A stretch of 64,000 nt of DNA from Actinomycetota bacterium (GCA_016870975.1 VGAE01000006.1:1-64000), one strand, 5' to 3'. Positions 1 to 64,000 are shown, counted from the first letter of the stretch. A program made the numbers and translations. Notes: generated by a model not told the origin, from the letters alone.

Positions 1-8
1 GATATGGT

Positions 9-82
9 GGGCCTAAGTGGACTTGAACCACTGACCTCTTCCTTATCAGGGAAGCGCTCTAACCAGGCTGAGCTATAGGCCC
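9..82 (-). tRNA. tRNA-Ile(GAT)
   Basis: Reverse complement GGGCCTATAGCTCAGCCTGGTTAGAGCGCTTCCCTGATAAGGAAGAGGTCAGTGGTTCAAGTCCACTTAGGCCC folds as a standard cloverleaf; anticodon GAT. Confidence 0.96.
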
Positions 83-144
83 GCGAAACGGAAGCGCAAG
101 GCTACCTGACCCGCGGGCGGGCGTAAAAATAGCACGGATTGCGC

Positions 145-2615
145 TTACTCTTGCTCTCTCACCTTTGTTAGCGAGACAACTTCAGTTCCTTGATCAGGGT
201 TTACAACTCGAACACCCATAGTGTCACGACCAGTTTCACGAACTTCTTTCACAGGGGTTCGCATTACAACACCGTTTGATGTAATTAGCAATATTTCATC
301 GCTCTCTTTAACGATTAAAACCCCAACCAGAACACCGCGAGAGCCTTCATCAATCTTTGCCGCTTTAACTCCAATTCCGCCGCGACCTTGTGAGCGATAT
401 TCATCTAAATTCGTTCGCTTTCCATAACCGCCATCGGTTGCGGTGACTACATATAGATCTTCGGTTTTCTTTTCATTTCGAATAGTGGCCATGGATAGTA
501 ATTCATCTCCGGAACGGAATTTCATTCCAATTACACCGGTTGCTGATCTTCTCATTGGACGCAGGGCATCATCATCAGCGGTAAAGCGAAGCGACATGCC
601 TTTCTTTGATATAAGCAATAGTTCGTCTTTCTTACTTAAAGCAGAAGCAGCGACTACTTCATCTTTCTCTTTAAGTGTAATGGCAATTAAGCCGCCAGTT
701 CTAGGTGAGTCATACTCTTCTAGCGGGCTCTTCTTAATGATTCCTGCCTTTGTTACCATAACCAGATAAGGAAGTGAGGTGTAATCGGTAATAGAGATAA
801 CTGATGCGATAGCTTCGTTGGGTTTAAAGGCAAGTAAGTTTGCGACATGTTGGCCCCTAGCATCACGGCCGGCATCAGGTAGTTCATGAACTTTGGCACG
901 ATAGACGCGGCCTTGGTTTGTAAAGAAGAGTAACCAGTTATGCGTTGATGCAGTAAAGAAATGTTCGACGATGTCATCCTGTTTTAAAGCTGCGCCTTTA
1001 ACGCCTTTACCGCCGCGACGCTGTGAACGATATAGATCGGCACGGGTTCGTTTTGCATATCCCCCGCGAGTAATAGTTACTACAACTTCCTGGTTCGGAA
1101 TTAAATCATCAACTGAGAGATCGGTATCGCCGCCAGCGATAATCTGAGTACGGCGTTCATCGCCATATTTTTCGGCGATTTCTGCAAGCTCCTCCTTGAT
1201 GATTGCGCGTTGTTGTTTTGGGTCGTTGAGAATCTTATTTAGCTCAATTATTTCCGCCATTAAAGTTTCATATTCATCATTGATTTTCTGTCGCTCTAAG
1301 GCTGCGAGGCGACGGAGTTGCATATCCAGAATTGCGTTAGCTTGAATCTCATCTACTTCTAAAAGTTTCATTAAACCTTCGCGGGCGGCATCTGAGTTTG
1401 CGCTGGCGCGGATAAGTGCGATCACCGCATCAAGAGCTTCTAGCGCTTTTAAGTAACCACGCAGGATATGGGCGCGTTTCTCTTTTTCAGAGAGGCGGAA
1501 CTTGGTGCGACGGATAATGACTTCAATTTGATGGGTGATGTAGTGGCGAACAAATTCATCAAGGCGAAGGGTGCGGGGAACGTTATCGACGAGAGCCAAC
1601 ATATTGGCACCGAAGGAATCTTGTAATTGGGTGTGTTTGTAGAGGTTATTTACAACAATCTTTGGCGTTGCATCGTTTCGTAAAACGATAACGAGGCGTT
1701 GACCAAGGCGTTCATTGCCTTCATCGCGAACATCTGCGATTCCTTTGATTTTGCCATCTTTAACGAGTTCGGCAATCTTTAGTGCGAGGTTATCTGGGTT
1801 AACTTGATAGGGAAGTTCGGTAATAACTAAACACGTTCGCTTATTTATCTCTTCGATTTCAACAACTGCACGCATGGTGATAGAGCCACGACCAGTGCGA
1901 TATGCCTCTTCAATTCCTTGGCGGCCAACGATGATTCCTTTAGTTGGAAAATCTGGACCTTTAACGATTCCTAATAAAGCTTCTAAAATAGCTTCGCTAG
2001 TTGCATCTGGGTTTTCCAGGGCCCACTCAACTGCGCTGGCGATCTCTCTTAAATTATGTGGCGGAATATTGGTGGCCATTCCGACTGCGATACCAGCCGA
2101 GCCATTTACTAAAAGATTTGGGAAGCGACTTGGTAGAACGATTGGTTCTTGAGAGCGGCCGTCATAGTTTGGAATGAAATCAACAGTTGCTTCATCGATA
2201 TCTCGCATGATCTCCATGGCAAGTGGTGCCATCCGAGCTTCGGTATAGCGCATTGCGGCAGCGGGATCGTTTCCAGGGGAACCAAAGTTTCCATTGCCAT
2301 CAACAAGCGGATAGCGAAGTGACCAGATTTGGGCTAGACGCACCAAAGTGTCATAGATAGCGCCGTCGCCGTGGGGATGGTAATTACCCATCACATCACC
2401 AACAATGCGCGATGATTTGTAGTAACCCTTATCTGGGCGATAACCCGCGTCATACATGGCATAGAGAACGCGGCGATGAACTGGTTTTAGACCATCACGA
2501 ATATCTGGAAGGGCGCGACCAACAATGACCGACATCGCGTAATCAAGATAAGAACGGGCCATCTCGACCTGTAGGTCGACTGATTCGACCTTATCGGAAG
2601 ATTTTTCAGTATCCA

Positions 2616-2616
<1 letters not shown>
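145..2616 (-). CDS. gyrA: DNA gyrase subunit A
   Basis: 823 aa; [21 protein letters not shown], active-site RYTEARM, C-terminal beta-pinwheel with GyrA-box QRRGGKG. Confidence 0.98.
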
Positions 2617-4595
<1,979 letters not shown>

Positions 4596-4737
4596 TTAAA
4601 CCCCTTTAGAAACGACTAGGACCGCAAAATCGGCCTGGGTACCCTCAAATCCTAGTGGTTGGCTGGCTCCAGGCTGGCCAGAAAAAGGCTCTGGATGTGG
4701 ATTTGGCGCACTTTTAGCGCGCAGGTAACCACTGGGT

Positions 4738-5184
4738 TTAACCATAGGTATCTCGAGGGCCTCTAGCCCCTCGAATTGTGCGTAGGCCACGCTTCCAAGA
4801 TGGCGCAGTTGGTCCAATAATTTTCAAGCTTTCAATGAGAGCGCCCTCGCTCTCGCTTTGAATACCTTTTAAAAGTTCTCGCTCTAATAATCGTAGTTGG
4901 GTTGCCCAAGATGTTGATTCGGCGCGGATTGTTAATTGGCCTTCGAAAATAGTTATTGGCTCGGCATGGTTAGCAATCTCGTCGCCAACAATAACTCTCC
5001 AATTAGTAAAGATGTTTCCTTCAGCGAGGCCACGTTTCCAATCGCGCGAGACAGTTATGGCATCCAATATTGATCCGATGGGTTCCGGATCATCTCGATG
5101 AGATCTCTCATTAGTACTCTCGACAATCTTGTTAAATTTTGTGCGGTAGGTGCGAAAAAGCTCGCGAGCGATGTCACGCTTCAT
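4738..5184 (-). CDS. DUF721/DciA-like protein
   Basis: Located between recF and gyrB as in Actinobacteria; DciA-like core (WRVIVGDEIANHAEPITIFEGQLTIRAESTSWATQLRLLERELL). Confidence 0.85.
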   Translation of the reverse strand: MKRDIARELFRTYRTKFNKIVESTNERSHRDDPEPIGSILDAITVSRDWKRGLAEGNIFTNWRVIVGDEIANHAEPITIFEGQLTIRAESTSWATQLRLLERELLKGIQSESEGALIESLKIIGPTAPSWKRGLRTIRGARGPRDTYG

Positions 5185-6269
5185 AATTCACTAACCGCAC
5201 CATTTGCTACTTGGTATCTCTTACCAGTTAATTCAGAAGGTAGATCGCTTGCAACCGCTACGGTAATTAAAGTTTGATCAGCAGTATTAGTTAGAGCTAC
5301 TAGTCGTTCCCGTCGCTTCTCATCAAGCTCTGAAAATACATCATCTAAAATTAAAATTGGATTATCGCCATCAGTTTTCAGAAGTTGATAACTAGCTAAC
5401 CTTAACGAGAGCGCAATTAACCAAGATTCACCATGGCTAGCGAAGCCTTTTACTGGGTGTTCCCCTAAATTTAAGAGAAGATCGTCGCGGTGTGGTCCAA
5501 TTAAAGAGACGCCCCGTTCCCGCTCTTGTAGGGAAACTTCCTCAATTTTTCTTAACAATTCCTTTTTATTCGCCTCTTTATCTTCAGTCAAATTTTCTAG
5601 ATTGGATTTATATTCTAATGATGGCTGCTTTTTTACGGAAATGTTTTCATACGAGTTTAATAGGTGAGGTGTCAGCTCTCTGATTAGTTTGAGTCTTGAG
5701 GCGACAATCTCGCCACCAAAATTTGCTAAGTGCTCATTCCAAGGAGAGAGGGTGCTTTCAGTAGCACGAGCTTTAAGGAGCGTATTTCGCTGCTTTAGAG
5801 CCTTCTCATAATCATTGATGACGCCACCTAACCGGGGGTTTCGTTGAATTAGAGGATAATCAAGAAAAGCTCTCCGCTCTCTTGGATCGCCGCGCACTAA
5901 ATCTAGATCTTCTGGGGAGAAACAGATTGCTTTGACAATTCCTGAGATTGCGTGTTGGCTGCGAACTGGGTTTTGATTAACTTTGGCGCGATTAGCTTTT
6001 CCATTGTTAATCTCTAACTCAATTAAAGTGTCGCGATCTTGATCTGAAACTTTTGCCCGGATATAACCTTTCTCGGCTCCTAGTTTTATTAAAGGGGCGT
6101 CATTTGAGATGCGGTGGGATGAAAGTAGGGCTAGATACATAATTGCTTCGAGGATATTTGTTTTCCCCTCACCATTCTCCCCGATGAAGATATGGGTTCC
6201 ACTGGTTAGTGGGAGTTCCAGGTTTTTATATGAGCGGAAATCTTGCAGGGAAAGATGGGTGATCTTCAT
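5181..6269 (-). CDS. recF: DNA replication/repair protein RecF
   Basis: LQDFRSYKNLEL, Walker A GENGEGKTN, ILDDVFSELD; position after dnaN. Confidence 0.96.
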   Translation of the reverse strand: MKITHLSLQDFRSYKNLELPLTSGTHIFIGENGEGKTNILEAIMYLALLSSHRISNDAPLIKLGAEKGYIRAKVSDQDRDTLIELEINNGKANRAKVNQNPVRSQHAISGIVKAICFSPEDLDLVRGDPRERRAFLDYPLIQRNPRLGGVINDYEKALKQRNTLLKARATESTLSPWNEHLANFGGEIVASRLKLIRELTPHLLNSYENISVKKQPSLEYKSNLENLTEDKEANKKELLRKIEEVSLQERERGVSLIGPHRDDLLLNLGEHPVKGFASHGESWLIALSLRLASYQLLKTDGDNPILILDDVFSELDEKRRERLVALTNTADQTLITVAVASDLPSELTGKRYQVANGAVSEL

Positions 6270-6278
6270 TTACTGCAG

Positions 6279-7406
6279 TTAGGAGGCGTAACGCATCGGC
6301 ATTAATAGATAGCGGAATGAGGTATCTGCGCCACCATCTGCCTTGCTTTTACCGGTGAGCGTCGCTGGTTTATTTGACCCTGTGAAAGCGATATTTACAT
6401 AAACGGTACTGAGAGCGCTTAAACCATCGGTAAGGAAAGTTGGGTTAAATGCGATATCAATTGCTTCACCGTTGTAGATAATCTCTAACTCTTCGGTTGC
6501 TTGGGCTTCATCTCCAGCGCCAGCTTCTAGTTGTAGCGTGTTGTTATTAAATTTAAGTCGTAACGGAACAGTTTTATCTGTAACCAGAGCTACCCTGCGA
6601 ACTGAATCAAGAAGTTTGGCGACTTCGATTACTGCGTTGGCACTTGTTTCGCTGGGTAGTAAATGGCGGTATGGCGGGAATGAGCCATCTAATTGGCGTG
6701 AGGTCATAGTTTTTGCATCACTAGCAAAACCAACTAAGCGCTCATTATTTGAGGTTGGGGCAATTGCAATTGAGACGCTCTTTGTACTTGCAATACTCCG
6801 AGCGGCGTCTGCCAAAGTCCGGGCGCGAAGAAGTGCGGTGGTTGTTAACTCTGGATCGTTTGGGGTCCAATTAATCTCACGAACCGCTAACCGATATCTG
6901 TCGGTTGCGGCGAGAGTTATGGTCTCTTTAGCTATATCAATGTGGATGCCGGTAAGAGTTGGCAGGGAGTCATCTCGACCGGCGGCTACTGCAACTTGGT
7001 TTACCGCTGTTGCAAATAACTCACTCGCTATAGTTCCAGAAGTTTCCGGAAGGTTGGGAAGGTTTGGATATTCATTTAACGGCAGTGTTGGCAAGGTGAA
7101 TTTTGCAGAACCGGCGGTAACTAAAACTCTTGTGCCGTCGAGTTGAAATAGGACAGTTTTATTTGGTAGCGTCTTGGAAATCTCAGTTAATAAACGCCCA
7201 GGAACTAAAACTCGACCAGGTTCTTTTATCTCAGCTGTGAAAGAAGATTTAGCGGATGTTTCAAGATCTGAGGCAGATAAGGTCACATCTTTTTGAGCAT
7301 CGATAACTATTCCGAGTAGGGCGGTCATAATGGGGCGGGTAGAGAGGCTGCGAGATACCCAATTAACTGAATCGGCAAGTGATGCGCTATCAACTGAAAA
7401 CTTCAT
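6279..7406 (-). CDS. dnaN: DNA polymerase III beta subunit (sliding clamp)
   Basis: 375 aa; C-terminal YLLMPMR motif; between recF and dnaA. Confidence 0.97.
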   Translation of the reverse strand: MKFSVDSASLADSVNWVSRSLSTRPIMTALLGIVIDAQKDVTLSASDLETSAKSSFTAEIKEPGRVLVPGRLLTEISKTLPNKTVLFQLDGTRVLVTAGSAKFTLPTLPLNEYPNLPNLPETSGTIASELFATAVNQVAVAAGRDDSLPTLTGIHIDIAKETITLAATDRYRLAVREINWTPNDPELTTTALLRARTLADAARSIASTKSVSIAIAPTSNNERLVGFASDAKTMTSRQLDGSFPPYRHLLPSETSANAVIEVAKLLDSVRRVALVTDKTVPLRLKFNNNTLQLEAGAGDEAQATEELEIIYNGEAIDIAFNPTFLTDGLSALSTVYVNIAFTGSNKPATLTGKSKADGGADTSFRYLLMPMRYAS

Positions 7407-7665
7407 GATTATGAGCCTATCGTTTTGGTTTGTGGATGAGGTACGCTCATAAACTTTTGTTTATCTATAGAATTATTCGTAATAAGCAGCAGTGTAAATT
7501 GTGGGAAAGTAAAGAAACCGCAGTTCAAAGCTACTTTTTTATTCACTTAACCACTCCTTTCTTTGTGGCTAACTTGTGTTTGTTTTGTGGTTAAAAAACG
7601 GCCCCGCTACTTATCCTTGGACTATCCACCGATTATCCACAGATATCCACAGGTTATCCCCAAAC
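7407..7665. other. Probable oriC region (dnaN-dnaA intergenic) with DnaA boxes
   Basis: Perfect DnaA box TTATCCACA at 7633-7641, near-consensus TATCCACA at 7644-7651, TTATCCCCA at 7654-7662 and CTATCCACC at 7622-7630, plus AT-rich stretches, next to dnaA. Confidence 0.85.
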
Positions 7666-9060
7666 CTAAACCCTTCCTTGGAGCTTAATTCTGTTGGTCA
7701 ACTCAGTGACCTGGTTGAAGATCGAGCGGCGTTCTGCCATCAACTGGCGAACCTTCCTGTCAGCATGCATAACTGTCGTGTGGTCGCGCCCGCCAAATGT
7801 CTGGCCAATTTTTGGGAGCGAGAGATCGGTTAATTCTCTACATAAATACATCGCAATTTGGCGCGCATTAACTAAAACACGCGATCTTGATGTGCCACAT
7901 AAATCATCGATAGTTAAACTGAAATAAGAAGCAGTCTGAGCCATGATTGTGTTGGAAGTTATATCCGGAGCGCCTTCATCAGGTATTAAATCCTTTAGAA
8001 CAATTTCAGCGAGCCCCATATCAACTGGTTGGCGGTTTAGCGACGCGAAAGCGGTGACACGGATTAACGCCCCCTCCAACTCTCTAATGTTTGTCGAGAT
8101 TTTACTAGCGATAAATTCCAGAACATCATCCGGGGCGCTTAACTTATCTTGAGCAGCTTTCTTTCTTAAGATTGCGATTCGAGTTTCAAGTTCCGGTGGT
8201 TGGATATCAGTAATCAAACCCCACTCAAATCGACTTCTTAAACGATCTTCAAGTGTTGTTAATTGTTTTGGCGGTCTATCAGATGAGATCACAATCTGCT
8301 TGTTGGCATTATAAAGAGTGTTAAAGGTATGGAAGAACTCTTCCTGAGTTCGCTCTTTATTTTCCAAGAACTGGATATCATCAACCAACAAAATATCTAA
8401 ATCGCGATACCTACGCTGGAAAACCGAGGATTTATCGTCTCGAATTGAGTTAATAAAATCATTAGTGAATTCTTCTGAAGATACATAACGAACTCTTAAA
8501 CCTTTATATAACTCTTTTACATATGCACCAATTGCGTGAAGTAAGTGGGTCTTACCCAAACCAGATTCACCATAAATAAAAAGCGGGTTATATGCCTTAG
8601 CTGGAGCTTCAGCTACGGCAACAGCGGCAGCATGAGCGAATCTATTCGATGCACCGATAACGAAAGTTTCAAAAATGTATCGAGGATTTAATTGAGTTGA
8701 TTCTTGGGGTTTGGCTAACCCCTCTTGGCGCCCCGTTCCCGCTCTGGGAGTCTCATCGATTTCAACAACTTCACTCTCGGGAACATCTAATGACTCATCG
8801 ATGGTGACTGCGATATTGATCCGCTCACCCAACTTTGCTGAAAGGGCATCATTTAGAGCTCCTTTAAGTCGGCTCTCTAAGACATCTTTGGCAAAACTAT
8901 TCGGCGCTGCTAAGAGAAGGTTTGAGCCGCCCTCACTTTTTAGTAGCCCTAAGGGTTTAGTGAGAGTTAAGAAGGCTCTATTCTGGGGAGAATCCTGAGA
9001 GATAGAGTCGATGACTCCACTCCATAACCCCTCAAGTAGGTCGGTTTCGGCGGTAGTCAC
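7666..9060 (-). CDS. dnaA: Chromosomal replication initiator DnaA
   Basis: [44 protein letters not shown]-terminal [15 protein letters not shown]. Confidence 0.98.
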
Positions 9061-9295
9061 TAAATCCCCCTAAATCCACAAAGTTATCCACAGGCTGTGG
9101 TCTAAAGTAAGGCTTTAGCCTCTCAACCCCCTTATTTTGGGGCGACCCTGTGGATAGAGGCGGAAAGTAAGACCTATCCTTAATAAAAGCAAGGGGTTAT
9201 CCACAATTTTCCAAATTGGGCGGCCCCCCGCTACGGTTACTCCCTGTTCTCGCGCCCTTTGGGGGGGGCGGGACGAGATCTAAGGAGAAAATCCC
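9061..9295. promoter_or_regulatory. dnaA-rpmH intergenic region with DnaA boxes
   Basis: TTATCCACA at 9084-9092 and 9197-9205; divergent dnaA/rpmH promoter region. Confidence 0.75.
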
Positions 9296-9430
9296 ATGAA
9301 GCGGACCTTCCAGCCGAATAACCGTCGGCGCGCAAAGAAGCATGGCTTCCGTGCACGCATGGCAACCCGAGCCGGTCGCGCAGTTCTCTCTGCACGCCGC
9401 GCCAAAGGCCGCGCTCGCCTCTCTGTTTAG
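9296..9430 (+). CDS. rpmH: 50S ribosomal protein L34
   Basis: Not in the ORF track (44 aa): [50 protein letters not shown] upstream. Confidence 0.97.
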
Positions 9431-9443
9431 CAACGAGCTTGAT

Positions 9444-9773
9444 GTGCTTGCGCAAACAAATCGTCTTACCTCTCATGAAGATTTTCTGCGCGTAACTCAA
9501 TCCCCCATTAGATCAAAGACCAAATCTTTAGCCGGATACCTGCTCACTGAATCAGATATTGATTCTCCAAAAATAGGTTTTATTGTTTCAAGAGCAATTG
9601 GTGGGTCTGTAAAGCGCCACCGAGTAACACGCCAACTTCGACATGCTTCTAAAGCTGCGCTTCATGTTTTACCAAAAACTTCACTTGTTGTAGTGCGAGC
9701 AACCAGGAGCGAGAATCCAGCTGAGGAAATCTCAGAACTTTTTGGTGAATTAAAGAAACGAGCAGCCCGGTGA
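9444..9773 (+). CDS. rnpA: Ribonuclease P protein component
   Basis: RNase P protein motifs (KIGFIVSRAIGGSVKRHRVTRQLRH, LVVVRATRSE). The track ORF opens at 9342 inside rpmH; GTG 9444 is a more likely start. Confidence 0.88.
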   Translation: MLAQTNRLTSHEDFLRVTQSPIRSKTKSLAGYLLTESDIDSPKIGFIVSRAIGGSVKRHRVTRQLRHASKAALHVLPKTSLVVVRATRSENPAEEISELFGELKKRAAR

Positions 9774-10024
9774 AACTACTCACCTACCCATTTTTGATAT
9801 TGATTCGCGGTTGGCAGAAATTTATTGCTTCTGGTTTAGCGCCGCGCTGTAAATATTATCCATCCTGTTCTCATTACACATTTGATGCAATCAAGAAGTA
9901 CAACTTGTTTGGATTGCTTTTAGGAGCATGGCGAGTAGTTCGCTGTAATCCTTTTAGTCATGGCGGCGTTGATTATGTACCAGAGAAGATTCACTTTGGA
10001 CCTATCAGATTAGGAGCTAGATAG
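9770..10024 (+). CDS. yidD: Membrane protein insertion efficiency factor YidD
   Basis: CKYYPSCSHYTFDAIKKYN, RCNPFSHGGVDYVPE. Confidence 0.95.
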   Translation: MKLLTYPFLILIRGWQKFIASGLAPRCKYYPSCSHYTFDAIKKYNLFGLLLGAWRVVRCNPFSHGGVDYVPEKIHFGPIRLGAR

Positions 10025-10921
10025 ATGTTAGACCCCTTATATTGGCTGGTTTCAGTGGTTATGGTCGCGATCCATCGTGCTCTTTCTCCGGTCTTCGGAG
10101 AGACCAGTGGAGTCACTTGGAGCCTCTCAATCGTTGGTTTAGTTGTATTAATTCGAGTATTACTTATTCCACTATTTGTGCGACAGATTAAATCGCAACG
10201 CGCCCTTACAGCGCTCTCGCCAGAGATGAAGAAGATCCAACAGAAGTACAAAGATGATCGCCAGAAGCAATCGGAAGAGTTAATGAAGTTATACAAAACT
10301 CATAAAACTAATCCACTAGCATCATGCTTTCCCATCATCGCTCAAGCACCAATATTCTTTGCACTATTTACGGTGCTAAATGGAATAGGCAAGAACCCAC
10401 CACAAGCCCGCGGAACATTTACCCAAACTCTGGCAGAACAGGCCGCACAAGCGGAATTTTTTGGCGCCCCAATCTCGCAGACATTTCTTGGCTCAAGTAA
10501 TGCAACAGTAAAATTCGTTACCGTTCTTCTTATTATTTTAATGTCGTTGACAACCTTTACAACACAACGTCAATTGATGGTCAAAGGTATGCCGAAAATG
10601 GATACCAGCAACAATATGATGTTGCAACAACAGAAGATTTTGCTTTATCTATTTCCAGTGATATTTGCAGTCTCTGGTGTTAATTTCCCAATTGGCGTTC
10701 TTATCTACTGGTCGACCACAAACCTTTGGACTTGGGGACAGCAGTACTACGTAATTAAACGAAATCCAGCTCCAGGATCTCCGGCTTGGGAGGAGTTACA
10801 ACGAAAACGCGGACTCACCGAAAACAAGAATGGCTCAGAAGAGGGTGGCGGAGTGGCTACCCAAGAGCCAGAGAAGAAGGGGCAGCGCTTCCAGCCAAAG
10901 AAGCGTAAGAAGAACAAATAG
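10025..10921 (+). CDS. yidC: Membrane protein insertase YidC/Oxa1
   Basis: LIPLFVRQIKSQRALTALSPEMKKIQQKYKDDRQKQSEELMKLYKTHKTNPLASCFPIIAQAPIFFALF. Confidence 0.96.
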   Translation: MLDPLYWLVSVVMVAIHRALSPVFGETSGVTWSLSIVGLVVLIRVLLIPLFVRQIKSQRALTALSPEMKKIQQKYKDDRQKQSEELMKLYKTHKTNPLASCFPIIAQAPIFFALFTVLNGIGKNPPQARGTFTQTLAEQAAQAEFFGAPISQTFLGSSNATVKFVTVLLIILMSLTTFTTQRQLMVKGMPKMDTSNNMMLQQQKILLYLFPVIFAVSGVNFPIGVLIYWSTTNLWTWGQQYYVIKRNPAPGSPAWEELQRKRGLTENKNGSEEGGGVATQEPEKKGQRFQPKKRKKNK

Positions 10922-10956
10922 GTTTAAAAGCCTCAAAAAGGGCAAAAGGAGAGAAA

Positions 10957-11436
10957 ATGAGTGAGAACGAGAAGAGTAGGGCTACCCAACTGGAGGATGA
11001 GGGCGATATTGCCGCCGACTATCTGGAGGGGCTATTGGATATCGCAGATTTAGATGGTGATATCGAGATTGGGATTGAGAATGATCGAGCCCATCTAGTT
11101 GTGGAGGGGGGAGAGCTCTCCCATCTAGTGGGCAGGGATGGTGAGGTCTTAGATGCCCTCCAAGAGTTGACTCGCCTTGCGGTCCAAACGTCAACCGGTG
11201 AGCGATCGCGGTTAATGCTCGACCTTGGTGGCTTTAGAGCCGATAAGCGGAATACCCTGGCCAAACTGGCTGAGGAGATTGCCGATGAGGTTAAGTCGAG
11301 CGGCCAAGCAATCAAACTCGCCCCTATGAATGCCTTTGAGAGAAAAATTGTCCATGACACGATTCAGAAGATTGGGCTAAAGAGCGAATCTGAGGGCGAA
11401 GACCCAGATCGCTGCGTTGTGGTGATGCCTTCCTGA
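10957..11436 (+). CDS. khpB: KhpB/Jag family KH-R3H RNA-binding protein
   Basis: GRDGEVLDALQELTRLAVQ (KH) and R3H region LAPMNAFERKIVHDTIQ; yidC-jag-rsmG synteny. Confidence 0.93.
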   Translation: MSENEKSRATQLEDEGDIAADYLEGLLDIADLDGDIEIGIENDRAHLVVEGGELSHLVGRDGEVLDALQELTRLAVQTSTGERSRLMLDLGGFRADKRNTLAKLAEEIADEVKSSGQAIKLAPMNAFERKIVHDTIQKIGLKSESEGEDPDRCVVVMPS

Positions 11437-12029
11437 CCGTTTCACGTGAAACGAGGGCGGCCCAATTCTTTGGGGCGCGGAGCGATAAAGCCCTTCGGTA
11501 TGCCGAGCTTCTAGCAAGCAAAGGGATTGAGCGGGGGTTGATCGGACCCAAAGAGGGAGAGATCATCTGGGAGCGCCATATTGAGAACTGCCTTCCAATC
11601 ACAACACTCCTTCCCGACGCCGGAATCCTCGCTGATGTTGGTTCAGGCGCAGGGCTCCCTGGTCTAGTAATTGCCCTGGCGAAGCCGGATTTAAAGGTCA
11701 CCCTGATTGAGCCCCTGCAGCGGAGGGTGGAGTTTCTCTTTGAGGTGATCGATGAGCTAGCCCTGCCGGTAGAGGTAATTAGAGGAAAATCCGAGTCAAT
11801 CCGTGGCAGATACAACTTTGTGACCGCGCGGGCGGTTGCCCCACTTACTCGCTTGATTGAAAGTACCTGGCATCTAGTTGCTCCTAAAGGAGCACTCCTC
11901 GCCATTAAAGGCGAGAGCGCTCAGAGCGAGATAGCTGCGCTCAAAACTTGGAAAAAAGTTCAACTTCACGAGATAAAGATGGCCGATCTACCTGTGTCAC
12001 GCGTGGTTGAGGTTAGGCAGGCTGGTTAA
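11433..12029 (+). CDS. rsmG: 16S rRNA (guanine527-N7)-methyltransferase RsmG
   Basis: RYAELLASKGIERGLIGPKEGEIIWERHIENC, DVGSGAGLPGLVIAL. The track start (TTG 11538) drops conserved N-terminal sequence; the in-frame upstream region offers only CTG starts (11412, 11433). Start uncertain. Confidence 0.9.
   Translation: MTVSRETRAAQFFGARSDKALRYAELLASKGIERGLIGPKEGEIIWERHIENCLPITTLLPDAGILADVGSGAGLPGLVIALAKPDLKVTLIEPLQRRVEFLFEVIDELALPVEVIRGKSESIRGRYNFVTARAVAPLTRLIESTWHLVAPKGALLAIKGESAQSEIAALKTWKKVQLHEIKMADLPVSRVVEVRQAG
11438..11453. promoter_or_regulatory. parS site 1 (CGTTTCACGTGAAACG)
   Basis: Perfect 16-bp palindrome containing the consensus GTTTCACGTGAAAC, ~600 bp upstream of parAB. Confidence 0.95.
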
Positions 12030-12038
12030 CTCTCCCGC

Positions 12039-12932
12039 GTGAGTGATTCACGTGAAACAACTGCACCTAGACAGATAATCGGTACTCGGCGTTTTCACGA
12101 GCCAATGCCCCAGCCGATCTCTACAAGAATCTTCACCGTTGCTAACCAGAAAGGCGGTGTAGGTAAAACCACCTCTGCCGTCAATATTGGGGCAGCTCTA
12201 GCCATGGGGGGCCTGCGGACCCTGATTCTGGATCTAGACCCTCAAAGAAATGCCAGCACAGCTTTTGGAATCACCCGCGATGAAGTCATTGGTATGTATG
12301 AAGTAATTATCGAAGAGGAAGCGCTTAAAAACGTAGCGTTAAAAATTCCAGGCTATCCATCACTTGAAGTTGTTCCAGCGACACAATCTTTAGCAAATGC
12401 AGAAGTCGAATTAGTGCCCATGGTTGCTCGCGAAACCAGGCTGAAAAAAGCTTTAACTAATTACTTATTGGGAGCAGCAAGCCGCGGAGAGAGATTTGAT
12501 TATGTAATCATTGATTGTCCACCAAGTCTGGGCTTATTAACAATTAATGCACTCGTTGCCGCAGATGAATTATTAATTCCAATCCAATGTGAGTATTACT
12601 CACTTGAAGGTCTCTCATTATTAATCCACACTGTGACGTTAATTCAAGAACATCTAAATCCAAATTTAAAGTTATCAACCATTATTTTAACTATGTATGA
12701 CGGTCGTACAAGATTGGCAAATGATGTAGCGGATGAAATTCGCCGTCACTATCCGCGAGAGTTGATTGATGTCCCAATTCCACGCGCCGTGAGAGTTTCT
12801 GAAGCGCCATCATACGGACAGACGGTTATGACTTACGACCCTGGCTCAAATGGCGCAGATGCATATGCGCGAATCGCAAGAGAGATAGCTCGACGCGGCG
12901 CACCTCCAATAAATAACGCCGAGGTTATTTAA
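12039..12932 (+). CDS. parA: Chromosome partitioning ATPase ParA
   Basis: Walker A NQKGGVGKTTSAVNIGAAL, LDLDPQRNAS; GTG start. Confidence 0.97.
   Translation: MSDSRETTAPRQIIGTRRFHEPMPQPISTRIFTVANQKGGVGKTTSAVNIGAALAMGGLRTLILDLDPQRNASTAFGITRDEVIGMYEVIIEEEALKNVALKIPGYPSLEVVPATQSLANAEVELVPMVARETRLKKALTNYLLGAASRGERFDYVIIDCPPSLGLLTINALVAADELLIPIQCEYYSLEGLSLLIHTVTLIQEHLNPNLKLSTIILTMYDGRTRLANDVADEIRRHYPRELIDVPIPRAVRVSEAPSYGQTVMTYDPGSNGADAYARIAREIARRGAPPINNAEVI
12044..12059. promoter_or_regulatory. parS site 2 (TGATTCACGTGAAACA)
   Basis: One mismatch to GTTTCACGTGAAAC; inside codons 2-7 of parA. Confidence 0.9.
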
Positions 12933-13795
12933 TGGTTACAAAACGCGGTGGCCTAGGTAGAAATCTTGATTCATTAATTCCAACGCCAATCCGGGCACCC
13001 GGTATTGCACAGCCAGTGGCGGGAAAATTAGAAGTTTCAATTGAAAGTGTTAAACCAAATAGACGCCAACCAAGATCTATTTTTGATGATGAAGCGCTCC
13101 AAGAATTAGCGGCATCAATCCGCGAAATCGGAATCCTCCAACCACCAGTCGTTCGCCGTAGCGGAGATAATCAATATGAATTAATTATTGGAGAGCGACG
13201 ATTACGCGCCGCAAAACTTGCTGGACTTTCAACCATCCCGGTCATTATCCGTGAAACGAGTGATAACGAATTATTGCGAGAGGCGTTGATTGAAAATATC
13301 CATCGCAGCAATTTAAATTCACTGGAAGAAGCAGCTGCTTATAATCAGATGTTAAGTGACTTCGGTCTTACCCATGACGAATTAGCGAAGAAAATCGGTA
13401 AATCACGCCCGGTTATCTCAAATACGCTCCGGTTTTTAAATCTCCCGCCTTCGGTCCAGAATAAGCTGACTCGTGGGACTTTGAGTATGGGCCACGCAAG
13501 AGCACTACTTGGAATAAGTGATTCAAGTGAAATAGAGAGAATTGCTAATCGAATTGTTGCCGAAGGTTTAAGTGTAAGAGCAACTGAGGAACTTATTGCC
13601 GTTGGAAGTGGAAAGAAGAGCTCTGGCAAAAAAGGAAATACCAGCTCGCTTGGTAAATATCAGGAACTAGAAGAACAGATTGGCGATGCGCTAGATACCA
13701 GAGTTCGAATTAAAGGTGGAGCAAACGGTGGTCGAATTCAAATCGAATTTGCTGATAGCCAAGATTTACTTAGGATTGCAAAAAAACTTAGTTAA
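12932..13795 (+). CDS. parB: Chromosome partitioning protein ParB
   Basis: ELIIGERRLRAAKLAGL, ENIHRSNLNSLEEAAAYNQML, HTH region. Confidence 0.97.
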   Translation: MVTKRGGLGRNLDSLIPTPIRAPGIAQPVAGKLEVSIESVKPNRRQPRSIFDDEALQELAASIREIGILQPPVVRRSGDNQYELIIGERRLRAAKLAGLSTIPVIIRETSDNELLREALIENIHRSNLNSLEEAAAYNQMLSDFGLTHDELAKKIGKSRPVISNTLRFLNLPPSVQNKLTRGTLSMGHARALLGISDSSEIERIANRIVAEGLSVRATEELIAVGSGKKSSGKKGNTSSLGKYQELEEQIGDALDTRVRIKGGANGGRIQIEFADSQDLLRIAKKLS

Positions 13796-15047
13796 GTCGC
13801 AGCGCGTTTGTCCGCTCAATCTCGCCATCAATAACATGGGCGAGCGCGGCTACACCTTCACGGATTCGCTCGGGAGTCGGGTGACAGTAAGAGAGACGCA
13901 ACGACCAAGCGCCAAGACCGTCAGCATAAAAAGCATTCCCAGGCACGTAAGCAACTTTGGCAACGATTGCCTTTGGCATCATCGCCTTAGTTTCGATCCC
14001 TGCCGGGAGAGTTACCCAGACATAGAAGCCGCCCTTGGGGCGTGTCCAATTAGCAGACTTTGGAAAGGTGGCATCTAAAGTTTCCAACATGGCATCTCGC
14101 CTTACGTGGTAGAGATTTACAAAAGAAGCAATTTGATCGCGCCATGGTTGATTTGCGAGATAACTTGAGATTGCAAGCTGTGAGAAATTAGATGGACATA
14201 GAATCGAAGATTCAGAGGCGATTACCAATTTCTCGCGGAGCGCAGGTGGAACTAACGCCCAACCAACTCGAAATCCAGGAACAATGGTTTTAGAGAACGA
14301 ACCCAGATAAATAACATTTTCTGAGTCTTCAGCGCGCATGGCATTCGGCGATGGTCCATCAAACCCCAAGAGTCCATACGGGTTATCTTCAACTACAAAA
14401 ATTCTCTCTTCTCTACAAATATCTAGAATCTCAGTTCGCCGCGAACTTGGCATAGTTACACCGGTTGGATTCTGGTAATTCGGAATTAAGTAGATGAATT
14501 TGATTTTTGAACCTTGATAACGCAAGGTCTTAATCGCATCACGGAGCGCATCTGGGGATAGCCCGGATTGATCCATCTCTATATGAACGACCCGAGCCTC
14601 ATACTGGGCAAAAGTTCCCAGTGCTCCAACATAGGAAGGGGCTTCAACAAGGACTACATCGCCTGGATCTATGAAAATTCTAGAAATTAAATCAAGGGCC
14701 TGTTGTGAACCGGTAGTTACTAACACATCATCGGGATTGGCTCGAATACTCTCGAGCGCCATTACATCGCAGATCTGTTCACGAAGTTTGGGATGGCCCT
14801 GTCCGCTGCCATATTGGAGCGCCTCCCGCCCATGTTCTCGAACTAGCTTCTCGAGAAGTGAGGCCATTACATCCATTGGGATTGCGGAGAGATTTGGCAT
14901 CCCCCCAGCAAGTGAAACGATCTCAGGCCGAGAGGCGACGGCAAAGAGTGAGCGGATCTCACTTGGCTTCATATGAGCTGCGCGATGTGCAAAGCGCTCT
15001 TGCAGATCTTCGGGCGCGTGGGTCTGGTAGCGCTCAGTCTCGGTCAT
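13788..15047 (-). CDS. PLP-dependent aminotransferase (class I/II, 2-aminoadipate/MocR-like fold)
   Basis: LAGGMPNLSAIP, YLIPNYQNPTG, YLGSFSKTIVPGFRVGW. Confidence 0.88.
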   Translation of the reverse strand: MTETERYQTHAPEDLQERFAHRAAHMKPSEIRSLFAVASRPEIVSLAGGMPNLSAIPMDVMASLLEKLVREHGREALQYGSGQGHPKLREQICDVMALESIRANPDDVLVTTGSQQALDLISRIFIDPGDVVLVEAPSYVGALGTFAQYEARVVHIEMDQSGLSPDALRDAIKTLRYQGSKIKFIYLIPNYQNPTGVTMPSSRRTEILDICREERIFVVEDNPYGLLGFDGPSPNAMRAEDSENVIYLGSFSKTIVPGFRVGWALVPPALREKLVIASESSILCPSNFSQLAISSYLANQPWRDQIASFVNLYHVRRDAMLETLDATFPKSANWTRPKGGFYVWVTLPAGIETKAMMPKAIVAKVAYVPGNAFYADGLGAWSLRLSYCHPTPERIREGVAALAHVIDGEIERTNALRLN

Positions 15048-15077
15048 GGCGTAATTCTCTCATAAGAAAAGAGTTGA

Positions 15078-16163
15078 TTACAGGTTTCGCAATCCCGCGC
15101 GACGTAAATCCTCAATACGAAGCGTGCCAGTTTTGGCATCTTCTTCTACTGATAGGAAGAGTCTCTGAATCGCGATTACCAATCCTTCTGCAACCGTGTC
15201 TCTAAAAGATGAATCATTTAATCGAGCGGCATCTTTAGGGTTGGTCAGATATCCCAACTCCAAGCGAATAGTCGGAGATTTTGTTAATCGTAATAAATCC
15301 CAAGTTTTTGCATGGGTTCGGTTATTAGCTAGATTGGTGCGGGCGCAGATCTCACGCTGCGCCAAAGTTGCAAATTTTTCTCCCACAATTGAGTGAATTC
15401 CATGTTGATCGCTGCCATAAAAATAAGTAGAAACCCCATTTGCCTTTTCGTTCTGGTAATTATCAATTCCAATAGAAATTACTAGGTCAGCTTCAGTGTT
15501 GTTCGCAAAGGAGATTCGCTCAGATTCACTTGGGCTGGTGTTTTTTCCGTGAGTCAAGAGAACCGAGACCCCGAGCGCAATTAACCTGCCTTCGATTCTC
15601 TCCGCGATATCGAATGTGAGTGAGGCAATTTCTTCTCGGGGACTTGGGTCTAACACAATTACTTTATCGGCCAGCGCAGGACCTCGTTTAACGCGATCTG
15701 CCTGAGCTCTTAACTCTGTTGGCGCGCCGCCCGTAACAGTTCGTATCAAGCGCATCAACGAAATTATCGTTCTAGGGCCACAGACTCCATCTGCATTAGT
15801 TCCTGCAGAGCGTTGGAATTCAATTACGGCGTTCTCGGTCTTTGGGCCAAAAATTCCATCTGCGCGCCCCGGGTTAAATCCCATATCAATCAACCGTGAT
15901 TGCAGCGAAGCAACATCATCACCACGCATATTCGGCTGTTGTAATTTCAAAGTTCGATCGCCGAGTTTCCAGCGCGCTTCTTCAAGGGCTTTCTCGGTTG
16001 GTTGATCAATCTCACCAGAGACAGAGAGACCGCGCGCCTGTTGAAATGCCTTAACCGCATCAGTTACATTTTGATCCAACTGATCAGTTGTATTTGCTAA
16101 AACGCCAAGGCGATGCAGGGTGCTAGTTACAGCAGTTACTAGATCCCCGCGATCGGGTTTCAT
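15078..16163 (-). CDS. cwlM: N-acetylmuramoyl-L-alanine amidase-like, two N-terminal peptidoglycan-binding domains (CwlM-like)
   Basis: Two PG_binding_1 repeats (VTDAVKAFQQARGL; FGPKTENAVIEFQRSAG) plus Amidase_3-like domain (LVISIGIDNYQNEKANGVSTYFYG, IRLELGYLTNPKDAARL); trxA-adjacent. Confidence 0.85.
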   Translation of the reverse strand: MKPDRGDLVTAVTSTLHRLGVLANTTDQLDQNVTDAVKAFQQARGLSVSGEIDQPTEKALEEARWKLGDRTLKLQQPNMRGDDVASLQSRLIDMGFNPGRADGIFGPKTENAVIEFQRSAGTNADGVCGPRTIISLMRLIRTVTGGAPTELRAQADRVKRGPALADKVIVLDPSPREEIASLTFDIAERIEGRLIALGVSVLLTHGKNTSPSESERISFANNTEADLVISIGIDNYQNEKANGVSTYFYGSDQHGIHSIVGEKFATLAQREICARTNLANNRTHAKTWDLLRLTKSPTIRLELGYLTNPKDAARLNDSSFRDTVAEGLVIAIQRLFLSVEEDAKTGTLRIEDLRRAGLRNL

Positions 16164-16486
16164 TAGCCGAGGTATTCAGTCAATTCGCGCACTAGAGCAG
16201 GCTTAGGACGCGCTCCAACAATGCTCTTTACAACTTGGCCACCAACGAAAACATTCATAGTTGGAATTGAATTAATTCCATACTTCATAGCAATTGAACC
16301 CTCTTCATCGGTATTTAATTTAACAATCTTGATTTTGCCGGAGTATTCATTGGAAATTTCCTCGAGGATAGGAGCCACGGCGCGGCAGGGACCACACCAT
16401 TCCGCCCAGAAATCCACAAGTACTGGGGTTGCGCTCTTCAACACAACATCACCAAAATTTGCAGCTGTTACTCTCTCTGTTGCCAT
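16163..16486 (-). CDS. trxA: Thioredoxin
   Basis: VLVDFWAEWCGPCRAVAPILEEI. Confidence 0.97.
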   Translation of the reverse strand: MATERVTAANFGDVVLKSATPVLVDFWAEWCGPCRAVAPILEEISNEYSGKIKIVKLNTDEEGSIAMKYGINSIPTMNVFVGGQVVKSIVGARPKPALVRELTEYLG

Positions 16487-16521
16487 GGATTCTCCTTTTA
16501 CTTATCGGCTACTGACAAACT

Positions 16522-17463
16522 CTAATGCCCACTCAAGAAACGTTCTGCATCTAGAGCGGCTTGGCAGCCCGAACCGGCTGCTGTAATTGCCTGGCGATAT
16601 GTGAAGTCAACTAGGTCGCCACATGCGAAGACACCTGGAATATTTGTCATTGTGGAGCGACCTACTACCTCGACATAACCTTCACCATTTAATTTCACTT
16701 GGCCCGCTACCAACCCGCTCCTTGGGAGATGGCCAATTGCAATAAAGATCCCCGTGAATTCTCGGACGCTCTCCTCACCGGTAATGGAATTCTTCAGTTT
16801 TAATCCGGTCACTTTATCTTCACCGAAAATATCAAGTACTTCGGTATTAAAGAGAAATTCAATTTTTGGATTATTCTTGGCACGCTCAGCCATAATCTTT
16901 GAGGCGCGTAATGATTCCCGGCGGTGAATGACCACAACTTTTGCGGCAAATTTAGTTAAGAAATTGGCTTCTTCCATGGCGGAATCGCCACCACCAAGAA
17001 CTGCAATCACCTGTTCCCGGAAGAAAAAGCCATCACACGTTGCACACCAAGAAACGCCACGCCCCGAGAGCCGCTTTTCATTTATTAAACCGAGCTCTTT
17101 ATATGCTGATCCCATCGCAAGTATTACCGATTTTGCGCGGATTTTATTTCCGGATCCATCTTCCAATTCTTTAATTTCACCATCAAGTTTCATTGAGATA
17201 ATGTCATCAGTAACTAAATTAGCGCCGAAGTGGAGCGCTTGTTTGCGCATCTGATCCATCAAATCTGGGCCCATGATTGCGTTTTCAAAACCAGGAAAGT
17301 TCTCAACCTCGGTTGTGTTCATGAGCGCGCCACCTGCGGTAACTGAACCCTCATATACAATCGGGTTGAGTTGAGCGCGAGCGGTGTAGATAGCTGCGGT
17401 ATATCCAGCTGGTCCAGATCCAACAACAACTACATCTTGGATCTTGTTGTAATTAATACTCAC
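16522..17463 (-). CDS. trxB: Thioredoxin reductase
   Basis: [60 protein letters not shown]. Confidence 0.96.
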
Positions 17464-17487
17464 CCAGACACCCTATCTATTCGTTCT

Positions 17488-19074
17488 TCACTTACTTCGG
17501 CGCAAAACCACTCGCAGTGTTTCGCTCACCTCTTCAATTTGCCAGAGTCTGGCAAGAAGCAAGTAAATGACAGTCGTGCTCGTTAGAACCAAGATCAGCT
17601 CGATGAAATTCCCCGTGTGACCCAGGGCACGACTAGCCAGAGAGACGATAGCGACTGAACCTGCGGCAGTAAGTCCAACCTTTAAATAAAAGCCCAATTC
17701 TGCAGATAGTAAGAGTTTTCCAGTGAAACGTGCCAAGAAGGCATCCGTTACAAATAACCCAAACCAATAACTAATTGCAAATGCAATTGCAAGACCGACT
17801 ACAACCTCTTCTGGTTTCCAGAGATAGAAGAAAATAAATGAGCTGATGACCGCGACCAGATTTGTCACCAAAGTGGAGAAGAATTGATATTTAGTATTTT
17901 CAAAAGCATTTAGAGCTCGAATACCGACTAGATTCATCGAGAGTGGAATTGCTCCAAAGGCGAAGGCAGCCAAGACTCGACCCAGATACTCTGCACTTTT
18001 CTCATCAATGCCAAAAAACAATGATTTTCCAATTAAGGTTCCAAATGCAAAGAAGGTAAAGGCCGCCGGGACTGCGATGATGGCAACTAGGCGAAGTGCG
18101 TGCCTGATCTCCGAACGAAGTTCAGCTTTCTTGTCGTCTAAAACCAGTTTTGAGAGACGAGGCAAGATTGCTGTAACTACTGAAATTGTTGCGATTGAGT
18201 GCGGCAACATCACTATCAGATAGGCATTTGCGTATGGCGTGTAACCAACTCCGTAGTTGACGCCAGAATTTATCGCGCTTAATCCGGATCGAGTAGCTAG
18301 ATTTACTGTTACCAAGAAACCTAATTGTGAAATAAGCACTGAGATCAAGGTCCAACTTCCGAGTCGGAGGGATTTCCCAAGGCCGCTATTGCGCCAATCA
18401 AAACGCAGGCTAAGTTTTAATCCAGAACTTCTAATATAGGGAATCAGAATTAGCGCTTGAATTACGATACCTAATGTTGTACCTAATCCCAGAATTAAAA
18501 CCTGTTGGTCAGAGATATATCCGATTGATAAGCCATCTGTTACCGAGAGAAAATAGGCAAATAACGCAATAACAACGAGATTATTCGCGATAGGAGACCA
18601 CATCATTGGTCCGAACTTCTCTTTCGCATTAGTTACTTGGCCAAGAACTCCAAATAAGCCATAAAAAAGAATCTGCGGCAGACAGTAGATTGTGAAAGCA
18701 ATTGTTATCTCTCGGGCTCGACCATCAAAGGTTGGGGCATAGAGAGAGACCAAAGCCGGGGCAAATAACATCGCTAGAATCGTTACCGAGAGAATTAAAG
18801 TTCCGATAAGAGTAATTAACCGTGAGACAAAACCACTTCCACCATCATCATCTCGAAATGAACGGACCATCTGTGGAACAAAAACTGCAGTAAGCGCACC
18901 GCCAATAAGCAGGTTGTAAATAATATTTGGCGCGGTATTTCCCACGTTATAGGTATCGCCTAGTAGAGCAGTGCCGAGCAGTGCCACGGTAAGTAGTCCG
19001 CGAATAAGTCCAGTAATACGCGAGAGCAGCGTTCCCAGCGCCATAAAAGCAGAGGATTTAATTAGTTCACTCAT
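17488..19074 (-). CDS. murJ: Lipid II flippase MurJ/MviN
   Basis: MurJ signature region (GLIRGLLTVALLG...GDTYNVGNTAPNIIYNLLIGGALTAVFVPQMVR); start set at MSELIKSS. Confidence 0.93.
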   Translation of the reverse strand: MSELIKSSAFMALGTLLSRITGLIRGLLTVALLGTALLGDTYNVGNTAPNIIYNLLIGGALTAVFVPQMVRSFRDDDGGSGFVSRLITLIGTLILSVTILAMLFAPALVSLYAPTFDGRAREITIAFTIYCLPQILFYGLFGVLGQVTNAKEKFGPMMWSPIANNLVVIALFAYFLSVTDGLSIGYISDQQVLILGLGTTLGIVIQALILIPYIRSSGLKLSLRFDWRNSGLGKSLRLGSWTLISVLISQLGFLVTVNLATRSGLSAINSGVNYGVGYTPYANAYLIVMLPHSIATISVVTAILPRLSKLVLDDKKAELRSEIRHALRLVAIIAVPAAFTFFAFGTLIGKSLFFGIDEKSAEYLGRVLAAFAFGAIPLSMNLVGIRALNAFENTKYQFFSTLVTNLVAVISSFIFFYLWKPEEVVVGLAIAFAISYWFGLFVTDAFLARFTGKLLLSAELGFYLKVGLTAAGSVAIVSLASRALGHTGNFIELILVLTSTTVIYLLLARLWQIEEVSETLRVVLRRSK

Positions 19075-20161
19075 GCTTTCGCCTCTTAACTCGGCGAACA
19101 CTCTGGACCGCCGCTGCCAATAAGAGAATTATCGCCATACCAGTCGTAAACCAGGTGGTAAGTGGCGAGATCACCGCAAGTCTTAGCTCAATATTCTCTA
19201 ATTCACCAACTTGTGAGCCACGATTATTTGTCAATTTGACTTCTAACCGGGTTTCACCTGAAGCGATAACCTCAATGGGAATTTGTATCTGGGTCTGCGA
19301 GTTTGCAGCCAGCACCAAAGGTTCAACCGCGCCAACTCTCATTCTGGAATTACTAGTTCGTGTCTGTAAATTTATTGAGACTGGAGCCGTAAAATCGTTA
19401 ATGACAGTTACTGGTAAGTCATATCGCTCTGCGGTAATCGTGTAATTCCCCGCGACAATTCGAAGTTTCTTTTGATTTTCTCTTAATTCAGCGCGAAGAC
19501 CCTTGGTCAATATTGGTAAGCGAGAATCAGATATTGCCGGATTAATTATTTTTGCTAATTGAAGACGGAGCGAGATCACCTCATTGGCTATCGAAATTGA
19601 GGCCAGTGCTCTTACCTCACGTTGATAGCTGTTATGTAAGGATTGGGCGGCGTCAGATGATCTGACTGAATTTATTGGTGAAATAGAGGTAATTGTTCTT
19701 CCAAAGAAGGCGCCCGCTCTCTCTTGGGCAATTGTGCGATAGAACTCCAATTCATTTGGAGCGTTTGCTTGCAGAAACTTAATATCGGGATTTCCATAAG
19801 GCAAAAGAAGAATCTCTCTATTTTTACTCTTTCGTTTAAGTGTATTTAACCAATTCGAAGCAAAGGGCAACACATCTACAGTCGTGAGAGATTGATCGGG
19901 GTTAAAGTACTGGTAGCCATCCGCCATATCTTGAATCTCTTCAATAAGTGAGATATCGATAGTTGCAGAACGAATCTGGCCTTGACCCAATACCAATTTT
20001 CCTAATCGTCCATTCGGTTTAATCAAATTGGCTAATTCATTGTCAATAAAAATGCCAGTTGCAGTTCGGTGAGTTGGCTCAGTAAGGGAAATTGAAGAGT
20101 TGGCTGAAGCGGGTGGTATCAGAACTAATGAGAATAAGGCTAGAAGGAGCGCTCGTCTCAC
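19067..20161 (-). CDS. DUF6049-like secreted/membrane protein
   Basis: Signal peptide, C-terminal TM and syntenic position between murJ and a NUDIX gene, as in Actinobacteria. Confidence 0.6.
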   Translation of the reverse strand: MRRALLLALFSLVLIPPASANSSISLTEPTHRTATGIFIDNELANLIKPNGRLGKLVLGQGQIRSATIDISLIEEIQDMADGYQYFNPDQSLTTVDVLPFASNWLNTLKRKSKNREILLLPYGNPDIKFLQANAPNELEFYRTIAQERAGAFFGRTITSISPINSVRSSDAAQSLHNSYQREVRALASISIANEVISLRLQLAKIINPAISDSRLPILTKGLRAELRENQKKLRIVAGNYTITAERYDLPVTVINDFTAPVSINLQTRTSNSRMRVGAVEPLVLAANSQTQIQIPIEVIASGETRLEVKLTNNRGSQVGELENIELRLAVISPLTTWFTTGMAIILLLAAAVQSVRRVKRRKHE

Positions 20162-20703
20162 GGAATCTGCTTTTTTGATTGAGCAATTAATTTCTTCTCG
20201 TCGGGATAAGCTAATCTATCTACAATCTCAGTTAGCGGAAACCAGCGCACATCATCAACTTCACTTACCTGAGGCGCAATTTTCCCGCCAGTTTCTTTGA
20301 AGAGAAAATGGTGGACAGTTTTATGAATCCGTTTCCCGCCAGCCATAAACCAAAAATCGATTACACCAAGTGATTTAGAAATCTCACTCTCTATTCCTGT
20401 CTCTTCCTTCACCTCTCGCAACGCAGCAGCTTCTGGCGATTCACCCTCTTCAATATGTCCTTTGGGAAGCGACCAGAGCAATCTTTCGCGGCTCTTATCG
20501 CGTGCATCGATACGACCAATTAATAAACCTTTGGTTCCGGATTGATCAATTACCAATCCGCCTGCGCTAATTTCATCAACGCGCTTGGCGTGACGTGAAG
20601 AATTCTTGTTTGGTGCGGAGCGTCTTGAAGATTTTGAGCGTGAACGTCTCCGTTTACGCTGTTTTTTGACTCCTTCGCCGCCCGCACTAGGTGCCGGGGT
20701 CAT
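20158..20703 (-). CDS. NUDIX hydrolase
   Basis: Nudix box GHIEEGESPEAAALREVKEETGIE; start at MTPAPSAGG or upstream. Confidence 0.9.
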   Translation of the reverse strand: MTPAPSAGGEGVKKQRKRRRSRSKSSRRSAPNKNSSRHAKRVDEISAGGLVIDQSGTKGLLIGRIDARDKSRERLLWSLPKGHIEEGESPEAAALREVKEETGIESEISKSLGVIDFWFMAGGKRIHKTVHHFLFKETGGKIAPQVSEVDDVRWFPLTEIVDRLAYPDEKKLIAQSKKQIP

Positions 20704-20736
20704 GGGACGAAGTCTACTCGGTAGCCTTAGACGCAA

Positions 20737-22170
20737 ATGGAAACCCCAGCAAAAGCAGCGAGTGAAATCGCAATTTCGGCTCTGCGCGAGAAAGCGCCAG
20801 CGGCAATTGAGCTGGCAAAAGAGTTTGCGCGCGCCGGTTTTAAATTAGCGCTGGTTGGTGGATCCGTTAGAGACATTCTTTTAAATCGACTTGGGAATGA
20901 TCTCGATCTAACTACTGATGCACACCCAGAAGATTCAAAGAAGATACTCAAGAAGTGGGGCGACGATATCTGGGAAGTCGGTATTCGCTTCGGAACTATT
21001 GGTGCTCGCAAAAACGATAAAATATTTGAAGTAACGACTTATCGAAGCGAGGTTTACGTCGAAGAATCACGTAAACCTATAGTGGCTTTCGGTAAATCGA
21101 TTGAGGTTGATTTAAGCCGGCGTGATTTCACAGTGAATGCCATGGCAATCGAGTTAACTGGTGAGATTCACTTTATTGATCCACATGGTGGTGTACGCGA
21201 CTTACTCTTAAAAGTATTAAAGACCCCAAGTACGCCAGAAATTTCATTTGGCGATGATCCTTTAAGAATGTTGCGAGCTGCGCGCTTTTCTGCCCAAACT
21301 GGATTTACTATCGCCCCAGAATTGATAGCCGCGATGAGCCAAATGTCGGATCGACTATCAATCATCTCTGCAGAACGAATCCGCGATGAATTTGTAAAGC
21401 TACTCATGTCGCCAAACCCAAGAAGTGGCATAACTACTTTGGTTGAAACCGGGCTCTGCAAAAAATTCTTACCGGAGATTCCGATGCTTAGGCTTGAGAT
21501 TGATGAACATCACCACCATAAAGATGTATATGAACATACGCTCACGGTGGTTGAACAATCTATAATGCTTGAAGATCGCTTAGGTGGACCGAATTTAATC
21601 GCTCGTCTTGCTGCGTTACTTCACGATATTGGAAAGCCAAAAACTCGGGCGCTTATTGCCGGAGGTGGCGTCTCTTTTCACCACCACGAAGTTGTCGGTG
21701 CCCGTATGGCGAAGGAACGACTAAAAAAACTCCGCTTCGATCATTATGTAGTAGAAGAAGTAGCAAAGTTGGTATTTCTACATCTCCGCTTCCACGGTTA
21801 TGGAAGTGGCGAGTGGAGTGATTCTGCAGTTCGTAGATACGTCAGAGATGCGGGAGAACTGTTAACTCATCTTCATGTATTGACTAGAGCTGATTGCACC
21901 ACTCGTAATCAACGCAAAGCTGAAACTCTGGCGAAACACTATGACCATCTAGAGTCGCGAATTGAAGAGCTAATGGCGCAGGAAGAATTATTGAAGATTC
22001 GTCCAGATTTAGATGGCCATCAGATTATGGAGATTTTGGGCGTTAGCGCTGGCCCTTCGGTCGGAAAAGCCTATGACTTTCTGCTGGAACTTCGGTTAGA
22101 ACAAGGACCGCTTGGTGAAGCCAAGGCGCGGGAAGAGTTAATTAATTGGTGGTCGAAAAATCAGAGTTAA
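20737..22170 (+). CDS. pcnA: CCA tRNA nucleotidyltransferase / poly(A) polymerase family
   Basis: LVGGSVRDILLNRLGNDLDLTTDAHPE, RRDFTVNAMAIEL, HD motif LAALLHDIGKPKTR. Confidence 0.93.
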   Translation: METPAKAASEIAISALREKAPAAIELAKEFARAGFKLALVGGSVRDILLNRLGNDLDLTTDAHPEDSKKILKKWGDDIWEVGIRFGTIGARKNDKIFEVTTYRSEVYVEESRKPIVAFGKSIEVDLSRRDFTVNAMAIELTGEIHFIDPHGGVRDLLLKVLKTPSTPEISFGDDPLRMLRAARFSAQTGFTIAPELIAAMSQMSDRLSIISAERIRDEFVKLLMSPNPRSGITTLVETGLCKKFLPEIPMLRLEIDEHHHHKDVYEHTLTVVEQSIMLEDRLGGPNLIARLAALLHDIGKPKTRALIAGGGVSFHHHEVVGARMAKERLKKLRFDHYVVEEVAKLVFLHLRFHGYGSGEWSDSAVRRYVRDAGELLTHLHVLTRADCTTRNQRKAETLAKHYDHLESRIEELMAQEELLKIRPDLDGHQIMEILGVSAGPSVGKAYDFLLELRLEQGPLGEAKAREELINWWSKNQS

Positions 22171-23443
22171 AGAATTTTGGTCGTAGTTTTAACGCAGCAA
22201 AGAGAATATAACTAAGCGCAATTAAAGCTGGCAGAATTGAAGAAACTCCATCGGGCGGCAAGACCAGTGCGGCTATTACAGCTCCGCTAACAATGCCACC
22301 GTTTACCACTACGTCATAAACTGCAAATACTCGGCCGCGATACTGATCAGCGATCTTCGATTGCACTAGCGCATCATTCGTGACTTTAACTCCTTGTCCC
22401 GCCATACCTGCGAAAAAACCAGTTGCAACTAAGAAGAACTCATTCTGGTTAAAGGCAAGGGCTACTGGAAGGATTGCGCTAGCGAAGAGCGAGATTCTTA
22501 TCCAGCGGTGGCGCCCATAGCGAGCAACACCAAATGGCGCCAAGATGGCACCGAGTGTTATGCCGATGCCCGCTACTGTTATGGCGAAGGCGAATCCAGA
22601 AAGTCCGCTCTCAGGATCTACGGGATCATTAAAGGTATTTCGGTTAAGCAAGAGCGCCATCAAAGTTAGCGCAGTTAATCCACTGCGCTGAATTGCAGTT
22701 GCAGATATTCCTAAGAAACAATCCTTTATTTTTCGAAGTAGTTTAAAAGCAGCGACCATCTCCCGATATGCTTCAACAATACTCTCTCTTCTTACCTCAC
22801 TCGGCAGTGGACCCAAACTTGCCTTCTTCAAACGGAGTGCTAATAAGGCGGCGATAAAGAATGCAAAAGATGCAATATTTATTATTAAAGCATCAGCTTG
22901 ATCAGCGCGTAATCGACCATCTAATAAATTTCTAATTCCAATTCCGATCCCGCCGCCAATTACGACAAAGACAGTGCCACCAGTTACCGCTGTTGCATTT
23001 ACCGAAACTAGAGTCGTTCTTCCTTCCGGACCTGTCGTGTCAAGCAAGAGTGGTAGACCAGCAGAGAGTCCCGCCAGAATCAATCGATTTACACCAAATG
23101 CAAGTAGCACAAAGATTGTTAACTCAACTCCAGTTGCGCCACTTTTCACTAAGCCAGAGACAAAGATTAATGTGAGAGCACGAAAGAGATTGGCAAAGAG
23201 AATAATTCGTTGTCTCGAAAAGCGATCCAAGATGGTTCCAACAAGCGGTCCCACAAGCGAATATGGAAGTAAGACCACAGCAAAAGCCGCTGCAGCAGAT
23301 TTAGCATCGGGCTGTCGTTCCGGCGAAAAAAGAACAAATGAGGCGAGCGCTGATTGGAATATTCCATCAGTCATCTGTCCAGTCCAACGAAGCGCGAGTA
23401 ATCTGCGGATCGACGTTACCTTCATCGCTGCTGTGAATCTCAT
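22142..23443 (-). CDS. MFS transporter
   Basis: 12-TM hydrophobic pattern; PYSLVGPLVGTILDRFSRQRI. Confidence 0.85.
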   Translation of the reverse strand: MRFTAAMKVTSIRRLLALRWTGQMTDGIFQSALASFVLFSPERQPDAKSAAAAFAVVLLPYSLVGPLVGTILDRFSRQRIILFANLFRALTLIFVSGLVKSGATGVELTIFVLLAFGVNRLILAGLSAGLPLLLDTTGPEGRTTLVSVNATAVTGGTVFVVIGGGIGIGIRNLLDGRLRADQADALIINIASFAFFIAALLALRLKKASLGPLPSEVRRESIVEAYREMVAAFKLLRKIKDCFLGISATAIQRSGLTALTLMALLLNRNTFNDPVDPESGLSGFAFAITVAGIGITLGAILAPFGVARYGRHRWIRISLFASAILPVALAFNQNEFFLVATGFFAGMAGQGVKVTNDALVQSKIADQYRGRVFAVYDVVVNGGIVSGAVIAALVLPPDGVSSILPALIALSYILFAALKLRPKFFNSDFSTTN

Positions 23444-23487
23444 AAGAAGAAAGCGTAGTTATCTTTGAGGGCTTTATCCTTCTCCTC

Positions 23488-23886
23488 ATGTGGTCCAAAC
23501 GAGCCTATGTCGATTTTGCTCTAAGGAAGCGAGCGACAGTAGCGAGCATCTATCGAGGTTTAAATACGACTTCGGACGCCTGCGATGCGGATCCATATTT
23601 GAGGCGTGCTGCCAAGTTTCACGGCGTAACCACAGAACGAGATTGCCCAATCTGTCATAAAGAGAAAGTCACGGAACTGCAATACGTTTTCGGCGACCAA
23701 CTCGGCCAACACTCAGGGCGGATTAAAAGTGATGATGAATTAAGTGAGATGCAGAGTGAATATGGCGAGTTTCGCGTTTATGTAGTTGAAATTTGCCTAA
23801 ATTGCGGTTGGAACCATTTATCGGCTTCTTATCTTCTCGGTGATGGCGTGGCGCGAAAACCGCCCCGTAAAGTAAAGACTCGGTAA
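23488..23886 (+). CDS. DUF5318-like protein
   Basis: Two CxxC pairs (CPIC, CLNC), LNCGWNHL; upstream of a PBP gene as in Actinobacteria. Confidence 0.75.
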   Translation: MWSKRAYVDFALRKRATVASIYRGLNTTSDACDADPYLRRAAKFHGVTTERDCPICHKEKVTELQYVFGDQLGQHSGRIKSDDELSEMQSEYGEFRVYVVEICLNCGWNHLSASYLLGDGVARKPPRKVKTR

Positions 23887-23895
23887 CCTTCAGAT

Positions 23896-25896
23896 ATGAA
23901 ATGGTTGATAAGGATTGTTGCCTTCTTCGCTATTTCTGGCGTAGCTCTATTTATCTTTGCGTATTTCAATACTGACATCCCAGACCCTAACGAATATGTA
24001 AATTCGCAGGCCACCATCATTCAATATTCAAGTGGTGATGAAATCGGAAGAATCGGCGCCCAGAACCGCACCATTATTCCATTAGCGAAAATTCCGCTTG
24101 ATCTCCGTCATGCTGTATTAGCGGCGGAAGATAAAGGGTTTTATTCGCAAGGCGCCTTTAATCCAATAGCAATTTTGCGCGGCGCAATTAACACCGCGAT
24201 TGGTCGCGGATTACAAGGTGGCTCCACAATCACCCAGCAATATGCAAAGACTGCCTTTTTAACTGCGGATAGAACCATTGAGAGGAAAATTAGGGAATTG
24301 ATAATCGCGATTAAATTAGAGAATCAATTAAGCAAAGATGAGATTTTCGAAAACTATCTGAACTCAATTTACTTCGGTCGCGGTGCGTATGGAGTAGAGA
24401 CTGGATCTCAGGTTTATTTTGGAAAGAGCGTTGATCAATTAACGATTCCTCAAGCAGCGGTACTTGCCTCAATTCTCCGCTCGCCTGGCTATTACGACCC
24501 AGATTTTCGCGAGGGAAATCGTGAGCGTTTAAAGGCTCGTTATAAGTACACGCTAACAAATATGGTGGATGAGGGTTGGCTAACTAAAGAAGATGAAGCA
24601 AAATTCATCGAGAAACTTCCCGATATTCGTCCACGCATCTCAACTGGACAGTTCGCCGGAAATAAGGGGCATTTAATCGAAGCAGTTCGCAAAGAGTTAA
24701 ACAATCTTGGTTTCCCAGACGAAGAGTTAATGGTTGGTGGACTTGTTATTAGAACAACTTTAGAGAAAGAGGCACAGACCGCAGCCGAGACCGCCGTTTT
24801 TCGCCAAGCGCCTAAAGATGCTCCCTCAGATCTTCACCTCGGACTGGTCTCAATTAGACCAGGCACCGGTGAAATTGTCGCAATGTTTGGCGGAAAAGAT
24901 TATTTAGAACGCCAACTAAATGATGCAACGCAAGCGATTACACAAGCCGGTTCGACCTTTAAACCATTCGCCTTAATCGCAGCTTTAGAGCAAGGTATCT
25001 CGCTGCAAACTATCTGGAACGGTGATGGACCGAAGATTTTTGATGATTTCATTGGTAGGCCATACGAGGTATCAAATTATGGAAATAAGTCATTTGGCGA
25101 TGTAACTCTTCTAGCGGCAAGCGCTAGCTCAATAAATACGGTTTATGTTCCACTAGGAATAAAAATAGGAGTAGAGAAAGTAATTGATGCTGCTCGCCGT
25201 GCTGGAATTCCAGAGAGTGTTGTTATGTTTCCTTCACCATCTGTAGTTCTCGGCGTCTCAAGCCCACGAGTCATTGATGTCGCCAACTCATTTGCAACCT
25301 TTGCGGCAAATGGCGTGAGAGCTAAACCAATTTTGATAAAAGAAGTTCTCGGGTCCAATAAAGGCCTGCTTTATCAATCACGAATTGAGACTGAACAAGT
25401 TTTTGATGAATCGATAATGGCGGATTTAAATTATGCGCTAGGTGAGGTCGTTCGCGCCGGTACTGCGACATCTGCGCTACGAGGCTTCGGCAGACCAGCG
25501 GCGGGCAAAACCGGAACTTCACAACAGAATGCTTCTGCCTGGTTCACTGGGTACACCCCACAACTTGCAACATCTATTGCATTCTTCCGCGACGATGCCA
25601 CCCAATCGCTAAATGGAATCGGTGGATTGACTTCGGTAACAGGTGGCAGTTTTCCAGCGCGAATTTGGAACGCATATATGAAAGTTGCGCTCCGCGGTCA
25701 ACCTAAATTGGATTTTGCAACACCAACCTTTATTGGGGGAACAGAATCACTACCAATTCCAGATCCGATTCCAACTATCGCGCCATTAGATGCAGCGAAG
25801 TGGTGTGTAACTGCTGATTTAGAAGGGGCGATGAAGGACCTCAAGAAGTTCTGTAAGAAAGCCTTAAAGAAGTACCCCGAGGCTGCGCTCCCTTAA
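23896..25896 (+). CDS. Class A penicillin-binding protein (transglycosylase/transpeptidase)
   Basis: AEDKGFYSQGAFNP, GGSTITQQYAKTAFL, transpeptidase STFK, AGKTGTSQQN; no PASTA domain. Confidence 0.94.
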   Translation: MKWLIRIVAFFAISGVALFIFAYFNTDIPDPNEYVNSQATIIQYSSGDEIGRIGAQNRTIIPLAKIPLDLRHAVLAAEDKGFYSQGAFNPIAILRGAINTAIGRGLQGGSTITQQYAKTAFLTADRTIERKIRELIIAIKLENQLSKDEIFENYLNSIYFGRGAYGVETGSQVYFGKSVDQLTIPQAAVLASILRSPGYYDPDFREGNRERLKARYKYTLTNMVDEGWLTKEDEAKFIEKLPDIRPRISTGQFAGNKGHLIEAVRKELNNLGFPDEELMVGGLVIRTTLEKEAQTAAETAVFRQAPKDAPSDLHLGLVSIRPGTGEIVAMFGGKDYLERQLNDATQAITQAGSTFKPFALIAALEQGISLQTIWNGDGPKIFDDFIGRPYEVSNYGNKSFGDVTLLAASASSINTVYVPLGIKIGVEKVIDAARRAGIPESVVMFPSPSVVLGVSSPRVIDVANSFATFAANGVRAKPILIKEVLGSNKGLLYQSRIETEQVFDESIMADLNYALGEVVRAGTATSALRGFGRPAAGKTGTSQQNASAWFTGYTPQLATSIAFFRDDATQSLNGIGGLTSVTGGSFPARIWNAYMKVALRGQPKLDFATPTFIGGTESLPIPDPIPTIAPLDAAKWCVTADLEGAMKDLKKFCKKALKKYPEAALP

Positions 25897-25984
25897 TCCA
25901 CAATCTTTCCGCTCAAATTTCACCTTTGTCATCGGGCGGGGATACTCTTTACCACCTTCGAGGCTAGTCCTTGAAGAAGCAGCA

Positions 25985-26030
25985 ACCCTCCTGTCGCGGA
26001 AATGCCGTGACCGATTAGTCCAGAGGAGGT
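25985..26030 (+). promoter_or_regulatory. Candidate structured rpsF leader (S6:S18-type autoregulatory element)
   Basis: CCTCCT (25987-25992) can pair with the SD AGGAGG (26024-26029), enclosing hairpin GTCGCGG-aaatg-CCGTGAC (25993-26011) and a following CCG. Confidence 0.5.
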
Positions 26031-26041
26031 GGGGTTAACGC

Positions 26042-26326
26042 ATGCGTCGCTATGAATTAATGGTGATTCTAGATCCAGATCTAGAAGAGCGAACAGTTGC
26101 ACCAAGTCTTGAGACATACCTCAAGATCATCAAGGAATCAGGTGGTCGTGTCGACAAGCTCGACATCTGGGGTCGTCGCCGAATGGCATTTGAAATCGCG
26201 AAGAAGAGCGAGGGAATATATGCCGTCGTTGATATGCACTGTGAACCAGCCGCAGTTAAAGAATTAGACCGCCAACTTAATTTGAACGAAGCAGTTCTTC
26301 GTACAAAAGTTGTCCGTCCCGAATAG
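26042..26326 (+). CDS. rpsF: 30S ribosomal protein S6
   Basis: [18 protein letters not shown]; rpsF-ssb-rpsR-rplI cluster. Confidence 0.97.
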
Positions 26327-26355
26327 AACCGACACTTAAGTAGAGAGATAGAGAT

Positions 26356-26841
26356 ATGGCAGCGGGCGATACACAGATAACTTTGATCGGAAATCTAACT
26401 AGCGATCCTGAATTGCGCTTCACACCTTCCGGTGCAGCAGTCGCAAAATTCACGGTCGCCTCAACTCCTCGTTATATGGACCGCCAGACTAATGAATGGA
26501 AAGACGGGGATACCCTCTTCCTTAATTGCCAGATCTGGCGCCAAGCCGCAGAAAATGTTGCCGAAACACTCACCCGCGGTATGCGAGTAATTGTCTCCGG
26601 AAAATTGAAGCAGCGCTCTTACGAGACGAAAGAGGGTGAGAAGCGAACTGTCTACGAAGTTGAAGTAGATGAAGTTGGCCCATCACTCCGTAACGCAACC
26701 GCAAAGATAACTAAGACCACCCGCCAAGGTGGCGCTGGTGGCTTTAGCGCACCAACTGAACCATCAGATGATTGGTCCTCGACCACAAGCGTCGGCGGCG
26801 GATGGACATCCACCACTGCTGACGAACAACCACCCTTCTAA
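26356..26841 (+). CDS. ssb: Single-stranded DNA-binding protein
   Basis: [29 protein letters not shown]; acidic tail DEQPPF. Confidence 0.97.
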
Positions 26842-26880
26842 AGTCCATTCCGCGAAAGCGGGCTCGAAAGGAGCACCACA

Positions 26881-27159
26881 ATGGGAGCACGTTCCAACCG
26901 AACGCTGAAGCAGAAACCAAAAATTTCGCAGGCAGCGTTAAAGAAGATTAAGAAGAGGCCTTGTGCATTCTGTCGCGACAAGGTCACATATATTGATTAC
27001 AAAGATGTAGCGACGTTACGTAAATACATCACCGATCGCGGCAAGATCCGCGCTCGACGTATTACCGGCGCCTGCACTCAACACCAACGCCAGGTAACTG
27101 CCGCGATTAAAAATAGTCGTGAAGTTGCACTTCTTCCATACACCTCGACGGCGCGATAA
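26881..27159 (+). CDS. rpsR: 30S ribosomal protein S18
   Basis: [45 protein letters not shown]. Confidence 0.97.
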
Positions 27160-27168
27160 GGAGCACTC

Positions 27169-27612
27169 ATGAAGCTAATTCTTACTCGCGAAGTAACCGG
27201 ACTTGGTAAAGCTGGTGATGTGGTATCCGTCAAAGATGGCTACGCACGTAATTTTCTTATTCCACGCGGCTCTGCGATTCTTTGGAGCGATGGCGGCGAG
27301 AAACAGATTGCTGGTATCCGTCGCGCCCGCCAGGCTCGCGAGATCCGCGATAAGGACCATGCAAATGAAATCAAGGCAAAGCTTGAGAGAGCTCTCCTTG
27401 AAATAAAGGTTAAAGTCGGTTCAACTGGACGACTTTTTGGTTCAGTAACCGAGAAAGATGTTGCTCAGGTAATTAAGAATGAGACCGGAGTCGATATCGA
27501 TCGTCATAAGATTAAATTGATGAAGCATGTAAAGAATCTCGGGAAACATACTGCCAAGGTTTCGCTTATTACTGGCGTATCTGCAAACATCACTGTAAAC
27601 GTAGTTGAGTAA
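27169..27612 (+). CDS. rplI: 50S ribosomal protein L9
   Basis: MKLILTREVTGLGKAGDVVSVKDGYARNFLIPRG. Confidence 0.97.
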   Translation: MKLILTREVTGLGKAGDVVSVKDGYARNFLIPRGSAILWSDGGEKQIAGIRRARQAREIRDKDHANEIKAKLERALLEIKVKVGSTGRLFGSVTEKDVAQVIKNETGVDIDRHKIKLMKHVKNLGKHTAKVSLITGVSANITVNVVE

Positions 27613-27616
27613 TTTC

Positions 27617-27643
27617 TAGGCCCGCCATTTCTCGGTGGGCCTA
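27617..27643 (+). terminator. Hairpin terminator after rplI
   Basis: TAGGCCCGCC-ATTTCTC-GGTGGGCCTA (10-bp stem, one G-U), followed by a second small hairpin (ATCTCAA/TTGAGAT) and an A/T-rich tract. Confidence 0.7.
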
Positions 27644-27855
27644 TCTCAATCTTTGAGATTCCGAAAAATATTTTTATTCACAGGGTTAATACCTACCTGA
27701 CCTGCGTATTTCCGAGTTAATAGCAATCTTGCCCACAACCCCTCCACAACTTCTACACAGCCACACCCACAGCTAAATCCCCTTAATCCACAACCACTCC
27801 ACACGTAGGAAAGTGGAAGTTAGGCGCTGTCAGTGGTCGCCTAGAAGATACGCAC

Positions 27856-29253
27856 ATGAGTTTGGCGGAACTCCCTAATTACGACGATCGTCGTTCTGCC
27901 ATACCCGAATTTGATCGAACGCCACCACAAGATCTTGTCGCCGAACAATCCGTCCTCGGCGGCATGCTCTTATCTAAAGATGCGATCGGTGAAGTTGTAG
28001 AAATCCTCCGCCAACGTGATTTCTATCGACCTGCACATGAACTTATCTTTGATGTGGTTATCAATCTATATGGAAGAGGTGAACCAGCCGATGCGGTAAC
28101 CGTCGCTGCTGAATTAACTAAGCGCGGTGAAATTGCGAAGGCTGGTGGCGCCCCATATCTCCATACTCTTATCTCTGCCGTTCCCACAGCAGCAAATGCG
28201 AGCTACTACGCAAAGATTGTTAGAGAGCGCGCTATCGCTAGAAGATTGGTGGAAGCTGGCACAAAGATTGTCCAACTTGGATATGCCGCCGAAGGTGAGA
28301 TTGATGATGTTGTAGATCTCGCTGAACAAGAGGTTTACCAAGTAACAGAACGTCGCGCCGGTGAAGATTTTGTCCAATTAAATACATTAATTCCCGCCGC
28401 TCTAGACCAGATTGAAAAGATGCAATCTGGTGAACTTGCCGAAGGTGTAAAGACTGGTTTTAAAGATCTAGATAGCCTTACAAATGGATTACATCCTGGA
28501 AATATGATTGTTATCGCGGCTCGTCCCGCAGTAGGAAAATCAACTCTCGGTCTCGATATCGCCCGTAGCGTTGCTATTCACAATGGTGATTGCTCTGTCA
28601 TCTTCTCTCTTGAAATGAGCCGCTCTGAAATTACGATGCGTATGCTCTCGGCCGAAGCGCGTGTTTCATTAAACAATATCCGCTCCGGAACGCTGAGCGA
28701 TGATGAGTGGGCACGGCTGGCAAGGCGTATGGGTGAAATTAACGATGCCCCACTATTTATCGATGATTCACCGAATCTTTCGATAATGGAGATTCGCGCT
28801 AAGGCCCGCCGATTAAAGCAGCGCCACGATTTGAAGTTAGTGGTTATCGATTACCTCCAACTGATGTCCTCTGGAAAGAAAGTCGAAAACCGCCAACAGG
28901 AAGTCTCTGAATTCTCCCGCCAACTTAAACTTTTGGCTAAAGAATTAAATGTTCCGGTAATCGCTATCTCCCAGCTAAATCGTTCACCCGAACAACGCTC
29001 TGATAAGAAACCGTTGCTCTCTGATCTACGTGAATCTGGTTCGATCGAGCAAGATGCCGACGTAGTAGTTCTACTCCACCGCGATGATCTCTATGACCCC
29101 CAGAATCGATCTGGCGAAGCCGATCTGATTGTGGCTAAGCATCGAAATGGACCGACCAAGACTGTGACAGTTGCTTCACTGCTCCACTTCGCTAAGTTTG
29201 CAGATATGGCTCCGAAATATGTAGCAGAAGAGAAGATTGTTAAAGATAATTAA
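27856..29253 (+). CDS. dnaB: Replicative DNA helicase
   Basis: PQDLVAEQSVLGGMLL, ARPAVGKSTLGLDIAR, VIDYLQLMSS; no intein seen. Confidence 0.97.
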   Translation: MSLAELPNYDDRRSAIPEFDRTPPQDLVAEQSVLGGMLLSKDAIGEVVEILRQRDFYRPAHELIFDVVINLYGRGEPADAVTVAAELTKRGEIAKAGGAPYLHTLISAVPTAANASYYAKIVRERAIARRLVEAGTKIVQLGYAAEGEIDDVVDLAEQEVYQVTERRAGEDFVQLNTLIPAALDQIEKMQSGELAEGVKTGFKDLDSLTNGLHPGNMIVIAARPAVGKSTLGLDIARSVAIHNGDCSVIFSLEMSRSEITMRMLSAEARVSLNNIRSGTLSDDEWARLARRMGEINDAPLFIDDSPNLSIMEIRAKARRLKQRHDLKLVVIDYLQLMSSGKKVENRQQEVSEFSRQLKLLAKELNVPVIAISQLNRSPEQRSDKKPLLSDLRESGSIEQDADVVVLLHRDDLYDPQNRSGEADLIVAKHRNGPTKTVTVASLLHFAKFADMAPKYVAEEKIVKDN

Positions 29254-29289
29254 TAACAGATTTGCTTCACATAACGATAGAATAGAAAT

Positions 29290-30258
29290 GTGTCGAATCT
29301 CCAACTTGTGCTAGAGAATTTTACCTCAGTCTCAGTTCTAGTCTTTGCCCTTGGGTTCATTGCTGCGAGATTTAAGAGCGATATAAGAATTCCAGAACCG
29401 GTTTACCAAATAATTTCAGTTTATTTACTCTTTGGTATCGGGCTTAAGGGTGGAGTAGCGCTGAGAAATTCCAGCGCAAGTGGTTTGGCCCAACCACTGC
29501 TCGCAACTATTCTTCTCGGAACTCTCATTCCAATTCTGGCCTTCATCGCGCTAAAGCTAATAAAGAATCTAAACGAGATTGATCGCGGCGCAATTTCGGC
29601 TCACTACGGATCTACATCATTAGTTACCTTCACTGCTGCCCTTGTCTTTCTAGAAAATGCTCAAGTTAGCTATGAAGGTTTTGCGACTGCACTGTTAACG
29701 GTTATGGAAGTTCCGGGAATCATCGTAGGAATCTTCCTGGCGACACGACATCTGAATCGAAAAGTCTCATGGAGTGAATCATTACGAGAAGCGATTTTGG
29801 GAAAGACTGTCGTATTATTAGTTGGCGGTCTAATAATTGGAGCAATCTCTGGTGATGCTGGATATGAAAAAGTTGCCCCATTCTTTGTAAATATCCTTCC
29901 TGGTATTTTGGCGCTCTTCTTAATGCATCTCGGTTTTCTCGCTGGAGCAAAGGCCCATGCAATTAAAGAAGTTGGCCCCAGTTTAGCTATCTTTGCAATT
30001 GCCTTTCCGATATTTGTAGGAACTCTTGGTGTTATCGGAGGCGCGCTATCGGGATTATCCGTTGGCGGCGCAACGATTCTCGGGGTTCTCTGCGCTAGCG
30101 CTTCTTATATTGCCGCTCCTGCCGCGGTTCAGATTGCGATTCCCGAGGCAAATCCTTCACTTTCAATTACTTCGAGCCTGGCAATTACCTTCCCATTTAA
30201 TTTATTGATTGGAATTCCGCTAATGAAAGCGCTGGCGCTGGTTTTTGTAGGCGCTTAA
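29290..30258 (+). CDS. Sodium-dependent bicarbonate transporter SbtA family
   Basis: Family-like sequence (PEPVYQIISVYLLFGIGLKGGVAL, ISAHYGSTSLVTF, PGIIVGIFLA, GASYIAAPAAVQIAIPEANP-type motif); GTG start. Confidence 0.85.
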   Translation: MSNLQLVLENFTSVSVLVFALGFIAARFKSDIRIPEPVYQIISVYLLFGIGLKGGVALRNSSASGLAQPLLATILLGTLIPILAFIALKLIKNLNEIDRGAISAHYGSTSLVTFTAALVFLENAQVSYEGFATALLTVMEVPGIIVGIFLATRHLNRKVSWSESLREAILGKTVVLLVGGLIIGAISGDAGYEKVAPFFVNILPGILALFLMHLGFLAGAKAHAIKEVGPSLAIFAIAFPIFVGTLGVIGGALSGLSVGGATILGVLCASASYIAAPAAVQIAIPEANPSLSITSSLAITFPFNLLIGIPLMKALALVFVGA

Positions 30259-31181
30259 ATCTTTACCGTATGTTGACGAGCGCGATCAGCGATCGCGATG
30301 CCCACGATAACCACTAAACAGCCAAGTAATTGAATTGCGGTGAGGCTCTCACTTAACCACCACCAGGCAATCATTCCCGCGAGAACTGGCTCCATCATGC
30401 CAAAGATGCTGGCTGTTGAGGCGCTCAAGATTTTTAATCCTGCAAGAGTCAAAAGGTATGGAGCAATGGTTCCCATAACAATTATCCATAGCACTAAAAC
30501 CCATGCTGGTAGCGAGTTATTCGAAAATACACCGAGCAGATTCAAATCTTTCTCAAGTGCATCTACTGGGTACTCCCAGATCGGAAAAATAAAAAGCAGG
30601 CCGAAAGAGCAGACACCAAATCCCCACACTGCAATTGCACCCGTAGTTTTTGTCTGACTTAAATGGTCGCCAATCAAAAAGTAGCCGGCCAAGGTAATTG
30701 CACTGAAAACTGCGGCGATAAAGCCGATTCTGTCGAGCGTTAAACCATTCCAAATCTGGGTGATTAGAAGTAGTCCTGAGAAAGCAAGAAAAATTGCGCT
30801 CCAGAGCCCACTCGGAACGTGTTTTTGAAGAACAAACCTAAGAAACAGGAGAATCCAAATCGGCGCGGTAAATTCAATCAAGAGCGCTACTCCAACATAC
30901 ATCCGCTCTATTGCTACAAAGTAAAGAGCTTGTACTAAAGCAACACCGATAATTCCGAATAATAGAAGCCAAGGCAGCTCTTTCTTGGTGGGCTTAAGCT
31001 CGCTTCTTCGGAAAATGATAAAGAAAGTAAAGAGGATTAAGAAAGCTCCCGTAGTCCTTGCTTGTGTAAGCCGCCAGGCCGAAATTTCATCGAGAAGAAC
31101 AATCTTGGAGACGATACCGCTAGATGAAAAAAATAACGCTCCCAGCAAACAATAGATTTCTCCACGAAATTTCTGAAGCAC
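30255..31181 (-). CDS. EamA/DMT family transporter
   Basis: 10-TM DMT pattern (GALFFSSSGIVSKI; ASTASIFGMMEPVLAGMIAWWWLSE). Confidence 0.88.
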   Translation of the reverse strand: MLQKFRGEIYCLLGALFFSSSGIVSKIVLLDEISAWRLTQARTTGAFLILFTFFIIFRRSELKPTKKELPWLLLFGIIGVALVQALYFVAIERMYVGVALLIEFTAPIWILLFLRFVLQKHVPSGLWSAIFLAFSGLLLITQIWNGLTLDRIGFIAAVFSAITLAGYFLIGDHLSQTKTTGAIAVWGFGVCSFGLLFIFPIWEYPVDALEKDLNLLGVFSNNSLPAWVLVLWIIVMGTIAPYLLTLAGLKILSASTASIFGMMEPVLAGMIAWWWLSESLTAIQLLGCLVVIVGIAIADRARQHTVKI

Positions 31182-31199
31182 CTGCGAACCCTATATCAA

Positions 31200-33029
31200 T
31201 TAGAAGGCGTTCTCAGAGACTCCCATAATTTCGCCATCCTCACGCTCAACAATCGCTCTTGTAGCAGCGATAAGAGGTAAGAAATTGTGAACAAAGTATC
31301 TTGAAGAAGCAATCTTTCCTTCGAAGAAGTCTTTATCTTTACCGGCAGCGCTTCCAATTTTCGCAGCCGCGATATCTCCCTGACGAAGCAGTAACCACGA
31401 GATGATCACATCACCGACCGACATCAAAAGTCGAGTTGTATTTAATCCGCACTTATATATCTCTTCGGGATTCTCTTGGCTCGCCATCGCATGGGTGATT
31501 AGTTGGGTGATTATAGCTTGAAGATCTGCGAGCGCTTTTCCAAGAGACACCTTCTCCTCAGCATTATTTCCGCCAGTAGCAACAAAGGCGCCAATCTCTT
31601 TCGAAAGTTTCGTTAAGGCGCGACCATTATCTTTAATAATTTTGCGGAAGAAGAAATCTAAACCTTGAATAGCAGTCGTGCCTTCATACAAAGTATCGAT
31701 TTTTGCATCGCGCACATATTGTTCTAGCGGCCAATCTTGAGTAAAGCCAGAGCCACCGAAGGTTTGAAGAGATTCAGTACCGAGAAGAGTCCAAGCCTTT
31801 TCAGATCCGTAACCCTTGACAATTGGCAATAAGAGATCATTGAGATGCTCTAGAACTTCAATTTCATCGCTTGATTTTCCTTCAGCTTTAGCAAGGAGTA
31901 CCGCATCTTGAATTGAAGCGGTGTAGAGAACTAATGCGCGCATGCCTTCAGCATAGGCTTTCTGCGTCATCAGCGAACGACGTACATCTGGATGCTTAAT
32001 GATGGTCACTCGCGGGCTTGCTTTATTAGTCATCTCTTTCATATCGCCGCCTTGGCTGCGGGTCTTTGCATAAGAAAGAGCTTGTTGATAACCTGCAGAT
32101 AACGTTGAAATCGCCTTAGTTCCAACCATCATCCGTGCAAATTCAATGATCTTAAACATCTGGGCGATGCCGTTATGTACTTCACCCAATAAATATCCAA
32201 CCGCAGGTTCTTTCTCGCCTAGATTCATCTCGCAAGTTGCTGAAACATTTAGACCCATCTTATGTTCAACATTGGTGACATAAACACCGTTGCGTTTACC
32301 GAGAGTTCCAGTTTCGAAATCAAACATAAACTTTGGAATTAAAAATAGAGAGAGTCCCTTAGTACCAGGACCTGCACCTTCTGGACGAGCCAAAACAAAA
32401 TGAATTATGTTTTCGTAGATATCACCATCACCAGATGTAATAAATCGCTTAGCACCAGTGATATGCCAAGTTCCATCTGGTTGTTGCACTGCCTTACTTC
32501 GACCAGCGCCAACGTCAGAACCGGCATCTGGCTCAGTTAGCATCATCGTTGCTCCCCAAGCACGATCAACCATATGTTTAGCAAGTTTCTTCTGTTGATC
32601 CGTACCAAGTACGTAAGCGACATGGGAGAAAGCAAAACCCGAAGCATAAATATGCACCGCTGGATTCGAACCAAGAACCATTTCCGCAATTGCCCAACGC
32701 ACCGATGGTGGAATTGCGGTTCCGCCGAGTTCTACTGGGACATCAATCTTTCCCCACTCACCATCCACATATGCTTTATAAGATTTCTTGAAACTTTCTG
32801 GCAGCTTCACATCGCCAGTTGCCTTATTAAATTCAGTTCCTTTGCGATCGCCTTCAACAAAAGATGCTGCTAAATCATTTTCACAGAGCCGCTTAACTTC
32901 TTCTAACATTCCCATGGCAGTCGCACGATCGAGATCTGAGTAAATCGATTTACCAAGAATGGATTCTCGATCAAGGAGATCAAAGAGACAGAATTCGATA
33001 TCGCGCAGGTTGGCTAGATAGTGGCTCAT
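31200..33029 (-). CDS. Acyl-CoA dehydrogenase
   Basis: MMLTEPDAGSDVGAGRSKA, ITGAKRFITSGDGD, GGSGFTQDWPLEQYVRDAKIDTLYEGTTAIQGLD. Confidence 0.93.
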   Translation of the reverse strand: MSHYLANLRDIEFCLFDLLDRESILGKSIYSDLDRATAMGMLEEVKRLCENDLAASFVEGDRKGTEFNKATGDVKLPESFKKSYKAYVDGEWGKIDVPVELGGTAIPPSVRWAIAEMVLGSNPAVHIYASGFAFSHVAYVLGTDQQKKLAKHMVDRAWGATMMLTEPDAGSDVGAGRSKAVQQPDGTWHITGAKRFITSGDGDIYENIIHFVLARPEGAGPGTKGLSLFLIPKFMFDFETGTLGKRNGVYVTNVEHKMGLNVSATCEMNLGEKEPAVGYLLGEVHNGIAQMFKIIEFARMMVGTKAISTLSAGYQQALSYAKTRSQGGDMKEMTNKASPRVTIIKHPDVRRSLMTQKAYAEGMRALVLYTASIQDAVLLAKAEGKSSDEIEVLEHLNDLLLPIVKGYGSEKAWTLLGTESLQTFGGSGFTQDWPLEQYVRDAKIDTLYEGTTAIQGLDFFFRKIIKDNGRALTKLSKEIGAFVATGGNNAEEKVSLGKALADLQAIITQLITHAMASQENPEEIYKCGLNTTRLLMSVGDVIISWLLLRQGDIAAAKIGSAAGKDKDFFEGKIASSRYFVHNFLPLIAATRAIVEREDGEIMGVSENAF

Positions 33030-33079
33030 AGGAGAATAATCCTACTGATGAGTAACTTATGCAATCCCAGCGCCCCTGG

Positions 33080-33150
33080 AGCGGGCGACGGGAATCGAAC
33101 CCGCGCTGTCAGCTTGGGAAGCTGACGTGATGCCATTTCACTACGCCCGC
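33080..33150 (-). tRNA. tRNA-Gly(CCC)
   Basis: Reverse complement GCGGGCGTAGTGAAATGGCATCACGTCAGCTTCCCAAGCTGACAGCGCGGGTTCGATTCCCGTCGCCCGC + U discriminator; loop TTCCCAA. Confidence 0.93.
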
Positions 33151-33207
33151 ACAAATCGTTGGCGCATATTAGAACCCAATCAGTAACTAGCGATAGGGTC
33201 GCCAACC

Positions 33208-33786
33208 GTGCTTCTAAGTGATCGTGATATTGCCGCCGAGATTAAAGGTGGCCGAGTTGTAGTTGAGCCATTCGAAGCGAAGATGATCCAACCTTCAAGC
33301 GTTGACGTTCGCCTAGATCGTTTCTTCCGCGTCTTTGAAAACCATCGTTACGAGGTTATTGATCCCTCGATTGAACAACCTGAGTTAACTCGTGAAGTGG
33401 CGGTCGCGCCGAATGAATTCTTCATTCTCCACCCAGGTGAATTTGTGCTTGCCTCTACCTATGAAGTCATCACACTTCCAGATGACATCGCGGGAAGATT
33501 GGAAGGAAAGTCATCTCTAGGTCGGCTAGGACTTCTAACCCACTCAACAGCGGGTTTTATCGATCCAGGATTTAGCGGACATATAACCCTTGAACTTTCC
33601 AATGTGGCTAACCTTCCTGTGAGGCTATATCCGGGCATGAAGATTGGCCAACTTTGTCTCATCAAACTCTCATCTTCGGCTGAGCATCCCTACGGCTCTG
33701 CCATCTATGGTTCGCGTTACCAAGGTCAGCGCGGGCCGACACCAAGCAAGTCTTGGTTGAATTTCCATAAAACCGATATTAAGTAG
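33208..33786 (+). CDS. dcd: dCTP deaminase
   Basis: [74 protein letters not shown]. Confidence 0.97.
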
Positions 33787-33795
33787 ATTAGGGAC

Positions 33796-34350
33796 ATGGA
33801 CGCCTCTTTACTCATCATCATTGCAGGAGCGCTTTTTGTTATCTATGCAATTATTCAATACAACCGCCTTGTTCGTTTAAATGTACAAGTTGATGAAGCC
33901 TTCTCCCAGATTGAAGTTCAACTTAAACGACGCGCAGATTTGATTCCCAACTTAGTTGAGACCGTTAAAGGCTATGCCTCGCATGAACGAGAAGCGCTAG
34001 AAAAAGTAGTACAGGCGCGCGCTGCTTCAACAACAGCCTCTACCGTGCCAGCAATCGCCGCAGCAGATGGAGCGCTAACAAATGCGCTACGCGGATTACT
34101 TGCTGTGGCTGAGGCTTACCCAGATCTAAAAGCCTCCAGTAACTTCTTACAACTTCAAGAAGAATTAGCTACTACCGAGAATAAAGTTTCATTCTCGCGA
34201 CAGTTGTATAACGAGACTGTTCGCAGTTTAAATACTGCGGTAAAGACAATCCCCACCAGTTTCTTCGTTGGTTTGGCAAAAGTGGGAGCACGAGAGTTTT
34301 ACGAGGTTGATGATCCATCAGCTCGTAACGCTCCTAACGTCAAGTTCTAA
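33796..34350 (+). CDS. lemA: LemA family protein
   Basis: YNRLVRLNVQVDEAFSQIEVQLKRRADLIPNLVETVKGYASHE. Confidence 0.95.
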   Translation: MDASLLIIIAGALFVIYAIIQYNRLVRLNVQVDEAFSQIEVQLKRRADLIPNLVETVKGYASHEREALEKVVQARAASTTASTVPAIAAADGALTNALRGLLAVAEAYPDLKASSNFLQLQEELATTENKVSFSRQLYNETVRSLNTAVKTIPTSFFVGLAKVGAREFYEVDDPSARNAPNVKF

Positions 34351-34352
34351 CA

Positions 34353-35261
34353 ATGGCCAACTTCCGCGCGCTTCAAAGCGCGAATCGAAGAAAGACCTTC
34401 TTTCTCCTCTTCTTCATGGGAGTTTTAGTCTGGTTCATCGCATACATCGCAATCGCTAGCTTTGGCGGCTCTGGAGTCGGAGTAATTCCACTAGCTGTCT
34501 TGATTTCACTGGTTTCAGTCTGGAGTTCTTACTACGCCTCTGACCGATTAGTTTTAAGAATGACGCGAGCACGTATAATTCAAGAATCGGATAATCCGAA
34601 ACTTTTCAACTTAGTGAATGAAGTCTGTATCGCATCTGGTCTACCGATGCCTAAAGTTGCGATTGTTAATGATCCAGCCCCAAATGCATTTGCGACTGGT
34701 CGAGATCCAAACCATGCTCTCATTGCATTTACTACAGGTCTGCTTGAATCAATGGATCGCGATGAATTACAGGGCGTAGTGGCTCACGAGATGGCACATG
34801 TCGCTAATCGAGACACACTTGTCTCCGCCGTTGCCGCAACAACAGCTGGAATAGTCGCACTCATCTCAGATATTTTGATGAGGATGCTCTGGTTTGGTGG
34901 CGGGCGAAATCGAGATCATGGTGGAAATCAGATGCCGATTTTTCTTGCAATAATCCCGCTAATTCTCGCGCCAATTGCCGCAACTATGCTGAAAGCTGCT
35001 GTATCTAGAAAACGTGAGTCATTAGCGGATGCCACCGCAGTTGCATTCACAAGAAATCCCGCTGGTTTGCGCGCTGCTTTAGAGGTTCTTGCAAGAGATA
35101 ACACTGTGGTTCAAGCTCGCTCTAGCGCTGTGGCACATATGTATATCGAATCACCACTTGATGCATCAGCGGCTTCAAAGTTATTTGCTACCCATCCTCC
35201 GATTCAGGAGCGAATAGCCACCCTTAGAAAAATGGAAGCCAATCCAGAAATCACGCAGTAA
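34353..35261 (+). CDS. htpX: M48 family zinc metalloprotease (HtpX-like)
   Basis: GVVAHEMAHVANRDTLV, SRKRESLADATAVAFTRNPAGL, THPPIQERIATL. Confidence 0.93.
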   Translation: MANFRALQSANRRKTFFLLFFMGVLVWFIAYIAIASFGGSGVGVIPLAVLISLVSVWSSYYASDRLVLRMTRARIIQESDNPKLFNLVNEVCIASGLPMPKVAIVNDPAPNAFATGRDPNHALIAFTTGLLESMDRDELQGVVAHEMAHVANRDTLVSAVAATTAGIVALISDILMRMLWFGGGRNRDHGGNQMPIFLAIIPLILAPIAATMLKAAVSRKRESLADATAVAFTRNPAGLRAALEVLARDNTVVQARSSAVAHMYIESPLDASAASKLFATHPPIQERIATLRKMEANPEITQ

Positions 35262-36006
35262 TCAAGCGGTAGCCGTTAATCAAAATAATCGCCACAGCAA
35301 TTGCGATTCCGAGCGGACGTCGTGGAACTACCGATACCAATTTGGCGGCAAACGGAGCCATCAACATTCCACCTAACGCTAATCCACCGACGGCGGTCCA
35401 ATCCATATCGATTCGCGAAAGATTTACGAGAAATCCGGTACTGGCACAGCCGGCAACAATAAATTCAGAAGCGCTTACTGTTCCAATAATTTTTCTCGGC
35501 TCATGTTCAGTTGTTGCCATCAATGTTGGTGTTACGACTGGTCCCCAACCGCCACCACCTGAAGCGTCGATAAATCCGCCAGTCGCTCCTAAAAATGTCA
35601 GATAGCGCGGATTTGAAATCTCGGTGACATTGGCGCGGAAGCTCGCTTGAAAAACATTTCTATAGAGAAGTACAAACCCAAGTAATAGCAAGATTGTTGA
35701 GATAAATATCTTGCCACCGGAGAGATCTATTGATGAAAGAAATGTGGCCCCGGCAAAGGCGCCAATTCCGCCGGGGATTGCTAATTTCTTGAGAATTTCA
35801 TAGTCGACATTCTCACGATGCCAATGAGAGACACCGGATGCGAAGGTAGTTCCGATTTCAGCGGCATGTACCGCTGCAGATGCGACTGCAGCCGATGTTC
35901 CAAGAGTCAGAAGAAGAGTTGAGCTAGTTAATCCAAATCCCATACCGAGGGTGCCATCAATTAATTGTGCGATAGATCCAGCAAGCGCGAAAAATAACCA
36001 GTTCAC
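35251..36006 (-). CDS. TauE/SafE (TSUP) sulfite exporter family protein
   Basis: IDGTLGMGFGLTSSTLLLTLG, GATGGFIDASGGGGWGPVVTPTLM; adjacent to cysNC/cysD. Confidence 0.9.
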   Translation of the reverse strand: MNWLFFALAGSIAQLIDGTLGMGFGLTSSTLLLTLGTSAAVASAAVHAAEIGTTFASGVSHWHRENVDYEILKKLAIPGGIGAFAGATFLSSIDLSGGKIFISTILLLLGFVLLYRNVFQASFRANVTEISNPRYLTFLGATGGFIDASGGGGWGPVVTPTLMATTEHEPRKIIGTVSASEFIVAGCASTGFLVNLSRIDMDWTAVGGLALGGMLMAPFAAKLVSVVPRRPLGIAIAVAIILINGYRLITA

Positions 36007-37829
36007 AAAATAGTTTTAATCAACCTTTCAACGTTGATTGAAACATCCTCCGTTCCATCGAGCACCAATTCTGCGCTAGTTGGTGCTTCATAATCTTGAC
36101 CGACGCTTGTGAGATTGGGCAAGGCACCGGATTTAGCCTTCTTATATAGGCCTTTAGGGTCCCGCTGCGCGCATATTTCTGCTGGAGTTTTCACCCAAAC
36201 TTCTATGAATTCATCGCTCCCAAATTGTTCACGAGAATGATCTCGATCAACCTTAAATGGGCTTACCAAAGCAACAATAACGACCAAACCGGCATCTACC
36301 ATTAACTTACCAACTTCCGAAACTCGTCTTACATTTTCGGCGCGATCCTCTTTGGTAAAGCCAAGATCTTTATTTAGACCAAGTCTGAGATTGTCGCCGT
36401 CGAGAACATAGCTATGAACACCAGATTCAAATAAGCGCTTCTCTAACGCATTAGCAATAGTGGATTTTCCAGAACCTGATAGGCCGGTCAGCCAGATTAA
36501 TTTAGCCTGCTGGCCTTTCTGTTTTGCCCGTGCTGATTTATCTACTTCATAATCATGCTTCGTTATGTTGGTCGCTCGACGGAGCGTGTGCACAATCATT
36601 CCAGCACCAACGGTATTGAAGGTAACTCGATCGACCAGGACAAAGTTTCCAGAGTTTCGATTATCGCTATATGTTGTTAGCGGAATTGGGGCATCAGTTG
36701 CAATTTCAACTAATCCAATCTCGTTCATTGCGAGAGTTCGAGCTGACTGGTGTGATCCATCAAGAACATCGAGGCGGTACCTAATACTAGTAATTATTGC
36801 CGGGACCATTCCAGAACCATTAACGAGATAGTAGGAACGGCTATGAACCAACTCTTCGTCGTCAATCCAAACTAAATTTGCAGCGAAGCGATCGGCAGGT
36901 TGTGTGTAAAACTCAGCACGCTCAATGTAATCCCCACGAGTAACATCAATATCTGGTTCGAGGACCATAGTGATGGCATCTCCCGAGCGGGCCTCTTTCA
37001 AGTCTCCGTCGAAAGTTACGATGCGAGCTAACTTTGCTCTTCGTTCACTAGGCAAGACCGTTACTTCCTCGCCTACTTTGAATCGACCTTGTGAGATGGT
37101 GCCAGAGACACCACGGAAGCTATCTGCGCGATTAATTAATTGGACGGAGAGCCTGGCGTGTGCAGAATCTGAGCTTGTATCACGCCATTCTTGAACCTCC
37201 TCTAATACAGAATTTCCTTTATACCAAGAGATTCGATCCGATTTAAAAGTTACATTGTCACCTTCAAGAGCGCTCACCGGAACAAAAAAGACTTCGTTAA
37301 GCACTAGGCGTGTAGTAGCAAGAGTTAATTCAGCTACCAAAGAATTAAAAAGAGCTCTATCAAATCCAGAGACATCCATCTTGTTGATTACAACAATAAT
37401 TTTCTTTACTCCCATCAAGGAGCAAATTGTTAAGTGGCGCAGAGTTTGTGGGCGAATGCCACGAGTTGCATCTATTAAGACCAGGGCGATATCAGCTCGA
37501 GAGGCGGCAACGGCCATATTTCTCGTGTACTGCTCGTGGCCCGGGGCATCTGCAATGATTAAACGACGGCCGTCAAGCAGAGACATCAAACGATAGGCAA
37601 CATCAATAGTTATTCCCTGTTCACGTTCGGCTTCTAAACCATCAGTGAGCAAGCTGAAATCAATCTCGCCAGCAGGAATTACCGATCCGGGTCTCCGAGT
37701 CTTTTTCGTGGCGTCTAATGTGTCATGTGGTACTGAATCAGTCTCAACAAGTAATCGGCCAATGAGCGTGCTTTTGCCATCATCAACGCTTCCACAAGTT
37801 ACCAGCCTAACAATCGAGGGAGTTGTCAT
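36003..37829 (-). CDS. cysNC: Bifunctional sulfate adenylyltransferase subunit 1 / adenylylsulfate kinase
   Basis: GTPase CGSVDDGKSTLIGRLL, DAPGHEQYTRNM; C-terminal APS kinase WLTGLSGSGKSTIANALEKRL. Confidence 0.95.
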   Translation of the reverse strand: MTTPSIVRLVTCGSVDDGKSTLIGRLLVETDSVPHDTLDATKKTRRPGSVIPAGEIDFSLLTDGLEAEREQGITIDVAYRLMSLLDGRRLIIADAPGHEQYTRNMAVAASRADIALVLIDATRGIRPQTLRHLTICSLMGVKKIIVVINKMDVSGFDRALFNSLVAELTLATTRLVLNEVFFVPVSALEGDNVTFKSDRISWYKGNSVLEEVQEWRDTSSDSAHARLSVQLINRADSFRGVSGTISQGRFKVGEEVTVLPSERRAKLARIVTFDGDLKEARSGDAITMVLEPDIDVTRGDYIERAEFYTQPADRFAANLVWIDDEELVHSRSYYLVNGSGMVPAIITSIRYRLDVLDGSHQSARTLAMNEIGLVEIATDAPIPLTTYSDNRNSGNFVLVDRVTFNTVGAGMIVHTLRRATNITKHDYEVDKSARAKQKGQQAKLIWLTGLSGSGKSTIANALEKRLFESGVHSYVLDGDNLRLGLNKDLGFTKEDRAENVRRVSEVGKLMVDAGLVVIVALVSPFKVDRDHSREQFGSDEFIEVWVKTPAEICAQRDPKGLYKKAKSGALPNLTSVGQDYEAPTSAELVLDGTEDVSINVERLIKTIL

Positions 37830-38734
37830 TAGAAGTATCCCTCGCGCTTCTTCTTCTCCATCGAATCTTCATTTTCACCATCAATTAATCGAGTAGCACG
37901 CTCACTTAACTTCACACCTGCTACTTCCTCAACAATATCTTCAAGCGTAGTAGCGGTTGATTCAACGCCGGCCGTTAAGGGATAGCAACCCAAAGTGCGG
38001 AATCGAACCATCTTCATCATCGGTTTCTCGCCAGGTTGTAGTGGATAGCGTTCGTCATCGACCATAATCCACTGAGTACCGCGCTTCACGACTGGTCGCT
38101 CTTTAGCAAAATAAAGAGGATTTACATAAATATTCTCTAATTGGATGTAACTCCAAATATCTAATTCAGTCCAATCTGAAATTGGGAAGATTCGCATAGT
38201 TTGATCAGGGCGGATACGTGTGTTGTAAGTGCGCCAAAGTTCCGGGCGTTGCTCGCGCGGTTCCCAACGATGTCCCGCTTGGCGAACGCTGAAGATTCTC
38301 TCTTTAGCTCTGCTACGTTCTTCATCTCGCCTAGAGCCGCCGATAGCTGCATCAAAACCATGTTTTTCAAAGGCTTGTTTTAGTGAAACTGTATTCATCA
38401 CTCGAATGTATTCCGAGATGCCATGGCTAAAAGGATCTATTCCGTTCTTAATACCCTCTTCATTTATATGAGCAATCAAATTTAGATTATGCGTCTTCAC
38501 TACTTCGTCGCGGAAGGAAATCATCTCTTTGAAATTCCAAGTTGAATCAATGTGAAGAAGCATGAATGGAATTGGTGCGGGATGGAAAGCCTTTCGGGCC
38601 AGATGAAGAATTACCGTTGAGTCTTTGCCGATTGAATAGAGAAGTGCAGGTTTCTTGAAGCTAGCCGCGGTCTCACGAAGAATCTCGATGGACTCATTTT
38701 CCAGCACTCGAAGTATTGCCTCGCTACTTTTCAC
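37829..38734 (-). CDS. cysD: Sulfate adenylyltransferase subunit 2
   Basis: [43 protein letters not shown]; start at GTG 38734 ([15 protein letters not shown]), not the 38974 ORF start that overlaps the kinase gene. Confidence 0.94.
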
Positions 38735-38741
38735 CTTGTCA

Positions 38742-40238
38742 TCATACTTCGGAGTTGAATTGTGAAAGCGGGAAGAAGAGTTTAAAGCTCGCGCCTTCAC
38801 CAACCTCAGATTCCACATCAACTCGACCGCCATGTGCACGCATAACGGCATCAACAATTGATAGACCAAGGCCAGTGCCTTCACTTCCATTGCGTTTGCG
38901 CGACGGGTCGGCGCGGTAGAAGCGCTCGAAAATTCTTTCATGGTCTGCTTTCGATAAACCCGGACCATCATCACGAACTTCGATAACTAAACCATCAGGG
39001 CGTTGTTCGAGATTAACTTCTATCTTGGTTCCTTCAGGAGTATGAGTGCGAGCATTAGCCAGTAAATTGGCGAGGACTTGATGTATCCGCATCGAATCTC
39101 CAAGAACAAATAAATCACCGGCAGGCAGATTCACTTTGATTGGATGGTTAGGTCCGGAGACGCACGCCGAGGTAACAGTTTCATTAATCAGAGTACTTAA
39201 GTCGACTGGCTCCATCGCCATTTCGCGCGATTGATCGAGACGCGCGAGCAATAACAGATCCTCAACCAAGGTAGACATCCGAATCGATTCTTGCTCGATG
39301 CGTTTTATTAATACACCAGTTTTCTCTTCACCTTTAATGGCACCTTGGCGATGTAACTCGGCGAAGCCGCGAATAGCAGTTAGCGGTGTTCTAAGTTCAT
39401 GAGAAGCATCAGCAACAAATCGACGCAACTTCTCTTCGCTTGCAGTTCTAATTGAGAAAGCTTCAGCGATACGCGCCAACATCTCATTTAGCGCCCAAGT
39501 AAGTCGTCCAACTTCGGTATCACTTCGAGCATCAGGTAGGCGAGCCGAATAATTTCCCTTGGCGAAAGCTTCAGCAGTTTCTTCAACTTGAGTTAAGGGG
39601 CGAAGCGATATTCCGATAATACGTCGCGCGATCAGCGCGAGAAAGAGTAGAACTACTAAACCAACTACGAAGAAGAGAAATCGTAGTTGATTGATTGATT
39701 TCTTAACGCCATCAAGTGATACCGCAATTATTATGCTGCCAGTCTGGTCCGGAAGTATTCGCGCTAAAGCTCGGAACTCAGATCTAAAACGACCTTCACT
39801 CTCTATCGTGAAAGGCTTTTCAACTTTATCTTGCAGCTCTGCGACAGTTAGCCCGCTAATCACAGTCTGGACTTGTTGCGGACTCTGGCTACCACCCAGA
39901 GTTCCTATCACGACTCCTTCCGCATCGAGCAGGCTGATGCTGATATCTGAGGGCACTTCGCGAATTGGTTCAAAAGGTTGAAATAACGGCGCCCCTTCTT
40001 CTCGCTCTTCACCTTCGTTGTAAATTCCCGCGCGATCTAATCTGAGAACAGAAGAAGTAGAAGTTGTGGCAAGTTGAGCATCAATTTGAGCGATTAAGAA
40101 AGTTCTAAATGCAGTTTGTGCTGCAAGATCTGAGCCGGTAATTCCGAGCGTACCCAAGATAACAACGCCGAGTACCAAGCGATTGCGAAGGCTCCATTGT
40201 CCAGGAGCGCGCTTGAACTTCCGGAGTGGCTGATTCAC
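38742..40238 (-). CDS. Sensor histidine kinase (HAMP, HisKA, HATPase_c)
   Basis: [60 protein letters not shown]. Confidence 0.95.
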
Positions 40239-40263
40239 AGCGCAAGGCTAATCGAGAGCTGAA

Positions 40264-40980
40264 TTACTTTTGAGCTGGGAGGCGGAGTCGATATCCCACG
40301 CCGCGTAAGGTATGGATAAGTGGCGGCTGTAAGATGTCGATCTTCTTGCGAAGGTATGAAATATAAGTCTCGACAATTCCTGCATCGCCACGGAAATCGT
40401 ACTGCCAGACGTGATCGAGAATCTGGGACTTCGAAACTACGCGATCTGCGTTAATCATTAAATAACGAAGCAAAGTGAATTCAGTTGGTGAAAGATCAAT
40501 CAGCTTTCCAGCTCGGCGTACTTCATGAGTCGCTTCATTTAATTCAAGATCAGCAAAGCGAATCTTCTCTTCATCAAGAGGTGAGGTGATGATTCCAGTT
40601 CTGCGAAGAAGGGCCCACAATCTTGCGACTAGCTCTTCTAAGCTAAATGGCTTTGTAACATAGTCATCGCCGCCTAAAGTTAAGCCTTTAATTTTGTCAT
40701 CAGTCGAATCTTTTGCAGTTAAAAATAAAACACCAACTTCTTGGCCGCTTTCGCGCAGTTGGCGACAAACTTCAAATCCATCAAGATCGGGAAGCATTAC
40801 ATCAAGAATTAAGGCATGTGGCTTAAATTCTTCGGCTACGCAAAGCGCCTCAGCTCCGGTCGCAGCAGTACGAACATCGAAACCAACAAAACGAAGACTC
40901 GTAGTGATCAACTCGCTGATGCTTTTCTCATCATCGACTACAAGAACGCGCTGTGTGGCAACTTCGCTCTCATCTGTCAT
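40264..40980 (-). CDS. OmpR/PhoB family response regulator
   Basis: VLVVDDEKSISELI, LDVMLPDLDG, KPFSLEELVARL, winged helix VETYISYLRKKI; start at MTDESEV (track start 41037). Confidence 0.93.
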   Translation of the reverse strand: MTDESEVATQRVLVVDDEKSISELITTSLRFVGFDVRTAATGAEALCVAEEFKPHALILDVMLPDLDGFEVCRQLRESGQEVGVLFLTAKDSTDDKIKGLTLGGDDYVTKPFSLEELVARLWALLRRTGIITSPLDEEKIRFADLELNEATHEVRRAGKLIDLSPTEFTLLRYLMINADRVVSKSQILDHVWQYDFRGDAGIVETYISYLRKKIDILQPPLIHTLRGVGYRLRLPAQK

Positions 40981-41121
40981 GGTGGGCTCTTTCTCAAGGA
41001 GTGCTGTGTTCTTCATGGCGCGGAGGATTCCGGGCAAACCTTAGAAGTTTCTGAGAATAACCTGGCTTCTTCCTCCCAATTCACAGAGGTGGAAAAGTTG
41101 TGGAGAATTACAGGGGTGTAA

Positions 41122-41382
41122 TTAGCGCCAGCGTGTGGCGAGCGAGAAGCCGATTCCGATAATGGCAAATCCGACGACCATATTCCAAGCACCGATCCCA
41201 GGTACCGGGTAACGAGTCTCAGAGATATAGAAGGTAACAATCCAAGCCAGACCAATTAAGAAAGTCGTAACCATCGCAGGCGCTAGCCAACGGGGGCTCT
41301 CCATCGGGAGTGAACCCTCTACCGCAAGCTCTTGTTGTGGACGGTTATCCCGCCTCTTCTTTCGAATTCTCGACTTAGGCAT
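41122..41382 (-). CDS. crgA: Cell division protein CrgA
   Basis: MPKSRIRKKR basic N-terminus, two TM segments, ISETRYPVPGIGAWNMVVGFAIIGIGFSLATRWR. Confidence 0.92.
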   Translation of the reverse strand: MPKSRIRKKRRDNRPQQELAVEGSLPMESPRWLAPAMVTTFLIGLAWIVTFYISETRYPVPGIGAWNMVVGFAIIGIGFSLATRWR

Positions 41383-41411
41383 GGCGGGAGATTACACGAG
41401 AAGATGGCGTC

Positions 41412-42032
41412 ATGGGAACAGAGATCCTCGTAATTGATAATTACGACTCCTTTGTCTTCAATTTAGTTCAGTATCTACAACAACTTGGCGCAACTTGCGT
41501 AGTCGTTCGAAATGATGAGGTAAATGAATCGGCAGCGAATGGCTACGACGGAATTCTCATCTCACCGGGACCAGGAACCCCCGAAGATGCGGGTATTTCA
41601 ATGGCAATTATTAAGAAAGCCGCCGAGATAAGAAAACCGATACTGGGCGTCTGTCTTGGCCATCAGGCAATCGCAACAGCTTACGGCGCAACTGTTGCTC
41701 GCGCCCCAGAATTGTTACATGGCAGAACTTCAGAAATCACCCATGATGAAAGTGGAATTTATCAAGGAATTCCTAATCCCTTCATAGCAACTAGATATCA
41801 CTCTCTTGCTATTCGCGAAGAAACATTACCTAGCGATTTGATAATCACTGGACGAAGCGAGAGCGGTGTTGTCATGTCTTTAAAACATAGAGACTTACCA
41901 ATTTTTGGCGTTCAATACCACCCGGAATCGGTATTAACTGAATATGGCCATCTATTACTCGCAAATTGGCTGGCGGTTTGTGGAATGACCGATGCTGTTA
42001 CAAAAGCCAAGAAACTCGAACCGATTCTTTAA
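41412..42032 (+). CDS. Anthranilate/aminodeoxychorismate synthase glutamine amidotransferase component
   Basis: VIDNYDSFVFNLVQYL, ISPGPGTPEDAGIS, GVCLGHQAI, GVQYHPESV. Confidence 0.94.
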   Translation: MGTEILVIDNYDSFVFNLVQYLQQLGATCVVVRNDEVNESAANGYDGILISPGPGTPEDAGISMAIIKKAAEIRKPILGVCLGHQAIATAYGATVARAPELLHGRTSEITHDESGIYQGIPNPFIATRYHSLAIREETLPSDLIITGRSESGVVMSLKHRDLPIFGVQYHPESVLTEYGHLLLANWLAVCGMTDAVTKAKKLEPIL

Positions 42033-43588
42033 CTATTTGCGTTAATAGTTATTGTTACAAAACTTCCAATAATCTTCGTTTCTCCTGCGGCTGGAGCTTG
42101 AGCAAGAACAATTCCGAGTGGTTGATTAGCATCAAGCGCGGTAACGGTTCTTACCAAGAAACCAGCTTGAGTAAGTAGCGTCTTTGCCTCAATTTCACTC
42201 TTTCCGACCAAGTTTGGAACTTGCACATTACCGCTAGCAATCTCAAGAGTTACACCGCTACCAGCTTCCACAGGGCTTCCCGCATCTGGTGAAACTTTAA
42301 GAACTATGCCTGGTTGTTCTTCGGAGGCTACTGCGATGGTTTTACTAACCCGAAGACCAGCCGAGGCTAGTAGTGCGCGCGCTTCTTCTAACGGTTTTCC
42401 AATAATGTCGATTGGCACGATGGCATCGCCAGGCCCATCGGAGAGCGTTAGGGTTACCGCACTTCCTTTATTTACTTGCACCGTGGCAAGAGGTAGTTGG
42501 CTCGCTACTCGATCCCTAGGTATTCGCGGATCAGGTGCACGCTGAATCGTGATTGTGAAATCTGCTAATTGGACGCGCGCTTCACTCTCGGTTAAACCAA
42601 CAACATTAGGCAGTGTGACAATTTCAGCAGGACCACTTGGTCGAAGCGTCAAAAATCCAGCTAAACCAATAAGCAGAATAGATGTCAGAACAATTACACG
42701 GCGGCGAGAGAATTTTCGGCCCCGTTTTTGCGTTGGAATTTTTGCGGTGATGCGCTCGCCTCGTGAAAGCCGCTTTAAGTCTTTAAGCATAGAAGCTGCG
42801 TTCTGATAACGATCTTCCGGACTCTTCGCCAGTGCAACTTCGAAGAAAGAATCAATGGCCGGATCTAAACCTGTAGTAAGCGTGGTAACTGGAATTAGCG
42901 GAGCCGAAACATGTTGATACGCAATTGCAATGGGTGTCTCCCCGCTAAATGGAGGCTCTCCCGAAATTAATTCGTAAAAGAGACAACCAACCGAGTAGAG
43001 ATCGCTGCGGAGATCCGCCTGTCCGCCAGTTGCCTGTTCTGGCGAGAGATATTGGGCAGTTCCGACGATATTCCAGGTACTAGTCAGCGTTGCACCAGCA
43101 TCAGCTAAGGCGCGTGCGATTCCAAAGTCCATCACTTTTACCGCACCGCTCTCGGTGATCATGATATTTCCGGGCTTAATATCGCGATGAACGATGCCGC
43201 TTTTATGTGAGTACGCGAGCGCATTTAGAATTCCTTCTACGATTTCAATAGCGCGATCGAAGAGCAACCGATCACCGCTGTGTAGCAATTCACGTAGAGT
43301 TTTACCCTCTACACACTCCATAACTATGTAAGGCATAACCCCGCTATTCGTTTTCTCTTGTCCAGAGTCATAAACCGCAACAATTCCAGGATGATTTAAC
43401 GCTGCAACTGCCAGCGCTTCCTTATTAAACCTAGTGACGAAAGCTGGGTCGCGAGCCAGATCACTTCTTAAAATCTTGATTGCGACCTCTCGATGTAGTC
43501 GAAGATCTTCTGCTAAATAAACATCAGCCATACCGCCGGTACCGATCATCGGACCTAATTGATATCGACCACCAAGTTGGCGCTTCAT
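42029..43588 (-). CDS. pknB: Serine/threonine protein kinase with PASTA domains
   Basis: GTGGMADVYLAEDLRLHREVAIKIL, HRDIKPGNIM, DFGIARAL, TM segment, three PASTA repeats. Confidence 0.95.
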   Translation of the reverse strand: MKRQLGGRYQLGPMIGTGGMADVYLAEDLRLHREVAIKILRSDLARDPAFVTRFNKEALAVAALNHPGIVAVYDSGQEKTNSGVMPYIVMECVEGKTLRELLHSGDRLLFDRAIEIVEGILNALAYSHKSGIVHRDIKPGNIMITESGAVKVMDFGIARALADAGATLTSTWNIVGTAQYLSPEQATGGQADLRSDLYSVGCLFYELISGEPPFSGETPIAIAYQHVSAPLIPVTTLTTGLDPAIDSFFEVALAKSPEDRYQNAASMLKDLKRLSRGERITAKIPTQKRGRKFSRRRVIVLTSILLIGLAGFLTLRPSGPAEIVTLPNVVGLTESEARVQLADFTITIQRAPDPRIPRDRVASQLPLATVQVNKGSAVTLTLSDGPGDAIVPIDIIGKPLEEARALLASAGLRVSKTIAVASEEQPGIVLKVSPDAGSPVEAGSGVTLEIASGNVQVPNLVGKSEIEAKTLLTQAGFLVRTVTALDANQPLGIVLAQAPAAGETKIIGSFVTITINANS

Positions 43589-44373
43589 CTCGCGGCTCCG
43601 ATTAATTCAGTGGTAATTTCATTTCGTTCGCTTCCAATTTGAGCAGCTATAACAGTGACATTATCTGGGGCATCATTCTGGTAAGTCAGATTAATTAATG
43701 TATTTACCCCACTTTGTAAGTCGCCAGAAAAAGCCGAAAGAATCTTCCCCTCATCTACAACATTTGTTAATCCATCGCTACAAACTAGATAGATATCACC
43801 AGGCTCTACTGGAAAGAGTGAAAGGACAGGATTGATGTTGGCCTTACCCATCAACGCCTGAGTTAAAAAAGATCGCTGGGGATGATCACCAATTTCATCT
43901 GTGGAAATGCGGCCCTGATCAAATAACTCTTGCACGACGGTGTGATCATGGCTAAGACGCGTAATCTTCTTACCGCGAATTTGATAGGCACGTGAATCTC
44001 CGATATGCAAAAGAGCGACGGAATTGCCATCGAGATGAAATGCGGTGAAAGTTGTTCCCATCCCATCAAGCTCCGGCCTCTCTTCACATTTCTCACGGAT
44101 AGCTTGATCCATATCTTCTAACGATGAACGAAAAATATCTTCTCTTGATTCTCGATCAATTTCTCTATTTTCTAAAAGTGGAAGCGCCCTATTGAGCGTT
44201 TCAATTACAGTTTTTGATGCAATTTCTCCGCCGGCGTATCCACCCATGCCATCCGCTACTGCGATGATATTTGTTGCAATTAATCCAGAATCTTCATTTC
44301 CTTGACGGTGCAGCCCCAACTCTGATCGCCATGCAATGGATGAAAATTGGAGATCTCGATTCATAATCAGCAA
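43585..44373 (-). CDS. pstP: PP2C-family serine/threonine phosphatase
   Basis: GNEDSGLIATNIIAVADGMGGYAGGEIASK, LLHIGDSRAYQIRG, VCSDGLTNVV. Confidence 0.94.
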   Translation of the reverse strand: MLIMNRDLQFSSIAWRSELGLHRQGNEDSGLIATNIIAVADGMGGYAGGEIASKTVIETLNRALPLLENREIDRESREDIFRSSLEDMDQAIREKCEERPELDGMGTTFTAFHLDGNSVALLHIGDSRAYQIRGKKITRLSHDHTVVQELFDQGRISTDEIGDHPQRSFLTQALMGKANINPVLSLFPVEPGDIYLVCSDGLTNVVDEGKILSAFSGDLQSGVNTLINLTYQNDAPDNVTVIAAQIGSERNEITTELIGAAR

Positions 44374-44394
44374 GCCTAACGCTGTAATCTGAAG

Positions 44395-44460
44395 GCGCAG
44401 ATGGCGAAATAGCAGTCGTGCTGGCTTCAGGTACCAGTACTCGCAAGGCCCCTCCGCGCA
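44395..44460 (+). pseudogene. Degenerate tRNA-Leu(CAG), missing part of variable arm and T-arm
   Basis: GCGCAGATGGCGAAATAGCAGTCGTGCTGGCTTCAGGTACCAGTACTCGCAAGG...CCCCTCCGCGCA: Leu-type acceptor/D/anticodon arms with CAG anticodon, then an abrupt jump to a 3' acceptor; stem mismatches. Confidence 0.75.
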
Positions 44461-44491
44461 AGCTAACTCTTCACTTGAGTATCCTTACGCA

Positions 44492-45412
44492 GTGACGAGG
44501 TATGCATATCTAGGCCCAACCGGAACATTTACCGAAGCTGCGCTAAAGACTGTCGCGTGCCCTGATGATGAGTCGATTCCATTTTCAAATGTCACAGCCG
44601 CTCTGGATGCCGTCCGTACCAACAAAGCAGATAGAGCGCTAGTTCCCATTGAGAATTCGGTAGAAGGCGTCGTTTCAAGAACACTAGATGAATTAGCAAT
44701 CGGAGATCCGCTAGTTATATATGGTGAAGCAACGCTCTCCGTCACATTTGCCCTAATGGTTCGAAAGGGAAGTGATGGGAAATCAATTAAGCGGATTGCT
44801 ACCCACCCTCATGCAGAATCTCAATGTCGCGCTTACATTGCGAAGAATCATCCAAGCGCTGAAATTATCTCGGCTTCCTCGACCGCCGCGGCAGCTGAGG
44901 CGTTGAGTCGTGGTGAATTTGACGCTGCAATTGCCGCGCCAAATGCCGCGGCAGCTTATGGTTTAACAATTTTAAATAGCGAGATTGGTGACAATAGCGA
45001 AGCGGTAACTCGATTTGTTTTAGTCGGAAAACCTGGCGCAGTACCTGCGCCAACTGGACATGATCGGACCTCACTCGCAGCATTCATTGGCGCAGACCAT
45101 GCTGGCGCACTTCTGGAAGTCCTGACAGAGTTTGCAGTACGAGGCGTTAACTTAACTTTTATTCAATCAAGACCTACTGGTCGTGAACTTGGCCATTACC
45201 ACTTCATTATTGATGCCGAAGGGCATATCAATGAGGAGCGCGTCGGAGATGCGTTAACTGGGCTAAAGCGAATCTGTGAGGAAGTTAGATTCCTTGGTTC
45301 ATATCCACGCGCCGATAAAGTTGCACCGACAACTTCTAAATCAGTAACTGATAGCGCATTTAAATCCGCAGATGATTGGTTAGAAAAGGTAAGAGCGGGT
45401 AAAAGCATATGA
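44492..45412 (+). CDS. pheA: Prephenate dehydratase
   Basis: [34 protein letters not shown] region [21 protein letters not shown]. Confidence 0.95.
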
Positions 45413-46671
45413 TTGATGTGAAGATTCTTCGGGAAAATCCAGATTTAATTCGAGCCTCCCAGAAAGCGCGCGGGGAAAGCGCCGATCTAGTCGACCAAGT
45501 TTTAAAGGCTGACGAAAAACGTCGCTGCGCAATCGTTGACTTTGAAGCGCTTCGTGCAGAACAGAATTCACTCTCTAAATTGGTTGGTAGCGCAACAGGT
45601 GATGCGAAATCAGAGCTACTTGAAAAAGCAAAAGTTTTGGCGGCCGAAGTTAAAGAGGCGGATACCAAGCGAGCTGATTCTGAGGCAGAATTTCACAAAT
45701 TGGCTTTAGGGCTCTCAAATATCGTTGATCCTAAAGCGCCAATTGGCGGCGAAGCAGATTTCAAAGTCTTGGAAGAAGTAGGTAAACCGAGAAAGTTTGA
45801 TTTTGAACCGAAAGATCATGTGGAGCTTGGAAAGATCTTGGGTGCAATTGATGTTGAGCGAGGCGCGAAGGTTTCTGGCGCACGCTTTTTTTATTTAACT
45901 GGCGTCGGTGCGCTCCTTGAATTAGCGCTAGTTAATTACGCGATTCAACTAGCAACGCAAGCTGGATTTATTCCGATGATTCCACCGGTTCTCGTTAAAC
46001 CGGCCGCGATGGAAGGTACTGGTTTTCTAGGCCAAGCAGCCGAGAATGTCTTTCATTTCAAGGAAGATAATTTTTATTTGGTTGGAACGAGTGAAGTTCC
46101 ACTTGCGGCCTACCATATGGATGAAATTTTGGATGGGGCAAAATTGCCTCTGCGATATACCGGCTATTCACCATGCTTTAGACGTGAAGCTGGCTCATAT
46201 GGCAAGGACACTCGAGGAATCATCCGCGTCCACCAATTTGAAAAAGTGGAGATGTTCTCATTCTGCAAACCAGAAGATGCGGTGGCGGAGCACCAGAAAC
46301 TTCTTACCTGGGAGAAAGAATTTCTAAATGCTATGGAGATTCCATATCGAGTTATTGATGTAGCAACTGGCGACCTCGGATCCAGCGCTAATCGAAAATT
46401 CGATTGTGAAGCGTGGATTCCAACCCAGAACTCATATCGAGAAGTAACAAGTACCTCTAACTGCAGTGAATTCCAGGCGAGAAGATTAAATGTCCGAACC
46501 AAGGGAGATTCGGGCACTTCACCAGTAGCAACGCTAAATGGAACACTGGTCGCAATTCCGCGAATGATTGTTTCTATTCTTGAAAATCATCAACAGAGTG
46601 ATGGCTCAGTTTTGGTTCCAAAGGCGCTCCAACCTTACTTAGGCACTGATCGATTTAAACCGGTGGCCTAA
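45409..46671 (+). CDS. serS: Seryl-tRNA synthetase
   Basis: [58 protein letters not shown]. Confidence 0.97.
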
Positions 46672-47493
46672 TTGAGCGCATTAGCTAAACGCCCGAAGTT
46701 AATCGCCACAGATCTCGACGGAACTATTGTTTTAAATTACGGAGAGATAACTCCGCGCACTAAAAAAGCGTTTCATGATGCCCACGACGCTGGCGTAAAA
46801 GTTTATTTCGCTACCGGAAGACCAGCGCGCTGGATGAAGGAAATCGCGGCCACTTTCCCATTTGGCGGTGCAATTCTTGGTAATGGGGCAATTCATTACG
46901 ACATACATAATGAAAAAGTAATTGATGAATGGTTAATACCGATCGAGAATCAAATAGCTACTGTCCAGAAATTACGAAATGCAGTCCCAGATGTGGCATT
47001 TGCAGTGGAATTACGCCATCACTGTTATCGTGAAAAGAACTACAACCCTCGTTGGGATGTAGGGCTAGATCAAGAGGGCGTTCACGACATTACAGAATTA
47101 ATGACCGACCCAGCGGCAAAGCTATTAGCGCGTTGCTCAACACAGAAACTCACCTCAGATGAAATGCTGGCTATCGCTAATCGAGAGCTCTCGGATTTTG
47201 TAACAGTCACCCATTCGAATTCGCTCGATTCACTCCTTGAGATAAATGCGCTAGGCGTTTCCAAAGGCTCTACTCTGGCAAAGATGGCAGAACGTTTTGG
47301 TTTTTCCGCAGAGCAAGTTGTGACATTTGGCGATAACCCAAATGATTTTGCGATGTTGGAATGGGCTGGAAGATCTTGGGCAATGGGAGATGGCCACCCA
47401 GATGCGCCAAAATATGCCAAGTCAGTAACCGATCCTCATACTGAAGATGGCGTCGCTAAAGTTATTGAAGAGTTATTGGAGTTACCCGAATGA
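46672..47493 (+). CDS. HAD-IIB (Cof-like) hydrolase
   Basis: IATDLDGTIV, GNGAIHYD, TFGDNPNDFAMLEWAG; TTG start. Confidence 0.92.
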   Translation: MSALAKRPKLIATDLDGTIVLNYGEITPRTKKAFHDAHDAGVKVYFATGRPARWMKEIAATFPFGGAILGNGAIHYDIHNEKVIDEWLIPIENQIATVQKLRNAVPDVAFAVELRHHCYREKNYNPRWDVGLDQEGVHDITELMTDPAAKLLARCSTQKLTSDEMLAIANRELSDFVTVTHSNSLDSLLEINALGVSKGSTLAKMAERFGFSAEQVVTFGDNPNDFAMLEWAGRSWAMGDGHPDAPKYAKSVTDPHTEDGVAKVIEELLELPE

Positions 47494-48152
47494 TTATCCG
47501 GGCGGTTCCCATCTGGCTGGATCTTGTGTGTATTGGATTTGGGGCATTTCAGGGAGCGCTCTTTGCAATTTTCTATAAGAGATTTGATTTAATTGGCGTA
47601 ATTTCCGTGGCGATAATTACTGGTTTGGGTGGGGGAATTTTAAGAGATTTACTTTTATCTGCAGGGCGTCCAGTTGGTCTGCAAGATAAATATATTCTTA
47701 CGGCCATTGGTGGCGCTGTTGCCGCTCTCATAATTGGTCGTTGGTATCGAAAATCCAGCGGGATAATTGTTTTTCTAGATTCAATTGCTATGGCGCTCTT
47801 TGCAATCGCGGGTACATATAAAGCGTTGATTTATGACACGACCGATTTAGTTGCCATAATCCTTGGAATCATCACAGCTGTAGGTGGTGGAGTTTTACGT
47901 GACATCGTATGTCGAGTCACACCACAGATATTTACTGGTGGACCGCTTTATGCCACTGCAACCGCAATCGGAGCAACCATTTTTGTTTTTCTGGAGAGAA
48001 CTGATTTGAATTTCAATCTTGCAGTTGTATTTTCTGTGGCATCAATTGTGTTGATCCATATGACCTCGGTGCGATTCCGAATCCATTTAAAACCAGCTAT
48101 TTCAGGTATTGAAGGCGCTGATGATTTTGAGGAGCCCAACCGAGGAAGGTAA
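47490..48152 (+). CDS. TRIC/UPF0126 family membrane protein
   Basis: Duplicated GxGGGxLRDxL motif (GLGGGILRDLLL; AVGGGVLRDIVC). Confidence 0.92.
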   Translation: MIIRAVPIWLDLVCIGFGAFQGALFAIFYKRFDLIGVISVAIITGLGGGILRDLLLSAGRPVGLQDKYILTAIGGAVAALIIGRWYRKSSGIIVFLDSIAMALFAIAGTYKALIYDTTDLVAIILGIITAVGGGVLRDIVCRVTPQIFTGGPLYATATAIGATIFVFLERTDLNFNLAVVFSVASIVLIHMTSVRFRIHLKPAISGIEGADDFEEPNRGR

Positions 48153-48162
48153 GTTTTCCCAC

Positions 48163-48245
48163 GGAGGGCTCGCATAGTGGCCTAGTGCACCGGTCTTGAA
48201 AACCGGCAAGGGAAACCTTCGTGGGTTCAAATCCCACGCCCTCCG
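48163..48245 (+). tRNA. tRNA-Ser(TGA)
   Basis: GGAGGGC...CGGTCTTGAAAACCGG...GTGGGTTCAAATCCCACGCCCTCCG; long variable arm; anticodon TGA. Confidence 0.95.
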
Positions 48246-48330
48246 CTCTTGTGGGCGAACTCATAGCCCTTCACCTAGAAAACTCTGGGAATCGCTAGGA
48301 AAATTACAGCATTCCCAAAGGGGGCAAATT

Positions 48331-49134
48331 GTGGCGACCGGCGTTTTCTCAAAATCTCGCGCTGAGATAAAAGAGCGCACGCTTCGCACAGATCGGTGGT
48401 GGTTACAGCCCGCAATAACCGTCGTAGTTTTAGTTTCATTCATTATTTATGCAACTTTTCGGGCTTTTGAAAAGAATTACTATTTTGCAGAACCGCTAAT
48501 TTCACCGTTCTACTCACCATGTCTTTCAACTGCATGTGTTGAAGGTGCGGCACATTTTGGAACTCCAATCGGAACTTTCACAATATTTGGTATGATTATT
48601 TCGCCGGCCTTATTTATTCTTATATTTCCGCTTGGTTTTCGATTAACTTGTTATTACTACCGCAAGTCTTATTACCGATCTTTCTGGATGTCGCCACCTG
48701 CTTGTGCGGTCGCAGAACCACATTCCAAATACACCGGAGAGACAAGAGCGCCACTAATTTTGCAAAACGGCCATAGATGGTTTTTCTTTGCCGGTTTAGC
48801 TTTAAACATCATTCTTACTTATGACGCAATCATTGCTTTTAAGAATCCCGAAGGTGAATGGGGCCATATGAGTGTAGGTACGCTCGTGCTACTTCTAAAC
48901 GCAACCATGCTCTGGCTTTATTCAGCATCTTGTCATACCTGTCGCCACACAATCGGTGGTCGGCTACGTCACTTCTCAAAACATCCGATCCGTTACAAGG
49001 CTTGGTCTTGGGTCTCGAAGTTAAACCATAGCCATCCAACGTACGCCTGGATCTCACTCTTCGTGGTTGCGTTGACAGATCTCTATGTACGTATGGTCGC
49101 ATCCGGAATTATCACCAACCTTTACTTCTTCTAG
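48331..49134 (+). CDS. Succinate dehydrogenase/fumarate reductase membrane (cytochrome b-like) subunit
   Basis: Five TM-like segments with conserved His; AAAGGGGG upstream of GTG 48331; immediately upstream of sdhA. The track start at 48196 lies in tRNA-Ser. Confidence 0.75.
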   Translation: MATGVFSKSRAEIKERTLRTDRWWLQPAITVVVLVSFIIYATFRAFEKNYYFAEPLISPFYSPCLSTACVEGAAHFGTPIGTFTIFGMIISPALFILIFPLGFRLTCYYYRKSYYRSFWMSPPACAVAEPHSKYTGETRAPLILQNGHRWFFFAGLALNIILTYDAIIAFKNPEGEWGHMSVGTLVLLLNATMLWLYSASCHTCRHTIGGRLRHFSKHPIRYKAWSWVSKLNHSHPTYAWISLFVVALTDLYVRMVASGIITNLYFF

Positions 49135-49139
49135 GAGAG

Positions 49140-51062
49140 ATGATGGCCAACGCAAATACTGGAATTAAAGCGAGCGATATCAAATTTGATCGCTATCGCT
49201 TTGATGTAGTTGTCATAGGCGCCGGTGGCGCTGGTTTGCGTGCTGCTGTTGAAGCCCGCGAAGCTGGACTACGCGTGGCAATTATTTGTAAATCCCTATT
49301 TGGAAAGGCCCACACTGTTATGGCAGAAGGTGGCGCGGCCGCCGCGATGGGTAACGTCAACAATAAAGATAATTGGAAGGTTCACTTCCGAGACACGATG
49401 CGTGGTGGAAAATTCCTAAACAACTGGCGGATGGCAGAACTACACGCCAAAGAATCACCAGATCGTGTCTGGGAGCTTGAGACTTGGGGCGCGCTATTTG
49501 ATCGCACTAAAGATGGTCGAATCTCACAGCGTAATTTTGGAGGTCACGAATATCCACGTCTTGCTCACGTGGGCGATAGAACTGGTTTGGAATTAATCCG
49601 TACCATGCAACAGAAAATAGTTGCGCTCCAACAGAAAGATGCCAAAGAGTTTGGCGATGCGGAAAAATATTTAAAGGTTTTTCCGGAATTAACAATTACT
49701 TCAATTCTTAAAGAGGGCGAGAAAGTCTCTGGATGTTACGGATATTGGCGCGAATCCGGAGAAGAAGTTCTATTTGAGGCGCTCGCAGTTGTTCTTGCAA
49801 CTGGTGGAATCGGAAAATCTTTCAAAATTACCTCTAATTCCTGGGAAGGTACTGGCGATGGCCATGCGCTTGCGCTAAAAGCTGGATCGGCTCTTGTTGA
49901 TATGGAATTCGTTCAATTCCATCCAACTGGCATGGTCTGGCCGCCATCAGTTCGCGGAATTTTGGTAACTGAATCTGTTCGAGGCGACGGCGGAGTTCTC
50001 ACCAACAATAAAGGTGAGCGCTTTATGTTCAATTACATTCCTGATGTTTTCAAAGATAAATATGCAGATAACGAGGAAGAGGCCGATCGTTGGTATAAAG
50101 ATCAGAATAACAATCGCCGCCCGCCAGAACTTCTCCCACGAGATGAAGTAGCGCGCGCCATTAACGCTGAAGTTAAAGCTGGTCGTGGCTCAGAACAAGG
50201 TGGCGTTTACCTAGACGTTTCAGAGCGTCTTCCCGCTGAAGAAATCAAACGTCGCTTGCCATCAATGTGGCATCAATTTAAAGAACTTGCCGATGTCGAT
50301 ATAACGGAACAACCAATGGAAGTTGGTCCAACTTGTCACTATGTAATGGGCGGAGTAAAGGTAGATCCAGATACCGCCGCTGCACATGGCGTTCCTGGCC
50401 TCTTCGCAGCTGGTGAAGTTGCTGGCGGCATGCATGGCTCTAATCGATTAGGTGGAAACTCACTCTCAGATCTTTTGGTATTTGGAAGGAGAGCGGGCGC
50501 GGGCGCTGCGCAATATGTAAAGAGCATTAGAGGCAGCGAGCCATCTGTTACCCATAAGGAAATTGAAAAGGCGCACGAGGTAATTAACGAGCCATTCACG
50601 CGTGAAGGGGGTCAAAATCCTTATTCACTTCATCAAGAACTGCAGAACGTTACTCAAGACCTAGTTGGAATTATCCGCACCGAGAACGAATTACGTGATG
50701 CAATAACTAAATTAGAGTCGATTCGTGAGCGTGCCGCAAAAGTTACTGTTTCCGGAGGCAAGACCTTTAATCCGGGGTTCCATCTTGCAATCGATCTTGA
50801 GAATATGTTGCTCGTCTCAGAATCAATCGCGCGCTCAGCACTGAATCGTCAAGAATCTCGTGGTGGCCATACCCGCGACGATTTTCCAAAGATGGATCCT
50901 GAGTGGCGCCAGTTCAACCTCCTCTCTTTATGGAATGGTGAGCGCATCGAAATTATTCGAGAGCTAGCGAAGATGTTGCCTGATGAACTAACCAACCTTT
51001 TCGATCAGGAAGAGTTGAAAAAGTATTTCACCGAGAAGGAACTCGCGAAGGGCGGATCATGA
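49140..51062 (+). CDS. sdhA: Succinate dehydrogenase/fumarate reductase flavoprotein subunit
   Basis: VVIGAGGAGLRAAVEAREAGL, QFHPTGMVWPPSVRGILVTESVRGDGG, GNSLSDLLVFGRRAG. Confidence 0.95.
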   Translation: MMANANTGIKASDIKFDRYRFDVVVIGAGGAGLRAAVEAREAGLRVAIICKSLFGKAHTVMAEGGAAAAMGNVNNKDNWKVHFRDTMRGGKFLNNWRMAELHAKESPDRVWELETWGALFDRTKDGRISQRNFGGHEYPRLAHVGDRTGLELIRTMQQKIVALQQKDAKEFGDAEKYLKVFPELTITSILKEGEKVSGCYGYWRESGEEVLFEALAVVLATGGIGKSFKITSNSWEGTGDGHALALKAGSALVDMEFVQFHPTGMVWPPSVRGILVTESVRGDGGVLTNNKGERFMFNYIPDVFKDKYADNEEEADRWYKDQNNNRRPPELLPRDEVARAINAEVKAGRGSEQGGVYLDVSERLPAEEIKRRLPSMWHQFKELADVDITEQPMEVGPTCHYVMGGVKVDPDTAAAHGVPGLFAAGEVAGGMHGSNRLGGNSLSDLLVFGRRAGAGAAQYVKSIRGSEPSVTHKEIEKAHEVINEPFTREGGQNPYSLHQELQNVTQDLVGIIRTENELRDAITKLESIRERAAKVTVSGGKTFNPGFHLAIDLENMLLVSESIARSALNRQESRGGHTRDDFPKMDPEWRQFNLLSLWNGERIEIIRELAKMLPDELTNLFDQEELKKYFTEKELAKGGS

Positions 51063-51829
51063 CTCGCAAAGTGAAGTTAAGAATTTGGCGCGGTGATTCT
51101 AAGGACGGTGAGTTCAAGGATGTAACAGTCGACGCCAACGAAGGTGAAGTAGTTTTAGATGTAATTCATCGTGTGCAAGCCACCCAAATGTCCGACCTAG
51201 CAGTTCGCTGGAATTGCAAAGCCGGAAAGTGCGGCTCATGTTCTATGGAGATAAACGGCAAACCAAGACTTGCCTGTATGACCCGAATGAATATGTACGG
51301 CGATGATGAGACAATAACTGTCACGCCACTGCGCGCCTTCCCAGTCGTCAAAGATCTAGTTACTGACGTTTCATACAACTACAAAAAAGCCATGGAAGTT
51401 CCAGCATTCGAAGGGCCAACAGATTTAAAGCCAGGCGAGTATCGAATGGAGCAAGTAGATGTGGAACGGAGCCAAGAGTTCCGTAAATGCATCGAATGTT
51501 TCCTCTGCCAGAGTACCTGCCACGTAATTCGCGATCACGAGGAGAATAAGAAGTCCTTTGCCGGCCCAAGATTCTTTATCCGAATCGCAGAGCTTGATAT
51601 GCATCCTCTTGACCGGCTACGAAATCGCAAGAAAAAGGCGCAAGAAGAACATGGCTTAGGTATGTGCAACATTACGAAGTGCTGTACCGAAGTTTGTCCG
51701 GAACATATCAAGATCACCGATAACGCAATCATTCCGATGAAAGAGCGTGTAGTCGATGAGAAGTACGATCCGATTCGTTGGCTCGGATCAAAGATACGTA
51801 AGCGAGAAGAGATTAACTATTGGCGCTAG
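51059..51829 (+). CDS. sdhB: Succinate dehydrogenase/fumarate reductase iron-sulfur subunit
   Basis: WNCKAGKCGSCSMEINGKPRLAC, CIECFLCQSTC, CNITKCCTEVCPEHI. Confidence 0.95.
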   Translation: MTRKVKLRIWRGDSKDGEFKDVTVDANEGEVVLDVIHRVQATQMSDLAVRWNCKAGKCGSCSMEINGKPRLACMTRMNMYGDDETITVTPLRAFPVVKDLVTDVSYNYKKAMEVPAFEGPTDLKPGEYRMEQVDVERSQEFRKCIECFLCQSTCHVIRDHEENKKSFAGPRFFIRIAELDMHPLDRLRNRKKKAQEEHGLGMCNITKCCTEVCPEHIKITDNAIIPMKERVVDEKYDPIRWLGSKIRKREEINYWR

Positions 51830-52164
51830 TGTTGCGCTGGGCAATGCTGGCTGGCGCATTTTGGGTCACAACGCTAATTATTGATGGAATTCAAATAGAA
51901 CCTGGTGCTTGGAATTACTTCTGGGTTGCCGCTCTCTTTGGATTGATAAATACCTTTATCGGATCGCTGCTTAAGCTTTTCACCCTACCAGCCGTAATTC
52001 TCACCTTCGGTCTCTTTATATTTATTATCAATGCCGCTATGTTGATGCTAACTGATCGGTTCAGTGACACCATCACTATTGACCGTTTTACCTCTGCACT
52101 AGTTGGCAGCCTTCTGATCAGTATCTTTTCAAGTATTACCAATAAAGTAATTCGGCGGGCGTGA
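51820..52164 (+). CDS. Phage-holin-family-4-like (PF04020-type) small membrane protein
   Basis: 114 aa with four TM segments; pattern LFGLINTFIGSLLKLFTLPAVILTFGLFIFIINAAMLMLTD. Confidence 0.85.
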   Translation: MALVLRWAMLAGAFWVTTLIIDGIQIEPGAWNYFWVAALFGLINTFIGSLLKLFTLPAVILTFGLFIFIINAAMLMLTDRFSDTITIDRFTSALVGSLLISIFSSITNKVIRRA

Positions 52165-52493
52165 AAAAACTTCTTATTGTTGCAGCCGGCGGAATTGCTG
52201 GCTCACTCTCGCGATATCTGATTTCTGAGTCACTACTCAGCTATCCAATCTCAATTTTTATAGCCAATTTATTTGGAGTTGCAATTGCTGGTTTCATTGC
52301 ATTTTGTCTAAAACCAACTGAATTAAGTAAATTGTTTTGGATTCCAGGGTTTGCTGGCGGAATGACTACCTTCTCATCGGTCGCAGTAATCCATGCGGAG
52401 CGGAGCGATATCCTTGCCATTGCTTACTTCTTCGGAACCGTTGCAGCCAGCCTTCTGATTCTCTACGCGCTGGCGCCAAAGGTTGTGCGATGA
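52161..52493 (+). CDS. crcB: Fluoride channel CrcB/Fluc (copy 1)
   Basis: GGIAGSLSRYLIS, FIANLFGVAIAGFIAF, GFAGGMTTFSSVAV. Confidence 0.88.
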   Translation: MKKLLIVAAGGIAGSLSRYLISESLLSYPISIFIANLFGVAIAGFIAFCLKPTELSKLFWIPGFAGGMTTFSSVAVIHAERSDILAIAYFFGTVAASLLILYALAPKVVR

Positions 52494-52819
52494 GGATCAT
52501 TTACTTTTTTATTGGCGCTGGGGTTGGCGCCCCAACTAGATATGTAATCGATAGGTATTTCCGCAGTGAATACCGATTCCCAATTGGGATTCTGATAGTC
52601 AATGTCTTGGGATCATTTATTCTGGGAGTTGTCTCTAGAGACGAGGGTGAAATCCCCTATCTACTCTTTGGGTTCTGTGGAGCTCTAACGACCTGGTCGG
52701 CTTTTGCATGGGATCTATTTGAATCAAGAACTCGACTAAGAGAGTTTTCCTTGAATCTATTGGGAAATTACCTTTTAGGCGTTTCAGCCGCCCTGTTGGG
52801 AGTTTGGCTTACGCAATAA
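52490..52819 (+). CDS. crcB: Fluoride channel CrcB/Fluc (copy 2)
   Basis: GAGVGAPTRYVID, GILIVNVLGSFILGV, GFCGALTTWSAFAWD; ATG 52490 overlaps the copy 1 stop. Confidence 0.9.
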   Translation: MRIIYFFIGAGVGAPTRYVIDRYFRSEYRFPIGILIVNVLGSFILGVVSRDEGEIPYLLFGFCGALTTWSAFAWDLFESRTRLREFSLNLLGNYLLGVSAALLGVWLTQ

Positions 52820-52826
52820 TCCGACA

Positions 52827-52991
52827 ATGAAGGCCAATAATCAGATGCCATGCGATTTCTGTGGGCGACCCTACGATCCGGTTGCGACGCGTTGGCTCTG
52901 CCCGCATTGCCACTCCAAAACAAATTGTTGTGATAGTGCGCCCTGCCCAATTCCTGAAACAGATCTAAAGTTTCAAAGTAGTAAGAAGTGA
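52827..52991 (+). CDS. 54-aa Cys-rich zinc-ribbon-like protein
   Basis: Absent from the ORF track: MKANNQMPCDFCGRPYDPVATRWLCPHCHSKTNCCDSAPCPIPETDLKFQSSKK; CxxC...CxxC...CC; stop overlaps the GTG of the next gene. Confidence 0.7.
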   Translation: MKANNQMPCDFCGRPYDPVATRWLCPHCHSKTNCCDSAPCPIPETDLKFQSSKK

Positions 52992-54097
52992 AGCGCTTAA
53001 TAATCCATCCCGGATTTCATAAATCTGGAACTACCGCTCTACAACAATCACTTCATGCCAATCGCCATCGCCTTACAGATCTTGGCCTTTCATATCCATT
53101 TCCCAGACACCGAGCCCATCATCGATTAGCTTGGTCGTTAAGCGGGAAAGTTTGGGGTTGGCTTAATCGCGGCGGCAGTGGTGAATCGCCACAACTGTGG
53201 AGTAAATCAGTCAGAAGCATTAATCGTTCCAGCGGCAAAAACATAATAATTAGTAGTGAGTTCTTCTCGGAGATAGATCTTGAGACAATAACGAGAATTA
53301 AGAATGAGATAAAGAAACACGAAATCGAAATTCTTTTCACGCTTCGTCCACTCGCCAAACTTCTCTCTTCTTCCTATCAACAGTATTTAAAATATGGTTT
53401 GAAAGCAGATTACGAAGAGTGGCTCCATTCGGTTTTAGATGCCCCCGGTGAATCCAAGTTAAGTCCAACCTTCTGGCGGAGGCATTTTCATGGCCAAGTA
53501 ATCTCTAGATGGAGTGAGGTCTTTGGCCCATCAAAGGTCACGGTATTAATAATTGATGAGAGCCAGCCAGAATTTCTCTTTACTGAAGCCAATACATACC
53601 TGGGGCTCCCAGAAAGAACTCTTCAGGCACAAGAAACCGGCTTGAACCGCTCCATGACCACTGAGGAGATCGCGCTAATTCTTGAAATCAATCGCCGGTT
53701 TCCAAAAGAACGCACATGGAATGAGTATCGAGTATTTATCCGCAATGGCTTTATTCGCGAGATAACTGATAACTCAAAAGTTGCAGCCGGGAAAGAGAAG
53801 TTATTAACTCCGAAATGGGCGGTTGATATCGCTAATTCCCTAGGTAAAGATTCAAAAAATCAGATTTTAGAATCCGGCGTCAAGGTAATCGGAGATATTA
53901 ATTCGTTAGATAGAGTAGAAATCCCTACGGGAACCTCGACAGTACCTGCAACTATTGATGTTAATACAGTTGCAACTGCAATGCTTTCAATGGATAAGAA
54001 ACTTATTTCTCATGTTCCAATTACATGGCTGAGAAGGAATTTGATTTATCGAATTCGCCGAGGCCTACGCCGAGCGCTATCTCCAAAGCGAAGCTAG
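52988..54097 (+). CDS. Sulfotransferase-like P-loop protein
   Basis: N-terminal IIHPGFHKSGTTALQQSL resembles the PAPS-binding loop; internal FTLRPLAKLLSSSYQQYLKYG. Confidence 0.65.
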   Translation: MKRLIIHPGFHKSGTTALQQSLHANRHRLTDLGLSYPFPRHRAHHRLAWSLSGKVWGWLNRGGSGESPQLWSKSVRSINRSSGKNIIISSEFFSEIDLETITRIKNEIKKHEIEILFTLRPLAKLLSSSYQQYLKYGLKADYEEWLHSVLDAPGESKLSPTFWRRHFHGQVISRWSEVFGPSKVTVLIIDESQPEFLFTEANTYLGLPERTLQAQETGLNRSMTTEEIALILEINRRFPKERTWNEYRVFIRNGFIREITDNSKVAAGKEKLLTPKWAVDIANSLGKDSKNQILESGVKVIGDINSLDRVEIPTGTSTVPATIDVNTVATAMLSMDKKLISHVPITWLRRNLIYRIRRGLRRALSPKRS

Positions 54098-55528
54098 CCA
54101 CGCCTCAATCTCATCGGGATGTCTTGGCATAGCGCTACTTAAGTTTCGGCAACCATCTTTAGTAACAAGTACGTCATCTTCAATTCGCACTCCAATACCT
54201 CGATATTGCTCTGGGAATAGAGCGTCATCCGGGTGGATATAGATCCCGGGCTCAACTGTAAGAATCATCCCTGGTTCGAGAATTCCGTCCGAATAAGCCT
54301 CGTTACGAGCATGAGCACAATCGTGTACATCCATCCCCAACATATGACCGGTACCGTGAACTGTCCAACGACGATGTAATCCACTCTCCGGCTTGAGCGA
54401 TTCTTCAGGAGAAATCGGTAGCACTCCTAATTTCGACAATCCCTCCGCTACAACTTTCATAGCTGCTACATGAAAATCGCGGAATTTGGCTCCTGGCTTC
54501 ACCGCTTTAATTCCAGCTGACTGTGCTTCATAAACTAATTCATATATCTCTCGCTGGGCGGGCGTGAATTTCCCATTGATGGGAAGCGTTCGAGTTATGT
54601 CAGCGGTGTAAAGCGAATCAACTTCAACGCCAGCATCAATTAAAAGTAAATCACCATTCTTTAATTCGCCATCGTTCTTTATCCAATGAAGGATACAGGC
54701 ATGTGCACCCGATGCAACGATGCTGTCATAACCAATGTCATTACCTTCAAACCTTGCTCGGGTAAAAAAAGCGCCTTCGATTAATCGCTCACCTCGTTTT
54801 TTACCAACAGTATTTGGGATTGCTCGAATCATCTCTTCAAATCCGCGATGAGTTGCGTCGATTGCTTTCTGCATCTCATCAATCTCAAATTGATCTTTAA
54901 TCAACCGAGCTTCAGAAAGCCAGATTACGAATTCTTGATCACCCTTATTTTCTGGAACTAATTCATCTACCAAAGCATCTTCATGGCGGAGTGCAAGAGA
55001 TTCCTTTTTAACTCCAAGAAAGTCCTCAAGAGTTGATAAATGTTGGACCTTGATATCGAAGGCAAATTCAGTTTCTTCTAAAGTCATCCGGCGCCCAACC
55101 CAGAATTCACCATATTTTGAATTGCGATAGAACTCCTCACTTTTCTCTCTAGGCGATCGCGGATGAATGAAAAGAATTGATACATGGCCAGAGTTCGTGG
55201 GCTCCATAACTAAAACTGAATCAGGAACTGCTTCGCATCCGTTTATTCCTGTACTCCAAGAAAATGCAGAGTGGGGGCGGAATCGATAATCGGTATCGTT
55301 ACTTCGAACTTTGTAATTTCCAGCAGGAATTACCAATCTTTTTCCAGGAAATGCCTTAGAAAGCTTTTCTCGTCGCGCAACCGCCCACGAAGTAGCTGGA
55401 CTCTTCTTAAGATCCTGAAGTGGTGAAGGTGCCCAACCTTCTTCCATGAATTTTTTTAGCGGCTCAGGAGTCGGAAGGTCATAGTTGCGATAAATAGATC
55501 GCCTCAGCTTCTCCTCATCAAAACTCAT
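54077..55528 (-). CDS. pepP: Xaa-Pro aminopeptidase (M24B)
   Basis: LLIDAGVEVDSLYTADITRTLP, HGTGHMLGMDVHD, LEPGMILTVEPGIYI, GIGVRIEDDVLVT; start at MSFDEEKL (track start 55603 runs into tRNA-Ser). Confidence 0.92.
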   Translation of the reverse strand: MSFDEEKLRRSIYRNYDLPTPEPLKKFMEEGWAPSPLQDLKKSPATSWAVARREKLSKAFPGKRLVIPAGNYKVRSNDTDYRFRPHSAFSWSTGINGCEAVPDSVLVMEPTNSGHVSILFIHPRSPREKSEEFYRNSKYGEFWVGRRMTLEETEFAFDIKVQHLSTLEDFLGVKKESLALRHEDALVDELVPENKGDQEFVIWLSEARLIKDQFEIDEMQKAIDATHRGFEEMIRAIPNTVGKKRGERLIEGAFFTRARFEGNDIGYDSIVASGAHACILHWIKNDGELKNGDLLLIDAGVEVDSLYTADITRTLPINGKFTPAQREIYELVYEAQSAGIKAVKPGAKFRDFHVAAMKVVAEGLSKLGVLPISPEESLKPESGLHRRWTVHGTGHMLGMDVHDCAHARNEAYSDGILEPGMILTVEPGIYIHPDDALFPEQYRGIGVRIEDDVLVTKDGCRNLSSAMPRHPDEIEAWLASLWR

Positions 55529-55590
55529 AAAACGAGCGTACTCCTGGCAAAAGTAAGGCGATAAATTAGCGGTAAACTCTCCGAGTAATG

Positions 55591-55679
55591 GGAGACGTCG
55601 CATAGCCCGGTCTAGTGCGCCTCACTGCTAATGAGGTTTTCCCGAAAGGGAATCGGAGGTTCAAATCCTCTCGTCTCCG
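55591..55679 (+). tRNA. tRNA-Ser(GCT)
   Basis: GGAGACGTCGCATAGCCCGGTCTAGTGCGCCTCACTGCTAATGAGG...GGAGGTTCAAATCCTCTCGTCTCCG; anticodon GCT. Confidence 0.95.
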
Positions 55680-55680
55680 C
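55622..55680 (+). repeat. Direct repeat copy 1 (attL-like), 3' part of intact tRNA-Ser(GCT)
   Basis: 59 nt matching 62506-62564 at 58/59 positions (C55670 versus G62554). Confidence 0.9.
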
Positions 55681-55813
55681 AAGGATTACACATGCTTCTT
55701 ACAGAGTTGAATCAACACCGGTTGCGGTCTGTGGCGACGCACCAATCCTTCTAAAGTCGACTTAGGGTGGTTACAACTAGTTCAGACTAGGCCGAAATAA
55801 GGGCTAAAGGGTA

Positions 55814-55863
55814 TTGACTAACGCTGAACAGAGGATTAGTTTGTTCGCGTGACGAACAAACTA
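55814..55863 (+). promoter_or_regulatory. Promoter plus operator-like inverted repeat over the ROK gene start
   Basis: TTGACT (55814-55819), 17-nt spacer, TAGTTT (55837-55842); perfect IR TAGTTTGTTCG (55837-55847) / CGAACAAACTA (55853-55863) around cGTGa. Confidence 0.75.
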
Positions 55864-57024
55864 GCTGGAAATCTTGAATTTGATACCACCTATTCAAATA
55901 AGCAGATAATTTTTCAACTTTTTTGCAGTCACGAATCAATTTCAAGAGCAGAACTTTCTCGTATGACAGGGTTGTCCAAACAAACGGTCTCATCGGCAAT
56001 CTCGGGTCTAGAAGCCATGAAACTTGTGACGCCTGTGGGTAGTACAAAGGGTCATATAGGACGTCGCGCCATTACATATCGCTTATCACCTAGTGCAAGT
56101 TTTGCAGTCGGCATTGACCTCGGAGGAACAAGTCTTAGATCAGGTCTCATTGACTTTTCAGGCGAGGTTCGAAGTGAATTTTCTCGATTGACCCCGTTGA
56201 CCAACTTAAATGATTTAATCCAGGCTATTTTAAATTCAATACAAACATTAAAGAATCAAGCGGGCGTTAAAGAAGAAATTGATCTCTTAGTAATTGGCGT
56301 ACCCGGCGTGGTGCATCCGGTAACAGGAGTAGTATCCATGGCACCAAATGTTGAATACTTAAACGGCGTAGATTTAAGGAAACAGCTAAAGGAATACTTT
56401 AAATTTGAAGTTATTATTGAAAATGACATCAATCTAGCAGCGGTCGGGGAAAAAGATTCGCTCAAGTTGGAAGATTTTGTTTTTATATCTCTTGGCACTG
56501 GAATTGGTATGGCAGTCGTCCTGGATGGAAAGCTTCGTAGGGGTTCCAAAGGCGGCGCTGGAGAAATTGGGTACATGCTTTTTGATATATTCGACGAAAA
56601 TATTCTCAATCCTAAAATACTAGAAGATATGTTAGGCGGAAAAGCTCTAGAAAAATTGTACAAAGGAAATACCGGAAATCAACTTACAGTGGAAGAAATT
56701 TTCCTACTTGCTAAAAATAATGATGAATATGCCTCATTTCTTACAAAGAATATGGTGAAGCAATTGTCGTCATGTCTACGAAATATAATTGCAATATTAG
56801 ACCCGGCCACAATCATAATGGGTGGAGGAATTGGATCCCGCAAAGACGTCTTAAGTGAACTTAAAAAGAGCTTACAAAATCAAGTCAATCAAGAATTTGA
56901 TATTCGAACTACCTCCCTAGGCTCAAGAGCAGGAATTGTGGGTGCAATGTCTTTAGCTGTGAAGGAGATTAGAGATACAGCAATAGATAAAGGTCAAAAG
57001 TTGGATTATGGTGTGACATCATGA
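55849..57024 (+). CDS. ROK family transcriptional regulator
   Basis: N-terminal HTH (SRAELSRMTGLSKQTVSSAISGLEAMKLV), GIDLGGTSLRSGLID, GTGIGMAVVLDGKLRRGSKGGAGEIGY. Confidence 0.9.
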   Translation: MTNKLAGNLEFDTTYSNKQIIFQLFCSHESISRAELSRMTGLSKQTVSSAISGLEAMKLVTPVGSTKGHIGRRAITYRLSPSASFAVGIDLGGTSLRSGLIDFSGEVRSEFSRLTPLTNLNDLIQAILNSIQTLKNQAGVKEEIDLLVIGVPGVVHPVTGVVSMAPNVEYLNGVDLRKQLKEYFKFEVIIENDINLAAVGEKDSLKLEDFVFISLGTGIGMAVVLDGKLRRGSKGGAGEIGYMLFDIFDENILNPKILEDMLGGKALEKLYKGNTGNQLTVEEIFLLAKNNDEYASFLTKNMVKQLSSCLRNIIAILDPATIIMGGGIGSRKDVLSELKKSLQNQVNQEFDIRTTSLGSRAGIVGAMSLAVKEIRDTAIDKGQKLDYGVTS

Positions 57025-58250
57025 AGTTCTCAGTCCAGAAACAACCGGATCAAGCTCTTTCAAGATTGCAGTCCGTGATTAAGATTCCCAGTGTCACTGG
57101 AAATGAAGACAAACTAGCTTCGTATCTGTTTGACGAACTCAGTAAGTTAAAACCGAACATTCTAGAATTACAAAAGGGAACAAGTTTTCGTTCAAACGTT
57201 ATCGCGGTGTTTGAAGGTGAGGAGAAAGATGCACTGCTCCTGATAGCTCATTTAGATACAGTTTCAACGAATGGATGGACAGAGTATTGGACCGGCAAGG
57301 ATGAATCTCGGTGTGATCCACACTGTGGAGTTTTGATAGACGGGAAAATTTGGGGTCGAGGTGCCTCAGATACAAAAGGTGGAATCGCGACCGTTATTTC
57401 CGCACTTGAAAGTATAAAAAAGTCAGCCGGGAAGCAAAGCAAGACGGTAGTAGTGGCATTTGTTTCCGATGAAGAGTCTGGAGAGCCCGGCATGGGACTA
57501 AGTCTTGGCATAAAGTCAGCAATTCCATTTTTGCAGGGTTTAAGTCTTCCTTTTAGATTGGCAATTTATCTTGAGCCAACAAAACTTGATATTTATGTCG
57601 CACAGATGGGGTTTCAAATAGTGGATATAGCAATTCAAGGAAAGACAGCCTATTTTGGTACTCCAGAATTAGGTATTGATGCCTTGAAGATCACGCATGA
57701 TGTCTTGAGCGCTTTATGGAAATTGAATGAAGAAATGAAGTTAGGCGGTAGACATGAACTAATTGGAGAATCAAATTTATTGGTGACTTCACTTTCTTCA
57801 GGAGGTTTAATCGCCGTCCCAGGAACTAGCTCATTAAGCTTAATTAGAAAATTAAGACCCGGGGAATCTTTAGATAGTTCTGCAGAAAGACTGCGTGATG
57901 TTATTCACTCGGTATCGATACCAGATGGCGCGAGTATAGACATCAAATTTTCTGCATCTAGAGATCATCCGACCGGTGGTACTCCGATTGAGAATTCAAT
58001 CAATTTGGATTTGATTTCACTTCAAAAAACCGTAAAGAACATCTCGTCCAACGCTGGCAATTTTATTGGTGCACCGTATTGGTCGGAAGCACCCTTAGTT
58101 AATGATGCGCTTGGCATCCCGTGTGTTTACTGGGCGGGTGGCGATATCTCTGTCTGCCATACACCTCAAGAGCACATCGAATTACAGCAATATAACGACG
58201 CAATAGTCTCATTGGCGAGCTTCATGGAGTTGCCATGGCCGTCTATGTAG
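57021..58250 (+). CDS. M20 family metallopeptidase/deacylase
   Basis: LLIAHLDTVS, GRGASDTKGGIATVISAL, SDEESGEPG, CHTPQEHIEL. Confidence 0.9.
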   Translation: MKFSVQKQPDQALSRLQSVIKIPSVTGNEDKLASYLFDELSKLKPNILELQKGTSFRSNVIAVFEGEEKDALLLIAHLDTVSTNGWTEYWTGKDESRCDPHCGVLIDGKIWGRGASDTKGGIATVISALESIKKSAGKQSKTVVVAFVSDEESGEPGMGLSLGIKSAIPFLQGLSLPFRLAIYLEPTKLDIYVAQMGFQIVDIAIQGKTAYFGTPELGIDALKITHDVLSALWKLNEEMKLGGRHELIGESNLLVTSLSSGGLIAVPGTSSLSLIRKLRPGESLDSSAERLRDVIHSVSIPDGASIDIKFSASRDHPTGGTPIENSINLDLISLQKTVKNISSNAGNFIGAPYWSEAPLVNDALGIPCVYWAGGDISVCHTPQEHIELQQYNDAIVSLASFMELPWPSM

Positions 58251-58305
58251 ATGTAGTACCTGCCGGCTCATGCTGGAGGAAACCTAAAAGGAAGGAAAAA
58301 TCAAG

Positions 58306-59385
58306 GTGAAAGACAAAAAAACAATAGCAAAAACCCTATTGCTTGTCTCGGCGCTAATCGTGGGTTCTACTCCGAATTCATATGCAGCTTCGGCAGTTAC
58401 TCAGGGCCCAAATGGAGAAAAAGCAACAGCATGTAAAACCATAAAAGTAACTACTAGCCAAAAGAACCAGGTTAAGAATGGCAAGTTTTCAGCTGCTCTT
58501 TTGTGGCACACATCTGGGGAATTTGTTGATGCAGTTAATTCAGGCGCAAGCGATACATTCAAATCTTTAGGTGTAAAAGTTGTTGCGACCGCTGATGCGC
58601 AATTCGATGTGGCAAAGCAAAAAGCTAACGTTGAAAATGCAATGGCAAAAAAACCATCTGTGATTCTTGGATTGCCATTTGATGGAGTTGCTGCAGCTGC
58701 TGCTTATAAGCCAGCAGTTGACGCCGGAGTTAAATTGGTATTTCTATCAAACACTCCAGATAAATTCACTTACGGTAAGGAATTTATCACTATAGTAACT
58801 GACGATTTAGCTCAAATGGGAATACAAGCAGCTGACGCATTGGCCAAAGCGATGGGTGGCAAAGGCGAAGTTGGCTACATTTATCATGATGCCACCTATT
58901 ATGTTACAAATCAGAGAGACCAAGCATTCAAAGCTCAAATCCTTGCTAAGTATCCGCAAATGAAGATTGTTTCAGAGGTTGGCTTAGCAGACCCATCAAA
59001 AGGTCAGGAGATTGCTCAAGCAATGCTTACGAAAAATCCGAATCTTGGTGGAGTTTATGTCACCTGGGCACAACCCGCCGAAGGTGTATTAGCAGCTCTA
59101 AAAGCTTCCGGTAATAAGAAAACCAAGATTGTTACTCTCGATTTATCTGAGCCACTAGCAGTAGATATGGTCAAAAATGGAAATGTGGCCGCTTTAACTG
59201 CTGATCAAGCGTATGAACTTGGTTCGTGTATGGCTCGTGCTGGTGCATTAGGTCTTATCGGTGCCACAGTAAAGCCATTTCTAATAGCCCCTGCTTTAAC
59301 TGTTACAAAGAATAATGTTGAAGTGGGATGGAAGCAGTCTTTGAACAAGCCTCTTCCAAAGGCAGTAAAGAAGGAGCTTAAGTAA
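58306..59385 (+). CDS. Sugar-type ABC transporter substrate-binding protein (RbsB/Peripla_BP_4-like)
   Basis: Signal peptide; fold-typical FDVAKQKANVENAMAKKPSVILGLPFDGVAAAAAYKPAVDAGVKLVFLSN. Confidence 0.9.
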   Translation: MKDKKTIAKTLLLVSALIVGSTPNSYAASAVTQGPNGEKATACKTIKVTTSQKNQVKNGKFSAALLWHTSGEFVDAVNSGASDTFKSLGVKVVATADAQFDVAKQKANVENAMAKKPSVILGLPFDGVAAAAAYKPAVDAGVKLVFLSNTPDKFTYGKEFITIVTDDLAQMGIQAADALAKAMGGKGEVGYIYHDATYYVTNQRDQAFKAQILAKYPQMKIVSEVGLADPSKGQEIAQAMLTKNPNLGGVYVTWAQPAEGVLAALKASGNKKTKIVTLDLSEPLAVDMVKNGNVAALTADQAYELGSCMARAGALGLIGATVKPFLIAPALTVTKNNVEVGWKQSLNKPLPKAVKKELK

Positions 59386-59403
59386 GGTAACTACATAGGG
59401 AGA

Positions 59404-59441
59404 AAGTGGCTTCTGATTTCTAAGGAAATCAGAAGCCACTT
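59404..59441 (+). repeat. Perfect 17-bp stem / 4-nt loop inverted repeat between SBP and permease genes
   Basis: AAGTGGCTTCTGATTTC-TAAG-GAAATCAGAAGCCACTT; no T-tract follows. Confidence 0.95.
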
Positions 59442-59460
59442 CAAATCCAGAGGAGATTGC

Positions 59461-60399
59461 ATGAACTTTCTGAGAAGAAATTTCGTCTATGTTGCGTTGC
59501 TAGCAGTTTTTCTCTTATTTGCTCTCTTCCTAAGAGAAGAAGGTTTTCTAACATCAAACAATATTCTAAACATCGTTATTCAAGCGGCTCCCATTACTGT
59601 TATGGCTGTGTTTCTAAACTTTGTATTAGCTTCTCAAGAAATAGATTTAAGTTTAGGTGCAGTAGTTGGTTTATCGGGAGTCATCGCCGCGATAGTGATT
59701 CAGAATGGAGATAATGCCTTTATCGCATCTATAGCGGCGATATTTAGTGGATTCTTCATAGGTCTTGTGAACGGTTTACTTGTAAATCAACTAAAGATTC
59801 CCTCATTTTTATCGACGCTGGCTATGTTAGGGATTGTCACTGGAATTGCTAGATGGATTACTGACCTAAAAACATTTTCCATTACTGACGAAAAATTTGT
59901 GAGCGCTATGGGAAGTGGTTCATTTTTCGGCATTCCTTCATTGGTTTTGTGGACTTTGGGAATTGTATTTTTAGGACATATATTACTTTTCAACACTCGG
60001 TTTGGAGCTTGGGTGCTCGCTGTAGGAGATAATTCGGCTGCAGCCGAATCACTAGGAATTAATGTCAAGAAAGTTAGATTACTAGTGTTAATTCTCGGTT
60101 CACTTGGCGCAAGCCTTGCTGGACTTTTATATGCCGGTCGTCTTCAGAGCGCTTCTTATTCCATCGGCGTGAACGATACCTTGACGGTTATCGCAGCAGC
60201 CGTAATTGGAGGAACTTCCTTATTTGGAGGTCGAGCCAGCATCTATGGCGCACTGGCCGGCAGCGTTTTACTTGCCATGCTTGTGAATGGTTTACTACTT
60301 GCTGGCTTTTCAGTTACACAGCAATTGATTGTTCAAGGAGTTGTGTTAATTCTTTCCATGGCGGTGTCGATCAGAGGAAGAGGGACACATGTTTCTTAA
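59461..60399 (+). CDS. ABC transporter permease (RbsC/FrcC-like)
   Basis: EIDLSLGAVVGLSGVIAA, AVGDNSAAAESLGINVKKVRLLVLILGSLGASLAGLLYAGRLQSA, AAAVIGGTSLFGGRASIYGALAGSVLLAML. Confidence 0.93.
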   Translation: MNFLRRNFVYVALLAVFLLFALFLREEGFLTSNNILNIVIQAAPITVMAVFLNFVLASQEIDLSLGAVVGLSGVIAAIVIQNGDNAFIASIAAIFSGFFIGLVNGLLVNQLKIPSFLSTLAMLGIVTGIARWITDLKTFSITDEKFVSAMGSGSFFGIPSLVLWTLGIVFLGHILLFNTRFGAWVLAVGDNSAAAESLGINVKKVRLLVLILGSLGASLAGLLYAGRLQSASYSIGVNDTLTVIAAAVIGGTSLFGGRASIYGALAGSVLLAMLVNGLLLAGFSVTQQLIVQGVVLILSMAVSIRGRGTHVS

Positions 60400-61585
60400 T
60401 GCACTAATGCGACGGAATCATGAATTCTTGTCCGCAATTGGCTTGTTGCATAAGCAAGGGGTTTTGCCAGCTAATACATACGCCCTCGATCTCAAAAATA
60501 TTGCGAAAAATGCAGCTCTGATAGCCGATAGAGGACATGAACTTGGAATAAATGTAATTGCCATGATGAAACAAATCGGTCGGAATCCTGACGCATGTAC
60601 AGCTATAAAAAATAGTGGGATCACAGATGCCGTGGCAGTAGATTTTGAATGCGGGATATATTCTAAGAAGAATGGTTTAGAAATAGGTCATATTGGGCAT
60701 CTTGTACAAATTCCCAAAGCATTCTTTAATTCCACGATAGAATTAAGTCCAAAAAATTGGACTGTATTTTCAATTGATCACATTCAGCAAATATCAAGCA
60801 TTGCAAAGAATCATAATGTCATACAAAATATATTCTTACGCGTTTGGAATGATAATTGTAAATTCTATCCCGGTCATGAGGGCGGTTTTCACGTAAGAGA
60901 CTTAGAGGAAACTTTAGGACAGATTCAGAGAATAAGTAATGTAAAAGTTAGCGGAATAACTAGTTTTCCCGCATTACTTTTCAATAAAGAGAAAAAAAAG
61001 TTGGAAGTAACGGCGAATGCCAATGCGATAAACCAAGCCTCTGAAAAAGCTGACAATATTTTAGGTTATCAAGTTATTAGAAATATGCCCGGAACCACCT
61101 CGTTAGAGGGTTTAGAGCTACTTGCTAAAAATGGCGCCACTCAAGTAGAACCGGGTCATGGCTTAACTGGCACCACACCTTTGAGTTTTTTTGAGGATAC
61201 TCTTGAAATTCCTTCCGTTGCTTATGTATCAGAAGTTGCACATATTCATAACGGTAACGCTTATGTTTTGGGAGGAGGCTTATATCGAGATCCTGTCCTA
61301 GGTGAAACGCCTTGCAAGGCTGTTGCTATTGATAGCTATGGTGGAATGGAAACTTTCGACGTCGATATGCCAAAACCAGGAGCCATTGACTACTACGCGA
61401 TTCTGTTACCTAATATCAAAGGTCAAGTGCCGCCTATCGGGACCACAGTCGTTTTCGGTTTCCGACCTCAAGTGTTTGTAACGCGAGGCCTAACGACCGG
61501 TGTATTAATTGAGGATAATTCGCCAAGTATGAAGAAACTTTATGCCGCTAATGGTGCAGTATCAGACGTGAATTGGAATAAATAA
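60389..61585 (+). CDS. YhfX-like PLP-dependent enzyme (alanine racemase fold)
   Basis: MFLNALMRRN, TYALDLKNI, MMKQIGRNP, GHLVQIP, YPGHEGGF, TSLEGLELLAKNGATQVEPGHGLTGT, GFRPQVFVTRG. Confidence 0.8.
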   Translation: MFLNALMRRNHEFLSAIGLLHKQGVLPANTYALDLKNIAKNAALIADRGHELGINVIAMMKQIGRNPDACTAIKNSGITDAVAVDFECGIYSKKNGLEIGHIGHLVQIPKAFFNSTIELSPKNWTVFSIDHIQQISSIAKNHNVIQNIFLRVWNDNCKFYPGHEGGFHVRDLEETLGQIQRISNVKVSGITSFPALLFNKEKKKLEVTANANAINQASEKADNILGYQVIRNMPGTTSLEGLELLAKNGATQVEPGHGLTGTTPLSFFEDTLEIPSVAYVSEVAHIHNGNAYVLGGGLYRDPVLGETPCKAVAIDSYGGMETFDVDMPKPGAIDYYAILLPNIKGQVPPIGTTVVFGFRPQVFVTRGLTTGVLIEDNSPSMKKLYAANGAVSDVNWNK

Positions 61586-62316
61586 TGAGTAATTTTTTAG
61601 AAGTAGAAAATCTAAGTAAATCCTTTGGAGCGGTCAGCGCTGTTAGAAATTTTTCTATTTCTTTAAGATCAGGTGAAATAAAGGCACTTGTCGGAGACAA
61701 CGGAGCAGGAAAGAGTACGATTGTAAAAATGCTTTCCGGTGCCTTAAAGCCAGATGGTGGAAAAATTAGCATTCAAGGATCAGAAGTGGTCTTGTCCAAT
61801 CCAGCCCAGGCAAGAAGTTTAGGAATCGAGACGGTTCGTCAAGACCTCGCGATAGCAACTCAGCAACCTATTTTTCTCAATGTTTTTTTAGGGCGAGAAC
61901 TGATCAAGCAACCTTTTAGACTTTTAGACAAAAAGTTAATGCGTAAACAGGCAAATGACCTATTCAAAACTTTAGGAATTTCAATTCCTGATCTTGATCT
62001 TCCTATTGGAAATCTTTCAGGAGGACAGAGGCAGGCAGTTGCAATTGCGAGAGCAGCTAATTGGGGTAGATCACTTGTTATCATGGATGAGCCAACTGCT
62101 GCCTTGGGTGTAGCCGAGACCAAAAAAGTCGAAAAACTGGTGAAAGATCTATCCAGAGAAGGTGTAGCAATTCTCATGGTGTCTCATAATTTAGATCAAG
62201 TATTTCGCTTATCAAAAAATATCTCAGTAATGAGACGAGGGGAGTATGTCGGAGAGTTTCAAACAAATAGAACTAGCGTGAATAAAATTGTCTTTTGTAT
62301 AACGGGGCAAAAGTAG
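61585..62316 (+). CDS. ABC transporter ATP-binding protein (single-domain, FrcA-like)
   Basis: Walker A GDNGAGKST, LSGGQRQAVAIARA, Walker B LVIMDEPTAAL; single nucleotide-binding domain (243 aa). Confidence 0.92.
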   Translation: MSNFLEVENLSKSFGAVSAVRNFSISLRSGEIKALVGDNGAGKSTIVKMLSGALKPDGGKISIQGSEVVLSNPAQARSLGIETVRQDLAIATQQPIFLNVFLGRELIKQPFRLLDKKLMRKQANDLFKTLGISIPDLDLPIGNLSGGQRQAVAIARAANWGRSLVIMDEPTAALGVAETKKVEKLVKDLSREGVAILMVSHNLDQVFRLSKNISVMRRGEYVGEFQTNRTSVNKIVFCITGQK

Positions 62317-62505
62317 AAATCCAAAACACCCCTACTGAATCAGAGGCGTTTTTCGCGTAGGTAGAGAAATTAGCCATGGTTTCAAATTCGTGATTTACCT
62401 TATATTTAGTCAAGCCTTAAGTGTACTTACCAACTCTTTAGCGCACTTAACGCCAGAAATTTAGTCTTGACTAAGTGGCAAACTGGTGTACGGCCCGAAA
62501 GCACT

Positions 62506-62564
62506 TCACTGCTAATGAGGTTTTCCCGAAAGGGAATCGGAGGTTCAAATCCTGTCGTCTCCGC
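62506..62564 (+). repeat. Direct repeat copy 2 (attR-like), 3' tRNA-Ser(GCT) fragment
   Basis: 58/59 identical to 55622-55680; no matching 5' acceptor upstream; T-stem mismatch G62554. Confidence 0.9.
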
Positions 62565-62680
62565 TCAAAACCAACTATATGTCAGAGTTCTCACTTTTGT
62601 GCGTAATGATGCGCGTTTTTATCCATCTTTATCAGTTACCACCATATGTGCTTCCCATCGGTCGAAAACGTGGCTTAGTA

Positions 62681-63745
62681 TCAATTATCTATTAATCTTA
62701 AACCATTTTTAGCATCAAAATAATGGTGATCCTCAACACTACTATCTATTACAATGTCTGACCTATTATCTATTTTTTGTAAATGATCATTATCCACAAC
62801 AGCCGTGATTTGCTGCTCGTTTACTTGTAATGTCACAATTGCTCTCGGCCCCAATTGTTCAATAATTTCAACTTTTGCCTGGGGTGCGTCTGGTTTTGTA
62901 TTCAAGATTTTCACATCTTCAGGTCGGATTCCCCAGATAATTTCTCCGTTTATTGAAGAGTCGATTTTGAATTGGCATCCAGATTCTGTGGTGAACAGGC
63001 CCGATTTTGCCTTACCGCTCATAAGATTCATTCTTGGACTCCCCACAAACCCAGCGACAAAAACATCTTTTGGCTTTCTATAGATTTCTTCGGGTTTACC
63101 CATTTGCATAATTACACCATCTTTCATGACAACCATTACATCGGAGAGAGTCATTGCCTCCTCCTGATCATGAGTTACATAAACAACTGTTGTACCTAAC
63201 CTTCTTTGTAACCTGATAATTTCTGTTCTCATCTCAAGTCTTAATTTGGCGTCCAAATTAGATAAAGGTTCATCAAATAAAAATACTTTAGGGCTTCTGA
63301 TAATGGCACGGCCAATTGCCACTCTTTGCTGTTGTCCTCCTGATAACTCCTTGGGCCTCCTATCTAGTAATTCTTGAATACCTAGAGATTGAGCGACCCC
63401 TAAAACTCTTGTTTTTATTTCTGATTTGTTAAATTTTATTGCTTTCAAAGGAAAGCCAATATTATCTGCGACAGTCAGGTGAGAATAAAGTGCGTAATTT
63501 TGGAAAACCATCGCGATATCTCGATCTTTGGGTTCTAATTTTGTTACAACCTTTCCCCCTATAATAATTTCACCAGAGTTAACAGTTTCTAATCCTGCGA
63601 TCATTCTTAAGGTAGTGGTTTTTCCACAACCTGATGGACCCACTAATACCGTAAATTGACCATCTGGAATTACCAAGTCTAACCCTTTAACTACATCTAT
63701 ATTGCCGAAGGTCTTATAAACCTTTCTTAACTCAATTGTTGCCAT
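62681..63745 (-). CDS. Carbohydrate ABC transporter ATPase (UgpC/MsmX family)
   Basis: VGPSGCGKTTTLRMIAGLE, ELSGGQQQRVAIGRAI, FDEPLSNLDAKLR, C-terminal TOBE-like GIRPEDV. Confidence 0.95.
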   Translation of the reverse strand: MATIELRKVYKTFGNIDVVKGLDLVIPDGQFTVLVGPSGCGKTTTLRMIAGLETVNSGEIIIGGKVVTKLEPKDRDIAMVFQNYALYSHLTVADNIGFPLKAIKFNKSEIKTRVLGVAQSLGIQELLDRRPKELSGGQQQRVAIGRAIIRSPKVFLFDEPLSNLDAKLRLEMRTEIIRLQRRLGTTVVYVTHDQEEAMTLSDVMVVMKDGVIMQMGKPEEIYRKPKDVFVAGFVGSPRMNLMSGKAKSGLFTTESGCQFKIDSSINGEIIWGIRPEDVKILNTKPDAPQAKVEIIEQLGPRAIVTLQVNEQQITAVVDNDHLQKIDNRSDIVIDSSVEDHHYFDAKNGLRLIDN

Positions 63746-63753
63746 CTGTCTCC

Positions 63754-64000
63754 CTAATATTTAATTGCACCACCGCTAATTCCTCTCACTAATCTTTTCT
63801 GAATGAAAAAACTCATAAACAAAACTGGAACAACTGCGACCAAAATTGCTGCACACATTGCCCCTAGTTCAACACCTCTGAACGTATTAAAACTGGCAAT
63901 CTTTACCGGCAGTGTTGCCGAATTTCCCGGAGCAAGAATCAGAGCATAGAAAAGGTCGTTCCAGGATAAAACAAAACCAAATATGGCAGCTGCGCCAATG
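63754..64000 (-). CDS. Carbohydrate ABC transporter permease (MalG/UgpE-like), partial at window edge
   Basis: Reverse-strand translation HIGAAAIFGFVLSWNDLFYALILAPGNSATLPVKIASFNTFRGVELGAMCAAILVAVVPVLFMSFFIQKRLVRGISGGAIKY*. Confidence 0.88.
   Translation of the reverse strand, partial: IGAAAIFGFVLSWNDLFYALILAPGNSATLPVKIASFNTFRGVELGAMCAAILVAVVPVLFMSFFIQKRLVRGISGGAIKY

Follow-up and report, generated by a model that had tools for sequence, protein, structure and literature searches.

Gene organization of the locus

The window analyzed here is a stretch of 64,000 nt that comprises bases 1-64000 of contig C6 (75,549 bp) in a metagenome-assembled genome (MAG) of 1.45 Mb (81 contigs, 88% complete, 5.2% contaminated). 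We infer that the host is a freshwater actinobacterium of the Nanopelagicales (acI) with a tiny genome. Members of the Nanopelagicales rank with the most abundant bacteria of fresh water and have very small genomes.

The features of the locus are listed in Table 1. Six co-directional genes (module 1) fill the interval of ~6.9 kb between an intact tRNA-Ser(GCT) gene and a displaced copy of its 3' half (copy 2), and a second group of genes (module 2) begins beyond copy 2. As the original prediction had stated, no recombinase ORF was found between the two tRNA copies by Pfam and profile searches, the genes of the interval being those of the six-gene operon only.

Table 1. Features of the tRNA-Ser(GCT) locus, with positions counted from the first base of the window
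Feature	Position	Strand	Evidence or remark
AmpP, Xaa-Pro aminopeptidase-like; left core flank	54077..55573	-	tRNA-Ser(GCT) neighbor kept family-wide
Intact tRNA-Ser(GCT); insertion target and left boundary of the island	55591..55680	+	ARAGORN; sequence same as in empty-site congeners
ROK-family regulator/kinase	55849..57024	+	Pfam PF00480, E=2.8e-53
M20 (ArgE/DapE-type) hydrolase	57021..58250	+	PF01546; TIGR01910 under its cut-off
Sugar-type (Peripla_BP_4) solute-binding protein	58306..59385	+	PF13407, E=1.7e-39
ABC permease (BPD_transp_2)	59461..60399	+	PF02653, E=3.4e-36
YhfX-like/alanine-racemase-fold PLP protein	60389..61585	+	PF21279 and PF01168
ABC ATPase, final gene of the operon	61585..62316	+	PF00005
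Displaced tRNA-Ser(GCT) 3' half, nt 32-90 (anticodon arm to 3' end); att-type scar separating module 1 from module 2	62506..62564	+	BLASTN 58/59
UgpC/MalK-type ABC ATPase, start of module 2	62681..63745	-	NF008653 above cut-off
Module 2 onward, leaving the window	63754..64000	-	to the C6 end at 75549, then C4 up to fprA
Module 2 beyond the window: permeases, SBP, SDR, DhaL, DhaK, Rbs-type ABC genes, M42 peptidase, FGGY kinase			

The G+C content of module 1 was 0.411, whereas the core mean was 0.46 and the minimum among core windows of equal length was 0.448. The GC3 of island genes was likewise lower (0.355 vs 0.400, P=4e-5), and the comparison of G+C and codon usage proposed in the original prediction thus revealed a shift in composition at the tRNA. 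The racemase-fold gene was present in 4 of 296 family genomes, this one included, and in 3 others from a phylum-wide sample of 398 (35-43% identity). Module 1 was found as a single operon in two of the 296 family genomes, G195 and G231, with a fragment in a third; these two, which belong to a different genus, carry the whole six-gene operon with its order kept and no tRNA nearby.

The tRNA-Ser(GCT) gene and its displaced 3' copy

Copy 2 is the single extra copy of the tRNA in the window and shares 98.3% identity with the intact gene (E=1.6e-25 by BLASTN). The sole mismatch, C55670/G62554, falls in the 3' strand of the T-stem and breaks a pair in copy 2 only. When the 31 nt preceding copy 2 were aligned to the native 5' half, no convincing trace of that half was detected; the alignment score was equalled or exceeded by 2.75% of random island 31-mers, and a decayed 5' half at this position (P about 0.03) is too weak to be claimed. 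The intact gene with its near-identical copy, the missing 5' half and the lone T-stem difference were therefore all described correctly in the original prediction.

The 110 nt preceding copy 2 did not fold unusually compared with shuffled sequences, and a split-tRNA or hairpin structure was rejected both for copy 2 (z -0.5) and for the corresponding copy on contig C21 (z +0.35). The 15-mer CTCAAAACCAACTAT occurs after copy 2 and also after a tRNA-Arg copy in G232, but this sharing may be due to chance because three other genome-wide matches do not lie beside tRNAs. A search for attP in phages matched unrelated tRNA-Ser genes only.

A full-length tRNA-Ser(GCT) is present once on C6, and three more full copies are found on C21, C27, and C33 of the assembly. 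The AmpP proteins of C21 and C33, the two contigs that allowed the comparison, are only 63-74% identical to that of C6, which speaks against strain haplotypes of one locus. Because of this divergence, C21, C27, and C33 are probably from congeners binned into the contaminated MAG rather than strain variants.

Extent of the island

The locus layout in the family and genus is AmpP(-)-tRNA-Ser(GCT)-fprA-tRNA-Arg(ACG), and this is the ancestral arrangement. The empty site sought in relatives was observed in G001, G002, G019, G021, and G022, in which the 3' end of the tRNA directly meets the start codon of fprA. In the genome studied here, fprA is located on contig C4. We infer the join of C6 to C4 from an end overlap of 366/370 nt (99%); the overlap contains 4 mismatches, and the MAG is 5.2% contaminated. 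The gene order across this join (DhaL, DhaK, SBP, RbsA, two permeases, M42, FGGY, MDR, aldolase-like, HIBADH, BtpA, DeoR, ABM) matches that of the complete genome G128. On the basis of the overlap and the matching order, the island from the tRNA to fprA would measure 26,370 bp (~26.4 kb).

Cargo continues for ~19.5 kb past copy 2 before fprA, and no recognizable tRNA scar is kept immediately before fprA. Copy 2 is an internal module boundary and not the border between island and core. The original prediction was thus right about the kind of event, a tRNA-targeted insertion, but not about its extent: the two tRNA copies do not bracket the whole island, since foreign cargo runs well beyond the second. 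Its other suggestion, that a larger tandem island includes the segment as one of its modules, agrees with the results, the 6.9 kb being the tRNA-proximal module of ~26.4 kb.

Among relatives, the distance between tRNA-Ser and fprA ranges from 0 nt to >9 kb, and the cargo differs on C21, C27, and C6. A 13-kb block from DhaL to ABM lies before fprA in this genome and after fprA in G128, which belongs to another genus; therefore, the cargo at this locus moves. The proteins of the block showed a median identity of 77% between the two genomes, compared with 66% in a set of 30 core proteins (P=0.003); this excess fits exchange between genera and could partly reflect unequal constraint.

tRNA fragments in related genomes

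The 3' fragments of tRNA-Ser(GCT) begin at nt 30-32 in G092 (nt 30-92) and in the window, and they are somewhat longer or shorter in C21, L047, and L039, that of C21 being called as a tRNA by ARAGORN. The 3' fragments of tRNA-Arg(ACG) begin at nt 31-33 in G000 (contig C4), G021, G066, and G259, and the scar spans nt 31/32-74/76 in the first three. The 5' fragments of tRNA-Ser end mostly at nt 47-53 (L040, L064, L072, L096, and L180) and at nt 31 in L055. Most of the retained pieces overlap in the anticodon arm, as would be expected if the crossover took place there.

On C21, a decayed fprA comes after the second tRNA copy, as expected for the right end. Two complete tRNA-Ser genes are present in each of G009 and G278, and AmpP fragments occur within the island in G278, between its two complete tRNA-Ser genes, and in C21. 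Because of these doubled genes and AmpP fragments, homologous events are considered to contribute as well.

Search for an integrase

The four phage-type integrases found in this genus served to build a tyrosine-recombinase profile, which recovered all 34 of 34 ORFs in integrase loci as a positive control. With this profile, no tyrosine recombinase was detected among 3206 ORFs in the AmpP/tRNA-Ser loci of relatives, most of which span 10-20 kb, among 888 further ORFs, complete genomes included, or among 416 ORFs around tRNA-Arg cassettes and further flanks. PF00589 matches in G000 were located on C12 and C23 (Xer-like) and on C61 (a phage-type integrase adjoining tRNA-Ser(GGA)); a phage-type integrase adjoining tRNA-Lys is also present on contig C57 of G001. 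Supply of an integrase in trans is possible, because G000 encodes the Xer-like recombinases and the C61 integrase, and a one-off loss in this genome is less likely because no integrase lies at the locus in any relative examined.

Hairpin-ended cassettes at tRNA-Arg(ACG)

An insert of 75-87 nt precedes the 3'-half copy of tRNA-Arg(ACG) on C4, as it does in 13 other genomes of the family (4 genera), and ahead of the insert lies a piece of the tRNA D-arm/anticodon stem (GGATAGAGCRTSTG). Two hairpins, HP1 and HP2, were predicted in the insert in 14 of 14 cases, with fold z values of -5.2 and -6.3 where tested. Pairing of each arm with its own partner was stronger than with the arms of other genomes, at -15.0 vs -7.9 kcal/mol for HP1 and -16.0 vs -6.2 kcal/mol for HP2. 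None of 20,000 permutations paired as well as the own arms, a P value that serves as a guide only, the related sequences being non-independent. The two-hairpin element thus appears to be conserved and covarying. Rfam returned nothing but tRNA at or above cut-off for the hairpin loci, and no hairpin-ended cassettes turned up in the open-licence papers searched. At tRNA-Ser copies, including that of the window, the fold test revealed no such two-hairpin structure.

The terminator downstream of the copy in genus g11 is the one found downstream of tRNA-Arg in cassette-free genomes; because this terminator is common to both, the two states are genuine occupied and empty sites. Where the left tRNA is visible, the cassettes are ~0.9-2.5 kb long and lack an integrase, and they carry mostly one or two genes with apparently exported products. 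Two tRNA-Arg 3' copies occur in tandem in G232.

Origin of the island

The 6.9-kb segment is probably the module nearest the tRNA in an additive flexible genomic island that is bounded by tRNA and carries transport and catabolic genes. Insertion targeted to the tRNA with displacement of its 3' half, the core of the original prediction, is supported by the empty sites, the composition, the patchy cargo, and the independent scars of relatives. Module 1 (~6.8 kb) would have arrived as circular or linear DNA with a tRNA-Ser 3'-half attP, and recombination at the anticodon arm would have rebuilt an intact tRNA at the left end while shifting the previous 3' half to the right end. Earlier modules would have been displaced outward likewise, and their scars would have decayed. 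The least certain step is catalysis, which may have been performed in trans by a tyrosine integrase from a phage, ICE, or other element, because neither this island nor those of relatives yielded an integrase. Homologous recombination in the conserved flanks may also have a part in later transfer between lineages. The cargo is predicted to let the host take up and degrade particular organic compounds. Counting against this explanation are the absence of any integrase or attP-bearing free form found, the position of copy 2 away from core DNA, the lack of a scar before fprA, and the mismatched end overlap behind the C6-C4 join. A tandem tRNA duplication followed by deletion would also leave a comparable repeat.

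Integrase loss after insertion is classic for tRNA islands, and module 1 could have carried its own integrase that was deleted afterwards, the scar being a plain decayed island end. The phage-type integrases in the genus (G000 C61 and G001 C57) fit such a history, but it seems rather unlikely in view of the zero count of tyrosine recombinases among ORFs of the related tRNA-Ser(GCT)/AmpP loci examined; moreover, the same six genes form an operon elsewhere and fill the 6.9 kb, so that no gap remains for a former integrase. We give similarly low weight to exchange mainly by homologous recombination in the flanks (AmpP, fprA, and tRNA-Arg) with the fragment as a passive older relic. Replacement islands of comparable type are known (PMC7771536 and the works it cites), and the C21 island with its decayed fprA and AmpP fragment, together with the AmpP fragment between the tRNA-Ser genes of G278, would agree with such exchange. 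However, most scars break at the anticodon arm, and at two different tRNAs, and flank recombination by itself makes no new 3'-half copies between modules.

That the repeat is an assembly chimera, with reads from different congeners joined at the repeated tRNA, is very unlikely. The MAG is mixed and has four tRNA-Ser(GCT) loci on four contigs, but copy 2 has a base and flanks found nowhere else, the flanks differ on both sides for every full tRNA copy, and a comparable 3'-half scar exists in G092, as does the tRNA-Arg form in the complete genome G066. It is more improbable still that copy 2 works as a tRNA, belongs to one, or acts as a regulatory tRNA-like RNA: its conservation at 58 of 59 positions would suit a function, whereas it has no acceptor/D-arm 5' half and no ARAGORN call, its T-stem pair is broken, and the 110 nt ahead of it fold no better than shuffles (z -0.5).

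The stepwise addition of modules at the tRNA remains the preferred reading. Diversified carbohydrate transporters are an example of microdiversity in the Nanopelagicales (PMC10872708), and the locus provides one physical mechanism for it: entire uptake operons are inserted here and exchanged among species and genera. The segment tRNA-Ser(GCT)-fprA-tRNA-Arg(ACG) represents a two-tRNA hot spot. The consistent absence of an integrase raises the testable question of what moves the modules, for which the tRNA-Arg hairpin end is a concrete handle. As a tentative proposal, which we consider possible but doubtful, acI may gain diversity from cassettes that lack an integrase and are moved in trans into the anticodon arms of tRNAs; the two-hairpin ends at tRNA-Arg, which divide the sequence derived from the tRNA at its anticodon loop, may be an undescribed, attC-like cis recombination end or a new structured RNA, and the tRNA-Ser island, with its scar without hairpins, may belong to the same integrase-in-trans economy.

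Comparison with known systems

In the marine Actinomarinales, cassettes are located at tRNA genes with a partial tRNA repeated at the end, some of them beside ABC transporters (PMC7771536). Similarly, the present islands are cassettes at tRNAs with a partial-tRNA direct repeat in a streamlined aquatic actinobacterium, and both hallmarks of Actinomarinales-type additive islands were observed, namely, the same site with differing cargo in relatives and a partial tRNA repeat at the cassette end. They differ in that the targets here are Ser(GCT) and Arg(ACG), the hosts are freshwater Nanopelagicales, and the cargo is catabolic and transport-related, whereas that of Ca. Actinomarinales is for envelope glycan (PMC7771536). 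Ca. Methylopumilus has an additive flexible genomic island (fGI) with recurring tRNA-Lys 3' ends (PMC10872708); in both cases, serial tRNA 3'-end repeats mark modules in a streamlined freshwater host, although the phylum and the tRNA are different and its repeat is 20 bp compared with 59 nt here.

Tycheposons, as described in PMC10872708, are large cargo-carrying transposons bordered by tRNA and equipped with the tyrosine recombinase xerD. They have tRNA boundaries, nutrient-uptake cargo, and a streamlined genome in common with the present case, but no tyrosine recombinase was found here, and the island would be a cargo-only form at most. As in Islander-type tRNA islands, the ends are marked by a regenerated target gene and a displaced fragment (PMC4383910): an intact tRNA, a displaced 3' fragment (between modules and not at the core border), and an empty site in relatives were all found, whereas an integrase is absent and the fragment sits inside a larger composite island. 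Hitcher elements and integrase-less cassette arrays (CALIN) also represent recombinase-free cargo that needs movement in trans, but their target is an integron platform and not a tRNA gene (PMC11389934).

In summary, the tRNA-Arg hairpin element is more unusual than the tRNA-Ser island, which is of the same kind as the tRNA-bounded additive islands of Actinomarinales and Methylopumilus and has an already known architecture.

Hairpin-bearing copies of tRNA-Arg(ACG)

The 3'-half copies of tRNA-Arg(ACG) in 14 family genomes were preceded by a conserved and covarying insert of 75-87 nt, folded into two hairpins (HP1 and HP2), with GCGUAAGC as the HP1 loop. A piece of the tRNA D-arm/anticodon stem also precedes these copies alongside the insert. 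Comparison of the insert with Rfam gave no match. The hairpin-ended cassettes are small and lack an integrase, and most of them carry genes that look to be for exported proteins.

tRNA-derived features in the window and related loci
Feature	Location	Strand	Extent
tRNA-Arg(ACG) 3'-half copy with hairpin insert	L103 (G000:C4), about 9808-9950	minus	
Further such copies	L201-L215, L218		
Truncated AmpP-proximal tRNA-Ser(GCT)	L072 (WLIQ01000046.1), 2821-2868		ends after nt 48
Decayed tRNA-Leu(CAG)	window, 44396-44465		nt 8-54 at 91% identity, without T-arm

At the canonical site after fprA, G259:C27 (L051/L183/L214) carries a nearly full tRNA-Arg(ACG) 5' half, the two hairpins and the 3' half, and no intact gene was seen in the stretch retrieved; this may be either a deletion derivative or a functional split gene. 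In G232:C12 (L212/L215), one intact gene is followed by two tandem 3' copies, only the second with the canonical hairpins, which looks like a two-cassette array. The 15-mer CTCAAAACCAWCTAT lies a short way past both copies (L212, 1553-1567 and 2875-2889) and directly 3' of copy 2, the displaced tRNA-Ser(GCT) 3' half (window, 62564-62578); it is possibly there by chance, because its three other family matches are not close to tRNAs.

Other tRNA-associated loci

Two complete tRNA-Ser(GCT) genes flank an island in G009:C3 (L104/L105) and G278:C2 (L184). In G009 the AmpP-side copy differs in its 3' half, which looks as though it came in with an element. The L072 gene is a 5'-side orphan, mirroring the usual scar. 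The decayed tRNA-Leu(CAG) lies about 3.7 kb before tRNA-Ser(TGA), and at this site relatives still have an intact tRNA-Leu(CAG). Near tRNA-Ser(GGA), G000:C61 (L149) encodes a phage-type integrase (384 aa) adjoined by an FtsK/TraD-like ATPase, probably an integrative element and possibly a trans-acting helper.
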